64,000 nt of DNA from Pelagibius sp. CAU 1746. GTDB lineage: Bacteria; Pseudomonadota; Alphaproteobacteria; Kiloniellales; Kiloniellaceae. The DNA lies in the NCBI RefSeq assembly GCF_039839785.1, contig NZ_JBDOQT010000001.1:1364001-1428000 (forward strand), in the 5' to 3' direction. A program made the position numbers and the translations under genes. The notes under the pieces were generated by a model. That model did not search any database and was not told the DNA's origin. It worked only from the letters and a program-made list of their open reading frames with translations. Positions 1-64,000 of the stretch are shown one piece after another; within the stretch, counting starts at the first letter, position 1; every line of letters begins with the position of its first letter.

Positions 1-28
1 TCGGCCGCTTTCCGGCGCCCGGCCGGGG

Positions 29-1384
29 CTAGACCGGCAGCCAGATGCGGGCGCGCAGCCCGCCCCCCGGAGCGCTCTCCAGGGTCACGTCGCCGCCGTG
101 GCTGCGCGCGACGTCGCGGGCGATGGTCAGGCCCAGGCCGATTCCGCCGGTCGCCGGATTGCGCGATTGCTCCAGCCGGTAGAAGGGCTTGAAGACGTCC
201 TCGTGGCACTCCGCGGGAATGCCGGGGCCGTCGTCGTCCACCGTGATCTCGACCGTATTCTTGCGCCGCCCGGCGCGCACCGCCACGTGCTCGCCGTGGC
301 GCTGGGCGTTGGCGATGAGGTTGGTCAGGCAGCGGCGCATGCCGTCGCGACGCAGCGGCAGGGTGATGTCCTGCTCCACGTGCAGGTCGACGGCGTGGCC
401 GTCGCGGGTCATCTGAGCCACCACGTCGCGCAGCAGTCCGCCCAGGTCGGTGGGCGCCGGCGTTTCCTGACCCTCGCCGCGGGCGAAGGCGAGGTAGCCT
501 TCCACCATATGCCCCATCTCGGCCACGTCGGAGCGCAGGTTCTGCACGTCGGGCACGTCCTCCAGCATCTCGAGCTGCAGCTTCATGCGGGTCAGCGGCG
601 TGCGCAGGTCGTGACTGACGCCGGCCAGCATTTCGGTGCGCTGCTGGATCTGGCGCTTGATGCGATCGCGCATGTTGATGAAGGCGGCGGCGGCCTGACG
701 CACCTCGGTCGCGCCTTCCGGCTTGAAGTCGCGCACCTCCTGGCCCTTGCCGAAACTCTCCGCGGCGCGTGCCAGACGGCGGATCGGCTTCACCTGGTTG
801 CGCATGAAGATGACCGCGATGCCGAACAGCAGGATCGAGCTGCCGATGGTCCAGAAGATGAAGATGTAGGTGGTCGAGGAAAACAGCCGCTCGTCGGTCA
901 CCAGCACGCGCAGCACGCCCTTGGGCAACTGCACCAGGATCTCCACCCGGTCCTTGATGGAACGGGCGTCGATGGCGAAGGGCTGGCGCAGGCGCTCCTG
1001 CAGGGCGTCGGTCAGGCGCGATTCCACCACGCCGCGCACCTGGCGCTGCGCCGGCACCAGCAATTCGGCCCCTTCGGTCAGGGTCAGCTCAAGCTGCATG
1101 GCGCTGCGCGCCAGATGGAAGATGCGGCGCTGATCGAGGTCGCTTTCGCTGCGCGACAGCAGGGTAATGACCGCGGCGACGTCGCCGGCCAGGCCCTGGG
1201 CCAGGCGTTTGGTGATGGTGTCGTAATGGCGGTCGTAGAACACCCAGGTGGAAATCACCTGCATGAGGATCAGCGGAGTGACGATGATCAGCACCGCGCG
1301 GCCCAGCAGGGAGCGCGGCAGGAAGCGGCGGATCGGCCCCGGTCCGCCTTGCGGGTAGAGAGGGTCGGGTGGGGAGCTGTTCAT
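29..1384 (-). CDS. EnvZ-type sensor histidine kinase
   Basis: Inner-membrane sensor kinase of 451 aa that should autophosphorylate and pass phosphate to the response regulator encoded just upstream (34 bp gap, same strand). Visible order: a TM segment around residues 28-50, a periplasmic loop, a second TM around 170-195, HAMP, HisKA with the H-box SHDLRTPLTRMK near residue 258, then the ATPase with an N-box (NLIANAQRHG) and G-boxes (DDDGPGIP, GGIGLGLTIA). The HAMP-HisKA-ATPase layout without PAS or receiver fits the EnvZ class. The input signal is unknown. The start is an ATG shortly after the regulator's stop. Confidence 0.93.
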   Translation of the reverse strand: MNSSPPDPLYPQGGPGPIRRFLPRSLLGRAVLIIVTPLILMQVISTWVFYDRHYDTITKRLAQGLAGDVAAVITLLSRSESDLDQRRIFHLARSAMQLELTLTEGAELLVPAQRQVRGVVESRLTDALQERLRQPFAIDARSIKDRVEILVQLPKGVLRVLVTDERLFSSTTYIFIFWTIGSSILLFGIAVIFMRNQVKPIRRLARAAESFGKGQEVRDFKPEGATEVRQAAAAFINMRDRIKRQIQQRTEMLAGVSHDLRTPLTRMKLQLEMLEDVPDVQNLRSDVAEMGHMVEGYLAFARGEGQETPAPTDLGGLLRDVVAQMTRDGHAVDLHVEQDITLPLRRDGMRRCLTNLIANAQRHGEHVAVRAGRRKNTVEITVDDDGPGIPAECHEDVFKPFYRLEQSRNPATGGIGLGLTIARDVARSHGGDVTLESAPGGGLRARIWLPV

Positions 1385-1418
1385 GGCTCCGGGCTCTTGC
1401 GGGAAAAGTGTCGCAGCA

Positions 1419-2105
1419 TCAATCGGGCATCAGCACGTAACCCGTGCCGCGCACGGTCTGCAGGTAGCGTGGGAATTTCGGGTCGATCTCGATCTTGCGG
1501 CGCAGGCGGGTGACCTGCACGTCGATGGTACGGGTATTGCCGCTGATCATGCTCTCTTCGCCCAGGTCGTCACGGCTGATCGGCTCGCCGGCGCGCCGCG
1601 CCAGGGCCTTCAGCAAGGAGGCTTCGGCGGTGGTCAGGCGCACGAAGGCGCCGGCCCGGGTCAGTTCCTCGCGCTCCAGGTCGAAGCAGAACTCGCCGAA
1701 GACGACCTTGGTCTGCGGCGGCGCGGCGGCCGGCGGCGGCACGCGGCGCAGAATGGCGTTGATGCGCAGCACCAGTTCGCGCGGCTCGAAGGGTTTCGGC
1801 AGGTAGTCGTCGGCGCCGCATTCGAAGCCTGCGATGCGGTTTTCGGTCTCGTTCATGGCGGTCAGCAGCAGGATCGGCACCGCGCTTTCGCGCCGCAGGG
1901 TCTCGGTCAGCTGCAGGCCGGTCTCGCCGGGCATCATGATGTCGAGCACCAGAAGGTCGAAGGCGATGGAGGTCAGCTTGGCCCGCGCGTCGGCGGCGTC
2001 CACCGCGGTGGTGATGCGAAAACCCTGGTCGCTGAGATAGCGCTGCAGCAGGTCGCGCAGGCGCGTATCGTCGTCCACCACCAGGATATGCGGCTTGTCG
2101 CTCAG
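1419..2105 (-). CDS. OmpR-family response regulator, probable CTG start
   Basis: DNA-binding response regulator partnered with the kinase at 29-1384. The receiver domain carries the acidic pair VDDD, phospho-acceptor Asp in LLVLDIMMPGETG and the KPFEPREL lysine. It is followed by a winged helix (LTTAEASLL, DVQVTRLRRKIE, TVRGTGYVL). The first ATG/GTG/TTG in frame (GTG at 2081) would cut off the beta-1 strand residues HIL. Reading upstream gives SDKPHILVVDDD preceded by CTG at 2103-2105, with GAGG about 5 nt before it. I therefore extend to 228 aa, a normal family length. Gene order with the MarR gene resembles Rhodobacter petP-petR (family knowledge, not tested). Confidence 0.88.
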   Translation of the reverse strand: MSDKPHILVVDDDTRLRDLLQRYLSDQGFRITTAVDAADARAKLTSIAFDLLVLDIMMPGETGLQLTETLRRESAVPILLLTAMNETENRIAGFECGADDYLPKPFEPRELVLRINAILRRVPPPAAAPPQTKVVFGEFCFDLEREELTRAGAFVRLTTAEASLLKALARRAGEPISRDDLGEESMISGNTRTIDVQVTRLRRKIEIDPKFPRYLQTVRGTGYVLMPD

Positions 2106-2204
2106 GGGAACCTCATGGGGCAGGGGTGCCTCGCTGTGGTATCCTCGATCATGGAGGCGGAGTATAGGCCCGGCAACGGTGGCCCGCGAGGGCTAAAGCG
2201 GCAG

Positions 2205-2756
2205 TTAGCGCCGCGCCGCCGATTTCGCGGCCGCCGCCTTGGCCGCGGATTTGGCCCCCGGCTTGCCGGGCGCCTCCGGGCGTTCGAAGCGGCCGCGGTC
2301 GGCCTCGTCGATGATGTTGGTCAGCACGGTGCGGAAACCCTCCACCGCCTCGGCCCCGGCGGTGCGATAGGCGCGGGCGATGCGGATGCGCTGCTGCTCG
2401 GTCAGCTTGTTCTCCAGCTCGCGCCCCTTGTCGGTCAATTCCAGCAGGCGCTGGCGCCGGTCGCGCAGGCCCGGGCGCTGGGTGATGAAGCCGTCGCGGA
2501 CCAGTTGGCCCAGGACGCGAGAGAGGGACTGCTTGGTGATGCGCAGGATGGCCAGCAGCTCGGACACCGTGATGCCGGGATTGCGGCCGACGAAGTAGAT
2601 GACCCGGTGATGGGCCCGCCCGAAGCCGTAGTCGGCGAGAATCTGGTCCGGTTCGCCGGTGAAGTCGCGGTAGGCGAAGAACAGCAGCTCCATCGCCTGG
2701 CGCAGCTCCTCCTCGCGCAGGAAGAGGGGGTTGGGTCCGCCTTTTACGTCAGCCAT
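2205..2756 (-). CDS. MarR-family transcriptional regulator (PetP-like) with Ala/Lys-rich tail
   Basis: Winged-helix MarR regulator of 183 aa. The recognition region reads GITVSELLAILRITKQSLSRVLGQLVRDGFI, here spanning roughly residues 60-90, followed by the wing motif RDRRQRLLELTDKG. It lies upstream of the OmpR-type regulator on the same strand and diverges from ilvE. The last ~25 residues are a low-complexity basic tail (AKSAAKAAAAKSAARR) absent from typical MarR proteins, which may add non-specific DNA affinity. Two palindromes just beyond its ATG are candidate operators. Effector and targets are unknown. Position next to an OmpR-type regulator suggests the PetP/PetR arrangement known from Rhodobacter. 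Confidence 0.88.
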   Translation of the reverse strand: MADVKGGPNPLFLREEELRQAMELLFFAYRDFTGEPDQILADYGFGRAHHRVIYFVGRNPGITVSELLAILRITKQSLSRVLGQLVRDGFITQRPGLRDRRQRLLELTDKGRELENKLTEQQRIRIARAYRTAGAEAVEGFRTVLTNIIDEADRGRFERPEAPGKPGAKSAAKAAAAKSAARR

Positions 2757-2757
2757 G

Positions 2758-2786
2758 TTGACATATTCGCCTAATCTTGTTACATA
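2758..2786 (+). promoter_or_regulatory. sigma-70-like promoter for ilvE
   Basis: TTGACA at 2758-2763, a 17-nt spacer and TACATA at 2781-2786 match the -35/-10 layout. It points toward ilvE, whose ATG is at 2988, implying an untranslated leader of nearly 200 nt. The -35 box abuts the start codon of the divergent MarR gene, and the -10 lies in a palindrome. Not experimentally supported. Confidence 0.55.
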
Positions 2787-2819
2787 AGATCAACTAGATT
2801 TGATCGAAAGTATCAAATC
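2774..2819. promoter_or_regulatory. two palindromic candidate MarR operators
   Basis: Site 1: ATCTT (2774-2778) and AAGAT (2786-2790) separated by 7 nt, overlapping the ilvE -10 box. Site 2: GATTTGAT (2797-2804) and ATCAAATC (2812-2819), a perfect 8-bp inverted repeat with a 7-nt spacer. Both have the 16-23 bp symmetry usual for MarR dimers. The location between the MarR gene and ilvE suggests autoregulation plus control of ilvE (inference). Confidence 0.5.
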
Positions 2820-2987
2820 GGAACTATTAACGGAAAAAAATCTCTGATTGGTTAGTGTTACTGACTGATCTGCCGCGAAGAGCGGGACTTTCGGGCGACG
2901 GCCGGCCGGACCGGCGGAGCCGCCGCCCGGACCACCGCACTCCGAAAACGGGTTTGGCCAACAAGCTTTTTAGGGACGAGACGCGAG

Positions 2988-3881
2988 ATGTCCATACTTC
3001 CTTTCGACGACCGTGACGGCGTCATCTGGTACAACGGCGAGCTGTTGCCCTGGCGGGATGCCAAGCTGCACGTCCTCAGCCACGGCCTGCACTACGCAAG
3101 CTGCGTCTTCGAGGGCGAGCGCTCCTATGCCGGGCGTATCTTCAAGATGGAAGAGCACCACGACCGGCTGCTCAATTCCGGCAAGATCCTGGGCTTCAAC
3201 ATCCCCTATAGCCGCGAGGAGATCGACGCCGCGGCCATGGCGGTGCTGGAGGCCAACGGTATCTCCGACGGCTACCTCCGCCCGGTGGCCTGGCGCGGCA
3301 GCGAGATGATGGCGGTCTCCGCCCAGCAGACGAAGATCCACGTCGCCGTCGCCGCCTGGCAGTGGCCGGCCTATTTCAGCCCGGAAGCGCGAATGAAGGG
3401 CATCCGCATGGATTTCGCCGAGTGGAAACGCCCCTCGCCGGCGACCGCGCCCTGCAATTCCAAGGCCGCCGGCCTCTACATGATCTGCACCATGTCCAAG
3501 CACGCCGCCGAGGCCAAGGGCTATGCCGACGCCCTGATGCTCGATTACCGCGGCTTGATCGCGGAGGCGACTGGTGCCAACGTATTCCTGGTCCAGGACG
3601 GCAAGATCCATACCCCGACACCGGACTGCTTTCTGGACGGCATCACCCGCCGCACGGTGATCGACCTGGCCAAGCGCCGGGGTTACGAGGTCATCGAGCG
3701 GGCGATCAAGCCGGAAGAACTGGCCAAGACCCAGGAAGTCTTTCTTACGGGTACGGCCGTGGAGGTGACCCCGGTGGCCGAGATCGGTGAGTACAAGTTT
3801 GAAGCGGGCGAGATTACCCGCAACCTGATGAACGACTACGACGCCGCGGTGCGCAAGCACGCGGCGGCCAGCGCCGCTTAG
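2988..3881 (+). CDS. ilvE: branched-chain amino acid aminotransferase
   Basis: PLP-dependent fold-type IV transaminase (297 aa) that interconverts Val/Leu/Ile with their 2-oxo acids using 2-oxoglutarate/glutamate in the cytosol. Diagnostic stretches are VLSHGLHYASCVFEGER near residue 27, the PLP lysine in CNSKAAGLYM near 158, EATGANVFLV, and the C-terminal FLTGTAVEVTPV motif. The ATG follows a GAGACG-type purine stretch. It stands alone on this strand, diverging from the MarR gene, and is closed by a strong terminator at 3909-3948. Length and motifs match the family well. A D-amino acid transaminase is the main but unlikely alternative. Confidence 0.94.
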   Translation: MSILPFDDRDGVIWYNGELLPWRDAKLHVLSHGLHYASCVFEGERSYAGRIFKMEEHHDRLLNSGKILGFNIPYSREEIDAAAMAVLEANGISDGYLRPVAWRGSEMMAVSAQQTKIHVAVAAWQWPAYFSPEARMKGIRMDFAEWKRPSPATAPCNSKAAGLYMICTMSKHAAEAKGYADALMLDYRGLIAEATGANVFLVQDGKIHTPTPDCFLDGITRRTVIDLAKRRGYEVIERAIKPEELAKTQEVFLTGTAVEVTPVAEIGEYKFEAGEITRNLMNDYDAAVRKHAAASAA

Positions 3882-3908
3882 CGCCGCGGAAATCGGTCTG
3901 ACGAGAGA

Positions 3909-3948
3909 CCGGGCGGCGCGGAGGGGGCGCCGCCCGGTTTTCTTTTTT
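3909..3948 (+). terminator. rho-independent terminator after ilvE
   Basis: An 11-bp GC stem CCGGGCGGCGC (3909-3919) / GCGCCGCCCGG (3927-3937) is followed by the T-rich tail ttttctttttt. It lies 28 nt after the ilvE stop and directly before the next gene's ribosome-binding site. Confidence 0.85.
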
Positions 3949-3968
3949 GTCTGGAGGAGACGCAGCAG

Positions 3969-4469
3969 ATGTCCCGTGCCTTCGTGAAGGAAGACGACGC
4001 CGGTACGCCGGAAGAACAGGTCGACCTGCCGATCAGCGAGCATCCCAACTTCGTGACCCCGGCGGGCCTTCAGATGCTGAAGGACAAGGTCGCCCTCTAC
4101 GAGGCCGAGCGCGCCGAGTTGAAAACGCACGACGACGAGCTTGCCAGCCAGTCGCACCTGCCGCGCGTCGAGCAGGAGGTGCGCTATTGGGAGGAACGCC
4201 TGCGCACGGCCATTCTCGTGGACCCGGCCAAGCAGCCGCGCGACAAGGTCGCCTTCGGCGCCGTGGTGACGGTGGAGGACGAGGACGGCAAGACCCACGA
4301 CTACCAGATCGTCGGCGAGGACGAGGCCGAGCCGCAGAACGGCAAGGTCTCATATGTCTCGCCTTTGGCTCGGGCCCTCGACGGCGCCGAGGTCGGCGAC
4401 TCCATCACCTGGAAACGCCCCGCCGGCGACCAGGAACTGGAGGTCACGGCGATCAGGTATGAGGGGTGA
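3969..4469 (+). CDS. GreA/GreB-family transcription elongation factor
   Basis: 166-aa protein with an N-terminal segment predicted to be a coiled coil (roughly residues 30-90, rich in E/K/R heptads such as KDKVALYEAERAELK) and a C-terminal FKBP-like half. The latter has the Gre signatures VAFGAVVTVEDEDG, YQIVGEDEAE, VSYVSPLARALDGAEVGD and ITW. Gre factors enter the RNA polymerase secondary channel and stimulate cleavage of backtracked RNA. The window also has a canonical greA at 44962-45438, so this is the paralogue, closer to GreB or an NDK-regulator-like Gre protein. A clear GGAGGAGA site precedes the ATG. Converges with the Lrp gene. Confidence 0.85.
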   Translation: MSRAFVKEDDAGTPEEQVDLPISEHPNFVTPAGLQMLKDKVALYEAERAELKTHDDELASQSHLPRVEQEVRYWEERLRTAILVDPAKQPRDKVAFGAVVTVEDEDGKTHDYQIVGEDEAEPQNGKVSYVSPLARALDGAEVGDSITWKRPAGDQELEVTAIRYEG

Positions 4470-4486
4470 CCTTATCCAGGTTTCCG

Positions 4487-5017
4487 TCATTCCGGCGGCA
4501 AGGGAATCGGCGGCCAGTCCTCGGTGAGCTCCGCTTGGACAGGCCGCTCAATATAAGTCGACAAAACCACGTAGCTTTTAGTTCCGCGCACGCCCGGCAG
4601 TACGTAGAGCTGCGACAGAAAGTGTTCCAGCGCGTCGGTGCTTTCCGCCCGCACTTTTAGGACGACGCAGGTATCGCCGGCGACCGAGTGCATTTCCTCG
4701 ACTTCCGGGTACTGCGCCAAGCACATCATGCGCTGGCTCTTGCCCCAGCCGTCGGCGTCTACATGAACGAACGCCAGCAATGGTTTGCCGACGGCGGCGC
4801 CGTCGAGCAGGGCGGCCGTAGCTGAAATCACCCCGGTGTCACGCAGCCGCTTTATGCGTTCGTGGACGGCCGGCGCGGAGAGGCCGGCGACTTCGCCGAT
4901 TGCCGCGTAGGTCTGCTTCGCGTCCTTGGTGAGGGCGCTTAATATCTTTCGGTCGAACGCGTCCAAGGGACGGGTTGTGGCGCGGTTCGGCCGAATGCCG
5001 TCTGTTTTTGTGTTCAA
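4487..5017 (-). CDS. Lrp/AsnC-family transcriptional regulator
   Basis: HTH_AsnC N-terminus (FDRKILSALTKDAKQTYAAI, GLSAPAVHERIKRLRDTGVI) and a C-terminal RAM/ligand-binding domain (VHVDADGWG, MHSVAGDTCVVLKVRAES, GVRGTKSYVVLSTYIER). Divergent from ridA. The open frame extends to an ATG at 5065, but that would place a palindromic operator (5045-5082) across its first codons. I chose TTG at 5017 (176 aa), and TTG at 4966 (159 aa, MDAFDRKIL) is also possible. Probably autoregulatory and controls the neighbouring RidA gene (inference). Confidence 0.85.
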   Translation of the reverse strand: MNTKTDGIRPNRATTRPLDAFDRKILSALTKDAKQTYAAIGEVAGLSAPAVHERIKRLRDTGVISATAALLDGAAVGKPLLAFVHVDADGWGKSQRMMCLAQYPEVEEMHSVAGDTCVVLKVRAESTDALEHFLSQLYVLPGVRGTKSYVVLSTYIERPVQAELTEDWPPIPLPPE

Positions 5018-5044
5018 GCCGCTGTTCCGGTCTTGTGGGGAAAT

Positions 5045-5082
5045 GAAATTCCGCAATATTTGCATTTCACGGAAGGAATTTC
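5045..5082. promoter_or_regulatory. inverted repeat between Lrp and ridA
   Basis: GAAATTCC (5045-5052) and GGAATTTC (5075-5082) form a perfect 8-bp inverted repeat with a 22-nt AT-rich centre. It lies directly upstream of the ridA start (5086) and overlaps its ribosome-binding site GGAAGGAA. A likely operator for the divergent Lrp-type regulator. Confidence 0.45.
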
Positions 5083-5085
5083 ACC

Positions 5086-5472
5086 ATGCAAGAACGAGCA
5101 GTGAACCCGTCTGACGGCATCTACGCCGCGACCGAGGACTACGTTCACGCCATCGAGTTGACCGGGGCCAGTCGCCTCCTGTTCGTCAGCGGAACGATGG
5201 GGTTGGACCAAGGCGGAGACGCCCCGCAGACCCTCAGCGAGCAGTTGGACCTTGTCTGGGCGAATATCGGGCGGATCCTCGCCGACGCGGGTATGTCGGC
5301 CGCCAACATCGTGCGCGTCACCAGCTACTTAAGAAACTCCGCCTTCGTTGGGGAGAATCAGGAGGCCCGCGTCGCGGCTTTGGGGGATCGGCGCGTGCCG
5401 ACGACGGCCATTGTCGTGGAGACGCTGAAAGAAGACTGGTTGGTCGAGATCGAAGTCATTGCGGCGGCATGA
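5086..5472 (+). CDS. RidA/YjgF-family enamine/imine deaminase
   Basis: 128-aa member of the RidA (YER057c/UK114) family. Members hydrolyse reactive 2-aminoacrylate-type enamines or act in specific catabolic pathways. Family features visible: LLFVSGTMGLD, an ANIGRILADAGM helix, ADAGMSAANIVRVTSYL and the C-terminal VEIEVIAAA strand. The usual catalytic Arg before the VxxYL segment is matched by NIVRVTSYLRN. The Lrp regulator next door suggests amino-acid-responsive expression. A GGAAGGAA site 7 nt before ATG supports the start. Confidence 0.87.
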   Translation: MQERAVNPSDGIYAATEDYVHAIELTGASRLLFVSGTMGLDQGGDAPQTLSEQLDLVWANIGRILADAGMSAANIVRVTSYLRNSAFVGENQEARVAALGDRRVPTTAIVVETLKEDWLVEIEVIAAA

Positions 5473-5540
5473 GGCTGGTTGCGGGTCATGCTCTCGCCAG
5501 CTTGCCGCTGCCATCGAACGTCGGCGAAACATGGTTTCGA

Positions 5541-6011
5541 TCACTCCGCCGCGTCGGGGTCTTTCTTCACCCAGCGGGCGGCGGCGGCGTCGTCGCTGTC
5601 GCGGGCGTCGACCCACTGGGCGCCCTGGTCGGTTTCTTCCAGTTTCCAGAAGGGGGCCTTGGTCTTCAGCCAGTCCATGAGGAACTCGCAGGCCTCGAAG
5701 GCGGCCTGGCGGTGCGCCGAGGCGGCGGCGACCATGACGATTCGGTCGCCCGGCTCCAGGCGGCCGTAGCGGTGGATGACCAGGCTCGCCTCCAGCGGCC
5801 AGCGCGCTTTCGCTTCCGCCTCGATCTCGGCCAGCATCTTCTCGGTCATGGCCGGGTAGTGCTCCAGGGTCATGGCGGAGATTTCCGAGCCGCCCGCGAG
5901 ATCCCTCACCAGCCCGACGAAGACGGCGAGGCCGCCGATGGCATGGTTGCCCTCGGTGAGCTTGGCCAGCTCCTGGCCGACGTCGAAATCTTCCGCCTGG
6001 ACCCGGATCAT
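5541..6011 (-). CDS. moaE: molybdopterin synthase catalytic subunit MoaE
   Basis: Large subunit (156 aa) of molybdopterin synthase, which uses MoaD thiocarboxylate to insert dithiolene sulfurs into precursor Z. Motifs: AVFVGLVRD near residue 30, the MTLEHYPAMTEKML segment, HRYGRLEPGDRIVMVAAASAHR near residues 85-105 and the catalytic-lysine motif LKTKAPFWKLE near 125. Last gene of the minus-strand uvrC-pgsA-mobB-moeA-moaD-moaE run, starting 4 bp after moaD. The cluster makes Mo cofactor for enzymes such as MsrP at 32.2 kb. Confidence 0.95.
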   Translation of the reverse strand: MIRVQAEDFDVGQELAKLTEGNHAIGGLAVFVGLVRDLAGGSEISAMTLEHYPAMTEKMLAEIEAEAKARWPLEASLVIHRYGRLEPGDRIVMVAAASAHRQAAFEACEFLMDWLKTKAPFWKLEETDQGAQWVDARDSDDAAAARWVKKDPDAAE

Positions 6012-6015
6012 CTCC

Positions 6016-6267
6016 TTACCCTCCCGTCACCGGCGGGAAGAGGGCGACCTCGTCATTCGGGCCGATGGGGTCTCCCGGCTTGGCGTAGGCCTGGTTCACC
6101 GCCACGCGGATGGCGCCGCGGTCGGAGAGCGCGTCGGCGAAGTTCGGGCCGCGGCCTTCCAGCCAGGTCAGCAACTCGCCCACCGTGGCCACGCCCTCGG
6201 GCGGCGTCACATCCTCCTCGGCCATGCCGGTCTTGGTCTTGAGCCAGGCGAAATACAGCAGTTTCAC
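6016..6267 (-). CDS. moaD: molybdopterin synthase sulfur-carrier subunit MoaD
   Basis: Ubiquitin-like sulfur carrier ending in the diagnostic FPPVTGG, whose terminal Gly is adenylated and thiocarboxylated. The reading frame opens earlier (GTG 6288), but MoaD proteins normally begin MKLLYFAWL. The GTG at 6267 gives exactly that start and has AGGAAG 9 nt upstream, so I use it (83 aa). Four bases separate it from moaE, so the two are co-expressed in the 1:1 ratio of the heterotetramer. Confidence 0.92.
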   Translation of the reverse strand: MKLLYFAWLKTKTGMAEEDVTPPEGVATVGELLTWLEGRGPNFADALSDRGAIRVAVNQAYAKPGDPIGPNDEVALFPPVTGG

Positions 6268-6316
6268 GGGGTAAGTCTTCCTATCCACTCTTGATCGAAC
6301 CGGCGGCCCGCCCCGC

Positions 6317-6416
6317 CCTTCGAGACGGCGCTTTTCAGCGCCTCCTCAGGGTGAGGCTATATCCCAAAAATCTCCAGCCTCATCCTCAGGAGGCCCGCAG
6401 GGCCGTCTCGAAGGAT
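6317..6416. repeat. long intergenic inverted repeat
   Basis: Left arm (6317-6358) begins CCTTCGAGACGGCGC and runs to CAGGGTGAGGCT. The right arm (6377-6416), read on the other strand, begins CCTTCGAGACGGCCC and ends GGATGAGGCT. Each arm contains its own small hairpin, so the whole folds into a cloverleaf-like structure. This matches the style of dispersed palindromic intergenic repeats of alphaproteobacteria. It sits between moeA and moaD within one transcription unit. Confidence 0.8.
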
Positions 6417-6440
6417 GGGAAGCCGCTCCAATTATATAGG

Positions 6441-7697
6441 TTATTGCGCCACTTCGCTGAAGGGCAGGAATTCCACCATCGCGCCGGCCTCCAGGCGGGT
6501 CAGGTCCTCGGGCAGTTCGATGAGCCCGTCGGCGGCGACCAGGGAGGAGAGGATGCCGGCGCCCTCACGCGGGAACTTCTCGGCGGTGAGGCCTCCAGAA
6601 GTATCGTCAACAAGACGTGCGCGCACCCACTCGCGGCGGTCCTTCTTCTTCTTGTGGTCGAAGCCGGCACGCACCCTGAAGGTATGCGGCGGGGTGTCCT
6701 TGCCGCCCATGAGGCGCAGGATCAACGGGCGGACGATGGTGAGGAAGGTGACCACCACGGCCACCGGGTTGCCCGGCAGGCCGACGAAGGGCACGCGGCC
6801 GACTTGGCCCAGGGCGATGGGCCGGCCCGGCTTCACCGCCAGGCGCCAGAGGTGCAGCTTGCCCAGCGCCTCGACCGCGTCCTTCACGTGGTCCTCTTCT
6901 CCCACGGAGACGCCGCCCGACGTTACCAGCAGGTCGTGCCGGCCCTCGGCGGTCTGCAGCGCTCGCCGGATGGTGTCCAGGTCGTCGGGCAGAATGCCCA
7001 GGTCGTCGACCTCGCAGCCCAGGCCGGTCAGGAGGCCATGGATGGTGTAGCGGTTGGAATCGTAGATGGCGCCGGGTTCGAGGGCGCTGCCCGGTTCGCG
7101 CAGCTCGTCGCCGGTGGAGAACAGCCCGACCTTGAGGCGGGTCGAGACCTTGACATCGCGGCGGCCCACCGCCGCCGCCTGGCCGACGTCCTGCGGGCGC
7201 AAGCGCTGGCCCTTGTGCAGAACCACGTCTCCCGTCGCCACGTCCTCGCCGGCCTTGCGGGCGTTGGACCCTTTTTTGATGCCGGGGCGGATGATGACGG
7301 TATCACCGTCGACCTCACAGTCCTCCTGCATCATCACCGTGTCGGGACCTTCCGGCAGCCTCGCGCCGGTGAAAATGCGGACCGTCGCGCCGCGCCGCGC
7401 TTCCGGCAGATCCATCTGTCCGGCGGTGACGCGGCCGATGACCGGCAGGCGGGTGTCGGCCTCCGGGTCCAGGTCGGCGTGGAAGACGGCGTAGCCGTCG
7501 ACGGCGGAGTTGGGCGCCGGCGGGATGTTCACTGGGGAGACCACGTCCTCGGCCAGGATGCGGCCGAGGGCCCGGTGCAGCGGCACCGCCTCGCCGGCGG
7601 TCACCGGCGTCAGGATGTCGGCCAGCAGCCTGCGCGCTTCGTCGACCCGCATCAGGCGTCCGCCGTGGGCGAAACAGTCGTCGGTGAGCTGCGCCAT
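6441..7697 (-). CDS. moeA: molybdopterin molybdenumtransferase MoeA
   Basis: 418-aa enzyme that inserts molybdate into adenylylated molybdopterin in the last common step of Moco synthesis. Domain path: N-terminal MoeA_N (RADILTPVTAGEAVPL-type helix, IPPAPNSAVDGYAV near residue 60, RIFTGARLPEGPDTVMMQED near 110). Then the MoCF domain with TSGGVSVGEEDHVKDA near 265 and LPGNPVAVVVTF near 300, and a small C-terminal barrel. ATG overlaps the mobB stop by one base, so translation is probably coupled. Length is normal. Confidence 0.95.
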   Translation of the reverse strand: MAQLTDDCFAHGGRLMRVDEARRLLADILTPVTAGEAVPLHRALGRILAEDVVSPVNIPPAPNSAVDGYAVFHADLDPEADTRLPVIGRVTAGQMDLPEARRGATVRIFTGARLPEGPDTVMMQEDCEVDGDTVIIRPGIKKGSNARKAGEDVATGDVVLHKGQRLRPQDVGQAAAVGRRDVKVSTRLKVGLFSTGDELREPGSALEPGAIYDSNRYTIHGLLTGLGCEVDDLGILPDDLDTIRRALQTAEGRHDLLVTSGGVSVGEEDHVKDAVEALGKLHLWRLAVKPGRPIALGQVGRVPFVGLPGNPVAVVVTFLTIVRPLILRLMGGKDTPPHTFRVRAGFDHKKKKDRREWVRARLVDDTSGGLTAEKFPREGAGILSSLVAADGLIELPEDLTRLEAGAMVEFLPFSEVAQ

Positions 7698-8254
7698 TAC
7701 TCTGCCGCGCCTTTCCGTGCGCGTTGCGTCCCGGCCTTCGACTCAAGCCCGCAGTGGGCGACGATGAAGTCGGCGATGGCCTCGACGTCGTTGAGGTCCA
7801 GGCGCGGCACCGGCAGGCCGGGCAGGGCCTCGTCGCTGGCCACGGCGACCACTTGGTCGTCCTCGGGCTGGATCAGCGGCTTGCCGTGCGAAGGACGGTG
7901 GATCTCGATCTTCTGGTGGCCCTCGGCCTTCCAACCCTCGATGATCAGCAGGTCCACCTGCGACATGTGCCGTATCAGGGCACGGCTGTCCGGTTCCGGC
8001 TCCTCGCGCAGTTCGTGCATCAGCGCCCAGCGCTTGCCGGAGCCGATCATCACCTCGGTCGCCCCGGCGGCGCGGTGCTCGTAGGAATCCTTGCCCGGCT
8101 TATCCACGTCGAAGGCGTGGTGCGCGTGTTTCATGGTCGAGACCTTAAGGCCGCGGCGCACCAGGGCGGGGATCAACTGAACGATAAGCGTGGTCTTGCC
8201 GCTGCCGCTCCAGCCGGCCAGGCCGATGACCTTCATTTCTGCCTCGCTGTTCAT
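7697..8254 (-). CDS. mobB: molybdopterin-guanine dinucleotide biosynthesis adapter MobB
   Basis: P-loop GTPase-like protein (185 aa): GLAGWSGSGKTTL near residue 12, then KVSTMKHAHHAFDVDKPGKDSYEHR and LLIIEGWKAEGH, all hallmarks of MobB. It assists MobA in forming the guanylated cofactor used by DMSO-reductase family enzymes. No mobA is present in the window. The start overlaps the pgsA stop as ATGA; a second ATG six codons in (MKVIGLAG) is a possible alternative. Bridges the phospholipid gene pgsA and moeA in one run. Confidence 0.93.
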   Translation of the reverse strand: MNSEAEMKVIGLAGWSGSGKTTLIVQLIPALVRRGLKVSTMKHAHHAFDVDKPGKDSYEHRAAGATEVMIGSGKRWALMHELREEPEPDSRALIRHMSQVDLLIIEGWKAEGHQKIEIHRPSHGKPLIQPEDDQVVAVASDEALPGLPVPRLDLNDVEAIADFIVAHCGLESKAGTQRARKGAAE

Positions 8255-8823
8255 CCGCGCCCGCTTTCCTCGCTGACCATGTGCTTCAGGCCGCGGGCCA
8301 TATAGTCATAGCCGGTGACCGCCGTCAGGATGCCGGCGACCCACAGCCCGATCTCGCCGATCAGCGAGACCGGAATCGCGGTTGGCCCGGCGTCGCCGAC
8401 GATAAGGAAGCCAAGAGCCAGCATCTGGATGCCGGTCTTCCACTTGGCCAGCTTTGTCACCGGCACCGAGACCTTGATTTCGGCCAGATATTCCCGCAGG
8501 CCGGAGACCAGGATCTCACGGGCCAGGATAATGATGGCCGGGATCACCGCCAGCCCGGCGATTTCCTGGGTCGCCACCAGCATGACGATCAGTGTGGCGA
8601 CCAGCAGCTTGTCGGCGATGGGGTCGAGAAAGCGGCCCAGCGGCGAAATCTGGTTCATATGGCGGGCCAGATAGCCGTCGAAGTAGTCGGTGATGCAGGC
8701 CAGCACGTAGCCGGCGAAGGCGATCCAGCGGTAGAACGGCGTATCTACATAGATCAGCGCAAGCAACAGCGGGATCGCCGCAATACGCGACACGGTCAGG
8801 ATGTTCGGCAGGCTGGTCAGCAT
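8251..8823 (-). CDS. pgsA: CDP-diacylglycerol-glycerol-3-phosphate 3-phosphatidyltransferase
   Basis: Integral-membrane enzyme (190 aa) making phosphatidylglycerol phosphate, the committed step to PG and cardiolipin. The CDP-alcohol phosphotransferase signature DYFDGYLARHMNQISPLGRF and following LDPIADK give the required D..DG..AR...G...D...D pattern near residues 55-80. About five hydrophobic helices are evident. The frame is open much further upstream, but MLTSLPNILTVSRI at 8823 is the typical family N-terminus, with AGGAGG 13 nt upstream. Downstream of uvrC, a common alphaproteobacterial order. Confidence 0.94.
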   Translation of the reverse strand: MLTSLPNILTVSRIAAIPLLLALIYVDTPFYRWIAFAGYVLACITDYFDGYLARHMNQISPLGRFLDPIADKLLVATLIVMLVATQEIAGLAVIPAIIILAREILVSGLREYLAEIKVSVPVTKLAKWKTGIQMLALGFLIVGDAGPTAIPVSLIGEIGLWVAGILTAVTGYDYMARGLKHMVSEESGRG

Positions 8824-9001
8824 GACCCCGGTTTTTCCTCCTGAAGAAGCGCCTGCCGCGGTTGCCGGCAGCGCTTTGTCTTCTGCGTCGTTGTAGCATA
8901 GCCGCCCGGCGCGACCCAGAGGCCAGGGCGGCCCTGGAGGCCGGAAATCGGCCGCTAGGTTAAGCGTTTGCTTGAGCTGAACATCCTGCGCCACCCCATC
9001 T

Positions 9002-11089
9002 TCAACCGTCCCGGTGGAAGTGGTCGTAGATCTTGCGGGCCACTGTCTTGGAAATGCCCTCCACGGCCTCCAGGTCGGCCAGTCCGGCCCGGGCAACCGC
9101 CCGGGCGGCGCCGAAGTGCAGCAGCAGGGCCTTCTTGCGCCGGGCGCCGATGCCCGGTATCTCGTCGAGCGCCGAGCGCAGGCGTGCCTTGCTCCGCCCC
9201 GCCCTGTGGGTGCCGATGGCGAAGCGGTGCGCCTCGTCGCGCAGGCGCTGCAGGAAATACAGCGCCGGGTCGCGCGGCTGCAGCATGAAGGAGGGCTTGC
9301 CCGGCAGGAAGATGCGCTCGCGCCCGGCGTCGCGGTCGGGCCCCTTGGCGATGGCGGCGATCGGCAGGTCGCCCAGGCCCAGGTCGGCCAGCACCTCCGT
9401 CCCCACCGTGAGCTGGCCCTGGCCGCCGTCCAGCAGCACCAGTTCGGGCCACTGGTCGCCGCTGCGCTCCGGGTCTTCCTTCAGGGCGCGCCGGAAGCGC
9501 CGTGTCAGGACCTCGCGCATCATGGCGTAGTCGTCGCCGGCGGCGGTTTCCGGGTCCTTGATCTTGAACTTGCGATAGGCGTTCTTGCGGAAGCCCTCGG
9601 GGCCGGCGACGATCATGCAGCCGTAAGGCTCGCTGCCCTGGATGTGGCTGTTGTCGTAGACCTCGATGCGCTCGGGCGGGCCGTCCAGGGCGAAGATCTC
9701 CGCCACCTGCGCCAGCAGCTTGCGCTGGCTGCTGCTCGCCGCCAGATGCCGCGCCAGGGCCTCGCGGGCATTGTGCAGGGCATTGTCGATCAACTTGCGC
9801 TTGGCGCCGCGCTGCGGGCGCGTCAGCTCCACCTTCGCCTCGGCCTTGGTGCTCAGCGCCTCGGCGACGAGGTTCTGTTCCTCCAGGCCGTGGCTCAGCA
9901 GCACCAGGCGCGGCACCGGCTTGTTCTCGTAGAACTGGGCGACGAAGGCGCCCAGCACCTCGCCGATGCCCAGGCTCTTGTCGTGACTGGGGAAGTAGGC
10001 GCGGTTGCCGTAGTTGCGCCCGGCACGGAAGAAGAAGACCTGGATACAGATCTGCCCGCCTTCCTCATGGGCGGCGATGACGTCGGCATTGTCGACGCCG
10101 GGGATGTTGATGTCCTGGTGGGCCTGGATCTGGGAGAGGGCGCGGATGCGGTCGCGGTAGACGGCGGCGGTCTCGAAGTCCAGCTTCTCGGCGGCGTTCT
10201 CCATCTTGGAGGCCATCTGCTGCTGCACCTCCTGGGAAGACCCGGTCAGGAAGCGCCGCGCCTGGGTCACCAGGTCCAGGTAGTCGGGGGCTGAAATGCG
10301 TTCCACGCAGGGCGCCGAGCAGCGCTTGATCTGGTACATCAGGCAGGGGCGGGTGCGCGCGGCATAGACCGCGTCGCTGCAGGAGCGCAGGAGGAAAGCG
10401 CGCTCCAGCGCGGTGATGGTGCGGTTGACCGCCCCGGCCGAGGCGAAGGGGCCGAAGTAGTCGCCCTCGCGGGTCTGGGCGCCGCGGTGCTTGGTGATCT
10501 GCGGGATGGCCTGGTCGCCGGTCAGCAGGATGTAGGGGAAGGACTTGTCGTCGCGCAGCAGCACATTGTAGCGCGGCATGAGGCGCTTGATGAGGTTGCT
10601 CTCCAGCAGCAGCGCCTCGACCTCGGTGTGGGTCTCGACGACCTCCATGGCCACGGTCTCGGCCACCATGCGCTGCAGTCGGCGTGGCAGCTTGGCGATC
10701 TGGGTGTAGTTGGTGACCCGGCGCTTCAGGTTGCGCGCCTTGCCGACGTAGAGCGCGTCGCCCTTGCGGTTCAGCATGCGGTAGACGCCGGGACTGGCCG
10801 AGAGAGTCTTCACCGTGCCGGCGATGACCTGGACGCCGCGCGCCAAGCCTTCGCCCAGCCCATCCGTGTCGGGACCGCCCGTGTCGGGACCGCCCGTGTC
10901 GAGACCGCCCGTGTCGAGACCGCCCGTGTCTAGACCGGCCGCGGCGTTCTCCTCTCCCTCGGCGAAGTAGGGTTCGGCGGGATGTTCCTCCAGGCCCATG
11001 GCCGAGCGTTTGCCCCCGGCCGAGGGATCCTTGGCCAGGCGCTTGGCCAGCAGGCGGTCGCCGGAGGTTTGTTTGGGCGCCTTGGTCAT
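9002..11089 (-). CDS. uvrC: excinuclease ABC subunit C
   Basis: Nucleotide-excision-repair nuclease that makes the 3' then 5' incision in the UvrB-DNA complex. From the start at 11089 ([14 protein letters not shown], 695 aa) there is an unusual ~95-residue N-terminal extension containing a 5-fold (L/P)DTGG-type repeat. Then comes GIY-YIG (SPGVYRML...[14 protein letters not shown]), a Cys cluster ([16 protein letters not shown]), the UVR motif, the RNase H-like 5' nuclease ([25 protein letters not shown]) and tandem HhH at the C-terminus ([14 protein letters not shown]). An even earlier ATG (11194) gives a Pro-rich lead judged non-coding. Confidence 0.94.
10866..10940. repeat. five 15-bp tandem repeats in uvrC
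   Basis: Units gtgtcgggaccgccc (x2), gtgtcgagaccgccc (x2) and a degenerate fifth unit run head to tail in frame, encoding (L/P)DTGG/D-T-G-G repeats in the UvrC N-terminal extension. A slippage-prone minisatellite whose copy number may vary between strains. Confidence 0.9.
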
Positions 11090-11552
11090 CGCGTCGGGAG
11101 CCGGCGGGTGGAGGGTCTGAGGGACATGTGGTCGGTCGGCTGGGCCTATCTGGGGGCGCTCGGGGAGTCTGGGATACCATATTTGGGGCCGCACGGGCGG
11201 CGTGCAAAGCCGTTGCGCCGGAATGTGACCGCCAAGGCCCCCAGCTTAGGGAAGCGGTCCGGATTCTATCCACCAAAGCTGTGGATAAATCTGTGGCTAT
11301 CCACCCCCCTCATTAGAAGTCCCTTAGGGAATTCTACATTTTTGTTAACCTGCACATTTTTTAGGCAAAAGATATTATCTTATTGATTTTTAATATGAAA
11401 AATCAAGTCAAGATCAAAGTTAACTATACTGTCACAAAAATGCCGCCTACTGGAGGACGAATTCCCGGGGCTTTGGGCGCCTTGTGTAAAACTCTTGATT
11501 CGCGGGATTGGATTGGCTTCTGCGGCAATGGCTTAGCCAACTTGCCAAAGGC
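11090..11552. other. gene-free AT-rich region with DnaA-box-like sites (candidate origin)
   Basis: No gene is supported here. A perfect DnaA box in reverse orientation, TGTGGATAA, is at 11280-11288. One- or two-mismatch relatives occur at 11266-11274 (ctatccacc), 11291-11300 (ctgtggctat) and 11297-11305. Immediately after them, 11310-11440 is strongly AT-rich, with runs such as gatattatcttattgattttt, quite unlike the surrounding GC-rich DNA. DnaA boxes beside an AT-rich unwinding tract is the layout of bacterial oriC. However, typical origin neighbours (dnaA, hemE, parAB) are absent, and it could simply hold the uvrC promoter. Confidence 0.35.
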
Positions 11553-11963
11553 TTAGCGGTCACTACGTCTGCGTGCAATTTCAACGCCGATACCACCGAT
11601 ATCCGCGTAGCGGTCGAGCTTCTCGATGCGCACGCGTGTCTCGCTCACGGGGTCGAATCCGAAGCAGACCTCCGAGAGCTCTTCGGCCAGCGTCTCCAGC
11701 AGCCGGAACGTGGTGTCCAGGCAGTGATTGCGCACCGCCTTGGCCAGGGAGCCGTAGTTCACCACCTCGTTGATGTTGTCGCGGCTGGGCGGCGGATAGT
11801 CGACGGTCAGTTCGATGTTGATGCGCAGGCGCTGGCGCCGGGCGCGCTCCTCCTCGCTGACGCCGATACTGCAGGACAGAGTCAAATCGCGGATCAGGAT
11901 GCGCTGCGACAGCACTTCGGACTTGGCGCGCTCGCCGTCGGGGCGGGGGTCGGTCGTGGGCAT
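11553..11963 (-). CDS. folB: dihydroneopterin aldolase
   Basis: 136-aa enzyme of folate synthesis that cleaves 7,8-dihydroneopterin to 6-hydroxymethyl-dihydropterin and glycolaldehyde. Family motifs: ILIRDLTLSCSIGVSEEER near residue 22, the catalytic-Glu segment, VVNYGSLAKAV near 70, RLLETLAEELSEVCF and VRIEKLDRYADIGGIGVEI, which carries the conserved lysine. Alone on this strand between the antiporter gene and the AT-rich region. The paralogous FolX epimerase is a less likely alternative. Confidence 0.92.
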   Translation of the reverse strand: MPTTDPRPDGERAKSEVLSQRILIRDLTLSCSIGVSEEERARRQRLRINIELTVDYPPPSRDNINEVVNYGSLAKAVRNHCLDTTFRLLETLAEELSEVCFGFDPVSETRVRIEKLDRYADIGGIGVEIARRRSDR

Positions 11964-12053
11964 GGGGGCTCTCGTTCCGGCGGGCGGCCGGGTCAGCTCG
12001 GGAGTGAGATTCCGGCCGCCGCTTCTACCAGGGTAGGTTCTCGTAGAGGCATC

Positions 12054-13073
12054 CTAAGACCGCGCGGGCGCAGCCTCAACCGCCGGGGCCGCCGCGGCGC
12101 CGAAATGGGCGGCCTTGTGCGGGTCGAACTGGACCCAGACGAAGGCCAGATAGAGCAACACGAAGATGGCGCCTTCCACCCGGGTGATGCGTCTGCCGGT
12201 CAGCATGACCGGCACGGCGATGAGGGTGGCCGCGGCCAGGGCCCAGATGTCGAAATTCAGGATCTCCGGGGCCACCGTCACAGGGGTGATGACGAAGAGC
12301 GCCCCCAGGATCAGCAGGATGTTGAAGATGTTGGAGCCCAGAACGTTGCCCAGAGCCACTTCGGTGTGGCCGCGCAGGGCGGCGATGATGGCGGTCGCGA
12401 GTTCGGGAAGGGAGGTGCCGAAGGCCACCAGCGTCAGGCCGATCACGGTCTCCGAGACGCCGGCCGCGCGGGCGATGGTGGTGGACCCGCGCACCAGCAA
12501 CTCGGACCCGCCGCCCAGCGCGACGACGCCGACGATCACCAGGCCGCAGGCCACCCAAGCCGACTTCGGGGTGGCGCCTGCTTCCTCGATGGCCTCCAGG
12601 CCGGTCGAGGCTTCATTGTAGCCGCGCCGCTCCACCCGGTAGCTGTAGGCGAGGTAGAGGATCAGCAGCACCAGCATCACCATGCCGTGCACGAAGCCGA
12701 GGCGCTCGGCACAGGCCATCGCGATGAAGACGGCGGTCGCCGCCACCATGGCGCCGGTGTCGCGCAGGATGCGCCTGGGCTCCCGCTCGATGGGGCAGAG
12801 CAGGGCGGCGAGGCCCAGGATCAGCAGGATGTTCGCGATGTTGGAGCCGACCACGTTGCCGATGCCGATGTCCGGCACGCCCTGCACGCCGGCGGTCAGG
12901 GTCACCACCAGTTCGGGCATGGAAGTCGCCAGGGCGACCACCGTCAGGCCGATCAGCAAGGGCGACAGCCCGAAGCGCAGCGACAGTCCGACGGCCCCGC
13001 GCAGCAGGATTTCGCCGCCGACAAAGAGCAGGGCCAAACCACCTCCGGCTTGCAGGAATGCGATAGCTGTCAT
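12054..13073 (-). CDS. calcium/sodium antiporter (CaCA family, YrbG type)
   Basis: 339-aa polytopic inner-membrane exchanger with the two inverted Na_Ca_ex repeats. Alpha-1 has GLTVVALATSMPELVVTLTA and GNVVGSNIANILLILG (residues ~40-85). Alpha-2 has GLTLVAFGTSLPELATAI and GNVLGSNIFNILLILG (residues ~205-255). The Glu residues in the two SMPEL/SLPEL motifs line the ion site. A short cytoplasmic linker separates the halves. Expected to extrude Ca2+ using the Na+ or proton gradient. Monocistronic, judging by flanking gaps of 90-180 bp. Confidence 0.92.
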   Translation of the reverse strand: MTAIAFLQAGGGLALLFVGGEILLRGAVGLSLRFGLSPLLIGLTVVALATSMPELVVTLTAGVQGVPDIGIGNVVGSNIANILLILGLAALLCPIEREPRRILRDTGAMVAATAVFIAMACAERLGFVHGMVMLVLLILYLAYSYRVERRGYNEASTGLEAIEEAGATPKSAWVACGLVIVGVVALGGGSELLVRGSTTIARAAGVSETVIGLTLVAFGTSLPELATAIIAALRGHTEVALGNVLGSNIFNILLILGALFVITPVTVAPEILNFDIWALAAATLIAVPVMLTGRRITRVEGAIFVLLYLAFVWVQFDPHKAAHFGAAAAPAVEAAPARS

Positions 13074-13253
13074 GGCCGGATGTGGGTACCAGGCTGGTTG
13101 AACGTCGATCGGCTGCGGCCCGGCGCCCCCTGAAGCGGAGCGCTCTTATTCCAATTGGGCCGCCTTGGCGGGCGGCACAATGGCCGAGCCGCCCTTAAAT
13201 GTCGATCCCCGGCGGCAATTTCAATGAAAGTCTTTGCGGGCGGGACGCTGGCG

Positions 13254-13673
13254 TCAGCCGGGCTCGCCGTCCTCCGGCTCGGCCGGACGCAGCTTCAAGG
13301 CCGCGGAATTCATGCAGTAGCGCAGGCCCGTCGGCTCCGGCCCATCGGGAAAGACATGGCCCAGGTGAGCGTCGCAGGCGGAGCAGAGCACTTCTGTGCG
13401 GCGCATCCACAGGCCGCGGTCTTCCTTGGTCGCCACCGCCTGTTGGTCCACCGGCGCGTAGAAGGAGGGCCATCCGGTGCCGGAGTCGTACTTGGTGGCC
13501 GAGGAGAACAGCGGCTCGCCGCAGACGACGCAGTGGTAGGTGCCGGGCGTCTTGCAGTCGTGATAGCGCCCGGTGAAGGCGCGCTCGGTGCCCGCCTCCT
13601 GGGTGACGTGGAATTCCTCCTGGCTGAGGGTGCGGCGCAGTTCTTCGCGGCCCTTCTTCACCTTCGCGGTCAT
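13254..13673 (-). CDS. msrB: peptide-methionine (R)-S-oxide reductase
   Basis: 139-aa cytoplasmic MsrB that repairs Met-R-sulfoxide with thioredoxin as reductant. It shows two zinc CxxC pairs (CVVC and CSAC), the substrate-binding SGTGWPSFYAP region, GHVFPDGPEPTGLRYC and the catalytic Cys in RYCMNSAALKL. The resolving Cys earlier in some MsrBs is not obvious. Complements the periplasmic MsrP and thioredoxin reductase TrxB found elsewhere in the window. Standing alone on the minus strand. Confidence 0.95.
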   Translation of the reverse strand: MTAKVKKGREELRRTLSQEEFHVTQEAGTERAFTGRYHDCKTPGTYHCVVCGEPLFSSATKYDSGTGWPSFYAPVDQQAVATKEDRGLWMRRTEVLCSACDAHLGHVFPDGPEPTGLRYCMNSAALKLRPAEPEDGEPG

Positions 13674-13954
13674 GGCCTTTCGTGTCCTCCGGCCGGTGGC
13701 GTTCTCTCGCCGGGATCCGGCCCCGTTGGGGTTGCTGTCCGTCTACATCTCGGTCGCCTTCGCGGTTTTGGCAAGCCGGCGGGGTCTCACAAGATGTTCA
13801 TTAAGCTCATTTTTAATCTTCTAAGGCAGATTCTTAGACGGAATGATTAGCGTTGTGGTTGTTGAGGTCCGGCGGCCGGTCGCAGAGGTTGCGGCCTCCA
13901 GCGGCAGGCGCCAGGAAGCCAGACGCGGGAGTAGGGTCGCTTTGGGGATTTCCG

Positions 13955-14890
13955 TTGTTTGAGGATCTGCTGACCAATGCCCTCGACGCCATATGGGTGA
14001 TCGATGAAGAGGGCATCATCCGCTATGTCAATCCGGCCGCCGAGACGCTCAGCGGCTACGACCGCCGGGAACTGATGGATCAGCCGCTGGCCAAGATCCT
14101 GCCGCCGGCGGTTGCCGCCGTGCACAACGAGTACCTGAAGCGCTATCTGGACGCCGGCCCGCAATTTCACATCATGGGCGCGGTGCGTGAGTTCTCCATC
14201 GTCGCGCGCGACGGCGAGGAGATTCCCGTCGGCCTGCGCGCCTTCGAGATCCCGCCGCCCGACGACAAGCGCTGCTTCGGCGCCATCATGCAGGACTATC
14301 GCCCGCGCAGGAAACTGGAGGCGGAACGCGACGCCCTGCTGGCGCGACTCTCGGCGCAGGCGCTGTCCGACGAACTGACCGGGCTGCCCAACCGCCGCGC
14401 CTTCATGGACGAACTGGAGCGGGTGCAGGCGGCCATGAGCCGCAGCACCGCCCCGGCCTCCATCGCGGTGATCGACATCGACCACTTCAAGCAGGTGAAC
14501 GATACCTACGGACACGGCGCCGGCGACGCGACACTGCGTGCCCTGGCCGCGGTGCTGCGCGAGACTCTGCGCGGCGAGGATTTTCTCGCGCGCGTGGGCG
14601 GCGAGGAGTTCGCCCTGGTGTTGCGCGCCGCCGACCTGAGCATTGCCGGGCGCATCGCCGAACGGATGCGCGAGCGGGTGGCCGAAACACCCTTCACGCT
14701 GCCGGAGGGGCAGACGATCCACATCACCGTCAGCATCGGCGTCGCGCCCTTTTCCCTCGATTGCAAGGACCAGGCCTGCCTCAAGGCCGCCGACAAGGCG
14801 CTATACAAAGCCAAGGAAGGCGGCCGCAACAAGGTCTGCATCGCCTGCCGCGAGCATGCGGCGACCTGCGCCGCGGCAGCCATGCTCTAG
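13955..14890 (+). CDS. PAS-domain diguanylate cyclase
   Basis: Makes cyclic di-GMP from two GTP. An N-terminal PAS (NALDAIWVIDEEGIIRYVN, SGYDRREL, EIPVGLRAFEI) leads through a short helix (EAERDALLARL) to a GGDEF domain. This starts DELTGLPNRRAFMD and has RVGGEEFALVL as active site. An RGED I-site lies five residues before it, so product inhibition is expected, and TVSIGVAPF follows. No TM segment or EAL domain. Start is uncertain. TTG 13955 has gggga upstream and begins right at the PAS; an alternative TTG at 13853 adds 34 low-complexity residues. Confidence 0.88.
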   Translation: MFEDLLTNALDAIWVIDEEGIIRYVNPAAETLSGYDRRELMDQPLAKILPPAVAAVHNEYLKRYLDAGPQFHIMGAVREFSIVARDGEEIPVGLRAFEIPPPDDKRCFGAIMQDYRPRRKLEAERDALLARLSAQALSDELTGLPNRRAFMDELERVQAAMSRSTAPASIAVIDIDHFKQVNDTYGHGAGDATLRALAAVLRETLRGEDFLARVGGEEFALVLRAADLSIAGRIAERMRERVAETPFTLPEGQTIHITVSIGVAPFSLDCKDQACLKAADKALYKAKEGGRNKVCIACREHAATCAAAAML

Positions 14891-14917
14891 CGCTCCTTTC
14901 CTACGGGCGCCGGCGTA

Positions 14918-15391
14918 TCAGCGCCTCGTCCGCTTCAGTTTTTCAATGGTCTCGTGCAAGGCAGAGAGAAAGGCCGAGCGGTCGCGCTGCGAGAAGGGCC
15001 TGGGTCCGCCGGTGACCTGGCCGGCCTCGCGCAGCTCGGCCATGAGGTTGCGGCTGGCCAGCGCCATGCCGATGGAGCGGTCGGAGAAGCCCTTGCCGTT
15101 GGGCGCCAGCACGGCGGCGCCCGCCTTCACGCAGCGCGCCGCCAGCGGCACGTCGGACGTGATCACCACGTCGCCCGGTCCGGCGCGCTCGGCGATCCAG
15201 TCGTCGGCGGCGTCGAAGCCGTCGCCCACCACCACTCGCTTGATCAGCGCATGGACCGGCAGGGCGATGATGTCGTTGGCGACGACCTGTACGGTCCAGC
15301 CGTGGCGCTCGGCGACCTTGTAGACCTCGGCCTTCACCGGGCAGGCGTCGGCATCGATGAAGACCTGACCGCTACGGGGAGCGCCGTTCAT
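14918..15391 (-). CDS. YaiI/YqxD family protein (DUF188)
   Basis: 157-aa member of the UPF0178 family, which has a PIN-like/NYN-like fold. N-terminus VFIDADACPVKAEVYKVAERHG is diagnostic, followed by VVVGDGFDAADDWIAERAGPGDVVITSDVPLA, with clustered acidic residues resembling a nuclease metal site, and LAPNGKGFSDRSIGMALA. No enzymatic activity is established for the family. ATG at 15391 overlaps the DUF6653 stop (ATGA). Third gene of the uvrB-DUF6653-YaiI run. Earlier starts on this frame would read into the neighbour. Confidence 0.9.
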   Translation of the reverse strand: MNGAPRSGQVFIDADACPVKAEVYKVAERHGWTVQVVANDIIALPVHALIKRVVVGDGFDAADDWIAERAGPGDVVITSDVPLAARCVKAGAAVLAPNGKGFSDRSIGMALASRNLMAELREAGQVTGGPRPFSQRDRSAFLSALHETIEKLKRTRR

Positions 15392-15894
15392 TTCACCCAC
15401 TCCCGCAGGCTGCTGTCGGCCCCGGCCATGTCCTCGTAAAGCCAGACCATGCGGTCGCAGAACCACAGCTTGGCCAGCAGGCAGAGAATCAGGCCGGCGA
15501 GCATCGGCCAGAAGGCCAGGGCGACAGCGCCGGCAAGAGCGAGGAGAAAGCCGAGGCCGCTGAGAACCCCCAGTACGCGTGGCGCCTGGCGATGGCGCCG
15601 CGGGATCGCGCGGGACTTGCGCTCCAGCCAGAGCCTTTCGCCGAAGGTGGCGCGCGAGGCCCAGCTATCGGTCGACCGCGGCGGGCTGAAGACGCGCGGA
15701 TTCAACCAGATCCATGCCGCGGCGCCGGCCACCGGCAGCAAGGCGCCCCAGGCCAGCACGGCGTGCGACCAGATCGCCGCCAGCAGCAGGGGCAGGGTGG
15801 TTATCCGCGTCCAGACACTCCACGAATTGGCGTGGCGCGCCCAGGTGGCCTCGTCCATGGCGAAGAGTCGGGCGATTTGCGCTTCGAAGCTCAA
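15388..15894 (-). CDS. DUF6653 family membrane protein
   Basis: 168-aa protein with an N-terminal amphipathic part (WARHANSWSVWTRITTLPLLLAAIW), about four hydrophobic helices and the central signature LNPRVFSPPRSTDSWASRATFGERLW. I recognise the pattern as the DUF6653 family, which has no known function. Starts 12 bp after uvrB and overlaps the YaiI gene by 4 bp, so it is likely co-transcribed with the repair gene. No catalytic residues can be assigned. Confidence 0.8.
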   Translation of the reverse strand: MSFEAQIARLFAMDEATWARHANSWSVWTRITTLPLLLAAIWSHAVLAWGALLPVAGAAAWIWLNPRVFSPPRSTDSWASRATFGERLWLERKSRAIPRRHRQAPRVLGVLSGLGFLLALAGAVALAFWPMLAGLILCLLAKLWFCDRMVWLYEDMAGADSSLREWVK

Positions 15895-15906
15895 GGGGGC
15901 CGGCTC

Positions 15907-18075
<2,169 letters not shown>

Positions 18076-18174
18076 GCCCCTTTATATGCGCTTCCCCCCG
18101 CCCGAGGCCAGGGGCGAGGGGCGGCGCGGCTGTCCTCCTCCTGTCAACTGCCTGTCAGGAGAGGGGGCTGGCGG

Positions 18175-18321
18175 CTACACCAGCGGCGCGAAGAGCAGCA
18201 GCGCGGCGCCGAGGCCGACGGCCAGCACCACGGCCAGGCAGCCGCGCGTCAGCCAGCGCCTGAGCGCCGAGCCGGGCGCCAGGGGCGACTCTCCGGCGAA
18301 CTCCGCCGGGTCAAACAGCAT
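18175..18321 (-). CDS. 48-aa single-pass membrane protein in the sortase operon
   Basis: Short ORF beginning MLFDPAEFAGES and ending LLLFAPLV. Residues 1-20 are polar with an RRWLTRG basic patch, and 25-48 form one hydrophobic helix (CLAVVLAVGLGAALLL). ATG lies 5 nt after the sortase stop on the same strand, consistent with translational coupling. Too small for most annotation cut-offs. I do not recognise a family. Position suggests an accessory to the sortase/target pair (inference). Could be non-coding, since hydrophobic ORFs arise by chance in GC-rich DNA. Confidence 0.5.
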   Translation of the reverse strand: MLFDPAEFAGESPLAPGSALRRWLTRGCLAVVLAVGLGAALLLFAPLV

Positions 18322-18326
18322 TCAGG

Positions 18327-19022
18327 TTACAGGCGTCCATCGGGGATACCTTCTCCATTCCTGGCTCCGTTCTTGGTCCCCCCGAACTGGTTGATGGGCA
18401 GCGCCGCCTGTCCCTGCGGCGCGGTGGTTTCCCCGCCTGCGGCGACGGCCTCGGCCGTCACCACATAGCGCAGCGGCCCGCCCGGCGTGACCGCGTCGAA
18501 GGGGTAGCAGGTGACCAGGCTCACCAGGGGCTGTCCCGCGGCGGCTGCCTGCGCCAGCACCGGGTGGCGCACGTCGATGACGCGGTGGCCGCGCATGGCG
18601 AAGTCCTGCCAGCGGCCCTCCGGGTTCTGCAGCCGGAAACGGCTGCCTGCGGCGAGCTCGCGCAGGAAGGCGAAGTGGGTGTCGCGGTGGCCGCTGAGGA
18701 TGCGGTGGTCCAGGCCTTCGGTTCCCGCGACCACGGCGGGCCCGAAGGCCAGGGTGCGTCCGCTGGCCCCGGCCAGCACGTAGAGGTCGACATCCAGGTC
18801 CGGCACCTGCAGGCGCGCCACCGGCCAGGTATCGGCCCAGGGCCAGGGCCTGACCTCGCGCGCGCCGGCCAGGGTTGCGCTCCAGGCCCGGTCCAGCAGG
18901 CGCTGGGCCAGCCAGGCCTTGCCGTGGATGAGGGCGGCCCCGCCGAGCTGCCACAGGCCGAGGGCCAGGAACAGCAGGGCGAGGCCCCCCAGCAGCCGGT
19001 CGAAGGTGAAGGCCTTAGCCAT
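18327..19022 (-). CDS. class GN (Gram-negative) sortase
   Basis: 231-aa membrane-anchored cysteine transpeptidase. An N-terminal TM (LLGGLALLFLALGLWQLGG) precedes the sortase beta-barrel. Catalytic His is in LSGHRDTHFAF near residue 118, Cys in SLVTCYPFDAV near 185 and Arg in GGPLRYVVTAE. Such Gram-negative sortases are normally paired with one dedicated target. That target is the gene overlapping its start by 8 bp, with a C-terminal LPQTAT signal. Expected to act at the periplasmic face of the inner membrane. A 48-aa ORF follows directly. Confidence 0.9.
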   Translation of the reverse strand: MAKAFTFDRLLGGLALLFLALGLWQLGGAALIHGKAWLAQRLLDRAWSATLAGAREVRPWPWADTWPVARLQVPDLDVDLYVLAGASGRTLAFGPAVVAGTEGLDHRILSGHRDTHFAFLRELAAGSRFRLQNPEGRWQDFAMRGHRVIDVRHPVLAQAAAAGQPLVSLVTCYPFDAVTPGGPLRYVVTAEAVAAGGETTAPQGQAALPINQFGGTKNGARNGEGIPDGRL

Positions 19023-21384
19023 GCAGGCCGGCCCTCTTGCGCCGGCGCATCACCAGCACGATCAGCGCCAGGGCCAGGCCGAGGTAGGCGCCGCCGACGA
19101 TGGCCATGCGCTCGGCCGGCGTCGCCGTCTGCGGCAGCATCACCGGCTGGCCGTCGGCGGCCTTGGCCTGCTGCAGGAAGTACTCGGGCAGGGCGCGCGA
19201 GCGCATCGCCCCGCCGCCGCTCGGCGCGGCGGGCGCGGCTTCGTCGTGCAGCACTTCCGCCTGTTCGCCGAAGACCTTTTCCGCGTCCCAGCCCTGCGGC
19301 AGGTCGCGGGGCACCTCGGTGCTGTGCAGGGTCTCGTCCCGGGGCCGGGCGACGGCGTCGTCGACGGCGACCAGGGCGGTGTAACGGGTGACCAGCTTGT
19401 GCTTCAGGGCGACGCCCAGGGCCTCGGCGCGGATCGCCGCCCTGTCGACGCCTTGGCCGTCGACACCCGCACCGTCCGCGTCATGGGGACGATAGAGGCC
19501 GTCTTCGATCTGCACCAGCTTGGCGCGGGCCCAGATCGCGGCGACGCCGGGGGCCTCGGTCAGGCCGGCAAGCGGCACGCGCTGCTGCCAGGCGCCGCTG
19601 GCGGCGTCGCCGGTGAGGAGCAGTTGGCCGTCCAGGCGCGCCAGGTCGACCCCCTCCAGGCGGGCGGCGAAGGTCACCGGCTCGCCGGCGTAGAGGTCGG
19701 GCAGGGGCGTGGGATAGATCTCCAGGCGCTTGCCGGCGCTCAAAGGCCAGCCGACGCGGATGCCGGTCAGGGCCGGGCGCTCCAGCTTGGCCAGCAGGGC
19801 GTCGACGCGTTCGCCCACCTCGTCCAGGTCGCCGATGTAGGTGAAGCTGCCGCGGCCCAGTTCTGCGGCCTTGCGCATGAAGTAGCTGTTGGGGGCCGAG
19901 CCGATGCCGACGGTGAAGAGGCGGCTGTCGCCCAGGCGCTCGGCGACCTGGCCGAAGAGCTCGGCCTCGTTGCTCACCGCCGCGTCGGTCAGGAAGACCA
20001 CCTGGCGCAGGAAGCCGTCTGCCTTTGCGGCGCTCCCGTTGGCGAGGGCCCGTTCCAGGGCCGGGCGCATCTCGGTGCCGCCCTCGGCCTCCAGGGCGCT
20101 GACGTAGTGCCAGGCCTGGGCGACGTTGCCGACGCTCGCGGCCGCGGCGCGCGGGAAGAGGGCGTGAGTCCGGTCGTTGAACTGGATGACGTTGAAGCGG
20201 TCCTGCGGGTTCAGGCGTTTCAGCGCGGCGACGACCGCGGCCTTGGCCTGGTCGATGGAGGCGCCGTGCATGGAGCCGGAGGTGTCGATGACGAAAATCA
20301 CTTCCCGGGGAGAGGCGGCCTGCGGCCCCTGAGTCTCTTGGCGGGGCGCCGAGGCGTCCTGGGTGGGCGGCACCATCATGACCAGCAGGTGGGTGTCGGC
20401 GCCGACCTGCTCGGCGAAGACGGCGGCACGGGGCGCGGCGCTGGCGACCGGCGTCCACTCCAGCACGAAATCGCGGTCGGCGGGCACCTCGTCATCCCGC
20501 AGGGTGATGTCCTGCCGGCCGTCTTCGCCGCTGTCGATGACCACCGGGTGGTAGAGACTCTGCACCTTCGCCAGCGGCACCCCGGCATTGAGGGCGATGT
20601 CGAGCGACAGCGGGTTGTGGACCGTGTCGTCGATATCCACCGGGCCGAAGAGGTCGCGGGGCTCCTCGGCCGTGGCCTGGCGTACCACCGCCGGGGCAGG
20701 CTGCGGGGCCGCCGGAGCCTCGGCGATGTCGGCCTTGGGGGCGGGCGTGTAGCGTGGCGCCACCACCATGGGGAAGCGCAGGGAGAAGACGCCGTTCTCG
20801 TAGGCGACCTTGTCCTGGAAGCCGATCTCCACGGTGATGTCCTCGCCGGGGCCGATGTTGGCGATGCGGGTGGCGAAGACGTTGGGGCGCTCGGCGCTGA
20901 CCAGGCTGGCGCGCTGGCCGTTGGCCGCCGCCTCCTGGTAGACGCGCTGGGCCTCGGCCTTCTCCAGGATGCGGCCCTCGACCCGGCGCTCGCCGATGAC
21001 CATGGTCAGGCGGTCGACGGCGGAGCGCTCGGGCAGCGGGAAGATATAGATGCCTTCCAGCCAGCGGTCTGTGGGGTTGTGGAAGACCTGGCGCACCGTC
21101 ACCCGGTTCACCATGCCGTTGACCGCCATGTCCACGTCGGTCTTCAGGGTCGGCGCCTCCAGGGCCCGGCCGGCCTCGCTGCTGGGAAAGTAGAGGCCGG
21201 CGCGCAGGTCCAGCGGTTCGCTCTGGGCGGCGGCGGGCAGGCTGCGGAGCGCCAGGGAGGCCAGGAGGACCAGGATCGCCAGGCCCAGGGTGCCGGCGAT
21301 GACAAGGGCGTCGCGGAAGACGGCCCGGCCGAGCCGGGGCGGGAAAGCGCCGAATGACGGATGTGGCAGCAGGTCGTGTCGCAT
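19015..21384 (-). CDS. marine proteobacterial sortase target protein (VIT + vWA)
   Basis: 789-aa surface or periplasmic protein from the start MRHDLLPHPSFG. Signal/TM around residues 28-50 (VIAGTLGLAILVLLASLAL) is followed by a VIT domain (~55-195; VRQVFHNPTDRWLEGIYIFP). A vWA domain (~360-530) has the MIDAS DTSGS in FVIDTSGSMHG. The C-terminal tripartite sorting signal near residue 748 is LPQTAT, a hydrophobic helix and RRRKR. VIT/vWA proteins resemble inter-alpha-trypsin-inhibitor heavy chains. Function of bacterial members is unknown. Earlier in-frame ATGs lie in unlikely sequence. Co-transcribed with the sortase. Confidence 0.9.
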   Translation of the reverse strand: MRHDLLPHPSFGAFPPRLGRAVFRDALVIAGTLGLAILVLLASLALRSLPAAAQSEPLDLRAGLYFPSSEAGRALEAPTLKTDVDMAVNGMVNRVTVRQVFHNPTDRWLEGIYIFPLPERSAVDRLTMVIGERRVEGRILEKAEAQRVYQEAAANGQRASLVSAERPNVFATRIANIGPGEDITVEIGFQDKVAYENGVFSLRFPMVVAPRYTPAPKADIAEAPAAPQPAPAVVRQATAEEPRDLFGPVDIDDTVHNPLSLDIALNAGVPLAKVQSLYHPVVIDSGEDGRQDITLRDDEVPADRDFVLEWTPVASAAPRAAVFAEQVGADTHLLVMMVPPTQDASAPRQETQGPQAASPREVIFVIDTSGSMHGASIDQAKAAVVAALKRLNPQDRFNVIQFNDRTHALFPRAAAASVGNVAQAWHYVSALEAEGGTEMRPALERALANGSAAKADGFLRQVVFLTDAAVSNEAELFGQVAERLGDSRLFTVGIGSAPNSYFMRKAAELGRGSFTYIGDLDEVGERVDALLAKLERPALTGIRVGWPLSAGKRLEIYPTPLPDLYAGEPVTFAARLEGVDLARLDGQLLLTGDAASGAWQQRVPLAGLTEAPGVAAIWARAKLVQIEDGLYRPHDADGAGVDGQGVDRAAIRAEALGVALKHKLVTRYTALVAVDDAVARPRDETLHSTEVPRDLPQGWDAEKVFGEQAEVLHDEAAPAAPSGGGAMRSRALPEYFLQQAKAADGQPVMLPQTATPAERMAIVGGAYLGLALALIVLVMRRRKRAGLHG

Positions 21385-21508
21385 GTCTTGGTCCCCCCAG
21401 GGTGTTGACTTGCCAGGTGTTGGCTTGGAGATGGCGTGGAGGCCACGGGCGGATGTTGGTCCTGGGGTATGAGGCACGCCGAGCGTGGCGGCAGCGGACC
21501 GGGAATAA

Positions 21509-22885
<1,377 letters not shown>

Positions 22886-22892
22886 GCGGGCC

Positions 22893-24314
22893 TTGTCCGT
22901 CGACGTTCTCCTCGACGACCACGACGGCCTCGCCCTGGCGGACCTGATCCGCCGGGGTGAGGTTTCTTCCCTGGAGATCCTCGAGGCGGTCATCGCCCGC
23001 ATCGAGGCGCGCGACCCGGCGGTCGGCGCGGTGGTCCACCGCTTCTACGACGACGCGCGGGCGGAGCTCGCGGCCGGAGCGTCCGGCGGGCCCTTCGCCG
23101 GGCTGCCTTTCCTGCTGAAGGATCTCTACACCTTCCAGAAAGGCCGGCCCTGCGGCAACGGCAGCACCTGGCTCAAGGATTACCGCGCGCCCTTCGACGA
23201 TCCCATGGCGGGGCGCTGGCGCGCGGCGGGCCTGACCGTGGTCGGCAAGACGGCGACCTCGGAGTTCGGCCTCAACGTCTCCACCGAATCCCGCCAGCAT
23301 GGGCCGACGCGGAACCCCTGGAACCCGGACTATTCCGCCGGCGGCTCCAGCGGCGGCGCCGCGGCGGCGGTGGCCGCGGGCATGGTTCCTCTGGCCCATG
23401 CCTCCGACGGCGGCGGCTCGATCCGCATCCCGGCTTCCTGCTGCGGCCTCTTCGGGCTGAAGCCCAGCCGTGGGCGCAACCTCACCAGTGACGCCTGGGC
23501 GGGGCTCGCGGTGTTCCATGCCGTGACCCGCAGCGTGCGGGATTCGGCGGCGCTGCTGGATGCGACTTGCGGCCCGCCGCGCCATCTGCCCTACAGCCTG
23601 CCGAAGCCGGAAACCTCCTTCCTGGAGGCCGCGGGGCGTGCGCCCGGGCCACTGCGCGTCGCCTGGAGCGCCGCGCCGCCGGAGGATGTCGCGCTGCATC
23701 CGGACTGCCGTTCGGCGGTGGAGGCGGCGGCCGTCCTTGCGGCGGAGCTTGGCCACGAGGTCGAGGAGGCCGCGCCGGCCATCGACCACCAGAACCTGCG
23801 CGCGGCCATGGTGACGATCGTTGCCGCCAACATCGCCGACAGCCTCTCGCCGGGGAATCCTCTGTGCCCCGAGGGCGCTCGCCGCGGCGATGTCGAGACT
23901 CAGTCCTGGCTCTTCGCCGAACGCGGCAGGCAGGTGACGGCGGTGCAGTATCTCCGCGCGGTCAACGCCGTGCGCCAGGTCGGGCTCGCGCTGGCGGGGT
24001 TTTTCCGGCGCTACGATGTGCTGCTGACGCCGACCCTGGCGCAGCCGCCGGCGCGGCTGGGCGTGCTGGACACGATGCGCGACGATTTCGACGGCTTCAA
24101 CCGGGCGGTCCAGCCCTATGTCGCCTTCACCCAGATGTTCAACATGTCGGGCCAGCCGGCGGCCTCTCTGCCGCTGCACTGGACTCCGCAGGGTCTGCCG
24201 GTCGGGGTGCAGATTGCGGGGCGGGTCGGGGACGAGGCCACGCTTCTGGCCTTGGCGGCGCAATTCGAGCAGGCCCGGCCATGGTTCGATCGACGGCCGC
24301 CTCTCGCGCCATGA
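22893..24314 (+). CDS. amidase-signature family amidase
   Basis: 473-aa amidase with the Ser-cis-Ser-Lys triad: Lys in [11 protein letters not shown] near residue 75, cis-Ser in [16 protein letters not shown] near 150 and nucleophile Ser in [11 protein letters not shown] near 175. C-terminal [13 protein letters not shown] and [15 protein letters not shown] complete the family pattern. Start is TTG at 22893, 7 bp after the aspC stop, so probably one operon. Substrate cannot be assigned. No GatB/GatC is adjacent, so a tRNA amidotransferase role is unlikely. Confidence 0.9.
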
Positions 24315-24375
24315 CGGGCCCGGGCGGATGAACCCGGAGCGGGTGCATAGGGATATTTTCTCTACTTAAAAGACT

Positions 24376-24394
24376 TCCGGGCTCCGGATTTTTT
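24376..24394 (+). terminator. terminator after the aspC-amidase unit
   Basis: TCCGG (24376-24380), loop GCT, CCGGA (24384-24388) and six T. Located 62 bp after the amidase stop, in an AT-rich stretch, and before the chemoreceptor gene. Confidence 0.6.
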
Positions 24395-24489
24395 ACTGTT
24401 TTCTAAGTTGATTTGGCGAGGATCGCGCGGTTCAAGACCGCCTCTTTCCATGACGGCGGTGGCAAGCCAACGCTGTCAGCGAGAGAGAG

Positions 24490-26214
24490 ATGAGCCCCTT
24501 TTCAGCCGTCAGGAGCATCAGACTCACCACGAAGACGATGGCCTTGACCATCGTCCTCATCGTCGTGGCCGCCGCGGCCTGCGCCACGGCCGCGGTCTTT
24601 GCCATCCAGGGCGAGATCCGCCATCAGGTGGTGGAGCGCCAGTCCGCCAGCCTGCGCATCGCCGCGGATATCTTCGCGGAAGCCTATCCGCAGTTGCAGG
24701 TGACCAGGAAGGGTTCGCAGGTCGAGCGGATCGCCGTCGACCAATTGCCCGAGTTCTCGAACCACGAGATGATCGACCGCGTCGGCTACCTGACCGGCGA
24801 GACCGCGACGGTCTTCGTGTGGGACGAGGAAACCAAAGATTTCTGGCGGCGCACCACCAACATCAAGAAGGACGACGGCAGCCGCGCGGTGGGAACGCCG
24901 CTGGGCCAGAAGGGCGCGGTCTATCCGGTCGTCACCAAGGGCGAGACCTTCCGCGGCGAGGCGATCATCCTGGGCAAGGCCTACTACACCATCTACGCGC
25001 CGATCTTCGCCCCTGACGGCAAGGTTATCGGCATCCTCTACGCGGGCGTGCTGAAGTCCAACATCACCGCGATCCTGGACAAGCTGGCCGCCGATCTGGC
25101 GGTAACCGCGGGCATCACGGTTCTGGTGACCGCGCTGATCGCCTTCTTCATGTTCCGCAGGCTGCTGCGTCCGCTGCCGCGCCTTTCCGAGGTCATGAAC
25201 CGTCTGGCCCGCGACGACACCGAAGTGGAGGTCGCCTATCAGAAACAGGGTGACGAGATCGGCGACATGGCGCGCGCGGTTCAGGTGTTCAAGGAGAATG
25301 CCCTGGAAAAGCGACGTTTGGAGCAGGAGCGGGCTGAGCAGGACCGGCGCGCCGCCGCCGAGAAGCGCGAGGCCATGAACGCCCTGGCCAGCGAGTTCGA
25401 GCAATCGGTCGCCCACAAGGTGACGTCGGTGCTGGACGCCGCGGAGCACCTCGATGCCTCCACCGGACAGGTGCGCGACCTCGCCAGTCAGACCAGCGAG
25501 AAGAGCACTCAGGTGAGCGGCGCGGCCGAAGGCGCCAGCGGCAACGTCGACAGCGTCGCCGCCGCCGCCGAGGAGATGTCGGCTTCGATCTCCGAGATCG
25601 CCCGCCGCGCCAGCGAGTCGGCCAAGGTCGCCGCCGGGGCGGTGAAGGAGGCCGATTCCACCAACGAGACGGTGCAGTCGCTCGACACTGCCGCGCAGAA
25701 GATCGGCGATGTGGTGAAGCTGATCAACGAGATCGCCGAGCAGACCAACCTGCTGGCGCTCAACGCCACCATCGAGGCGGCGCGCGCCGGAGAAGCCGGC
25801 AAGGGCTTCGCCGTGGTGGCCAACGAGGTCAAGACCCTGGCCTCCCAGACCACCAAGGCGACCGAGGAGATTTCCGGCCAGATCAACGCCATGCAGCAGG
25901 CGACCGCGGAAGCGGTCTCCGCCATCGCCAGCATCCGCGGCGTCATTGGCCAGGTGAACGAGTCGACCACCGCCATCGCTTCGGCGGTGGAGGAGCAGAA
26001 CGCGGCCACCCAGGAAATCGGCCGCAACGTCGAGTCGGCGGCCAGCGATACCGCGCGGGTGTCGACGACCATCTCGGAGGTGCGAGCCGCCTCGGAGCAG
26101 ACCATGACCGCCATCCAGCAGGCCGTCAGCGCCATCGAGGGCTTGAACGGCGACGCCAACGACCTGCAGAAGGAAGTCGGGGCCTTCCTGGAGAAGGTGC
26201 GCCAAAGTGCCTAG
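24490..26214 (+). CDS. methyl-accepting chemotaxis protein with single Cache-type sensor
   Basis: 574-aa transducer. TM1 lies around residues 18-38. A periplasmic Cache_3/2-like domain (~40-195) contains [39 protein letters not shown] and GVLYAG-type ends. TM2 lies around 200-222 and HAMP at 223-276, then the helical signaling region. The hairpin tip reads [21 protein letters not shown], followed by [12 protein letters not shown]. The heptad-rich arms would bind CheA/CheW. Ligand is unknown; single-Cache receptors often sense carboxylates. A strong terminator follows at 26266. No che genes are nearby. Confidence 0.93.
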
Positions 26215-26265
26215 GGGCAGTGCCTGACCGGGGCAGTTGAAGCTTAAGTCCTGGCGTGACAGAGG

Positions 26266-26293
26266 AAGGGGCGGCCCCCAGGGGCCGCCCCTT
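26266..26293 (+). terminator. terminator after the chemoreceptor
   Basis: A 13-bp nearly perfect GC stem, AAGGGGCGGCCCC (26266-26278) and GGGGCCGCCCCTT (26281-26293), then cttgct. The T tail is weak, but the stem is strong. Confidence 0.7.
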
Positions 26294-26387
26294 CTTGCTG
26301 CCGGGGATGCCGGCCGGAACAATGTCCGTGGTTTGACAGGAGAGCTTTGCCCTAGAGTGCCGCCCGGAACGTCCGGCGGAGAGAGCG

Positions 26388-27002
26388 ATGTATAGGCTTT
26401 ATTGGGCCCCCAACACCGGCGCCTTCGCGCCCGATGCGGTGCTGACGCTGGCCGGCGCGCCCTTCGAGCGCCAAAGGGTCGACTACGACGGCAAGGAGCA
26501 TCAGGGCGAGGCCTATCGCAAGCTCAATCCGCTGGGCCAGATCCCACTGCTGCGGCTGCCCGACGGCGAGACGATCACCGAATCCGCGGCCATGGTGCTG
26601 CATCTGGTCGAACGCTTTCCAGAGGCGAGGCTGGCGCCTGCCCCCGGCGGCAGCGCAAGGGCGGTCTTCGATCGCTGGCTGGTGTTCCTGGCGGTGAACG
26701 TCTACGGCGCCATCCTGCGCCGCTACTACGCCGGCCGCTTCACCACCGATCCGGCCGGCGCCGAGGGCGTCCGGCAAGCGGCCGGGCGCGACCTGGAGTC
26801 TCTCTTCGCGATCCTCGAGGCGGCGCTGGAGGCCGACGCCTTTCTGCTCGGCGAGACCTTCGGCGCCGCCGACATCTACCTGATGATGCTGGTCGACTGG
26901 TATCCGCCGGCCGGCGAGCTGCCGCGTATCGGCGGCCTCTGCGCGGCCCTGAAGGAAGAGCCGCGCATCGCCGAAGTACGCAGGCTATACGAGCTGAATT
27001 GA
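26388..27002 (+). CDS. glutathione S-transferase family protein
   Basis: 204-aa two-domain GST. A thioredoxin-like N-domain (APNTGAFAPDAVLTLAGAPFE) has the cis-Pro QIPLLRLPDG and the glutathione contact TESAAMVLHLVERFPE. The all-helical C-domain has FLLGETFGAADIYLMMLVDWY, the N-capping box found in GSTs. The catalytic Ser/Tyr/Cys is not obvious: the N-terminus MYRLYWAPNTGAF may use the Tyr or Asn. GGAGAGAGCG precedes the ATG. Converges with argC. Substrate unknown. Confidence 0.88.
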   Translation: MYRLYWAPNTGAFAPDAVLTLAGAPFERQRVDYDGKEHQGEAYRKLNPLGQIPLLRLPDGETITESAAMVLHLVERFPEARLAPAPGGSARAVFDRWLVFLAVNVYGAILRRYYAGRFTTDPAGAEGVRQAAGRDLESLFAILEAALEADAFLLGETFGAADIYLMMLVDWYPPAGELPRIGGLCAALKEEPRIAEVRRLYELN

Positions 27003-27021
27003 GGCGGGCCGCCGCGCCGCG

Positions 27022-27987
27022 TCAGGCGGCGAGGCGGTCGGAGAGGCCGGCCTGGGGGTCGAGGCCCAGCATGAGGTTCATGTTCTGCACCGCCGCGCCG
27101 GAGGCGCCCTTGCCCAGGTTGTCGAGCACCGCGGCCAGCAGCGCCTGGTCGCCGGCGGCGTTGCCGAAGACGTAGAGGCGCATGTCGTTGGTGCCGTTCA
27201 GACCCTCCGGGTCGAGGTCTTCGCGCCCCGCGCTGTCCTCGGCAGGGGCGACGCTGACGAAGTCCGCGCCGGCATAACGCTCGGCCAGCAGGGCGCGCAA
27301 GTCGTCGGGCGACGGCTTGCCCGGCAGCGCCCAGAGCTGCAGCGGTACCTGCACCAGCATCCCTTTGTGGTAATTGCCCACCGCCGGCACGAAGAGCGGC
27401 GTGTGGTCCAGCCCGGCATGGACCTGCATTTCCGGCAGGTGCTTGTGGGCGAGGCCCAGGGCATAGGCGCGGTAGGCGTTGGCCAGGTGGTCGGGCGCGC
27501 CGGCCTCCTCGTAGCGGCGGATCAGGTTCTTGCCGCCGCCGGAGTAGCCGGAGACGGCGTTGACCGTGACCGGGAAGTCCCGCGGCAGCACGCCGGCGTC
27601 GACCAGCGGGCGGACGAGGGCGATGGCGCCGGTGGGATAGCAGCCGGGGTTGCTGACCCGTTTGGAGGCTGCGACCTTGGCGGCCTGCGCGGCATCCAGC
27701 TCCGGAAAGCCGTAGGTCCATTCCGGGTCGGTGCGGTAGGCGGTGCTGGCGTCGATCACCCGCGTTTCCGGGTTGTCGATCAGGCTCACGGCCTCGCGCG
27801 CCGCCTCGTCGGGCAGGCAGAGAATGGCCAGGTCGGCGGCGTTGAGGGCGCGCGCGCGGGCATCCGGGTCCTTGCGCTCGTCATCGGCCAGGCGGATCAG
27901 GCGCACGTCGGCGCGCGCCTCCAGGCGCGCCCGGATCTGAAGTCCCGTGGTGCCTGCTTCGCCGTCGATGAATACCTGCGCGGTCAT
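27022..27987 (-). CDS. argC: N-acetyl-gamma-glutamyl-phosphate reductase (type 2)
   Basis: 321-aa NADPH-dependent reductase of arginine synthesis. The family N-terminus FIDGEAGTTGLQIRARLE defines the start at 27987 (the frame opens far upstream). The nucleotide-binding half is followed by catalytic Cys in VSNPGCYPTGAIALV near residue 117, VNAVSGYSGGGK, and a His-bearing region HAGLDHTPLFVP. About 320 residues rather than 345 identifies the short, type-2 form common in alphaproteobacteria. No other arg genes are adjacent. Confidence 0.94.
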   Translation of the reverse strand: MTAQVFIDGEAGTTGLQIRARLEARADVRLIRLADDERKDPDARARALNAADLAILCLPDEAAREAVSLIDNPETRVIDASTAYRTDPEWTYGFPELDAAQAAKVAASKRVSNPGCYPTGAIALVRPLVDAGVLPRDFPVTVNAVSGYSGGGKNLIRRYEEAGAPDHLANAYRAYALGLAHKHLPEMQVHAGLDHTPLFVPAVGNYHKGMLVQVPLQLWALPGKPSPDDLRALLAERYAGADFVSVAPAEDSAGREDLDPEGLNGTNDMRLYVFGNAAGDQALLAAVLDNLGKGASGAAVQNMNLMLGLDPQAGLSDRLAA

Positions 27988-28348
27988 GTCTCTGGTCCCA
28001 TTGCGTCCTGGGTGTGGTTGAGGGGAATCCGGCCATACCAAAACAACCCCGTCGCCCGGGGCGGAGGGGACTGTCTCGCAGGCCGAAAGCCAAGCCGTAT
28101 TATTCGGCCTTGCGGCCCGGAAGTCACTGAATTTCCGTGACATCGGCCGCCGCTGCCCGGAACGGGCCCGCTTTTTGGTTGCCAGCTTGCCGCCTTCTTT
28201 GAAACCATAGGCCCACATAAGGTCTAAAAACGTCCAGGAAGGCCGCTTTAGCCCATTCACAACAAGGACAGTTCGCCCCAGGTCTCACATGGGGAAACGC
28301 ATGGTCCGGTCCCTCATGGAGCCACCCTCGGGGCGGAGGGAGGAAGCC
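27988..28348. other. intergenic region between argC and the EF-G paralogue
   Basis: 361 bp holding the two divergent promoters. A tattatt run near 28099-28105 and an AT-rich patch near 28220-28235 are possible -10 regions, but no convincing -35/-10 pair is readable. I see no small gene. The open frame upstream of argC reads through it in an Arg/Lys-rich, non-family sequence. Confidence 0.4.
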
Positions 28349-30394
28349 ATGACGTCCAGATCGGTATCGGCGGCGCGCTGCGCCGCCATCGTGGGACCCT
28401 ATACCAGCGGCAAGACCACCCTGCTGGAAGCCCTGCTCCTGCAAACCGGAGCCATCCACCGCAAAGGCTCGGTCGTCGAAGGCAACAGCGTCGGGGATTC
28501 CGCCCCCGAGGCGCGCGAACGCCAGATGACTACGGAACCGAACTTCGCGCACTGCTCCTATCTCGACGAGACCTGGTCCTTCATCGACTGCCCCGGCTCC
28601 ATCGAACTGGCGCAGGACACCCACGCCGTCCTCATGGGTGTCGACGTCGCCGTGGTCGTGGCCTCGCCGGAGCCCGAACGCGCCCTGACCCTGGCGCCGA
28701 TCTTCAAGTTTCTCGATGACCACCAGATCCCGCACATCCTCTTCGTCAACAAGATGGACAAGACGACGCTGCGGGTGCGCGACGTCCTGGAGTCCCTGCA
28801 ATCGGTTTCCGACCGTCCGCTGGTCCTGCGCCAGGTGCCGATCCGCGCAGGCGAGGAGGTGACCGGCTTCGTCGACCTGGTGAGCGAGCGGGCCTGGCAT
28901 TACAACCTCGACAAGCAGTCTAACCTCATCGAAATGCCCGACCAGGTGAAGGACCGCGAAGCGGAAGCGCGCCAGGAGATGCTGGAATCCCTGGCCGACT
29001 TCGATGACGGTCTGCTCGAGCAACTGTTGGAGGACAAGGTCCCGGCCTCCGGCGAGATCTACGAACAGATCGCCAAGGACCTGGCGGACGACCTCATCGT
29101 GCCGGTGCTCTTCGGCTCGGCCGAGCAGGGCCACGGCATCACCCGCCTGCTGAAGGCGCTGCGCCACGAAACGCCGGAGCCGGCGGCGACCGCCGCGCGC
29201 CTGGGCGTGCCCGAAGGCGCCCCGGGCGACGGAGCCCTGGCCGCCAGTGTGATCCGCACCTATCACCAGTCGCACACCGGCAAGATGTCGGTGGCGCGCA
29301 TCTGGCGCGGCGGCGTGAAAGACGGCGACACCCTGGGCGACGACCGGATTTCCGGCCTCTACCACCTGATGGGCGGGGAAACACGGAAGATCGACAGCGC
29401 CGGCGTCGGCGAGTTGGTCGCCCTGGGCCGCATGGAGACCCTGCAGACGGGCGACCTCTTAACCGGGGACGGCCGCCAGCCCGAGGCCGGGCTGCCGTGG
29501 CCGGAGGTGCCCAGGCCGGTCTTCAGCCTCGCCATCCGTCCGCACAACCGGCAGGACGAAGTGAAGCTGACGTCGAGCCTCGCCAAGCTGATCGAGGAAG
29601 ATCCCTCGCTGGCGCTGGAGCACAACGAGGACACCCACGAGATGCTGCTGCGCGGCCAGGGCGATATCCACCTGAAGCTGGCGGTCGACCGGCTGAAGAA
29701 CCGTTACAACGTCGAGGTCGACGCGGCGCGTCCGCAGACCGCCTACAAGGAAACCATCCGCAAGGGAACCAAGCAGCATTCGCGCTTCAAGCGCCAGACC
29801 GGCGGCCACGGCCAGTTCGGCGACGTACAGGTGGAGATCAATCCCCTGCCGCGCGGCGAGGGCTTTCAGTTCGTCGACAAGGTGGTCGGCGGCGCGGTGC
29901 CGCGCCAGTACATCGGCGCCGTGGAGCATGGAGCGAAGGAGTACCTTTCGCGCGGCCCCCTGGGCTTCCCGGTGGTCGATGTCTCGGTGACGCTCTTCGA
30001 CGGCCAGCATCACTCGGTCGATTCCTCCGACCAGGCCTTCAAGACCGCGGGCCGCCTGGCCATGGCCGAAGGCATGCCGAACTGCGAGCCGGTGCTGCTG
30101 GAGCCGATCTACGAAGTCACCATCACGGTGCCCAACGAGTTCACCAACAAAGTGCACTCGCTGGTCTCGGGCCGGCGCGGCCAGATCCTCGGCTTCGAGA
30201 TGCAGGCCGGCTGGAAGGGTTGGGACGCCCTCAAGTGCCACCTGCCCGAGGCCGAGCTGCAGGATCTGATCATCGAACTGCGCTCGCTCACCGTGGGGGT
30301 CGGCAGTTTCGACTGGCGTTTCGATCATCTGCAGGAGCTGACCGGCAAGCTGGCCCAGCAGGTCATCGCCCAGCGCCAAGGCGGCGAGGCTTGA
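28349..30394 (+). CDS. elongation factor G-like translational GTPase paralogue
   Basis: 681-aa EF-G-type GTPase starting MTSRSVSAAR after a strong GGAGGAAG site. The G1 P-loop is GPYTSGKTT rather than GHVDAGKT, and G3 is DCPGS rather than DTPGH, so the usual catalytic His is Ser. G4 NKMD is intact. Domains II-V follow, with GHGQFGDVQVEINP (domain IV), GGAVPRQYIGAVEHG and LVSGRRGQILG. These departures mark the secondary EF-G (FusA2-like) group, whose role may be specialised. The main fusA is presumably elsewhere. Confidence 0.88.
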   Translation: MTSRSVSAARCAAIVGPYTSGKTTLLEALLLQTGAIHRKGSVVEGNSVGDSAPEARERQMTTEPNFAHCSYLDETWSFIDCPGSIELAQDTHAVLMGVDVAVVVASPEPERALTLAPIFKFLDDHQIPHILFVNKMDKTTLRVRDVLESLQSVSDRPLVLRQVPIRAGEEVTGFVDLVSERAWHYNLDKQSNLIEMPDQVKDREAEARQEMLESLADFDDGLLEQLLEDKVPASGEIYEQIAKDLADDLIVPVLFGSAEQGHGITRLLKALRHETPEPAATAARLGVPEGAPGDGALAASVIRTYHQSHTGKMSVARIWRGGVKDGDTLGDDRISGLYHLMGGETRKIDSAGVGELVALGRMETLQTGDLLTGDGRQPEAGLPWPEVPRPVFSLAIRPHNRQDEVKLTSSLAKLIEEDPSLALEHNEDTHEMLLRGQGDIHLKLAVDRLKNRYNVEVDAARPQTAYKETIRKGTKQHSRFKRQTGGHGQFGDVQVEINPLPRGEGFQFVDKVVGGAVPRQYIGAVEHGAKEYLSRGPLGFPVVDVSVTLFDGQHHSVDSSDQAFKTAGRLAMAEGMPNCEPVLLEPIYEVTITVPNEFTNKVHSLVSGRRGQILGFEMQAGWKGWDALKCHLPEAELQDLIIELRSLTVGVGSFDWRFDHLQELTGKLAQQVIAQRQGGEA

Positions 30395-30419
30395 GCGGCG
30401 GAGCGGTCGTGCAGCGGGT

Positions 30420-31910
30420 TTAGGCCGGCACCGGCACCGCCGGGCCGCACAGCGCCGCGTCCTGGGTGGTGCTGTCTTTGGCCGTGCTCTTGGGGGGCAG
30501 GGTGAAGGTGACTTTGGTGCCTTCGCCGAGGATGCTCTCCAGGGTGAAGCTGCCGCCGTGCATCTCGACCAGCGACTTGGCGATGGGCAGGCCCAATCCG
30601 GTGCCGCCGAAGCGGCGCGCGTAGCTGGTCTCCACCTGGCCGAAGGGGGTCAGTACCTTTTCGATGTCGCCGGGCTGGATGCCGATGCCGGTGTCGGCGA
30701 CGGTGAACTGCAAGGCGCCGTCGGGCGCGGCGCCCAGCCACACGCTGATGCCGCCGCCTTCGGGCGTGAACTTGACGGCGTTGGACAGCAGGTTGATGAG
30801 CACCTGCTTGATGCGCCGTTCGTCGCCGTAGCCGGCCGGGAGGCCGCTCGCGACGTTGGAGGTCAGGGTCACCTCGTCGGTCTCGGCCTGCTTCTCGACC
30901 AGGCGCAGGCAGCTTTCCAGCAGATGGACGGCGTCGAACGCCTCGCGGTCCAGGGGCATTTCGCCGGCTTCGACCTTCGACATGTCGAGCACGTCGTCGA
31001 CGATGTTCAGCAGGTGCCGGCCGGACGACCAGATGCTGTGCGCATATTCGCGCCGGGTTTCGTCGCTGCTGGCGCCGGGTATCTCGGACTTGAGAATCTC
31101 CGAGAAGCCGAGGATGGCATTGAGCGGCGTGCGCAGTTCGTGGCTCATGGTGGCCAGGAATTCCGACTTCAGCCGGTTGGATTCTTCGGCGCGCGCGGCG
31201 GCACGGGCCAGGTCCAGGTTCTTGAAGTAGTGCCGCCTGGTTTGCCGCTCGCTGAGCCAAACTCCCAGGATCAGCAGCAGGTAGAGCAGCAGGAAGGTGC
31301 TGCCGACCACGATCTGCAGCACCGTCTGGCGCCGTTGAATCGTGGCCAGCAGATCGGTGACGTCGTAGTAGACCTCGAAGACGCCTTCGATGCTGCCGGA
31401 GGCGGAGATGATCGGCACGTAGCTGGCCAGCACGTCGCGGTCCTCGACCGTCTGTTCGAAGCCGCTGAAGGTGTCGCGATGGGTCAACTCGCTGGCGCCG
31501 TGGCCGGTGCGTGCCGCCAGGAAGCCCGCGTTGGCGCTCTTGTCCTCGCCGATCTGGGCGAGTTCGGTGGAGAAGACGGTGAGGCCGTTCTGGTCGTAGA
31601 TCTTGATTTTCAGGATCGACAGCCCGCGCAGGCGCGTCAGCAGGCTCTTCTGGATCGCCTGGGTTTCCGGGTGGCGGCGGATCGCATCCGGCGAGAGGAA
31701 ATGCGCGGTGGTGAGAAAGCCGGCGTGGGCGTCCCAGACCACGTTGGAGAAGATCTGCGCGACCGCGGTGTTGCTGCGCTCGGCCATGGCGTTCAGATCG
31801 TCGCTTGCGACCTGCTTGTACATGCCGATCATCAGCACGCTGGCGGCGATTACGACGAGCCCGGCAAAGAGCGCGAATCGCTTGGTGAGCGAAAGAGACA
31901 GATCCGCCAT
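30420..31910 (-). CDS. membrane sensor histidine kinase without adjacent partner
   Basis: 496-aa kinase: TM1 at residues ~12-32, an extracytoplasmic double-PAS/Cache-like region (~35-195) and TM2 around 197-217. Then a short helix, HisKA with SHELRTPLNAILGFSEIL near 252, and an ATPase with NLLSNAVKFTPEGGG, VADTGIGIQPGD and GGTGLGLPIAKSLVEMHGG. No receiver domain is attached and no response regulator gene is adjacent, so it is an orphan kinase. It diverges from msrP across a 301-bp gap. Signal unknown. Confidence 0.93.
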   Translation of the reverse strand: MADLSLSLTKRFALFAGLVVIAASVLMIGMYKQVASDDLNAMAERSNTAVAQIFSNVVWDAHAGFLTTAHFLSPDAIRRHPETQAIQKSLLTRLRGLSILKIKIYDQNGLTVFSTELAQIGEDKSANAGFLAARTGHGASELTHRDTFSGFEQTVEDRDVLASYVPIISASGSIEGVFEVYYDVTDLLATIQRRQTVLQIVVGSTFLLLYLLLILGVWLSERQTRRHYFKNLDLARAAARAEESNRLKSEFLATMSHELRTPLNAILGFSEILKSEIPGASSDETRREYAHSIWSSGRHLLNIVDDVLDMSKVEAGEMPLDREAFDAVHLLESCLRLVEKQAETDEVTLTSNVASGLPAGYGDERRIKQVLINLLSNAVKFTPEGGGISVWLGAAPDGALQFTVADTGIGIQPGDIEKVLTPFGQVETSYARRFGGTGLGLPIAKSLVEMHGGSFTLESILGEGTKVTFTLPPKSTAKDSTTQDAALCGPAVPVPA

Positions 31911-32211
31911 GGCGGTCGATGGCCCCCGAGATCCCTCGGTAACATTATTGTGCGAAAATCCACTCTGGCTTCATTACTGGATAGCAAACCGCTCTTTCCA
32001 ATTTATTAACCGTGACGGGAATCTTGGCGCGGCTATTCGCGCGGACGTCGGGAAATCCCGTCGAATCCGCCCGCAGCCCGCGGTTTTCGGCGTTTCCCGC
32101 GCGGTCCGGGGCGGGGGCTCTCGTTTAGTTGAATTGTCGCCCTCGCGCCGCCGCGCTACCTCCTTGAACGGTATCGCGGACCCCAAGGCAGTTGAAGGGA
32201 GCGGTCGTCGT
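31911..32211. other. intergenic region between the orphan kinase and msrP
   Basis: Roughly 300 bp. The first 120 bp (31940-32010) is AT-rich and probably carries the divergent promoters; the rest is GC-rich leader. An in-frame open extension of msrP crosses it without family similarity. No gene seen. Confidence 0.4.
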
Positions 32212-33198
32212 ATGCTGATCCGCATCAAGAGGGGATGGGAAATCCCCGAATCTCAGGCGACGCCTGAAAGCGTGTTCCACAATCGCCGGCGCCTGCTGAA
32301 GGCCGCGGCCGCGGGGCCCGTCCTGCTGGGCGCTGCCGGCCTGCTGGCGGCTTGCGACGATACGCCGGCCCAGGCCGCGGCGGGCGAGGACCCCTCGGCC
32401 AAGCTCTATCCCGTGGGCCGCAATCCCGACTACATGCTGGACCGGCCGGTCACCGACGAGAGCCTGGCCACGACCTACAACAACTACTACGAGTTCGGCT
32501 CCTCCAAGAACATCTGGCAGAAGGCCCAGGCCTTGCCGATCCGGCCGTGGACCGTGACCCTGGACGGCATGGTCGAGCAGCCCCAGGAGATCGGTATCGA
32601 CGATCTGCTGGCCAAGATGCCGTTGGAGGAGCGGGTCTACCGCCACCGCTGCGTCGAGGCCTGGTCCATGGCGGTGCCCTACAGCGGCTTTCCGTTGAAG
32701 GCGCTGGTCGATCTCGCCCGCCCCTTGTCGTCGGCCAAGTACGTAAAGATGACGACCTTCCAGGATCCGGACACGGCCGGCGGCCAGCGCGCCGCCTGGT
32801 ATCCCTGGCCCTACGTCGAGGGCCTGACCATGGCCGAGGCGCGCCACCACCTGGCCTTCATCGCCACCGGCCTCTACGGCAAGCCGATCCCCAAGCAGAA
32901 CGGCGCGCCGCTGCGCCTCGCCGTGCCGTGGAAGTACGGCTTCAAGCACATCAAGGGCATCGTGCGCTTCGAGTTCACCGACGAGCGGCCGAAGTCCTTC
33001 TGGGAAGTCATCCAGGGCAGCGAATACGGCTTCTGGGCCAACGTGAACCCGGAGGTGCCGCATCCGCGCTGGAGCCAGGCGAGCGAGCGGGTGCTGGGCC
33101 TCAACGAGCGGGTGCCGACGTTGCTCTACAACGGCTACGCCGAATACGTGGCCGACCTCTACAAGGGCATGGACGCCCAGGAGAACATCTTCATGTAG
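32212..33198 (+). CDS. msrP: periplasmic protein-methionine-sulfoxide reductase catalytic subunit
   Basis: 328-aa molybdenum enzyme (formerly YedY) that reduces methionine sulfoxides in periplasmic proteins. A Tat signal NRRRLLKAAAAGPVLLGA, with the twin Arg, is followed by a lipobox-like LLAAC. The Mo-ligand Cys is in YRHRCVEAWSMAVPYSG near residue 148. C-terminal FKHIKGIVRFEF and EVPHPRWSQASERVLG are family motifs. AAGGGAGCGG lies before the ATG. In most genomes the heme-containing MsrQ is adjacent; here the gene is alone and followed by a terminator, so its electron donor is not evident. Confidence 0.94.
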   Translation: MLIRIKRGWEIPESQATPESVFHNRRRLLKAAAAGPVLLGAAGLLAACDDTPAQAAAGEDPSAKLYPVGRNPDYMLDRPVTDESLATTYNNYYEFGSSKNIWQKAQALPIRPWTVTLDGMVEQPQEIGIDDLLAKMPLEERVYRHRCVEAWSMAVPYSGFPLKALVDLARPLSSAKYVKMTTFQDPDTAGGQRAAWYPWPYVEGLTMAEARHHLAFIATGLYGKPIPKQNGAPLRLAVPWKYGFKHIKGIVRFEFTDERPKSFWEVIQGSEYGFWANVNPEVPHPRWSQASERVLGLNERVPTLLYNGYAEYVADLYKGMDAQENIFM

Positions 33199-33252
33199 GG
33201 TCCGGCGGCGCTCAGGCCCCGCTTTTCCGAGTTCCTCCAGCAGCCATATCCA

Positions 33253-33296
33253 GGCCCGCGACCCCGGACTGACCGGGCGCGGGCCATTTTTTTTTT
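33253..33296 (+). terminator. terminator after msrP
   Basis: Outer stem GGCCCGCG (33253-33260) / CGCGGGCC (33278-33285), with inner pairing CCCGG/CCGGG, followed by a ten-T run at 33287-33296. It lies 55 bp after the msrP stop. Confidence 0.85.
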
Positions 33297-33321
33297 CGGT
33301 CCGGCGGTTTGCAGGGGCCCC

Positions 33322-33352
33322 AAAGAAAAATGCCGGGCCCAAGGGCCCGGCA
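33322..33352 (-). terminator. terminator on the minus strand downstream of LysR
   Basis: TGCCGGGCCC (33331-33340) and GGGCCCGGCA (33343-33352) form a perfect 10-bp stem. On the minus strand it is followed by tttttcttt (33330-33322). It would end a transcript coming from the right, either the LysR mRNA or a short RNA from the 33.4-33.6 kb gap. Confidence 0.7.
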
Positions 33353-33652
33353 AGTTGAACAGGGAGGCTTCACGTCTGGGAGACGTAGGACCTAAAAAGG
33401 CCCTTCTCCGAGCGGGGGGCGCTCGGAACAGTGATCCGGCGGAGCCGCCGGGAAACTCGCGGGATGCTGCGTCGCAACATCCGATGACCTGAAGATAGGG
33501 ATTTGAGTTTCTTTTACTACATACATTCGGGCAGTGGTGATATGCGGGGCTTGCATAGCTGCTTAAGTCTATGAAAATTAATTAAAATAAGGCCCCGCAG
33601 ACCCCCTCGAATTAACCCCTATGGATGACACGGCGGCGGCCGGGAATAACAC
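33353..33652. other. structured intergenic region, possible small RNA
   Basis: 300 bp without a supported gene. It contains the hairpin CCGAGCG...CGCTCGG (33407-33424), a TCCGGCGGAGCCGCCGG hairpin (33436-33452) and an AT-rich stretch at 33570-33600 with alternating A/T runs. On the minus strand this gives promoter-like AT DNA, then two hairpins and the 33322-33352 terminator, as in an intergenic sRNA. A 54-codon minus-strand ORF (33392-33556) shows no coding signature. Confidence 0.35.
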
Positions 33653-34594
33653 TCAAAAGTTGGATTCGGCAACCTTACGTAGCAGAAAATCCCGGAAGAC
33701 CGAGATCCTCTTTGAGCGCCGCATCTCCTCCGCGTAAACGAAATAGGCATCGAACTGCGGTCCTGAGAGTTCCGGCAGCACCTGCACCAGGTCGGGGTTG
33801 GCCGCGGCCATGAACTCCGGCAGGGCGCCGATGCCGGCCCCCGACTGCACCGCCTTCATGACGCCGTAGACGTTGTTCACGGTCATCGCCGGGCGGCGCA
33901 GCTGGCCGTCCTTGTAGCCGACGCGCAAGAGCCAGTTCACGTCCGGAACCGGCGGCCGCACGTCCTCGCCGTAAACGACGATGCGATGGCTGTCCAGATC
34001 CTTGGCGGTCTGCGGCACGCCGTGCTTCTTGATGTAGCCGGCGGCTGCGTAGACGTGCATGTGCACCGTCATCAGGTGGCGCTGGATCAGGTCCGCCTGG
34101 CGCGGCGGCGAGAAGCGCACCGCCACGTCCGCTTCGCGCATCGAAAGGTCCACCTCGCGATCGAGCAGCAGCAGGTGGCACTCGATCTCCGGATAGACCT
34201 CGATGAACTCATGCATGCGCGCGGCCAGCCAGTGGGAGCCGAAGGCCACCGTGGTGGTGACCTTCAGCGGGCCCTTGGGGCGGTCCTTGCTCTCGGTGAG
34301 CTGCGCCTCGGTCATGGCCAGCTTGCCGAAGACCTCATGGGCCGTGCGGTACAGCAGTTCGCCCTGCTCGGTGAGGATCAGGCCGCGGGCATGGCGGTGG
34401 AACAGCGGCACCTTGAGGCTGTCCTCCAGAGCGGAAATCTGGCGGCTCACCGCCGATTGGCTGAGGTTCAGCAGCTCGCCCGCATGGGTGAAGCTGCCCG
34501 CCTCCGCCACCGCGTGGAAGATGCGCAACTTGTCCCAATCCATAATGGTGGCCCCGAGACCCCGCTTCTGGGGCAGGCCGACATCGTCCAACAT
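33653..34594 (-). CDS. LysR-family transcriptional regulator
   Basis: 313-aa regulator. Winged-helix N-terminus is DWDKLRIFHAVAEAGSFTHAG, then LNLSQSAVSRQISALEDSL, followed by the periplasmic-binding-like effector domain (LKVTTTVAFGSHWLA, EADVAVRFSPP, AVQSGAGIGALPEF). The ATG at 34594 has a perfect AGGAGG 5 nt upstream, favouring the longer protein over the in-frame ATG at 34543 (MDWDKL). It lies 145 bp downstream of trxB on the same strand. Target and inducer unknown; LysR regulators often act on neighbours, but no divergent gene is present. Confidence 0.9.
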   Translation of the reverse strand: MLDDVGLPQKRGLGATIMDWDKLRIFHAVAEAGSFTHAGELLNLSQSAVSRQISALEDSLKVPLFHRHARGLILTEQGELLYRTAHEVFGKLAMTEAQLTESKDRPKGPLKVTTTVAFGSHWLAARMHEFIEVYPEIECHLLLLDREVDLSMREADVAVRFSPPRQADLIQRHLMTVHMHVYAAAGYIKKHGVPQTAKDLDSHRIVVYGEDVRPPVPDVNWLLRVGYKDGQLRRPAMTVNNVYGVMKAVQSGAGIGALPEFMAAANPDLVQVLPELSGPQFDAYFVYAEEMRRSKRISVFRDFLLRKVAESNF

Positions 34595-34739
34595 GGTCGC
34601 CTCCTGGGGCGCGATCGCAGCCGGCGAAGCGGCAGCGGAATCCCGCCACCGCGGCGGGAGTTAAGAAGAAATACTGCTCCTGCGGCGGTGGGAAGCCCGA
34701 AACGCCGCGAATCAGTATAGGTCAGAGGGGTTAAGGAGG

Positions 34740-35729
34740 CTATTCCGCCGCCTTGCTGGCGGAATCCTCCTGCTCTGCGAGGAATTTTTCCGCTTCCAGG
34801 GCCGCCATGCAACCCATACCGGCGGCGGTGATGGCCTGTCGGAAAACCTTGTCGACGCAGTCGCCGGCGGCGTAGACGCCCGGGACCGAGGTGCGCGTGC
34901 CGCCGGCCTCGGCCAGGATGTAGCCCTCGCCGTCCAGGTCCACCGCGCCCCGGAACACCTTGGTGGCCGGGTCATGGCCGATGGCGATGAAGACGCCTTC
35001 GCAGGCCAGCTCGCCGGTCTCGCCGGTCTGGGTGTTCTTCAGCCGTACGCCCTCGACCCCGTCCATGGGGCCGTCGCCGCCCAGGATATCGTCGATGACG
35101 GCGTTCCAGCGCACCTCGATCTTGGGATGCCGGAACAGGCGCTCCTGGCCGATCTTCTCGGCGCGCAGCGCGTCGCGGCGGTGCACCAGGGTGACTTTCG
35201 AGCAGATGTTGGCCAGGTAGAGCGCTTCCTCCACGGCGGTATTGCCGCCGCCGACCACCACGACTTCCTTGTCGCGGTAGAAGAAGCCGTCGCAGGTTGC
35301 GCAGGCGGAGACGCCGCGGCCGTTGAACTTCTGCTCGCCGGGAATGCCCAGCCAGCGCGCCTGGGCGCCGGTGGCGATGATCACTGCATCGGCGGTGTAG
35401 GTGGTGCCGCTGTCGCCCTTCATGACGAAGGGGAGGCGCGAGAAATCCACCTCGTTGATGATGTCGGAGACGATCTCGGTGCCGACGTGCTCGGCCTGCT
35501 TTTGCATCTGCTCCATCAGCCAGGGCCCCTGGATGACGTCGGCGAAGCCCGGGTAGTTCTCCACATCGGTGGTGATGGTCATCTGCCCGCCCGGCTGCAG
35601 GCCTTGGACCAGCAGCGGTTTCAGGTTGGCGCGCGCGGTATAGATCGCCGCGGTCAGGCCGGCGGCGCCGGAACCGATGATGAAGACCTTGCTGTGTCGG
35701 GTATCGGCGCTGTGTCGGGTATCGGCCAT
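34740..35729 (-). CDS. trxB: thioredoxin-disulfide reductase
   Basis: 329-aa NADPH-dependent flavoprotein that recycles thioredoxin. FAD motif VFIIGSGAAGLTAAIYTARA near residue 16, redox CATC in VSACATCDGFFYRDKEV near 145, NADPH motif VVGGGNTAVEEALYL and C-terminal GVYAAGDCVDKVFRQAITAAGMG. The start MADTRHSADTRHSK contains a duplicated ADTRHS unit encoded by an 18-bp tandem repeat. The frame continues upstream for ~680 residues without family sequence, so the ATG at 35729 is used. Feeds the MsrB/MsrP repair line. Confidence 0.95.
   Translation of the reverse strand: MADTRHSADTRHSKVFIIGSGAAGLTAAIYTARANLKPLLVQGLQPGGQMTITTDVENYPGFADVIQGPWLMEQMQKQAEHVGTEIVSDIINEVDFSRLPFVMKGDSGTTYTADAVIIATGAQARWLGIPGEQKFNGRGVSACATCDGFFYRDKEVVVVGGGNTAVEEALYLANICSKVTLVHRRDALRAEKIGQERLFRHPKIEVRWNAVIDDILGGDGPMDGVEGVRLKNTQTGETGELACEGVFIAIGHDPATKVFRGAVDLDGEGYILAEAGGTRTSVPGVYAAGDCVDKVFRQAITAAGMGCMAALEAEKFLAEQEDSASKAAE
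35691..35726. repeat. 18-bp tandem duplication at the trxB 5' end
   Basis: Two perfect copies of gctgtgtcgggtatcggc (35691-35708, 35709-35726) lie inside the first codons of trxB and give ADTRHS twice. Recent in-frame slippage is the simplest origin. Confidence 0.9.
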
Positions 35730-36110
35730 GTCGGGGGGGACTCCAGACTCGAGATTGCCCTTGGAAAATAGAGACGCCGGCAGGGGCTCGCAAGGCGGCG
35801 AAGCGCCACTTTCTGTGGATCGCTGCCGACTTTCGTTCCGCCTGCCGTTCCGCCTGCCGTTCCGCCCGCCGTTTCGGTTGCCGATCCGCCTGACATCTGG
35901 CCCGGCGGCCAAGGCGCCGGCCAAGGGGGGGCCAAGGCACAGGCCAAGGCGGGGGGCCGGCGCGCCGCCCGCGTCCGCTGCAGGGCAGAGATCGACATAA
36001 AACATATGTAAAATGCAGTGCTTGTGTGTAATCTTGGCGCCGCGGCATCCCCACCACACGGATATGACGATGTTCTCTGCAGGACCGCGCCGCCCCGGCC
36101 GGGCGCGCGC
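35730..36110. other. intergenic region between trxB and the SulP gene, with a 12-bp tandem repeat
   Basis: Contains five 12-bp units of the type cgttccgcctgc (35834-35893, three near-perfect, two degenerate). From 36000-36020 comes an AT-rich segment (aaacatatgtaaaatgcag) that may hold the SulP promoter. Both strands have long open frames through the repeat, but these are compositional and match no family. No gene seen. Confidence 0.6.
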
Positions 36111-37847
36111 ATGATGGTGACCGACGGTTCCCCCCCAAGCGCGAGCGGTCATGCCTGGCGGCTCTTCAAGCCCAAGCTCATCACCGTCCTGAAGGAGGGC
36201 TACGGCTGGGGGCACCTGCGCGCCGACGCTGTGGCCGGCCTGACGGTCGCGGTGGTGGCCCTGCCGCTGGCCATGGCGCTGGCCATCGCGTCGGGCGCGA
36301 CGCCGGACAAGGGCCTGGTGACGGCGGTGATCGCCGGCTTCCTGATCTCTCTGCTGGGCGGCAGCCGTTTCCAGATCGGCGGGCCGACCGGCGCCTTCGT
36401 GGTGGTGGTCTTCAACGTCATCGCCCAGCACGGCTACGACGGACTGCTGCTGGCCACCCTCATGGCCGGGGCCATGCTGGTGGTGGCCGGCCTGCTGCGC
36501 TTCGGCACCTGGATCAAGTACATCCCGGAGCCGGTGGTGACCGGCTTCACCGCCGGCATCGCCGTCATCATCTTCTCCAGCCAGTTGAAGGATCTCTTCG
36601 GCCTGTCGCTCGCGGAGGTGCCGGCCGAGTTCCTGCCCAAGCTCAAGGCGCTCTGGGCGGCGCGCGACACCCTCGACCCGGCGACCTTCGCGGTGGCCGC
36701 GACGGCGCTGGCCGCCATCCTGCTGCTGCGCCGCTTTGCCCCTAAGATCCCGGCCCTGCTGGTGGCGGTGGTCGGCGCCGCGCTGGCGGTCTGGGGCCTG
36801 GGCCTGCCGGTGGAGACCATCGGCTCGCGCTTCGGCGAGATCCCCTCCAGCCTGCCGCTGCCCCAGTTGCCGGACTTCAGCCTCCGCCAGGCGGTCGAGG
36901 TGCTGCCCTCGGCCTTCACCATCGCCTTCCTGGCCGGCATCGAGAGCCTGCTCTCGGCCATGGTGGCCGACGGCATGACGGGCGCGCGCCACCGCTCCAA
37001 CTGCGAGCTGGTGGCGCAAGGGCTGGCCAACGCCGCCTCGGCCTGCTTCGCCGGCCTGCCGGCCACCGGCGCCATCGCGCGCACCGCGACCAACATCCGT
37101 TCGGGCGCGCGCTCGCCGATCTCCGGCATGCTGCACGCGGTCTTCCTGCTGGTCTTCATGCTGGCCGCCGCGCCGCTGGCCGCCTACGTGCCGCTGGCCA
37201 GCCTCGCCGCGGTGCTGGTCATCGTCGCCTGGAACATGAGCGAGATCGACAAGTTCCGCCACCTGATGAGCGCGCCGCCGGGCGATGCCGTGGTGCTGCT
37301 GGTGACCTTCGCGCTGACCGTCATGGTCGACCTGACCGTGGCCATCGAGGTCGGCGTGGTCATGGCCGCGGTGCTCTTCATGCACCGCATGGCCCAGGTG
37401 GTGCAGGTGGAAAAGGGCGTCGGCTTCCTGCAGGGCGACGTCGACGACGCGCAGATCCCGGCGCTGGACTACGCCTTCCAGACCCTGCCGGCGGGGGTGG
37501 AGATGTTCTCCCTGCGCGGGCCGCTGTTCTTCGGCGCCGCGCGCAGCCTGCGCGACGCGCTGGAGGCCCTGCCGGCGCCGCCCAAGGTCTTCATCCTGCG
37601 CATGCGCAACGTGCCGATGATCGACTCCTCGGGTGTCGCCGCCCTGTCGGACTTCCTGCGCCGCTGCAACGCGCGCGGCGTGGCGGTCATCGTCTCGGGC
37701 ATCCGCCCGCAGCCCAAGGAGGTGCTGGCGCGCATGGGCTTCGGCACGGACGCCGGGGGGCGGCACGACAACCTGCGCTTCGCCGCCAACTTCGCCGAGG
37801 CCCGCGAGATGGCCGCCGCGATGATCGAAGACAAGGCGGCGGAGTAG
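36111..37847 (+). CDS. SulP-family inorganic anion transporter
   Basis: 578-aa transporter with 12-14 hydrophobic segments, starting LRADAVAGLTVAVVALPLAMALAIASGA and the SulP signature FLISLLGGSRFQIGGPTGAF (residues ~80-100). The C-terminal ~130 residues form a STAS domain (FSLRGPLFFGAA, FILRMRNVPMIDSSGVAAL) whose Ser resembles the anti-sigma-antagonist phosphosite. Members carry sulfate, bicarbonate or carboxylates; specificity cannot be read from sequence alone. ATG at 36111, with another three bases later. Converges with the MFS gene 15 bp away. Confidence 0.92.
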   Translation: MMVTDGSPPSASGHAWRLFKPKLITVLKEGYGWGHLRADAVAGLTVAVVALPLAMALAIASGATPDKGLVTAVIAGFLISLLGGSRFQIGGPTGAFVVVVFNVIAQHGYDGLLLATLMAGAMLVVAGLLRFGTWIKYIPEPVVTGFTAGIAVIIFSSQLKDLFGLSLAEVPAEFLPKLKALWAARDTLDPATFAVAATALAAILLLRRFAPKIPALLVAVVGAALAVWGLGLPVETIGSRFGEIPSSLPLPQLPDFSLRQAVEVLPSAFTIAFLAGIESLLSAMVADGMTGARHRSNCELVAQGLANAASACFAGLPATGAIARTATNIRSGARSPISGMLHAVFLLVFMLAAAPLAAYVPLASLAAVLVIVAWNMSEIDKFRHLMSAPPGDAVVLLVTFALTVMVDLTVAIEVGVVMAAVLFMHRMAQVVQVEKGVGFLQGDVDDAQIPALDYAFQTLPAGVEMFSLRGPLFFGAARSLRDALEALPAPPKVFILRMRNVPMIDSSGVAALSDFLRRCNARGVAVIVSGIRPQPKEVLARMGFGTDAGGRHDNLRFAANFAEAREMAAAMIEDKAAE

Positions 37848-37862
37848 GGCGGTCCCTCCGGC

Positions 37863-39113
37863 TCAGTCTTCTTGCATTACTTCGTGCGCCTCGGGATTGA
37901 GGCGGCTGGCGACCGGCGTGGCGGCGTGGCCGACGGGCAGGGCGGTGCCGGTCTCGGCGGCGCGCTTTTCCCCGGCGACCAGGCGGTAGACCGCCAGCAG
38001 GGCCGTCGCGCCCTGCAGCAGCGCCAGGCAGCCGAAGAGGGCCGGCGCCCCCAGGTGGGTGATGGCCAGGCCGCCGGCCGGCGGGCCCAGCACGATGCCC
38101 ACGTTCATCACCAGCACCAGCCCGCCGGAGGCCGCGACCATCTGCTCCGGCGCCAGGCGGTCGTTGGTGTGGGCGACGCCCAGCGAATAGAGCGGCAGCA
38201 CGAAGGCGCCGACCAGGGCGACGGCGGCGTAGAGCCAGGGCGTGCCGGCGAGCATCGGTGCGGCGGCGGCGATGACGAGACAGGCGGCCAGCCCCGCGGC
38301 GGCGGCCCCGGCAATCACCAGGCGGCGGTCAAGGCGGTCGGAGAGCGCGCCCAGGGGGAACTGCCCCAGCACGCCGCCCAGGGTGCCCGCGGCGACCAGC
38401 AGGCCGATGTCGCCGACCGGCAGGCCGAGGGCGACGCCGAAGAGACCGAGGCCGACATAGAAGGCGCCCTGGGAGATGCCGTTCAGGAAACCGACGGAAA
38501 GGCCCAGCGGCGAGATGGCGAAAAGCTCGCGCACCGAAAGCCGCGCCGGCGCTTCGAAGGCCTGGCCCTGTCGCGCCGAGAGCAGCATGGGCACCAGCGA
38601 CAGCGAGATCAGCACCGACGTGATGACGAACAGCAGGGTCCCGTCGCTGTCCGGCAGGTACAGCAGGAACTGGCCCAGCGCCGCGCCGCCGGTCTGGGTG
38701 ATGAAGTAGACGGAGAGCAGGGCGGCGCGCGTCTGGTTGTCGGCGCGTCCGTTCAGCCAGCTCTCCGCCACCACGTAGAGCCCCGGAAAGCAGAAGCCGG
38801 CCAGCGCCCGCATGGCCGCCCAGCTCCAGGGGTCGGCCGTCACCATGTGGATGAGGGCGGCAGTGGAGCAGAGCGAGGCCAGCGCCCCGAAGCTGCGGAT
38901 GTGGCCCACGGCGGCGACGATGCGCGGGGCCACCAGGCAGCCGAAGACGGCGGCCAGCGGATAGGCCGCCTGCATGAAAGCGATCTGCGTCTGCGAAAAG
39001 CCCAGCCCGGTGGCCCGCGTCGTCAGCAGCGTCACCAGCAGCCCGTTGCTGATCATCAAGAGCAGCATGCCGAGGAACAGCGGCCAGGAGTCGTAGATGC
39101 GCCGGGCGAGCAT
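37863..39113 (-). CDS. major facilitator superfamily transporter
   Basis: 416-aa MFS permease with 12 predicted TM helices. N-half begins MLARRIYDSWPLFLGMLLLMISNGLL, and the family loop is present as SQTQIAFMQAAYPLA. The C-half contains GVLGQFPLGALSDRLDRR, the loop 8-9 variant of the MFS signature. Pattern is close to the YcaD/Cph-like drug-transport group; substrate unknown. The frame opens at a TTG (39125), but the ATG at 39113 gives a standard start. Stands next to SulP, convergent, with no regulator nearby. Confidence 0.87.
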   Translation of the reverse strand: MLARRIYDSWPLFLGMLLLMISNGLLVTLLTTRATGLGFSQTQIAFMQAAYPLAAVFGCLVAPRIVAAVGHIRSFGALASLCSTAALIHMVTADPWSWAAMRALAGFCFPGLYVVAESWLNGRADNQTRAALLSVYFITQTGGAALGQFLLYLPDSDGTLLFVITSVLISLSLVPMLLSARQGQAFEAPARLSVRELFAISPLGLSVGFLNGISQGAFYVGLGLFGVALGLPVGDIGLLVAAGTLGGVLGQFPLGALSDRLDRRLVIAGAAAAGLAACLVIAAAAPMLAGTPWLYAAVALVGAFVLPLYSLGVAHTNDRLAPEQMVAASGGLVLVMNVGIVLGPPAGGLAITHLGAPALFGCLALLQGATALLAVYRLVAGEKRAAETGTALPVGHAATPVASRLNPEAHEVMQED

Positions 39114-39248
39114 GGGCGGTCCCAATTCCTAGTTAGGGGGTCCTTATGCGGGCAGGGCGGCGAAAAAGCCTTCCTGCTCCCCTAACCGAGAATGCGTCGT
39201 CTCACAAGTTCAGTGAAAAGGGGCCCTCTAGGTGGGCACCGTAAGTCA

Positions 39249-39350
39249 CCCCCACCCCAACCCTCCCCCTTCAAGGGGGAGGGGGCAGTTCGGCGGGTGA
39301 GCCGTCAAACATTCCTTCCCCTTGATGGGGGGAGGTTAGGAGGGGGTGGG
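39249..39350. repeat. inverted repeat between the MFS gene and gloA
   Basis: Left arm CCCCACCCCAACCCTCCCCC...TTCAAG (39251-39275) pairs imperfectly with the right arm cttgatggggggagg...gggggtggg (39321-39350) read backwards. Inside lies the hairpin CTCCCCCTTCAAGGGGGAG (39263-39281). A typical C/G-rich intergenic palindrome of alphaproteobacteria; it could also work as a bidirectional terminator. Confidence 0.7.
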
Positions 39351-39360
39351 ACGCTGGCTC

Positions 39361-39801
39361 CTACCAGCTCCCGGTGTTCTCCATGGAGGCCCAGGGCTCC
39401 TGCGGAGGCAGGGCGTCGCCTTCCTGCAGCAGTTCGACGGAGATGCCGTCGGGCGAGCGCACGAAGGCCATGTAGCCGTCGCGCGGCGGGCGGTTGATGG
39501 TGACGCCGGAATCCATCAGGTGCTGGCAGGTGGCGTAGATGTCGTCGACCCGGTAGGCCAGGTGGCCGAAGTTGCGCCCGCCGCCGTAGTCCTCCGGGTC
39601 CCAGTTGTAGGTCAGCTCGACCAGCGGCGCCTTGTCCTGCTTGGCGCGCTCGACGTCTTTCGACGCGGCGAGAAAGACCAGGGTGAAGCGGCCCTTGTCG
39701 TTCTCGATGCGGCGGACCTCCTGCAGGCCCAGCTTGTTGCAGTAGAAGTCGAGGGACTCGTCGAGGTCCTTCACGCGGACCATGGTGTGGAGGTATCGCA
39801 T
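39361..39801 (-). CDS. gloA: lactoylglutathione lyase (glyoxalase I), VOC superfamily
   Basis: 146-aa metalloenzyme detoxifying methylglyoxal with glutathione. N-terminus [19 protein letters not shown] contains the first metal-ligand His; [27 protein letters not shown] gives the second Glu and second His; [18 protein letters not shown] carries the last Glu. The compact length (no plant-type insertions) indicates the Ni/Co-type bacterial enzyme. Preceded by an inverted-repeat element. No close gene on the same strand. Confidence 0.93.
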
Positions 39802-39885
39802 CGGAAACTCTCTCTGATCGTGGGGTTATGCGGAGGGATTGCTTGCCTTTAATCTAGGTTCCAGCGGCACGCCTGTGTAGCGGCC

Positions 39886-41796
39886 CTAAAACCCGAACAT
39901 GTGGTCGAAGGAGAAGGCCTTCTCGCCGTTCATCAGGCCGTGGTAGCCGAAGAGGCGGCAGGTCATGTCGCGGATGATCACGTAGCCGGCCGGGCCGGCC
40001 TTCCTCATGTCGGCGGCGGAGAAGAAGTCCGCCGGCTTCCACAAGAGGGAGCCGCCGCAGGCGATCCGCACCTCGTGCTCGGCGAGTTGCTGGCCGTCCC
40101 GGTCGTAGAGCATCAGGTGGGTCTCGCTCTTGGCGTGCCAGGGTGTCGAGGCCGGGTAGATCAGGTGGCAGACGGGCTCGTAGGGCTCGGGGCCGAAGGA
40201 GAGGAAGAGGCGGGTCGAGAGGCCCGGCGCGCGCCCGGCATAGGACTGCGGTTCGCTCTTGTAGGTCAGCACCGCGTTGAAGACGTGGGCGCCGAAGGAG
40301 GTCTCGGCCACGTGTCCTGATGCTTTGTCCTCGTAGCGGAAGAGGCCGTGCAGCCAGCCGTCGGCCTCGCCGCCCTCGGCGAAGTCGTAGACCAGTTCCA
40401 TGTGGCCCCAGTCGGTATCGGCGCCATCCACGAGATCGTCGATATCGACCAGCGTGGCGTGGTTGCGCGGCAGCTTGCCCAGCGACCTGCCGCCGATCTC
40501 CTTGCCCTCGGGGTCGTAGGCGTAGAGTGCCAGGGGCAGGTTGGCCTGGCAGGTCGACATGGGCGTCGGCAGGGCCAGCGAGCGGAAGCGCCCGCGCGGC
40601 AGGATCGGCGCCGGCAGGATGAAGCCCTTGCCCAGCAGGTTGGAAAGCTCGGGGATGCGCGGATCGGGCTTGAGGTCGACGCGCTCCACGTTGGCGTGGG
40701 CGATGCGCCGGCGCGGCGGGGTCATGGCGCCGTTGGCCAGCACCTCGTAGCGCGGGCGCACGAAGTGCTTGCCCGCCTGCACCTCGATCTGCTGCGGCCA
40801 GCGCGCCGCGGGCAGCAGCTCGGCGGTGTCGATGGCCAGGGTGCCGAAGGGCGGGATCTCGCGGTCCAGCCAGGAAATCTCCGCCTCGCCCATGAGGTTC
40901 AGGCCGACGCTGCCGGCGGGCACCGGCGCGGGGTGGCTGTTCTGCACCCACAGCAGCACCTTCTCGTCGTCCTTGGGCGCCGGCAGGCCGCCATAGAGGT
41001 CGGCGGGCCAGGAGTTGGCGTCGTGGGTGCAGGACAGCACCTCGTCGCCATCGCCGTAGGTGTCGAGGGCGTACTTGACGATGTCGTGCCCGGCGATCCC
41101 GCAGACGTGCAGGAAGAGGCTGCCGCAGAAGTCGCCGAGGCCGAACCGTTCCCGCACGTCTTTCGAGTCGATCACCACGCTGGCGCCGGCGCCCGGCAGC
41201 GGGTCGCTCCACTCGGCCAGCGGCCTGCCGTTCTCGTCCATCAGGCAGCACCAGGCACTCGGCGCCTTGGCGCCGTAGCCCGACCAGTAGTTGGCGGTGG
41301 CCAGGCGCGTGTGGTGGCCGCCGCCCTCGCGGAAGAACACCAGGTTGGTGGCGAAGTTCAGGCTGTCCAGGTAGTTGCGGGTGTTGGTCAGCATGGCCTC
41401 GGGCAGGCGCAGCGCGTCCAGGCTCACCACCTCCGCATCCTTGGGCAGCAGATGGCGGATGTGGTCGATCAGGCGCCCGGCATCGAAGGCGGTGACGAAG
41501 ACCTTGGGGGCGGAAGAGCCCGGAAGGTCGGTGACCGGCTGGGCCTGGCGGCCCAGGATCTCGACACCGATGTCTTCCAGGTCCTGCACATAGACCGCGG
41601 CGATGTCGAGGCCGGAGAGGTCGTAGATCTCGGCGAAGGCCTTGGCGTAGCCCAGCGGGTCGTAGACCGCCACGGGCCCCGAGCCCAAGTCCCGCAGCAG
41701 CGCCGCCGCCTCGCGCGCGGCCAGGGGATGGCCGATGGCCTTGAAGAAGGCGTTGCCGCCCTTGGCGTTGCTGAAAGTCTCGATCTTGAGGGCCAT
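39886..41796 (-). CDS. large repeat-containing protein of unknown function
   Basis: 636-aa protein with no family I can name. The first ~170 residues look like a Rossmann-type domain (SGPVAVYDPLGYAKAFAEIYDLSG, DAEVVSLDALRLPEAML). The remainder holds at least four beta-rich modules sharing the pattern hydrophobic-D/E-x-G-(12-15)-(V/L)xID-xx-(D/E)-(L/V). Examples are MDENGRPLAEW...VVIDSKDV, WLDREIPPFGTLAIDTAELL, YDPEGKEIGG...VDIDDLV and YDRDGQQLAE.... Begins CGAGAGAACC then ATG. Third gene of the 43.6-39.9 kb run after an ELM1-like gene and a 2OG oxygenase. No signal peptide. Confidence 0.7.
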   Translation of the reverse strand: MALKIETFSNAKGGNAFFKAIGHPLAAREAAALLRDLGSGPVAVYDPLGYAKAFAEIYDLSGLDIAAVYVQDLEDIGVEILGRQAQPVTDLPGSSAPKVFVTAFDAGRLIDHIRHLLPKDAEVVSLDALRLPEAMLTNTRNYLDSLNFATNLVFFREGGGHHTRLATANYWSGYGAKAPSAWCCLMDENGRPLAEWSDPLPGAGASVVIDSKDVRERFGLGDFCGSLFLHVCGIAGHDIVKYALDTYGDGDEVLSCTHDANSWPADLYGGLPAPKDDEKVLLWVQNSHPAPVPAGSVGLNLMGEAEISWLDREIPPFGTLAIDTAELLPAARWPQQIEVQAGKHFVRPRYEVLANGAMTPPRRRIAHANVERVDLKPDPRIPELSNLLGKGFILPAPILPRGRFRSLALPTPMSTCQANLPLALYAYDPEGKEIGGRSLGKLPRNHATLVDIDDLVDGADTDWGHMELVYDFAEGGEADGWLHGLFRYEDKASGHVAETSFGAHVFNAVLTYKSEPQSYAGRAPGLSTRLFLSFGPEPYEPVCHLIYPASTPWHAKSETHLMLYDRDGQQLAEHEVRIACGGSLLWKPADFFSAADMRKAGPAGYVIIRDMTCRLFGYHGLMNGEKAFSFDHMFGF

Positions 41797-41831
41797 GGTT
41801 CTCTCGGGGCGTACGTGAGGGGGGGGCGAGC

Positions 41832-42491
41832 CTAGGCGCCGAAGCGCAGCAGCTTCTTGGTCAGGGCGGAAAAGGCGTGGCGTTTGAGTTCTCTTTTCAG
41901 CACGCCGTCGTCGGTCAGCCAGTTGAGCTGGATGGAGCGGCGCTGGCCGATGAAGGGCTTGTGGCCGTGCCAGGCTTCCGGCGAGCAGCGGAAGGCGACC
42001 AGGGTGCCGGCTTCGGGCGGCACCTCGGCTGCGTAGTCTTCCAGGTCGTCGGGGCCGTTCAGCATGCGCAGGCGCCCGCCGTCGGATTCCCACGCGCTGT
42101 TCAGGTAGATGAGGGCGGTGACCAGCTTGGTCTTGGAATCCGTGTGGATGGCGCCGTCCTTGGCGCGCGACTGGCCGCGCAGGGTGATCATGGTGGGCCG
42201 TCCGGCCAGATCGATGCCGAACTTGGCCTGGAAGGCGGCGGTCACCGCCGGGCCTTGCAATTCGGCCAGCAAGTCCGTGAAGGCCGGGCCGCATTTCAGG
42301 CTGCTCGCCGGGAAGCTGCCGCCGCTGGTGATCCGCGGGAAGTCGCGTTCAACCGCGGGCAGGGCTTCGCGCTTCAGGAATCCGGGGAGGATGAGGAAGT
42401 CGAAGGGCGCGCGCTGCAGCGGCGCCGCCTCGAAGCGGGCCATGTCGAGGCGCGGGGAGGTCGGGACGGTTTCGGCGGTAAGGCTCGACAA
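41832..42491 (-). CDS. 2-oxoglutarate/Fe(II)-dependent oxygenase
   Basis: 219-aa enzyme with a double-stranded beta-helix pattern. HxD motif in GAIHTDSKTKLVTALIYLN near residue 117 and distal His in RCSPEAWHGHKPFIGQRRSIQLNW, with the Arg following for 2-oxoglutarate. LNSAWESDGGRLRML is the typical insert before the facial triad's third ligand. Substrate is unknown; a protein or glycan hydroxylase is plausible. Start at TTG 42491; an ATG at 42443 (MARFEAAP) would give 203 aa. Located between the ELM1-like gene (110 bp gap) and the repeat protein (35 bp gap). Confidence 0.85.
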   Translation of the reverse strand: MSSLTAETVPTSPRLDMARFEAAPLQRAPFDFLILPGFLKREALPAVERDFPRITSGGSFPASSLKCGPAFTDLLAELQGPAVTAAFQAKFGIDLAGRPTMITLRGQSRAKDGAIHTDSKTKLVTALIYLNSAWESDGGRLRMLNGPDDLEDYAAEVPPEAGTLVAFRCSPEAWHGHKPFIGQRRSIQLNWLTDDGVLKRELKRHAFSALTKKLLRFGA

Positions 42492-42601
42492 GCGGCGGAT
42501 TCCCCGGATTCGGCGGTCGACGGGTCTGTCTGCAGACTTATTTATAGGTGGGACCGGGAAAGATCAAATGAGCCAGATCAAGCCGTTCGGCCGGCGTCCG
42601 C

Positions 42602-43627
42602 TCATCCGGTCGCGGCGAGCCGCGCCCGGAGGCGCCGGCGGATCTCGTCGGCGACGCGGTGGGTCTCGTCCAGCGGCGTGTAGGACCATTGCTCCAGGGC
42701 GCCGGTGAAGGGGCGGGTGATCCCGGCCGCCTGCATGGCTTGGTGGAAGCGGCGGAACTTGGCCGAACCGCCCTCCAGCTGGACGATGTGCACCGGTTTG
42801 CCGGTGCTGGCCGACTCCGAGACCATGTTGACCGAGTCGCCGGTGCAGACGATGGCGTCGGCCAGGCCCAGCATGCCGAAATAGGGGTTCTCGCCGTTGC
42901 CGTCCCAGATGTGGGCCGGCAGGCCCTCCAGGCCGCGGCGCAGGATCTCCTCGTTGCGCGCGCCGGTGCGCCGCGAGGGGGTGACCATCAGGCCGACGCC
43001 TTCCTCGCGCACCAGGCGGGCGAGCTGTCCGGTCAGCTTGGTCATCAGGTCCGCGGTCATGCGGAAGACCTTGTTGTTGCCGCCGATCAGCACGGCGATG
43101 CGGCGCGCCGGCAGGTGGGCATAGAGCGGCTCGAAGTGCTCGGCGGCGGCGGCCAGGCGTTCGGCGGTGATCCGGCCCAGGGCGCCGCGCGTGGTCAGTA
43201 CGTTCTCCGCGCGCAGGCGATCATGCTCCGGCGTGACGATGAGGTCGAAGGCGGCGGGATCGATGGCCGGGTTCTGCACCTGCACGGTGAAGGTCCGCCC
43301 GCCGCTCAGGCGCTTCATGTCGCGGGTCAGGGGCACGGTCTGGCGGCCGCTGGCGATCCACAGGTCCGGCCAGGGCGGGCTCAGGCTGTCGCCCTTGGGC
43401 CCCAGGGTCCCGAGGGGCGCCTTGAAGGGCTTGCGCAGCAGGGCCGCGGGCATCCAGCGCCAGGGCTTGCCGACGGAGACGCGCTTGACCAGCGGAACGC
43501 AGCCCATGGCCTCGGCCAGGCCGAGGCACTGGATCTCCATGCCGGCCTTGCCGTCGGTCACCACCCAGCAGGTGAGGTCGTGCAGGCTCTGCGATGCGGG
43601 GGGGTCGGAACTCTCGAGGCGGGTCAT
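42602..43627 (-). CDS. mitochondrial-fission ELM1-like protein (DUF1022)
   Basis: 341-aa protein with the ELM1 signature: CWVVTDGKAGMEIQCLGLAEAMG near residue 18, PDLWIASGRQTVP, VLIGGNNKVFRMT near 170, and GMLGLADAIVCTGDSVNMVSESASTGKPVHI near 250. The latter resembles the nucleotide-sugar loop of GT-B glycosyltransferases. ELM1 proteins act in plant mitochondrial fission; the alphaproteobacterial proteins are undescribed, and a glycosyltransferase-like role is inferred. First gene of the cassette. ATG is clear and diverges from the Lrp gene. Confidence 0.82.
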   Translation of the reverse strand: MTRLESSDPPASQSLHDLTCWVVTDGKAGMEIQCLGLAEAMGCVPLVKRVSVGKPWRWMPAALLRKPFKAPLGTLGPKGDSLSPPWPDLWIASGRQTVPLTRDMKRLSGGRTFTVQVQNPAIDPAAFDLIVTPEHDRLRAENVLTTRGALGRITAERLAAAAEHFEPLYAHLPARRIAVLIGGNNKVFRMTADLMTKLTGQLARLVREEGVGLMVTPSRRTGARNEEILRRGLEGLPAHIWDGNGENPYFGMLGLADAIVCTGDSVNMVSESASTGKPVHIVQLEGGSAKFRRFHQAMQAAGITRPFTGALEQWSYTPLDETHRVADEIRRRLRARLAATG

Positions 43628-43830
43628 GGCGGCGGACTATGATATTGCCTCCCGCCCGGTGCAAGACCGAAGCGCGTCCCCTTCCGCCGCCGGCGCCCCG
43701 GTGAAGAAGCTTGCGCCCGGAGGTTTTGCACAGGCCTCGGGGCTTGAACCGAAGGGGCGGCCGGGTAATATTGTTACTCGGCGGCCGCGCAGACGGGCGC
43801 GATCTTTTCTTTGCGTTACCGAGGATGCCC

Positions 43831-44331
43831 ATGCGGCGGGTCAAATTGGACCGAATCGACCTGCAGATCCTGCAGGACCTCCAGGAAGACGGACGGATCA
43901 CCAACGTGGAGCTGGCGCGGCGCGCCGGCATCTCGGCGCCGCCCTGCCTCCGGCGCGTGCGCGCCCTGGAGGAATCCGGCTTCATCAAGGGCTATCACGC
44001 CGACCTGGACGCCGAGGCGCTGGGCTTCGAGGTGACCTTCTTCGCGCTGGTCGGCCTGGACAGCCAGTCGGAAACGGTGCTGAACGCCTTCGAGACCCTG
44101 GCCGGGAGCTGGCCGGAGGTGCGCGAGTGCCACATGGCGCGCGGGCCCGACGACTTCGTGCTGCGCCTGGTGGCGCGCAACACGGCGCACGAGAACGAGT
44201 TGACCCAGCGCCTCACCTCCGCCCCGCACGTGGTGACGGTGAAGACCATACAGGTGATCCGCACCGCCAAGTCGACGCCGGGCGTGCCCATCGACATCGC
44301 CCAGGGCGCCGAACCGGCCAGCCAGGACTGA
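43831..44331 (+). CDS. Lrp/AsnC-family transcriptional regulator
   Basis: 166-aa leucine-responsive type regulator. Winged-helix LDRIDLQILQDLQEDGRITNVELARRAG and GISAPPCLRRVRALEESGFI, then the RAM domain (FEVTFFALVGLDSQSE, VRECHMARGPDDFVLRLVA, VTVKTIQVIRTAKSTPGVPI). Of two adjacent ATGs (43825, 43831), the second has GAGG at a proper 6-nt distance. Divergent from the ELM1-like cassette and 70 bp before a GNAT gene; whether it regulates either is not known. Confidence 0.9.
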   Translation: MRRVKLDRIDLQILQDLQEDGRITNVELARRAGISAPPCLRRVRALEESGFIKGYHADLDAEALGFEVTFFALVGLDSQSETVLNAFETLAGSWPEVRECHMARGPDDFVLRLVARNTAHENELTQRLTSAPHVVTVKTIQVIRTAKSTPGVPIDIAQGAEPASQD

Positions 44332-44402
44332 GCGTCGCCATCTAACCCGTTTCAGGCCAAGCCATTTGAGCGGCGGAGTCGGTGGTCCGCCCGGAGGTCT
44401 TT

Positions 44403-44921
44403 TTGACGCCATCAATCAACTACCGGCCGGCAGCGGGGGACGACCTGCGCCTCGTCGAGATCGACAAGCACAACCTCGAAGCCGTGGCGCGGCTGCGCCT
44501 GGGGGCGGGGCAGGACCGCTTCGTCGCCTCCAACGCCTTTTCCGTCGCCCAGGGCCACTACTACGACTCCGCCTGGTTCCGCGCGATCTACCTGAAGGAT
44601 CGGCCGGTCGGCTTCGTGATGCTGCACGATCCGCGCCGCGGCGGCGATCCGAACGACGTGACGGCCCCCGAAGAGCCGGTGCGCGACGACGGCCTTTTCG
44701 TCTGGCGCTTCATGATCGCGGCGGAATTCCAGGGCCGGGGGCTGGGCCGCCGCGCCTTGGAACTCCTGGCGCGCCTCGCCCGTGAAAACGGCTTCCCGCG
44801 GCTCTATCTGAGCTATGTGGAGGGAGAGGGCGGCCCGGCGGCGTTCTATGCGCGCTGCGGCCTGACGCCGACCGGGCGCGTGCTCGACGGCGAAATCGAA
44901 GCCTGCCTCGATCTCGCCTGA
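44403..44921 (+). CDS. GNAT family N-acetyltransferase
   Basis: 172-aa acetyltransferase starting at a TTG (MTPSINYRPA) preceded by GGAGG 6 nt upstream; a GTG at 44382 is in frame but less good. Acetyl-CoA loop is AAEFQGRGLGRRALELL near residue 113. The C-terminal VEGEGGPAAFYARCGLTPTG is reminiscent of spermidine acetyltransferases. Acceptor unknown. Follows the Lrp gene by 71 bp. Confidence 0.85.
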   Translation: MTPSINYRPAAGDDLRLVEIDKHNLEAVARLRLGAGQDRFVASNAFSVAQGHYYDSAWFRAIYLKDRPVGFVMLHDPRRGGDPNDVTAPEEPVRDDGLFVWRFMIAAEFQGRGLGRRALELLARLARENGFPRLYLSYVEGEGGPAAFYARCGLTPTGRVLDGEIEACLDLA

Positions 44922-44961
44922 CCTTTGCGCAGTCGTGGGCGCAGCCCAAGGCTGCGCGGTC

Positions 44962-45438
44962 TCAGACGTACTGGACCTTGAGGATCTCGTAAGCCTTGGA
45001 GCCGGCGGGGGTCATCACCTCGACGGAATCGCCGACTTCCTTGCCGATCAGCGCGCGCGCCAGGGGCGCGGTGATGGCCAGGCGGCCTTCCTTCACGTCG
45101 GCTTCCAGCTCCCCCACCAGTTGGTAGGCGGCTTCCGCGTCGGTGTCCTCGTCGACCAGGGTGACGGTGGCTCCGAACTTCACGGTCTTGCCGTCCAGGC
45201 TGGCGACGTCGATCACCTCAGCGCGGGCGATCTTGTCCTCCAGCTCGGCGACGCGGCCCTCGATGAAGCTCTGGCGCTCGCGGGCGGCATGGTACTCCGC
45301 ATTTTCCGAGAGATCGCCGTGCTCGCGCGCTTCGGCAATAGCCCGAATCACTTCCGGCCGCGCCGTCGTCTTCAGATAGCGCAACTCTTCTTCAAGGCGG
45401 ACAAACCCGCCTGCAGTCATAGGTACCTTATCGCTCAT
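44962..45438 (-). CDS. greA: transcription elongation factor GreA
   Basis: 158-aa cleavage-stimulating factor. N-terminal coiled coil ([44 protein letters not shown]), with the conserved acidic D...E pair at its tip, and C-terminal FKBP-like domain ([31 protein letters not shown]). Downstream of carB on the minus strand, a common alphaproteobacterial order. The canonical GreA; the Gre protein at 3969-4469 is its paralogue. Confidence 0.95.
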
Positions 45439-45516
45439 GGGAGCAAGCCTGATGCTTCCTAAATTACCGAGAGAGTAACTGTGCCCGATAAGACAGAGCC
45501 CGAAAAGCCGCTGTCT

Positions 45517-50044
<4,528 letters not shown>

Positions 50045-50222
50045 GAAGCGGATCCTCGACGCAGGCGGCCTGATGTTTAAGGGAAAGGCCCGGCTTGGTC
50101 AAGCCCAAGCGAAAGTCCATAATCTATATATTTCAATAGTTTAAAACGCCGTTCCGCGTTTTGCCATTTCGGATGAATTGGGCTAACCTCCCGCGCCTTG
50201 CGAGTCACTGGGAAGACCATAG

Positions 50223-50678
50223 ATGTTGCGCACCCGTCTCAACGACGCCCTTAAAGATGCCATGAAGGCCAAGGAAGCCCGGGCCACCTCGACCCTGCGG
50301 CTGATTCTGGCCGCCTTGAAGGACCGGGATATCGCCGAGCGGACCAAGGGCAACGGCGACGGCCTGGGCGACGAGCAGATCCTCGAGATGCTCCAGAAGA
50401 TGGTGCGCCAGCGCCACGATTCCATAGAGATGTACACCAAGGGCGGCCGCGACGACCTGGCCAAGCGCGAGGGCGAGGAGATCGAGGTCATCGAACGCTT
50501 CCTGCCCAAGCAGATGGACGAGACCGACATGCGCGCCGCCATCGAATCGGTGATCGGCGAGCTCGGCGCCTCCAGCGTCAAGGACATGGGCCGGGTCATG
50601 GGCACCCTGAAGGAGCGCTATCCCGGCCGCATGGACTTCGGCAAGGCCAGCGGCATCGTCAAAGAGGCCTTGGTTTAG
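50223..50678 (+). CDS. GatB/YqeY domain-containing protein
   Basis: 151-aa YqeY protein. Helical N-half (MLRTRLNDALKDAMKAKE, TLRLILAALKDRD), MVRQRHDSIEMYTKGGRDDLAKREGEEIEVIERFLPKQM, and C-terminal MGRVMGTLKERYPGRMDFGKASGIVKEAL. The latter resembles the tail domain of GatB, which binds tRNA; function of stand-alone YqeY is not established. Conserved position before dnaG and rpoD suggests a translation or stress connection. Confidence 0.92.
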   Translation: MLRTRLNDALKDAMKAKEARATSTLRLILAALKDRDIAERTKGNGDGLGDEQILEMLQKMVRQRHDSIEMYTKGGRDDLAKREGEEIEVIERFLPKQMDETDMRAAIESVIGELGASSVKDMGRVMGTLKERYPGRMDFGKASGIVKEALV

Positions 50679-50786
50679 GGAAGGAGTCTTATCCCCAGGC
50701 CCGCAACGCTCTGGCGCCGGGCGGCTGGGGTGATCGATCCCCGTAGTTCATCAGGTTTTCCAGAAGTTTTCCCGAAGTTGTCCTGC

Positions 50787-50792
50787 TATAAT
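50787..50792 (+). promoter_or_regulatory. perfect -10 hexamer upstream of dnaG
   Basis: TATAAT at 50787-50792, 112 nt before the dnaG ATG, in an otherwise GC-rich leader. The -35 region 17 nt upstream (aagttt) is poor, so an extended -10 or activator-dependent promoter would be needed. Confidence 0.35.
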
Positions 50793-50903
50793 GTCCACGA
50801 CTCGGGCGCGGCGCGCGGATGCGCGCCCCGCGGGGCTTTGATAGGTTTGGCGACCCGCCGGCGGTGTCGCTGCGACCGCCCGGCCTCCTGAACGCTCGGC
50901 ATT

Positions 50904-52871
50904 ATGGCTTTTCCACCGGAATTTCTGGACGAACTGCGCAACCGCATCGCCACCTCGGAGGTGGTCGGCAAGCGCGTGAAGCTGGTGAAGAAGGGCCGCG
51001 AGTTCTCCGGCCTCTGCCCCTTCCACAACGAAAAGACGCCCTCCTTCACCGTCAACGACGACAAGGGCTTTTACCACTGCTTCGGCTGCGGCGCGCACGG
51101 CGGCGCCATCGACTTCATCATGAACACCGAGGGCCTGAGCTTTCCGGAGACGGTGGAGCGCCTGGCCGGGCTGGCCGGCATGGAGGTGCCCCGGGGGCGC
51201 CCCGAAGACCGCGAGCGCGCCCAGAAGCGCGCCGGCCTGATCGACGTCCTGGAGGCGGCGGCGGCCTGGTTCGAGGAGCAGCTCGGCACCGAGGCGGGCA
51301 AGGAGGCGCGCGACTATCTGGAGCGCCGCGGCCTGGCGCCGGCGACCGTGAAGGCCTTCCGCCTGGGCTTCGCCCCGCGCCAGCGCGGCGTCCTGGCCAA
51401 GGCCCTGCGCGCCCGCGGCATCACCGTCGACCAGTTGCTGGAAGCCGGCCTGGTGAAGCGCGGGGAAGACGGTCCCTCAAGCAGCAATGGGGACGACCTG
51501 CGCGACTACTTCTTCCACCGGGTCATCTTCCCGATCACTGACCGGCGCGGCCGGGTCATCGCCTTCGGCGGGCGCACCCTGGGCGAGTCCAAGGCCAAGT
51601 ACCTGAACTCGCCGGACACGCCGCTGTTCCACAAGGGGCGGGTGCTCTACAACCTGGCCCGCGCCCGCAAGGCCGCCCACGACACCGGCGAGCTGCTGGT
51701 CACCGAGGGCTACATGGACGTCATCGCCCTGGCCGAGGGCGGCTTTCCGGCGGCGGTGGCGCCCCTGGGCACCGCCATCACCGAGGAACAGATCGGGGAG
51801 CTGTGGCGCCTGACCGCCGAGCCGACGCTCTGCTTCGACGGCGACGCCGCTGGCCAGCGCGCCGCCTTCCGCGCCGCCGCCCGCGCCCTGCCGCTGCTGA
51901 AGCCGGGTAAGAGCCTGCACTTCGCGCTGCTGCCGCCGGGCGAGGACCCGGACAGCCTGCTGCGCGGCCAGGGCCCGGCGGCCCTGCGCGGCCTGCTGGA
52001 AACCGCCCAGCCCCTGGCCGACGTGATCTGGCGCCAGGCCACCGAGGGCCGGGCCGCCGACACGCCGGAGCGCCGCGCGGCGATCCGCGCCGAGCTGCGC
52101 GATCAGGTGCGCACGATCCGCGACCCGGAGTTGCGCGAGGACTATCGCCAGGAGATGGAGCGCCGCTTCGAGCTGGTCTTCGGCTATGCCCCCAAGGGGG
52201 GAGGGGGACAGTCCCTGACCCAGAGGGGGGGAGGCCGCCGCGGCGGCCGCTCCGGCTATGGCGGGGGGCGCCGGCGCGGGCCGGCGGCGGGCAGGGGCGG
52301 CTGGGCCGCTCAGTGGGACCCGCTGGATGAGCCCGGCAAGCGCCGCCGGCCCGGCGATCTGCTGCGCCCGGAGCGGACCGAGCAGGTACTCCTTGCCACT
52401 CTGATTAATCATAACAATTTATTAAGCGAGTTTGTCGAGGATCTGGCGGGTATCGACTTCACCGGCAGCGACCTCAACCGGCTGCGCCAGGCCCTGATCG
52501 ACTGCATGGCCCGCAATGCGGAACTTGACACCGAAGGTGTGAAATGCCACCTCTCCAAGCAGGGGTTTTCGGGGCTTTTGGCTGCGCTTTTGGCCCCAGA
52601 CGTATATGTTCACGGCAGGTTTGCCCGTCCCGACGCCTCAGCGGAGGTGGCGCGGCAATCTGTTTTGCATATTTTGGGGGTTTTGCGTGACCGCCAATCC
52701 GGGGTCCAGCGCGTCGAAGAGGCGCAGGCCCTGGCGGCGGATATGACGGCTGAGCAGTTGAAGCGGGTTCAGGCCCGGCAGAAGCTGCGGCTTACGGAAG
52801 ACGGCCGCAAGGTGGATCTGGACCGATTTGAGGCAATGCTTCAAACGACAGTGGACAAAGCAGACTCTTGA
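50904..52871 (+). CDS. dnaG: DNA primase
   Basis: 655-aa primase. CHC2 zinc finger LCPFHNEKTPSFTVNDDKGF...YHCFGCGAHGG (residues ~38-70), catalytic core with LGGRTLGESKAKYLNSP-type motifs, and TOPRIM acidic residues in ELLVTEGYMDVIAL near 260. Then a C-terminal DnaB-binding domain. Between core and C-domain (about residues 430-475) is an unusual Gly/Arg-rich linker (GGGRRGGRSGYGGG...). Start ATG gives MAFPPEFLDELRNRI, typical. 100 bp upstream of rpoD, the classic macromolecular-synthesis operon order. Confidence 0.97.
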   Translation: MAFPPEFLDELRNRIATSEVVGKRVKLVKKGREFSGLCPFHNEKTPSFTVNDDKGFYHCFGCGAHGGAIDFIMNTEGLSFPETVERLAGLAGMEVPRGRPEDRERAQKRAGLIDVLEAAAAWFEEQLGTEAGKEARDYLERRGLAPATVKAFRLGFAPRQRGVLAKALRARGITVDQLLEAGLVKRGEDGPSSSNGDDLRDYFFHRVIFPITDRRGRVIAFGGRTLGESKAKYLNSPDTPLFHKGRVLYNLARARKAAHDTGELLVTEGYMDVIALAEGGFPAAVAPLGTAITEEQIGELWRLTAEPTLCFDGDAAGQRAAFRAAARALPLLKPGKSLHFALLPPGEDPDSLLRGQGPAALRGLLETAQPLADVIWRQATEGRAADTPERRAAIRAELRDQVRTIRDPELREDYRQEMERRFELVFGYAPKGGGGQSLTQRGGGRRGGRSGYGGGRRRGPAAGRGGWAAQWDPLDEPGKRRRPGDLLRPERTEQVLLATLINHNNLLSEFVEDLAGIDFTGSDLNRLRQALIDCMARNAELDTEGVKCHLSKQGFSGLLAALLAPDVYVHGRFARPDASAEVARQSVLHILGVLRDRQSGVQRVEEAQALAADMTAEQLKRVQARQKLRLTEDGRKVDLDRFEAMLQTTVDKADS

Positions 52872-52971
52872 GCAAGGTGCGCCGCGGGGCGCGGAGGGGT
52901 CGATCTTGGGCGGATCGACGCTTCGGCGCCGCCGGGGCCTTCCAAGAAGGCATTTTGAGGTAGTGGGCTGA

Positions 52972-55080
<2,109 letters not shown>

Positions 55081-55104
55081 GCAAAGCAGACAGACCAAAG
55101 GCTT

Positions 55105-55132
55105 AGGGCCGCTCTCCGGAGCGGCCCTTTTC
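55105..55132 (+). terminator. terminator after rpoD
   Basis: GGGCCGCTC (55106-55114), loop TCCG, GAGCGGCCC (55119-55127) and tttt. Lies 25 nt after the rpoD stop. Confidence 0.85.
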
Positions 55133-55170
55133 CGTTGCACCCCGCGCCGGTCGCGTTAGCCTCTCCGGCC

Positions 55171-56067
55171 ATGGAAATCGTCTTTCTCGGCACCGGCTGT
55201 CCGGTGGTCTCGACCGAACGCTACGGGCCGTCGCAGCTCATTCTGGGCGCGGCGGCCAAGGTGCTGGTCGACTGCGGCTCCGGCGTGACGCAACGCCTGC
55301 TGGCCGCCGGCACGCCGGGGCGCGGCCTCGACGCCCTGCTGCTGACGCACCTGCATTCCGATCACCTGGTCGACCTCTACCAGCTTATCGTCTCCTCCTG
55401 GCACCAGGGCCGCGACCGGCCCCTGCCGATCTACGGGCCGCCGGGCACGCGGCGCTACGTCGAAGGGCTCATGGCGCTGTGGGAGCCGGAGCTCAGCCAG
55501 CGCATCGCGCATGAAAAACGCCCCTCCACCGAGGCCTTGAAGATCGCGGTGACGGAGATTGCGGCAGACGAGGTCTTCGACATCGCCGGCCTGCGGGTGC
55601 GGGTGGTGCCGGTCGACCACCAGCCGGTGCGCCATGCCTTCGGCTTCGTCTTCGAAGAGAAGGGGGAGCGCCTGGCGCTCTCCGGCGACACCCGGCGCTG
55701 CGCGGCGCTGATTGAAGCGGCGCGGGGCGCGGACCTGCTGGTGCACGAGGTCTTCGTGCACCGCGAGATGCCGGTGGTGGAGGGCGTGCGCTCGGCGGAG
55801 ACCGTGGCCAACGTGGCGAGCTACCACACGCTGTCGGATGAGGTCGGCAAGATCGCGGCCGAGGCCGGCGTGAAGGCCCTGGCGCTCACCCACTTCGTGC
55901 CGCCGGCCTGCGACCGGGCGGCGCTGCTGGTCGAAGTGGCTGCCGATTTCGCCGGGCCGCTGGTCCTGGCCGAGGACCTGCTGCGCATCGACCTGACGGC
56001 GCGCCGCGTCGCCTATGGCCAGGCGGTTCTGGCACTGGGCGGGCCCGCCGCCGGGGCGCGGCGATGA
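55171..56067 (+). CDS. metallo-beta-lactamase-fold hydrolase (RNase Z/phosphodiesterase type)
   Basis: 298-aa MBL-fold enzyme. N-terminus [19 protein letters not shown], metal motif [14 protein letters not shown] (HxHxDH) near residue 66, [16 protein letters not shown] near 150, LSGDTRRC and C-terminal LTHFVPP. Arrangement resembles RNase Z/arylsulfatase-type phosphodiesterases. Lacks the RNase Z exosite arm. The frame opens 36 bp earlier, but the ATG is at the first family residues. Substrate unknown. Starts after the rpoD terminator, so a separate unit. Confidence 0.88.
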
Positions 56068-56175
56068 CACAGCGGTATCACGCCGATCGCCACCTTGTTG
56101 CCATGATCGCTGCCTAGATGCACTTGCGCCGGGCCGGAGACGGCCCTTGGAAAGGCAGCAAGAGGTACTAGACCA

Positions 56176-56778
56176 ATGTTATGCAATCGAACGGCGCAGC
56201 GCTGCGGCGGGCGCCGGCTGGGACTTTTTGCCGCCGCGCTCGCAGCCTTCACCATGGCCGCGGCGCCGGTGGCGCCGGCCTGGGCCGATCCGCCGCCCTG
56301 GGCGCCTGCCCACGGCTATCGCGCCAAGCACAAGAACAAGCACTATCGCTATTCGGATTACCGGGCGCCCTTCGACATCGGCCTCGGCCGCTGCAATCGG
56401 GAAACTCTGGGCGCCTTGCTGGGCGGTGCTGCCGGTGCCGCCGCGGGCACGCAGATCGGCTCGGGCAGCGGCAAGACCGCCGCCATCATCGGCGGCGCGG
56501 TCGTCGGTTTCCTGGTCGGCGGCAGCCTCGGCCGCTCCATGGACCGCGTCGACCAGAACTGCGTCGGCCAGGTTCTGGAGCACGCGCCCGACGGCTCCGA
56601 CATCACCTGGATCGGCGCCGATCGGACGCGCTACCAGGTCGAGCCGCTGCGCACGTATCAGACCGCCGGCGCCTACTGCCGCGAGTACAGCGCCACCGCC
56701 GTGATCGGCGGGCGCAGCAGGGAAACCTACGGCACCGCCTGCCGCCAGCCCGACGGCGCGTGGAAACTCCAGAACTGA
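56176..56778 (+). CDS. secreted glycine-zipper (17 kDa surface antigen-like) protein
   Basis: 200-aa secreted protein. Signal peptide residues ~15-38 (LGLFAAALAAFTMAAAPVAPAWA), a Tyr/His/Lys-rich segment, then a glycine-zipper 2TM stretch LGGAAGAAAGTQIGSGSG...IGGAVVGFLVGGSLG (~80-115). A Cys-containing C-domain follows (QVLEHAPDGSDITW, YCREYSATAVIGGRSRETYGTACRQPDG) like Rickettsia 17-kDa antigen/RT0821 proteins. It has no lipobox Cys after the signal, so likely periplasmic or outer-membrane associated. Start may be a little later than ATG 56176. Confidence 0.82.
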   Translation: MLCNRTAQRCGGRRLGLFAAALAAFTMAAAPVAPAWADPPPWAPAHGYRAKHKNKHYRYSDYRAPFDIGLGRCNRETLGALLGGAAGAAAGTQIGSGSGKTAAIIGGAVVGFLVGGSLGRSMDRVDQNCVGQVLEHAPDGSDITWIGADRTRYQVEPLRTYQTAGAYCREYSATAVIGGRSRETYGTACRQPDGAWKLQN

Positions 56779-56852
56779 TCGATCGATTGAGCTTCCGGCC
56801 CGGCGCGCCATCGCGGCGCCGGGCCGGTGACGCCTGCAAGGAGCGAGTTGTG

Positions 56853-57353
56853 CTAGCCCGCCGGTCCGGCCAGCAGGTCGATGCGCACGCGGGTGATGCC
56901 GTCCTCCAGGAAGTCGAGCTCCCTGGCGGCGGCGCGGGACAGGTCGATGATGCGCGGCTTCACGTAGGGGCCGCGGTCGTTGATCAGCACCACCACCGAG
57001 CGCCCGTTGGCGAGATTGGTGACGCGCACGCGGCTGCCGAACGGCAGGCTGCGGTGCGCCGCGGTGAGGGCGGCCATGTCGAAGCGCTTGCCGCTGGCGG
57101 TGCGCCGGCCGTGGAAGCCCGGCCCGTACCAGGAGGCGAGCCCGACGTGGCTCTCGATAACCTTCTCCCCGGCCGGCGGCAGAGCGGCCAAGTCATTGCC
57201 GCTGCCGCCGTCGCGGGAATCGGCCGGTAAGGCGCAGCCGGCGACGAGCAGCAGGCTCAGCAATGCGCCGAGCGCCGCCGTGCCGTGGCGCCGTGCCGCT
57301 GCAGGGCTGCTCGAAGGGGGGCGGGCTCTCCCCGCCGGTCCCCCGACTTCCAT
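56853..57353 (-). CDS. septal-ring lytic transglycosylase RlpA family lipoprotein
   Basis: 166-aa predicted outer-membrane lipoprotein: lipobox LLLVAGC (Cys ~41) followed by a double-psi beta-barrel RlpA domain. The latter has [57 protein letters not shown] and [12 protein letters not shown]. The conserved Glu/Asp needed for glycan cleavage seem present (ASW.YG and LINDRGP Asp). No SPOR domain, so it is a short RlpA. Followed upstream by the small lipoprotein gene on the same strand (gap 18 bp). Confidence 0.9.
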
Positions 57354-57371
57354 CTCCCTACTTCGACTCCC

Positions 57372-57623
57372 CTACTTCCACCAGGGATCGCCGAGGTCGA
57401 TGGTGTCCTCGTCGGTCAGCGCGCCGGTCAGGCCGCCGGCGCCGGCGCCGATCAGGGCGCCTTCCACGATCCCCAGTCCGGTGACCGCGCCGAGGGCCGT
57501 ACCGGCCGCTGCGCCGATCCCGGCGCCGCTGAGGCCGCGGTCGCCGGTGGAGCTGCCGCAGGCGGAGAGCCCCAGGGCGGCTGCGAGGAGAAGGGCCGGT
57601 GCGAAAGCGGATAAACGAATCAT
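57372..57623 (-). CDS. small glycine-zipper lipoprotein
   Basis: 83-aa protein, MIRLSAFAPALLLAAALGLSAC with lipobox LSAC, then a glycine zipper (SGAGIGAAAGTALGAV, GALIGAGAGGLTGAL). C-terminus is acidic (TDEDTIDLGDPWWK). Probably an outer-membrane lipoprotein. Co-oriented with and 18 bp from rlpA, so likely one envelope operon. Function unknown; I cannot name a family. Confidence 0.82.
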   Translation of the reverse strand: MIRLSAFAPALLLAAALGLSACGSSTGDRGLSGAGIGAAAGTALGAVTGLGIVEGALIGAGAGGLTGALTDEDTIDLGDPWWK

Positions 57624-57886
57624 TTATATCTCCCTGCCTCAATGGACTGATTGCTGTCTGGGCAGGGATATAGGGAGCGTCAGCTTGTTGTTGCTATGTC
57701 AAAACTGTGCCCTTAAAAGCTTCTGATCTTACATTGCCGGCTGAGGGCGTAATCTCTGCAGTCAAGCCTCGCCGGCAATTGGAGCAATACCTCGGTGCTC
57801 CTGTTGTAGACTTGGTTTTCGTCTTATTTGTTGTTCCGGTTTTGTCTCGGGTCGGGCGGTGAAGGCCGGAAAGCCATGCCGGTATC
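57624..57886. other. intergenic region between lipoprotein and CHAP genes
   Basis: 263 bp, divergent promoters expected. AT-rich near 57690-57735. No gene or clear hairpin seen. Confidence 0.3.
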
Positions 57887-57928
57887 GTGGCGGCTCTGCG
57901 CCGCCGGGGCATGAGGGGAGGGTCCCTG

Positions 57929-58630
57929 TTGGGTTGTAGGTCGTTTCGTTCTTCGCGTGTGCCGGCTGTGCTGGGGGTGTCGCTCGGCTTGCTGTTGCTG
58001 CTCGGCGCCTGCGCGGCGCCGCTCGGCCCCGAAGCGGGTTCCGGCAGCGGGGAAACTGCCGCCGCCACGCCGCGTGCGCAGATCCCCAAGCCTCTGACGA
58101 CGCAGCAGGTGGCGCGCCCGGACGCGCCGCGCCTGACGGAGGTGACGCCGGCCGGTTTCACCGCCCTGCCCAAGCCGCCCGCGCCGGCGCGCCCGCGGCC
58201 GGCCATCGTCGCGGCCAAGCGCCCCCTGCAGTGCGTGCCCTACGCGCGCGAGCTCTCCAGCATCGCCCTGCGCGGCAACGCCTGGACCTGGTGGCAGAAG
58301 GCCGAAGGCCGCTACGAGCGCGGCTCGGCGCCGCAGGTCGGTTCGGTCCTGGTGCTCAGCAAGTCGCGGCGCCTGCGCCTCGGCCATCTGGCCTATGTCG
58401 CCGAGGTGGTGAGCAGCCGCGAGATCATCGTCCACCAGGCCAACTGGCTGAACCGCGGCCAGATCCACCGCTACACCCCGGTTCGCGACGTCTCGAAGAA
58501 CAACGACTGGTCCCTGGTGCGCGTCTGGTACACGCCGGGCCAGCAGATGGGTTCGGGCCACTATCCCGCCTATGGCTTCATCTACCCGAAGACCGGCGGG
58601 ACGCCGGAGCTGCGCCAGGCCGCCAACTAG
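57929..58630 (+). CDS. CHAP-domain amidase/peptidase (secreted)
   Basis: 233 aa from TTG 57929, which follows the strong AGGGGAGGG purine stretch; the frame opens at GTG 57887. A signal peptide with basic start and lipobox LLGAC (SLGLLLLLGACAAP), then a Pro-rich stretch, then a CHAP-type domain with catalytic Cys in QCVPYARELS, His in LGHLAYVAEVV, and a hydrophobic AYGFIYPK. Such enzymes cut peptidoglycan cross-links or the amide bond at MurNAc. Third of the envelope genes clustered here. Confidence 0.85.
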   Translation: MGCRSFRSSRVPAVLGVSLGLLLLLGACAAPLGPEAGSGSGETAAATPRAQIPKPLTTQQVARPDAPRLTEVTPAGFTALPKPPAPARPRPAIVAAKRPLQCVPYARELSSIALRGNAWTWWQKAEGRYERGSAPQVGSVLVLSKSRRLRLGHLAYVAEVVSSREIIVHQANWLNRGQIHRYTPVRDVSKNNDWSLVRVWYTPGQQMGSGHYPAYGFIYPKTGGTPELRQAAN

Positions 58631-58732
58631 GCCCTGCGCTGCGCCGCCGCCCGAGGAATAGGAATTCCTCCTGCCCAATTCGCTTGATCTGACGCTGTGC
58701 GGCGGCACAATGGCGGCCAGGGACGTTCTTGG

Positions 58733-58808
58733 GGGCCTGTAGTTCAGCGGTTAGAACCCGCCGCTCATAACGGCGTTGTCGCAGGTTCGAATCCTGCCGG
58801 GCCCACCA
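58733..58808 (+). tRNA. tRNA with CAU anticodon, probably tRNA-Ile2
   Basis: Complete cloverleaf: acceptor GGGCCTG/CGGGCCC, D arm GTTC-AGCGGTTA-GAAC, anticodon stem CGCCG/CGGCG with loop CTCATAA, variable TTGTC, T stem GCAGG/CCTGC with TTCGAAT, encoded CCA. The 8-nt D loop and GGGCC acceptor fit the lysidine-modified Ile tRNA (CAU) of alphaproteobacteria better than elongator Met. Requires TilS. Charging identity is inferred. Confidence 0.85.
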
Positions 58809-58900
58809 CCCTCCGGAAGCGGTCTCCGCTTCTCCCCTGTTCGTTCGCCAGGATCCGGATCCCTTCCGCTTGCCGCGCGGACGGGTCTTCAGCGGGCGGG

Positions 58901-59707
58901 CTACTCCATGCCGAGCTGCTGATAGACTCGCTTCACATAGCCGCCAAAGACATCGGAGGTCTTCAAGTCCAGGCTGCGCGGCTGCGGCAGGTCGATGGCG
59001 AAGTGATCGGACATCTTGGCGGGGCCGGCAGTCAGCACGGCGCAGTGAGAGCCAAGGAAGATGGCTTCCTGGATGCCGTGGGTGACGAAAACGATGGTTT
59101 TGCCGCTCTGCTCCCAGATGCGCAGCAGTTCCAGGTTCATTTTTTCCCGGGTGATCGCGTCCAGAGCGCCAAAGGGCTCGTCCATCAGTACCAGCTTGGG
59201 ATCGTGGATCAAGGCGCGGGCGATGGCCGCGCGCTGCTGCATTCCGCCGGACAGCTCGTAGGGCCGCTTGTTCTCGAAGCCGCCCAGCCCGACCATGTCC
59301 AGGAGGTGCCTTGCCCGCTCCCGCGTTTGTTTGCGCGGCAGGTGCAGGATATCGGCGGGAAACATGACGTTCTCGAGGATGGTCCGCCACTTCAAGAGCA
59401 GCGCTTGCTGGAAGACCATGCCGACGTCGCGGCCCGGGGTGAATTGGGTCGCGCCGAGGCCGATCTCGACCTGGCCTTCATCGGCCTCATGCAGTCCCGC
59501 CAGGATCTTCAACACCGTGGTCTTGCCGCAGCCGGAAGGACCGACAACGGAGAGCAACTCGCCCTCGCGGATATCCAGCGTGACGTCGGAAACCGCGACG
59601 AAGACCTGTCCATTGGTGCGATAGACCTTGCGGACGTTCTGCAGCCGAATGAAGGGCGGTCGCGAAGCGTCAGCTTCCATCGTGCCGTTTCCTGCGGGCG
59701 CATTCAC
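58901..59707 (-). CDS. ABC transporter ATPase (SsuB/TauB type)
   Basis: 268-aa ATPase for nitrate/sulfonate/taurine-type importers. Walker A VGPSGCGKTTVLKIL near residue 51, Q-loop VGMVFQQALLLKWR, signature YELSGGMQQRAAIARAL near 140, Walker B KLVLMDEPFGALDA and switch HGIQEA. Start GTG 59707 overlaps the stop of the DapA-like gene (GTGA); ATG 59680 is the alternative. Pairs with the permease at 62734-63585; no substrate-binding protein is in the window. Confidence 0.91.
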   Translation of the reverse strand: MNAPAGNGTMEADASRPPFIRLQNVRKVYRTNGQVFVAVSDVTLDIREGELLSVVGPSGCGKTTVLKILAGLHEADEGQVEIGLGATQFTPGRDVGMVFQQALLLKWRTILENVMFPADILHLPRKQTRERARHLLDMVGLGGFENKRPYELSGGMQQRAAIARALIHDPKLVLMDEPFGALDAITREKMNLELLRIWEQSGKTIVFVTHGIQEAIFLGSHCAVLTAGPAKMSDHFAIDLPQPRSLDLKTSDVFGGYVKRVYQQLGME

Positions 59708-60768
59708 GACAGCCACCTCTCTCTGTTGGCGGCGACGAAGCCGTCGTCGCTGAGGTCCGGGTGATCGCGATAGACCCGGTCGATCTCGGCGGCCTGGCCC
59801 GGCCCCAGGCCTTCTTGCGGATCGAGACACCAGATGCCCTCCAGCAAGCCTTGCCGGCGCAGCACCTCGTGACAGCCGGCGATGCAGCCGTGGAAGTTGT
59901 TGGCAACGTCGAAGAAAGCCGCGTTGCAGTCCGTCACACGGCTGTCGAGCGCCAGCAGCTCGGGGTCCATCGTTCCTCCGGCCTCGATAGCGGTGTGAAT
60001 GCGCTCAAGGAGCGTGACCGCCTGGCGGGTCCAAACCGACCAATGGCCGAGCAGGCCGCCTCTGAACCGAAGGGTCACGTCCTCCCCCGCGCGGCGCACG
60101 CGAAAGGGTGTCGCCAGATCCGCGACGATGTGGTCGTCGTTTCCGGTGTAGAGCGTGATCCGGTTTTCCGCGCGGGCCTCGGCAATTCCCGACACGACAT
60201 CCAGGGTGCGGTAACGGTCGAAGGGGGCGACCTTCACGGCGACGGCGTTGTCGATCTCGGCGAAAGCGCGCCAGAACGCGCGATCCAGGGAAATGCCGCC
60301 GACCGCCTGTTGCATGTAGAAGCCGATCAGCGGAATCTCCTCCGCGACGCGGCGGCAGTGCGCCAACAGCTCCTCGCGCGATGCCGAGCGCAGGGCGGAG
60401 AGGCTTAACAGGCCCGCATGATATCCCAGGGAAACGGCCGTCTTGGCTTCCGCCACGGCCTGCGACGTGGACCCGCAGAGTCCGGCGATCAGGAACAGCG
60501 GCCGGTCGCTCCAGGCCACGCTGTCTTCGGCCGCCGCGGCCAGTACGCTTTCGAAAAGACCGGTTTCGCGGATCGCGAACTGGGTCGTGTGGACACCCAC
60601 CGCCAAGCCGCCGGCGCCGGCATCCACGTAGTAGCGGGTCAGGGCGCGCTGGCGTCTCCGGTCGAATTTGCGGGCCGCGTCGAGCGCCAGGGGATGCGCC
60701 GGGATGACCGCGCCGCCGCGCAGGACTGCGATCCGCTCCGCGGCAATATCACTGTGATGCAAAGCCAT
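59704..60768 (-). CDS. DapA/NAL-family aldolase-like protein
   Basis: 354-aa (beta/alpha)8 protein of the dihydrodipicolinate synthase family. The Schiff-base Lys is in DNAVAVKVAPFDRYRTL near residue 180 and the proton-relay Tyr in EIPLIGFYMQQAVGG near 147; GLCGSTSQAVAEAKTAVSLG resembles the phosphate-binding turn. Substrate is not predictable; pyruvate-aldol chemistry on a sugar or keto-acid is plausible. Longer than DapA (~290 aa), with a C-terminal extension. Fourth gene of the minus-strand operon, overlapping the ATPase gene. Confidence 0.85.
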   Translation of the reverse strand: MALHHSDIAAERIAVLRGGAVIPAHPLALDAARKFDRRRQRALTRYYVDAGAGGLAVGVHTTQFAIRETGLFESVLAAAAEDSVAWSDRPLFLIAGLCGSTSQAVAEAKTAVSLGYHAGLLSLSALRSASREELLAHCRRVAEEIPLIGFYMQQAVGGISLDRAFWRAFAEIDNAVAVKVAPFDRYRTLDVVSGIAEARAENRITLYTGNDDHIVADLATPFRVRRAGEDVTLRFRGGLLGHWSVWTRQAVTLLERIHTAIEAGGTMDPELLALDSRVTDCNAAFFDVANNFHGCIAGCHEVLRRQGLLEGIWCLDPQEGLGPGQAAEIDRVYRDHPDLSDDGFVAANRERWLS

Positions 60769-60807
60769 ACTAAGTCACGCGTCCTCTTGTCTCTCGTGCC
60801 GGCGTCT

Positions 60808-61656
60808 TCAGCCGAATTCGGGGCCGGCAATGGCCGCCAGGGCCGTGGCCCGCGGGAGGTGAAGCTGCCCGCGTACCATGCGTCTAAAGGTCCGCTGGCG
60901 CCGGAATCCGCGGGCCGCCAACACCGCCGCCAAGCCTGGCCGATCGCCGGCGATGTCGATAAAGACGGGTCCGCGCAGCTTGGCCAGGGCTTGGCTCAGC
61001 AGCCCTTCTGCGATCTTGTCGTCTTCGGCGATGAGCGGCCCAAGCTGCGTCGCGCTCGCGCCGTCGCGCCCCAGGACAAAGGCGCGTCCGTCGGCGGTGG
61101 TCCATGCCGCCTGCGGCAGCCGCGCGGCGATCTGAGTCAGAAGATCTCCCCGTTCGGCACCGAAGGCAGCGGCATCCAGCGCGATGACGGCGGCGAGTCG
61201 TTCCGCTGTATCGATGGGCAGGAAAGTCCGATTGCCGGCCGGCTCCGGGCAGTCTTCGGCGAAGCCCTCCCAGCGCTCGATCTGCCGTTCGCCGTCGAAA
61301 CCGAGATCGCGATAGACCCGCTCGCCCGCCGGAGTGGCGTCGAGCACGGCGGCGCGCCCCATCCCCTCCAGCGCTTGAAGGCCGTGCTGCAGCAGGCGGC
61401 GCGCGGCCCCGCGCCCGCGCTCGGAAACCTTCACCAGCACCATGCTGAGCCAGGCAAAGTCCTCCCCATAGGGCAGGATCGCCGCCGTGCCGATCAGGGC
61501 ACCGTTCTTGCGCAAACCGAAGACCCGGCCATGGTCGAAGAAGAAGCCCCAGTCGGCGGGAAGCTGGTTCCAGCCGGCCTCCTCTGACAGCGCCATGGCT
61601 TCTTCCACCGCCGCCTGCGTCAGGGTCTCCGCTGCGGGAGCGTCAGTAAGCGCCAT
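60808..61656 (-). CDS. GNAT acetyltransferase with YitH-type second domain
   Basis: 282-aa protein. N-terminal GNAT fold with the acetyl-CoA loop [19 protein letters not shown] near residue 80 and VYRDLGF. A C-terminal half resembles Acetyltransf_18/YitH ([48 protein letters not shown]). Overlaps the SDR-like gene by 14 bp and is 39 bp before the DapA-like gene, so cotranscribed. Acceptor substrate unknown. Confidence 0.85.
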
Positions 61657-62737
61657 CGCGAACCTCGAAGTGGGTCGGCTTTTGGTAGCTCGGCAGATCC
61701 TTGGACACCCAGTCCGCCGTCCAGGCGATCATGCGCTCCAGCGGCACGATGGGGTAGCCGAAGAGCCCGTTGGCCTGGCTGGTGTTGCTGAGCCAGGCTT
61801 GCGGCGCCTCCGCCCCCTCGATGACCGGCTTGCGGTCCAGAAGCGTGCCGAACTGCTTGGCGAGCCAGCGCACGGAGACGGTCTCCGGCCCGGTGACGTT
61901 GATCGGCGTCGTCGGCGTCGTCGCCTGCTTCAAACAGCGCAGCGCCTGGGCATTGGCATCGCCCTGCCAGATGACGTTCACATGCCCCATGGTCACGTCG
62001 ACGGGCTGTTTGTCGCGCACCTTCACGGCGATGTCGTGCAGCACGCCGTAGCGTAGGTCGATGGCGTAGTTCAGCCGGAACAAGCGGCCGGGCGTGTCAT
62101 GCTGCTGCGAAAAGTACTGAAACAGACGTTCGCGCCCGATGCAGGAGTTCGCGTATTCGCCCGGTGGCGTCAGCTTGGTCGTCTCGTCCGCCCCGCCGCC
62201 GTCCACCGGCACGAAGCTGTAGACGCAGCCGGTCGAGAAACTCACCAGGCGCGACGCCCGGAATGTTTGCGCGACCAGGGCCGGCACATAGGCGTTCATC
62301 GCCCAGGTCAGGGGCTCGTCGCCGCCCGAGCCGAACTTGCGGCCCGCCATGAAAATCACGTTCTTGCAGAACGGCAGCCGCGACACCGCCTCCGGATCCA
62401 AGAGGTCGCAGGCGATCGTTTCGACGCCCTGTTCATCGAGGCCCTCCCGCAGGTCGGGCTCGCTAAAGCGAGCTACCGCGATCACGCGCTTGCCCGGCGC
62501 CGCGCGCCGCGCAAGACAGGCAAGGCTCGGCCCCATCTTGCCGCCGGCCCCGAGCACCATGATGTCGCCGTCGGTGGCTGCCAGATCGTCGATCAAGGCC
62601 TCGCTCGGGCGCGCCAGAAATTCTTCCAGCGCCGCCACGTCGGCGAAGCGCTCCGGCAGCTTGTGCGCCGACAAGAGGCAGGGAGTCGTCTGAGATTCTT
62701 TGCGCGCCTTGCTCATCGCGCCCACCACTTCGCTCAC
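61643..62737 (-). CDS. NAD-dependent epimerase/SDR-like protein lacking the YxxxK lysine
   Basis: 364-aa extended SDR: dinucleotide motif [15 protein letters not shown] near residue 45, [10 protein letters not shown], catalytic-Ser region [11 protein letters not shown] near 173, then [13 protein letters not shown] where a YxxxK is expected. The Lys is replaced by Cys, so the classical proton relay is altered. C-terminal substrate region [11 protein letters not shown]. Start GTG at 62737 overlaps the permease stop (GTGA); ATG 62716 is alternative. Second gene of the transporter operon. Confidence 0.83.
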
Positions 62738-63585
62738 GACATCCTCGCATCTTTGGGAACGGAAAAATACTCGAGTACCAACACCAGCAGGTAGAGCAGA
62801 ACGCCGAGGCCGGTGATCAGGATCACCGCCATGAACATGGCCGGCGTGTCCAGGCTTGCCTGCACTTGGATCATCAGATAGCCGAGCCCACGCTCGGAGG
62901 CGATGAACTCGCCGACCACCGCGCCGGCGACCGCCAGGATCGAGGCCACTTTCATGCCGGAGAAGATATAGGGCAGCGCGCCGGGCAGTTGGATGTAGAT
63001 GAACTTCTGCCAGCGCGAGCCGCGCAGCGAGTTCACCAGGTCCAGCAGATCCGGCTCGATCTCCCGCAGGCCGCGAATGGTGGTCAGCAGAATCGGAAAG
63101 AAGCAGAGGCTGAAAGTGATGAGAATGTTGGTGCCGATCCCGTAGCTGAACCAGACGATCACCAGCGGACCCAGGGCGACCTTGGGGATCATGTTCAGGG
63201 TCACCAGCAGGGGGAAGACCAGGAGTAGGAGCGCCTTCGACCAGGTGAAGACCAGCGCGCAGGCAACGCCCAGGATCACCGCAAGGGCATAGCCGCCGAA
63301 GATCTCCAGCGTCGTCACCCAGGTGTTCTCGAGCCAGCCATAGTGACTGCCTGACAGGGTCGCCAGAACGTCGCTGGGCGGCGGCAGAATGAAATTCTTG
63401 ACCTCCAGGAGGACGACGAGAACCTCCCAGACCGCGAGGGCGGCGAGATGCACCAGGATCACCACGGCGCGGCGCTGCAGGACTTGGCGGCGCTCCGCGG
63501 CGCGGCGATTGGCTTCGGCGTCCAGAGCCGCCATGTCTTCAGGCGCACTTCCGGAGACCGGTGGGGACTCGGGCATGTTTACCAC
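62734..63585 (-). CDS. ABC transporter permease (SsuC/TauC type)
   Basis: 283-aa-plus permease. After a polar N-terminus (residues ~1-40), five to six TM helices and the EAA-like loop in [43 protein letters not shown] typical of nitrate/taurine permeases. I use GTG 63585, with GAGGAG 7 nt upstream; ATG 63576 is the obvious alternative. 66 bp after the TetR stop. Substrate unknown; sulfonates and pyrimidine-type compounds are candidates. Confidence 0.9.
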
Positions 63586-63651
63586 CAAGACACTCCTCTC
63601 ATGAGCCTCGAGCCTACAGGCGGGGTGCCTGGGTGTCAACCAACTGGTTGG

Positions 63652-64000
63652 TTATTTATCTGGGCGGAGGGCGGAGAGAACCAGGTCGATAACGTGCTGA
63701 CGCCGGCGGGCAACCTCTCCCGGCGCCGCCATGTCGCGGTCGAAGATGGCCGAGAGCGTGCTGTTGTTGGAGAAATAGAAGTACGATAGTCCGGCGATGG
63801 AAATGTAGAGATTGACCGGCCCGAAGCGGTCGTTGAAAACGCCTTCGCCGATGCCTCTGCCGAGGGTTTCCTTGATCAGTTCGACCAGCGGCGAGTGCAT
63901 CGCCACCACCTCGCTGGACTCCGCCAGGTGGCGCGCGCTCATCCGGTTTTCGTCGTTGAGAAGGGCGATGAATTCAGGGTGTTCGGCAAGATAATCGAAG
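63652..64000 (-). CDS. TetR-family transcriptional regulator (partial)
   Basis: Only the C-terminal ~115 residues lie in the window; the HTH N-terminus runs beyond 64000. The visible frame reads FDYLAEHPEFIALLNDENR then MSARHLAESSEVVAMHSPLV and GEGVFNDRFGPVNLYISIAGLSYFYFSNN. This is the ligand/dimer domain of the RutR/YcdC-type TetR group. It precedes the transporter operon on the same strand and is its most likely regulator. Confidence 0.82.
   Translation of the reverse strand, partial: FDYLAEHPEFIALLNDENRMSARHLAESSEVVAMHSPLVELIKETLGRGIGEGVFNDRFGPVNLYISIAGLSYFYFSNNSTLSAIFDRDMAAPGEVARRRQHVIDLVLSALRPDK

Follow-up and report, generated by a model that had tools for sequence, protein, structure and literature searches.

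A recurrent alphaproteobacterial cassette of an ELM1-family protein, a PolD-like oxygenase and an undescribed multidomain protein, with a possible role at the lipopolysaccharide inner core

ELM1 is best known as a mitochondrial fission factor of plants. In the bacterial literature that we searched, the role demonstrated for a member of this family is that of KdoT (A1S_2903), the KdoIII transferase of Acinetobacter baumannii; no other was found. KdoT, labelled ELM1-like, transfers Kdo onto Kdo2-lipid IVA in vitro, Arg180 of its SRRT motif is important as judged from mutants, and the protein depends in cells on a second one, GnaT, for a reason that is left unsettled (PMC12856342). According to the same source, a homologue from the alphaproteobacterium Rickettsia rickettsii works in place of KdoT in a kdoT mutant, where it restores the core and, only partly, the membrane barrier. 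Predicted outer-core glycosyltransferases of Acinetobacter also include ELM1-family proteins (PMC4172580), and five GtrOC proteins belong to the family, whose bacterial function is called unknown in PMC10327509. Amongst 2-oxoglutarate (2OG) enzymes, PolD of the polyoxin-type pathways is proposed, together with PolK, to cleave the eight-carbon octosyl acid (PMC5365060), while the Kdo-3-hydroxylase KdoO offers a 2OG-enzyme precedent at the inner core itself (PMC8533242).

We analyzed a stretch of 64,000 nucleotides from Pelagibius sp. CAU 1746 (the window), in which an earlier note had proposed a cassette of three minus-strand genes with gaps of 110 and 35 bp. The coordinates bear this out: an ELM1-family protein of 341 residues (42602..43627) is followed by a 2OG-Fe(II) oxygenase of 219 residues with a TTG start (41832..42491) and by a protein of 636 residues (39886..41796), referred to here as REP. 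Upstream lie a divergent gene for an Lrp-type regulator (43711..44331, plus strand), which recurs upstream of ELM1 elsewhere, and a greA-like (44962..45438) and a carB-like gene (45517..48792), both on the minus strand and part of the conserved surroundings; these three names come from reading the sequence. No sigma-70 promoter was predicted around the cassette, and one terminator-like site was found there against a mean of 2.2 in shuffled sequence.

The assignment of the first protein to the ELM1 family holds with a wide margin (PF06258, 376.7 bits at a cut-off of 27, E 9.5e-113), and together with an SRRT motif at residues 218-221 (42965..42976, minus strand) it leads us to propose a KdoT-like glycosyltransferase. 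In an alignment of 34 of the 64 REP-linked ELM1 sequences at hand, the second arginine of the motif, R220, is invariant and R219 nearly so; SRRT is kept in 31 of the 34 and replaced by SFRT in the other three. R220 would be the equivalent of KdoT R180 as judged by motif order, the two protein sequences not having been aligned. SRRT is likewise present in all 20 ELM1 proteins taken from REP-less genomes, which were hand-picked among ELM1 matches, so that the presence of ELM1 in them is uninformative. The genome also encodes a second ELM1, which sits in a cluster containing an ABC exporter, an FkbM methyltransferase and a further 2OG-oxygenase-like protein, the last scoring 25.3 bits at a cut-off of 27. 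While ELM1 family and motif are common to KdoT and the protein in the window, the latter stands in an operon-like cassette with an oxygenase and REP, and its donor and acceptor are putative.

The second protein is a 2OG-Fe(II) oxygenase, as had been noted (PF13640, 44.6 bits at a cut-off of 27, E 3e-11), and its HTD...H facial triad is real: H116 and D118 of the HTD motif (42138..42146, minus strand) and the third iron ligand H175 (41967..41969, minus strand) are invariant in 37 aligned sequences, comprising that of the window, 35 out of 39 linked homologues and one further sequence (L026). Equally invariant is R184 (41940..41942, minus strand), nine residues past H175, presumably the arginine that holds the 2-oxoglutarate carboxylate, as in PHD2-type enzymes. 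By profile, 9blq (3.5e-16) and 9ei6 (1.7e-12) come closest among solved chains, the next match being a HIF-type prolyl hydroxylase at 4.7e-5. A Foldseek search of the PDB with the structure model (pLDDT 94.0) returned 9blq (PolD) and 9ei6/9ei7 (PasI) at TM scores of 0.62-0.72 by query length, ahead of 46 other listed matches at 0.41-0.59; the title of 9ei7 names octosyl-acid phosphate as a ligand. By modelled fold and by sequence, the oxygenase is closest to PolD and PasI among solved structures, with which it has in common the HxD...H motif and a flanking segment. Identity to these enzymes is 18-24%, and octosyl acid phosphate is a candidate substrate. The protein hydroxylases EGLN/PHD2, Tpa1 and bacterial P4H have the superfamily fold and iron site in common with the oxygenase, but match it more weakly than PolD and PasI do. 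The chemistry of KdoO, a 2OG oxygenase acting on inner-core Kdo, would fit; KdoO nevertheless belongs to a different Pfam family, PF11004, which is absent from the oxygenase's Pfam matches at E<=1 (PF13640 and PF13661 only). A PF11004 scan of the genome itself gave no match, and its positive control likewise matched nowhere. Literature searches for 9BLQ, 9EI6 or YhhC yielded nothing relevant judging by titles.

REP is an undescribed family in the libraries searched: no Pfam family matches it at E<=1, no NCBIfam family lies above the cut-off, and its profile matches no PDB sequence. The 26 aligned relatives are 52-85% identical to REP over the full length and show many invariant columns, with invariant H, D, R, W and Y dense across most of the protein. 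In the AlphaFold model (mean pLDDT 88.6) a predicted Rossmann-like alpha/beta N-domain (residues 1-145, 41362..41796, minus strand), in which conservation is lowest, precedes four successive beta-rich units. These span residues 146-636 (39889..41361, minus strand) and are predicted to be about four beta-sandwich domains, with approximate limits of 146-250, 251-356, 357-492 and 493-636 in our reading of the model's DSSP string. A loop at residues 506-525 (40222..40281, minus strand) is of low confidence (pLDDT <50) and yet conserved or invariant at N507, E515-Y519, P524 and G525. By eye, no signal sequence is seen in REP. The earlier note had read REP as four or more beta-rich modules sharing a common pattern. 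The model agrees with the four units, whereas the common sequence pattern could not be demonstrated: in an hhalign comparison of five segments the best of ten pairs, M3-M4, reached a probability of 28% over 17 columns and the other nine 0.1-7.6%, and a shared sequence repeat was rejected on this weak profile-profile similarity. D/E-x-G and V-x-ID are visible in REP by eye. Among the best 50 matches listed for each library, Foldseek hits in the PDB were mostly chains of beta-sandwich domains, and hits both there and in a viral fold library were partial, with TM scores by REP length of <=0.14. Macroglobulins, complement C3, factor XIII and Bap are, like REP, strings of beta-sandwich domains, but REP differs from them in this low score, in its alpha/beta N-domain and in showing no detectable sequence relation.

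The REP profile matched 86 of the 385 alphaproteobacterial genomes sampled and 4 of 388 across the phylum, the 4 belonging to the same class and the class make-up of the 388 being unstated. From the 86 genomes we cut 81 REP loci, that is the window and 80 others, many of them truncated by contig ends; one genome with a remnant, two in which the gene was matched in pieces, one affected by contig ends and one other were left out. ELM1 lies in the stretch at 64 of the 81 loci (at one of them downstream and on the opposite strand), the oxygenase at 40 and both at 35, and the order ELM1-oxygenase-REP recurs among relatives, so the conserved co-occurrence anticipated for the three genes exists. Together with the full-length conservation of REP, this recurrent order goes beyond what chance would give. 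The marine strains Pelagibius marinus and P. litoralis are among the carriers of the cassette. A 48.9-bit oxygenase match in an overlapping frame at one further locus was excluded from the count. At three loci, one of them in a REP-less genome, the oxygenase adjoins ELM1 with no REP there. Counted by genome, ELM1 is present in 85 of the 86 with REP and also in 228 of the 299 without; REP is present in 57 of the 66 with the oxygenase, unlinked to it in 14 of the 57, and the oxygenase is missing from 29 of the 86 genomes with REP. The odds ratio is 63 for oxygenase and REP, compared with 4-5 for oxygenase and either ELM1 or waaA. In seven genomes from related groups no oxygenase was detected, in a scan that produced no positive match anywhere. 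As the oxygenase tracks REP even where the two are unlinked, some tie between them is likely.

The frequent adjacency of the three genes in alphaproteobacteria points to a common task in building the sugar coat of the outer membrane, and not to the decoration of REP by one of the enzymes. We tentatively propose, at somewhat less than even confidence, that the cassette is a lipopolysaccharide (LPS) inner-core module. Working on the cytosolic side of the inner membrane, the ELM1-like protein would add Kdo, or else a related sugar acid of eight carbons, to the core; the oxygenase would be an optional PolD-like enzyme that hydroxylates or oxidizes this sugar acid, paralleling the conversion of Kdo to Ko by KdoO; and REP, a cytosolic protein of Rossmann and beta-sandwich domains, would act in the same step as an enzyme or carrier handling the sugar-bearing intermediate. 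We infer the sugar, the oxygenase substrate and this role of REP, while gene content, synteny, co-distribution and motifs are observed and the folds predicted. Since the oxygenase depends on REP more heavily than the reverse, it would act on the product of REP, or on REP. The gene waaA, whose product makes the Kdo-lipid acceptor, is found in 81 of the 86 REP genomes, the remaining five being drafts of 110-420 contigs and 70-99% completeness, in 63 of the 66 oxygenase genomes, and in the genome of the window (PF04413, 1.5e-59) on a contig other than that of the cassette. Against the LPS reading count the position of the cassette outside any LPS locus of its own genome, a search that found no fold or family link of REP to glycan chemistry, 26 genomes with ELM1 where waaA was not found and 38 with waaA where ELM1 is missing, and three genomes from a single genus, all 99-100% complete, that have a cassette-type oxygenase and neither ELM1 nor REP. 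To these are added the weak association of REP with waaA alone (p 0.004, uncorrected for kinship) and the SRRS that replaces SRRT in the genome's second ELM1. The parallel between the eight-carbon acid of PolD and Kdo could be a coincidence, and that the oxygenase follows REP more strongly than ELM1 or waaA would fit a modification of REP as well.

A role of REP as glycan sensor or scaffold, binding core intermediates or organizing ELM1 and the oxygenase without being an enzyme, is somewhat unlikely, though its predicted chain of beta-sandwich domains and the dependence of KdoT on GnaT would agree with this; the density of invariant H, D, R, W and Y seems high for a scaffold. Apart from the role of REP, such a function is compatible with the LPS reading.

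Unlikely, too, is that the genes are neighbors by descent with unrelated jobs, retained from an ancestral block of the form carB-greA-lrp-ELM1-(oxygenase)-REP-trxB-lysR. The block recurs whole, trxB follows ELM1 in 15 of the 20 REP-less genomes picked for their ELM1, and at nine REP loci, several truncated by contig ends, block genes and both partners are absent. The unlinked co-occurrence of oxygenase and REP and the presence of ELM1 in nearly every REP genome nonetheless argue for more than shared descent, as do seven loci at which ELM1 lies near REP and block genes were not found (four from one family, some cut by contig ends). Where a wide gap separates ELM1 from REP (L091, L093, L097, L099, L102, L103 and L120), no recurrent family was seen by eye in between.

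The mechanism originally put forward, in which the oxygenase hydroxylates REP, with or without subsequent glycosylation by ELM1, is improbable: it would agree with the tracking of REP by the oxygenase, with phylogenetically independent pairs (4.9 of 7 with REP and 0.0 against, median p 0.06), with the fold common to protein prolyl hydroxylases and with prolines in the strictly conserved low-confidence loop, but REP looks alike in the 29 genomes without the oxygenase (2 of 636 positions track it in 55 versus 26 REPs, differing as expected and both in the least conserved domain, in a test that would miss a residue conserved for another reason), three nearly complete genomes carry the oxygenase without REP, the nearest solved relatives have a sugar-acid nucleoside as their actual or proposed substrate, and the glycosylation step is opposed by the Kdo transferase activity of KdoT, the kept SRRT motif and the many REP-less genomes with ELM1.

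An ELM1 protein, a PolD-like oxygenase and a REP without known family together provide a handle on ELM1 function in alphaproteobacteria, to which mitochondria are related, and the gene set suggests a testable LPS sugar modification in this class. Taken further, it might reflect an undescribed inner-core pathway, in which ELM1/KdoT adds Kdo, REP processes or presents it and the PolD-type oxygenase hydroxylates or cleaves the chain to give a new or convergent acidic core sugar, though we regard this fuller version as quite unlikely. REP by itself represents a large and strongly conserved family, carried by more than a fifth of the sampled genomes of its class and missing from the libraries searched.

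The three genes described in the earlier note were borne out: an ELM1 gene (42602-43627), a 2OG-Fe(II) oxygenase gene with an HTD...H motif (41832-42491) and the gene of a 636-residue protein, here called REP (39886-41796), lie in this order on the minus strand, 110 and 35 bp apart. The ELM1 protein matches PF06258 (9.5e-113) and the oxygenase PF13640 (3e-11), while REP matched no Pfam family at E ≤ 1, came close to the cut-off of no NCBIfam family and, as a profile, found no solved chain at E ≤ 10. Immediately 3' of REP lies a small minus-strand gene that reads from its sequence as glyoxalase-like (39361-39801), and ARAGORN and Rfam together detected a single RNA gene in the window, a plus-strand tRNA-Met (CAT) at 58733-58808.

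Scanning named genome contigs with single-sequence patterns yielded 24 REP loci; REP or a piece of it occurs in 22 of the 61 genomes of the order, and the nearest relative of our organism (genome size 4.66 Mb) among the scanned named genomes is Pelagibius marinus, with 95% identity in REP. An alignment of the window REP with 26 others (52-85% identical to it) contains many invariant residues, which cluster in the beta-domains and extend to the final residue. The AlphaFold model made with these 27 sequences (mean pLDDT 88.6, pTM 0.89) predicts an alpha/beta N-domain followed by about four beta-sandwich units, and the loop 506-525 is strictly conserved although model confidence is low there. Support for the repeated sequence pattern claimed earlier for REP is weak, the best of ten segment pairs compared reaching 28% probability over 17 columns. 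Foldseek searches of the PDB gave partial matches only, mostly to chains with beta-sandwich domains (TM by REP length ≤0.14 among the matches listed), and among those listed from viral models nothing was closer.

With the profile built from this alignment, 86 of the 385 genomes sampled from the class, spread over 61 of 277 genera, were positive for REP (G039 with a remnant), as were 4 of 388 genomes in a phylum sample, all from the same class. In a sister genus, two genomes (stretches L022 and L023) showed REP only as C-terminal remnants adjoining an ELM1 gene, and genus g2 of the organism's own family includes a full-length REP without oxygenase (genome G036), remnants beside ELM1 (G038, G039) and a genome with no REP match (G037). 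A contig labelled Hydrogenophilales, by name not alphaproteobacterial, carries an ELM1-REP pair at 51% and 60% identity (stretch L037), reflecting either transfer or misbinning.

Across the 385 genomes, ELM1 was found in 313, waaA in 325 and the oxygenase in 66. ELM1 accompanies REP in 85 genomes and both are missing from 71; the sole REP genome without ELM1 is 70% complete. REP co-occurs with waaA in 81 genomes and lacks it in 5. The oxygenase shares 57 genomes with REP and occurs without REP in 9, with neither in 290, an association of Fisher p 1.5e-36 when kinship is ignored; in a kinship-aware analysis based on an 84-row ELM1 tree, 4.9 of 7 independent pairs had the oxygenase going with REP and 0 had it going the opposite way (median p 0.06). 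The distribution of the oxygenase on a quickly built tree of 81 REPs requires a minimum of 13 gains or losses, and well-supported branches force 6 of these. Of the 57 shared genomes, 14 carry the oxygenase away from REP (41-58% identical to that of the window). Some of these 14 may be paralogues. When 73 oxygenases are placed on a quick tree, a number of unlinked ones from REP genomes nest within linked ones and so look like moved orthologues. The cassette-type oxygenases of three genomes of one genus (G064, G199, G297; stretches L174, L178, L180) also nest among linked ones and look like moved orthologues; ELM1 and REP were detected in none of the three.

Of 81 REP loci (the window and 80 cut-out stretches), 64 have ELM1 within the stretch, 40 have the oxygenase and 35 have both. 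The commonest order, with gene names read by us from the sequences, is carB, greA, lrp (opposite strand), ELM1, oxygenase (optional), REP, trxB and lysR. No flanking gene of this block was found at 7 loci with ELM1 (4 from one family, some ending at contig ends), at 9 others with neither ELM1 nor oxygenase (several ending at contig ends) and at 2 with the oxygenase only. In 20 REP-less genomes chosen for having ELM1, trxB follows ELM1 in 15, and upstream are usually matches to lrp, greA or carB. Since REP-less ELM1s keep these neighbours, the site is old, with REP and oxygenase often absent while ELM1 stays. In a single case, picked for close coordinates, roughly 12 kb separate ELM1-REP from a group of lpxK, waaA and lipid A acyltransferase genes (L148 and L197, G298:C149).

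The earlier note had proposed that the oxygenase hydroxylates REP and that ELM1 then glycosylates it, so that REP should need the oxygenase and ELM1 should need REP. Neither dependence holds generally, as 29 of the 86 REP genomes lack the oxygenase at the threshold used and ELM1 is present in 228 of the 299 REP-less genomes. The oxygenase may still act on REP itself, as the tie between the two would be expected in that case also. A target residue in REP should tolerate substitution in genomes that lack the oxygenase. When 55 REPs from oxygenase-bearing genomes are set against 26 from genomes free of it, just two positions, G77 and D127, vary as expected (0 in reverse), both within the poorly conserved N-domain.

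One source calls the bacterial function of the ELM1 family unknown (PMC10327509), and another counts ELM1-family proteins among predicted outer-core glycosyltransferases of Acinetobacter (PMC4172580). For KdoT, the Acinetobacter ELM1-family Kdo transferase, a third reports that the SRRT motif matters, with R180 weighing more than R179, and that a Rickettsia rickettsii homologue restored the core of a kdoT mutant and, in part, its barrier (PMC12856342). By place in this motif, R220 of the window ELM1 corresponds to R180; it is invariant, and R219 nearly so, across 34 aligned REP-linked ELM1s, 31 of which carry SRRT and 3 SFRT. SRRT is also present in all 20 ELM1s from the chosen REP-less genomes. 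The window ELM1 would likewise transfer Kdo. A second ELM1 of the same genome, 35% identical over 269 residues and with SRRS replacing SRRT, lies in a cluster (L195:85-7643, G000:C1 about 2280584-2288142) with an ABC exporter, an FkbM methyltransferase, another 2OG-oxygenase-like protein (Pfam score below cut-off) and a GT8-like/methyltransferase-like protein (weak matches).

The oxygenase, with a predicted fold of mean pLDDT 94.0, has PolD (9blq) and PasI (9ei6, 9ei7) as its nearest solved structures by both profile and fold among the matches listed, the title of 9ei7 naming bound octosyl-acid phosphate; protein prolyl hydroxylases (Tpa1, PHD2, bacterial P4H) rank after them with poorer E-values. 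Kdo, like octosyl acid, is an eight-carbon sugar acid. Cleavage of octosyl acid is proposed for PolD with PolK in PMC5365060, and KdoO is described in PMC8533242 as a 2OG enzyme that hydroxylates Kdo, although its Pfam family is not matched by the cassette oxygenase. Given these nearest structures, the shared eight-carbon acid and the KdoO precedent, a sugar acid would be the likelier substrate, and the oxygenase would act on the same sugar as ELM1. We infer that REP works together with both enzymes, its likeliest, putative role being the handling of a core intermediate.
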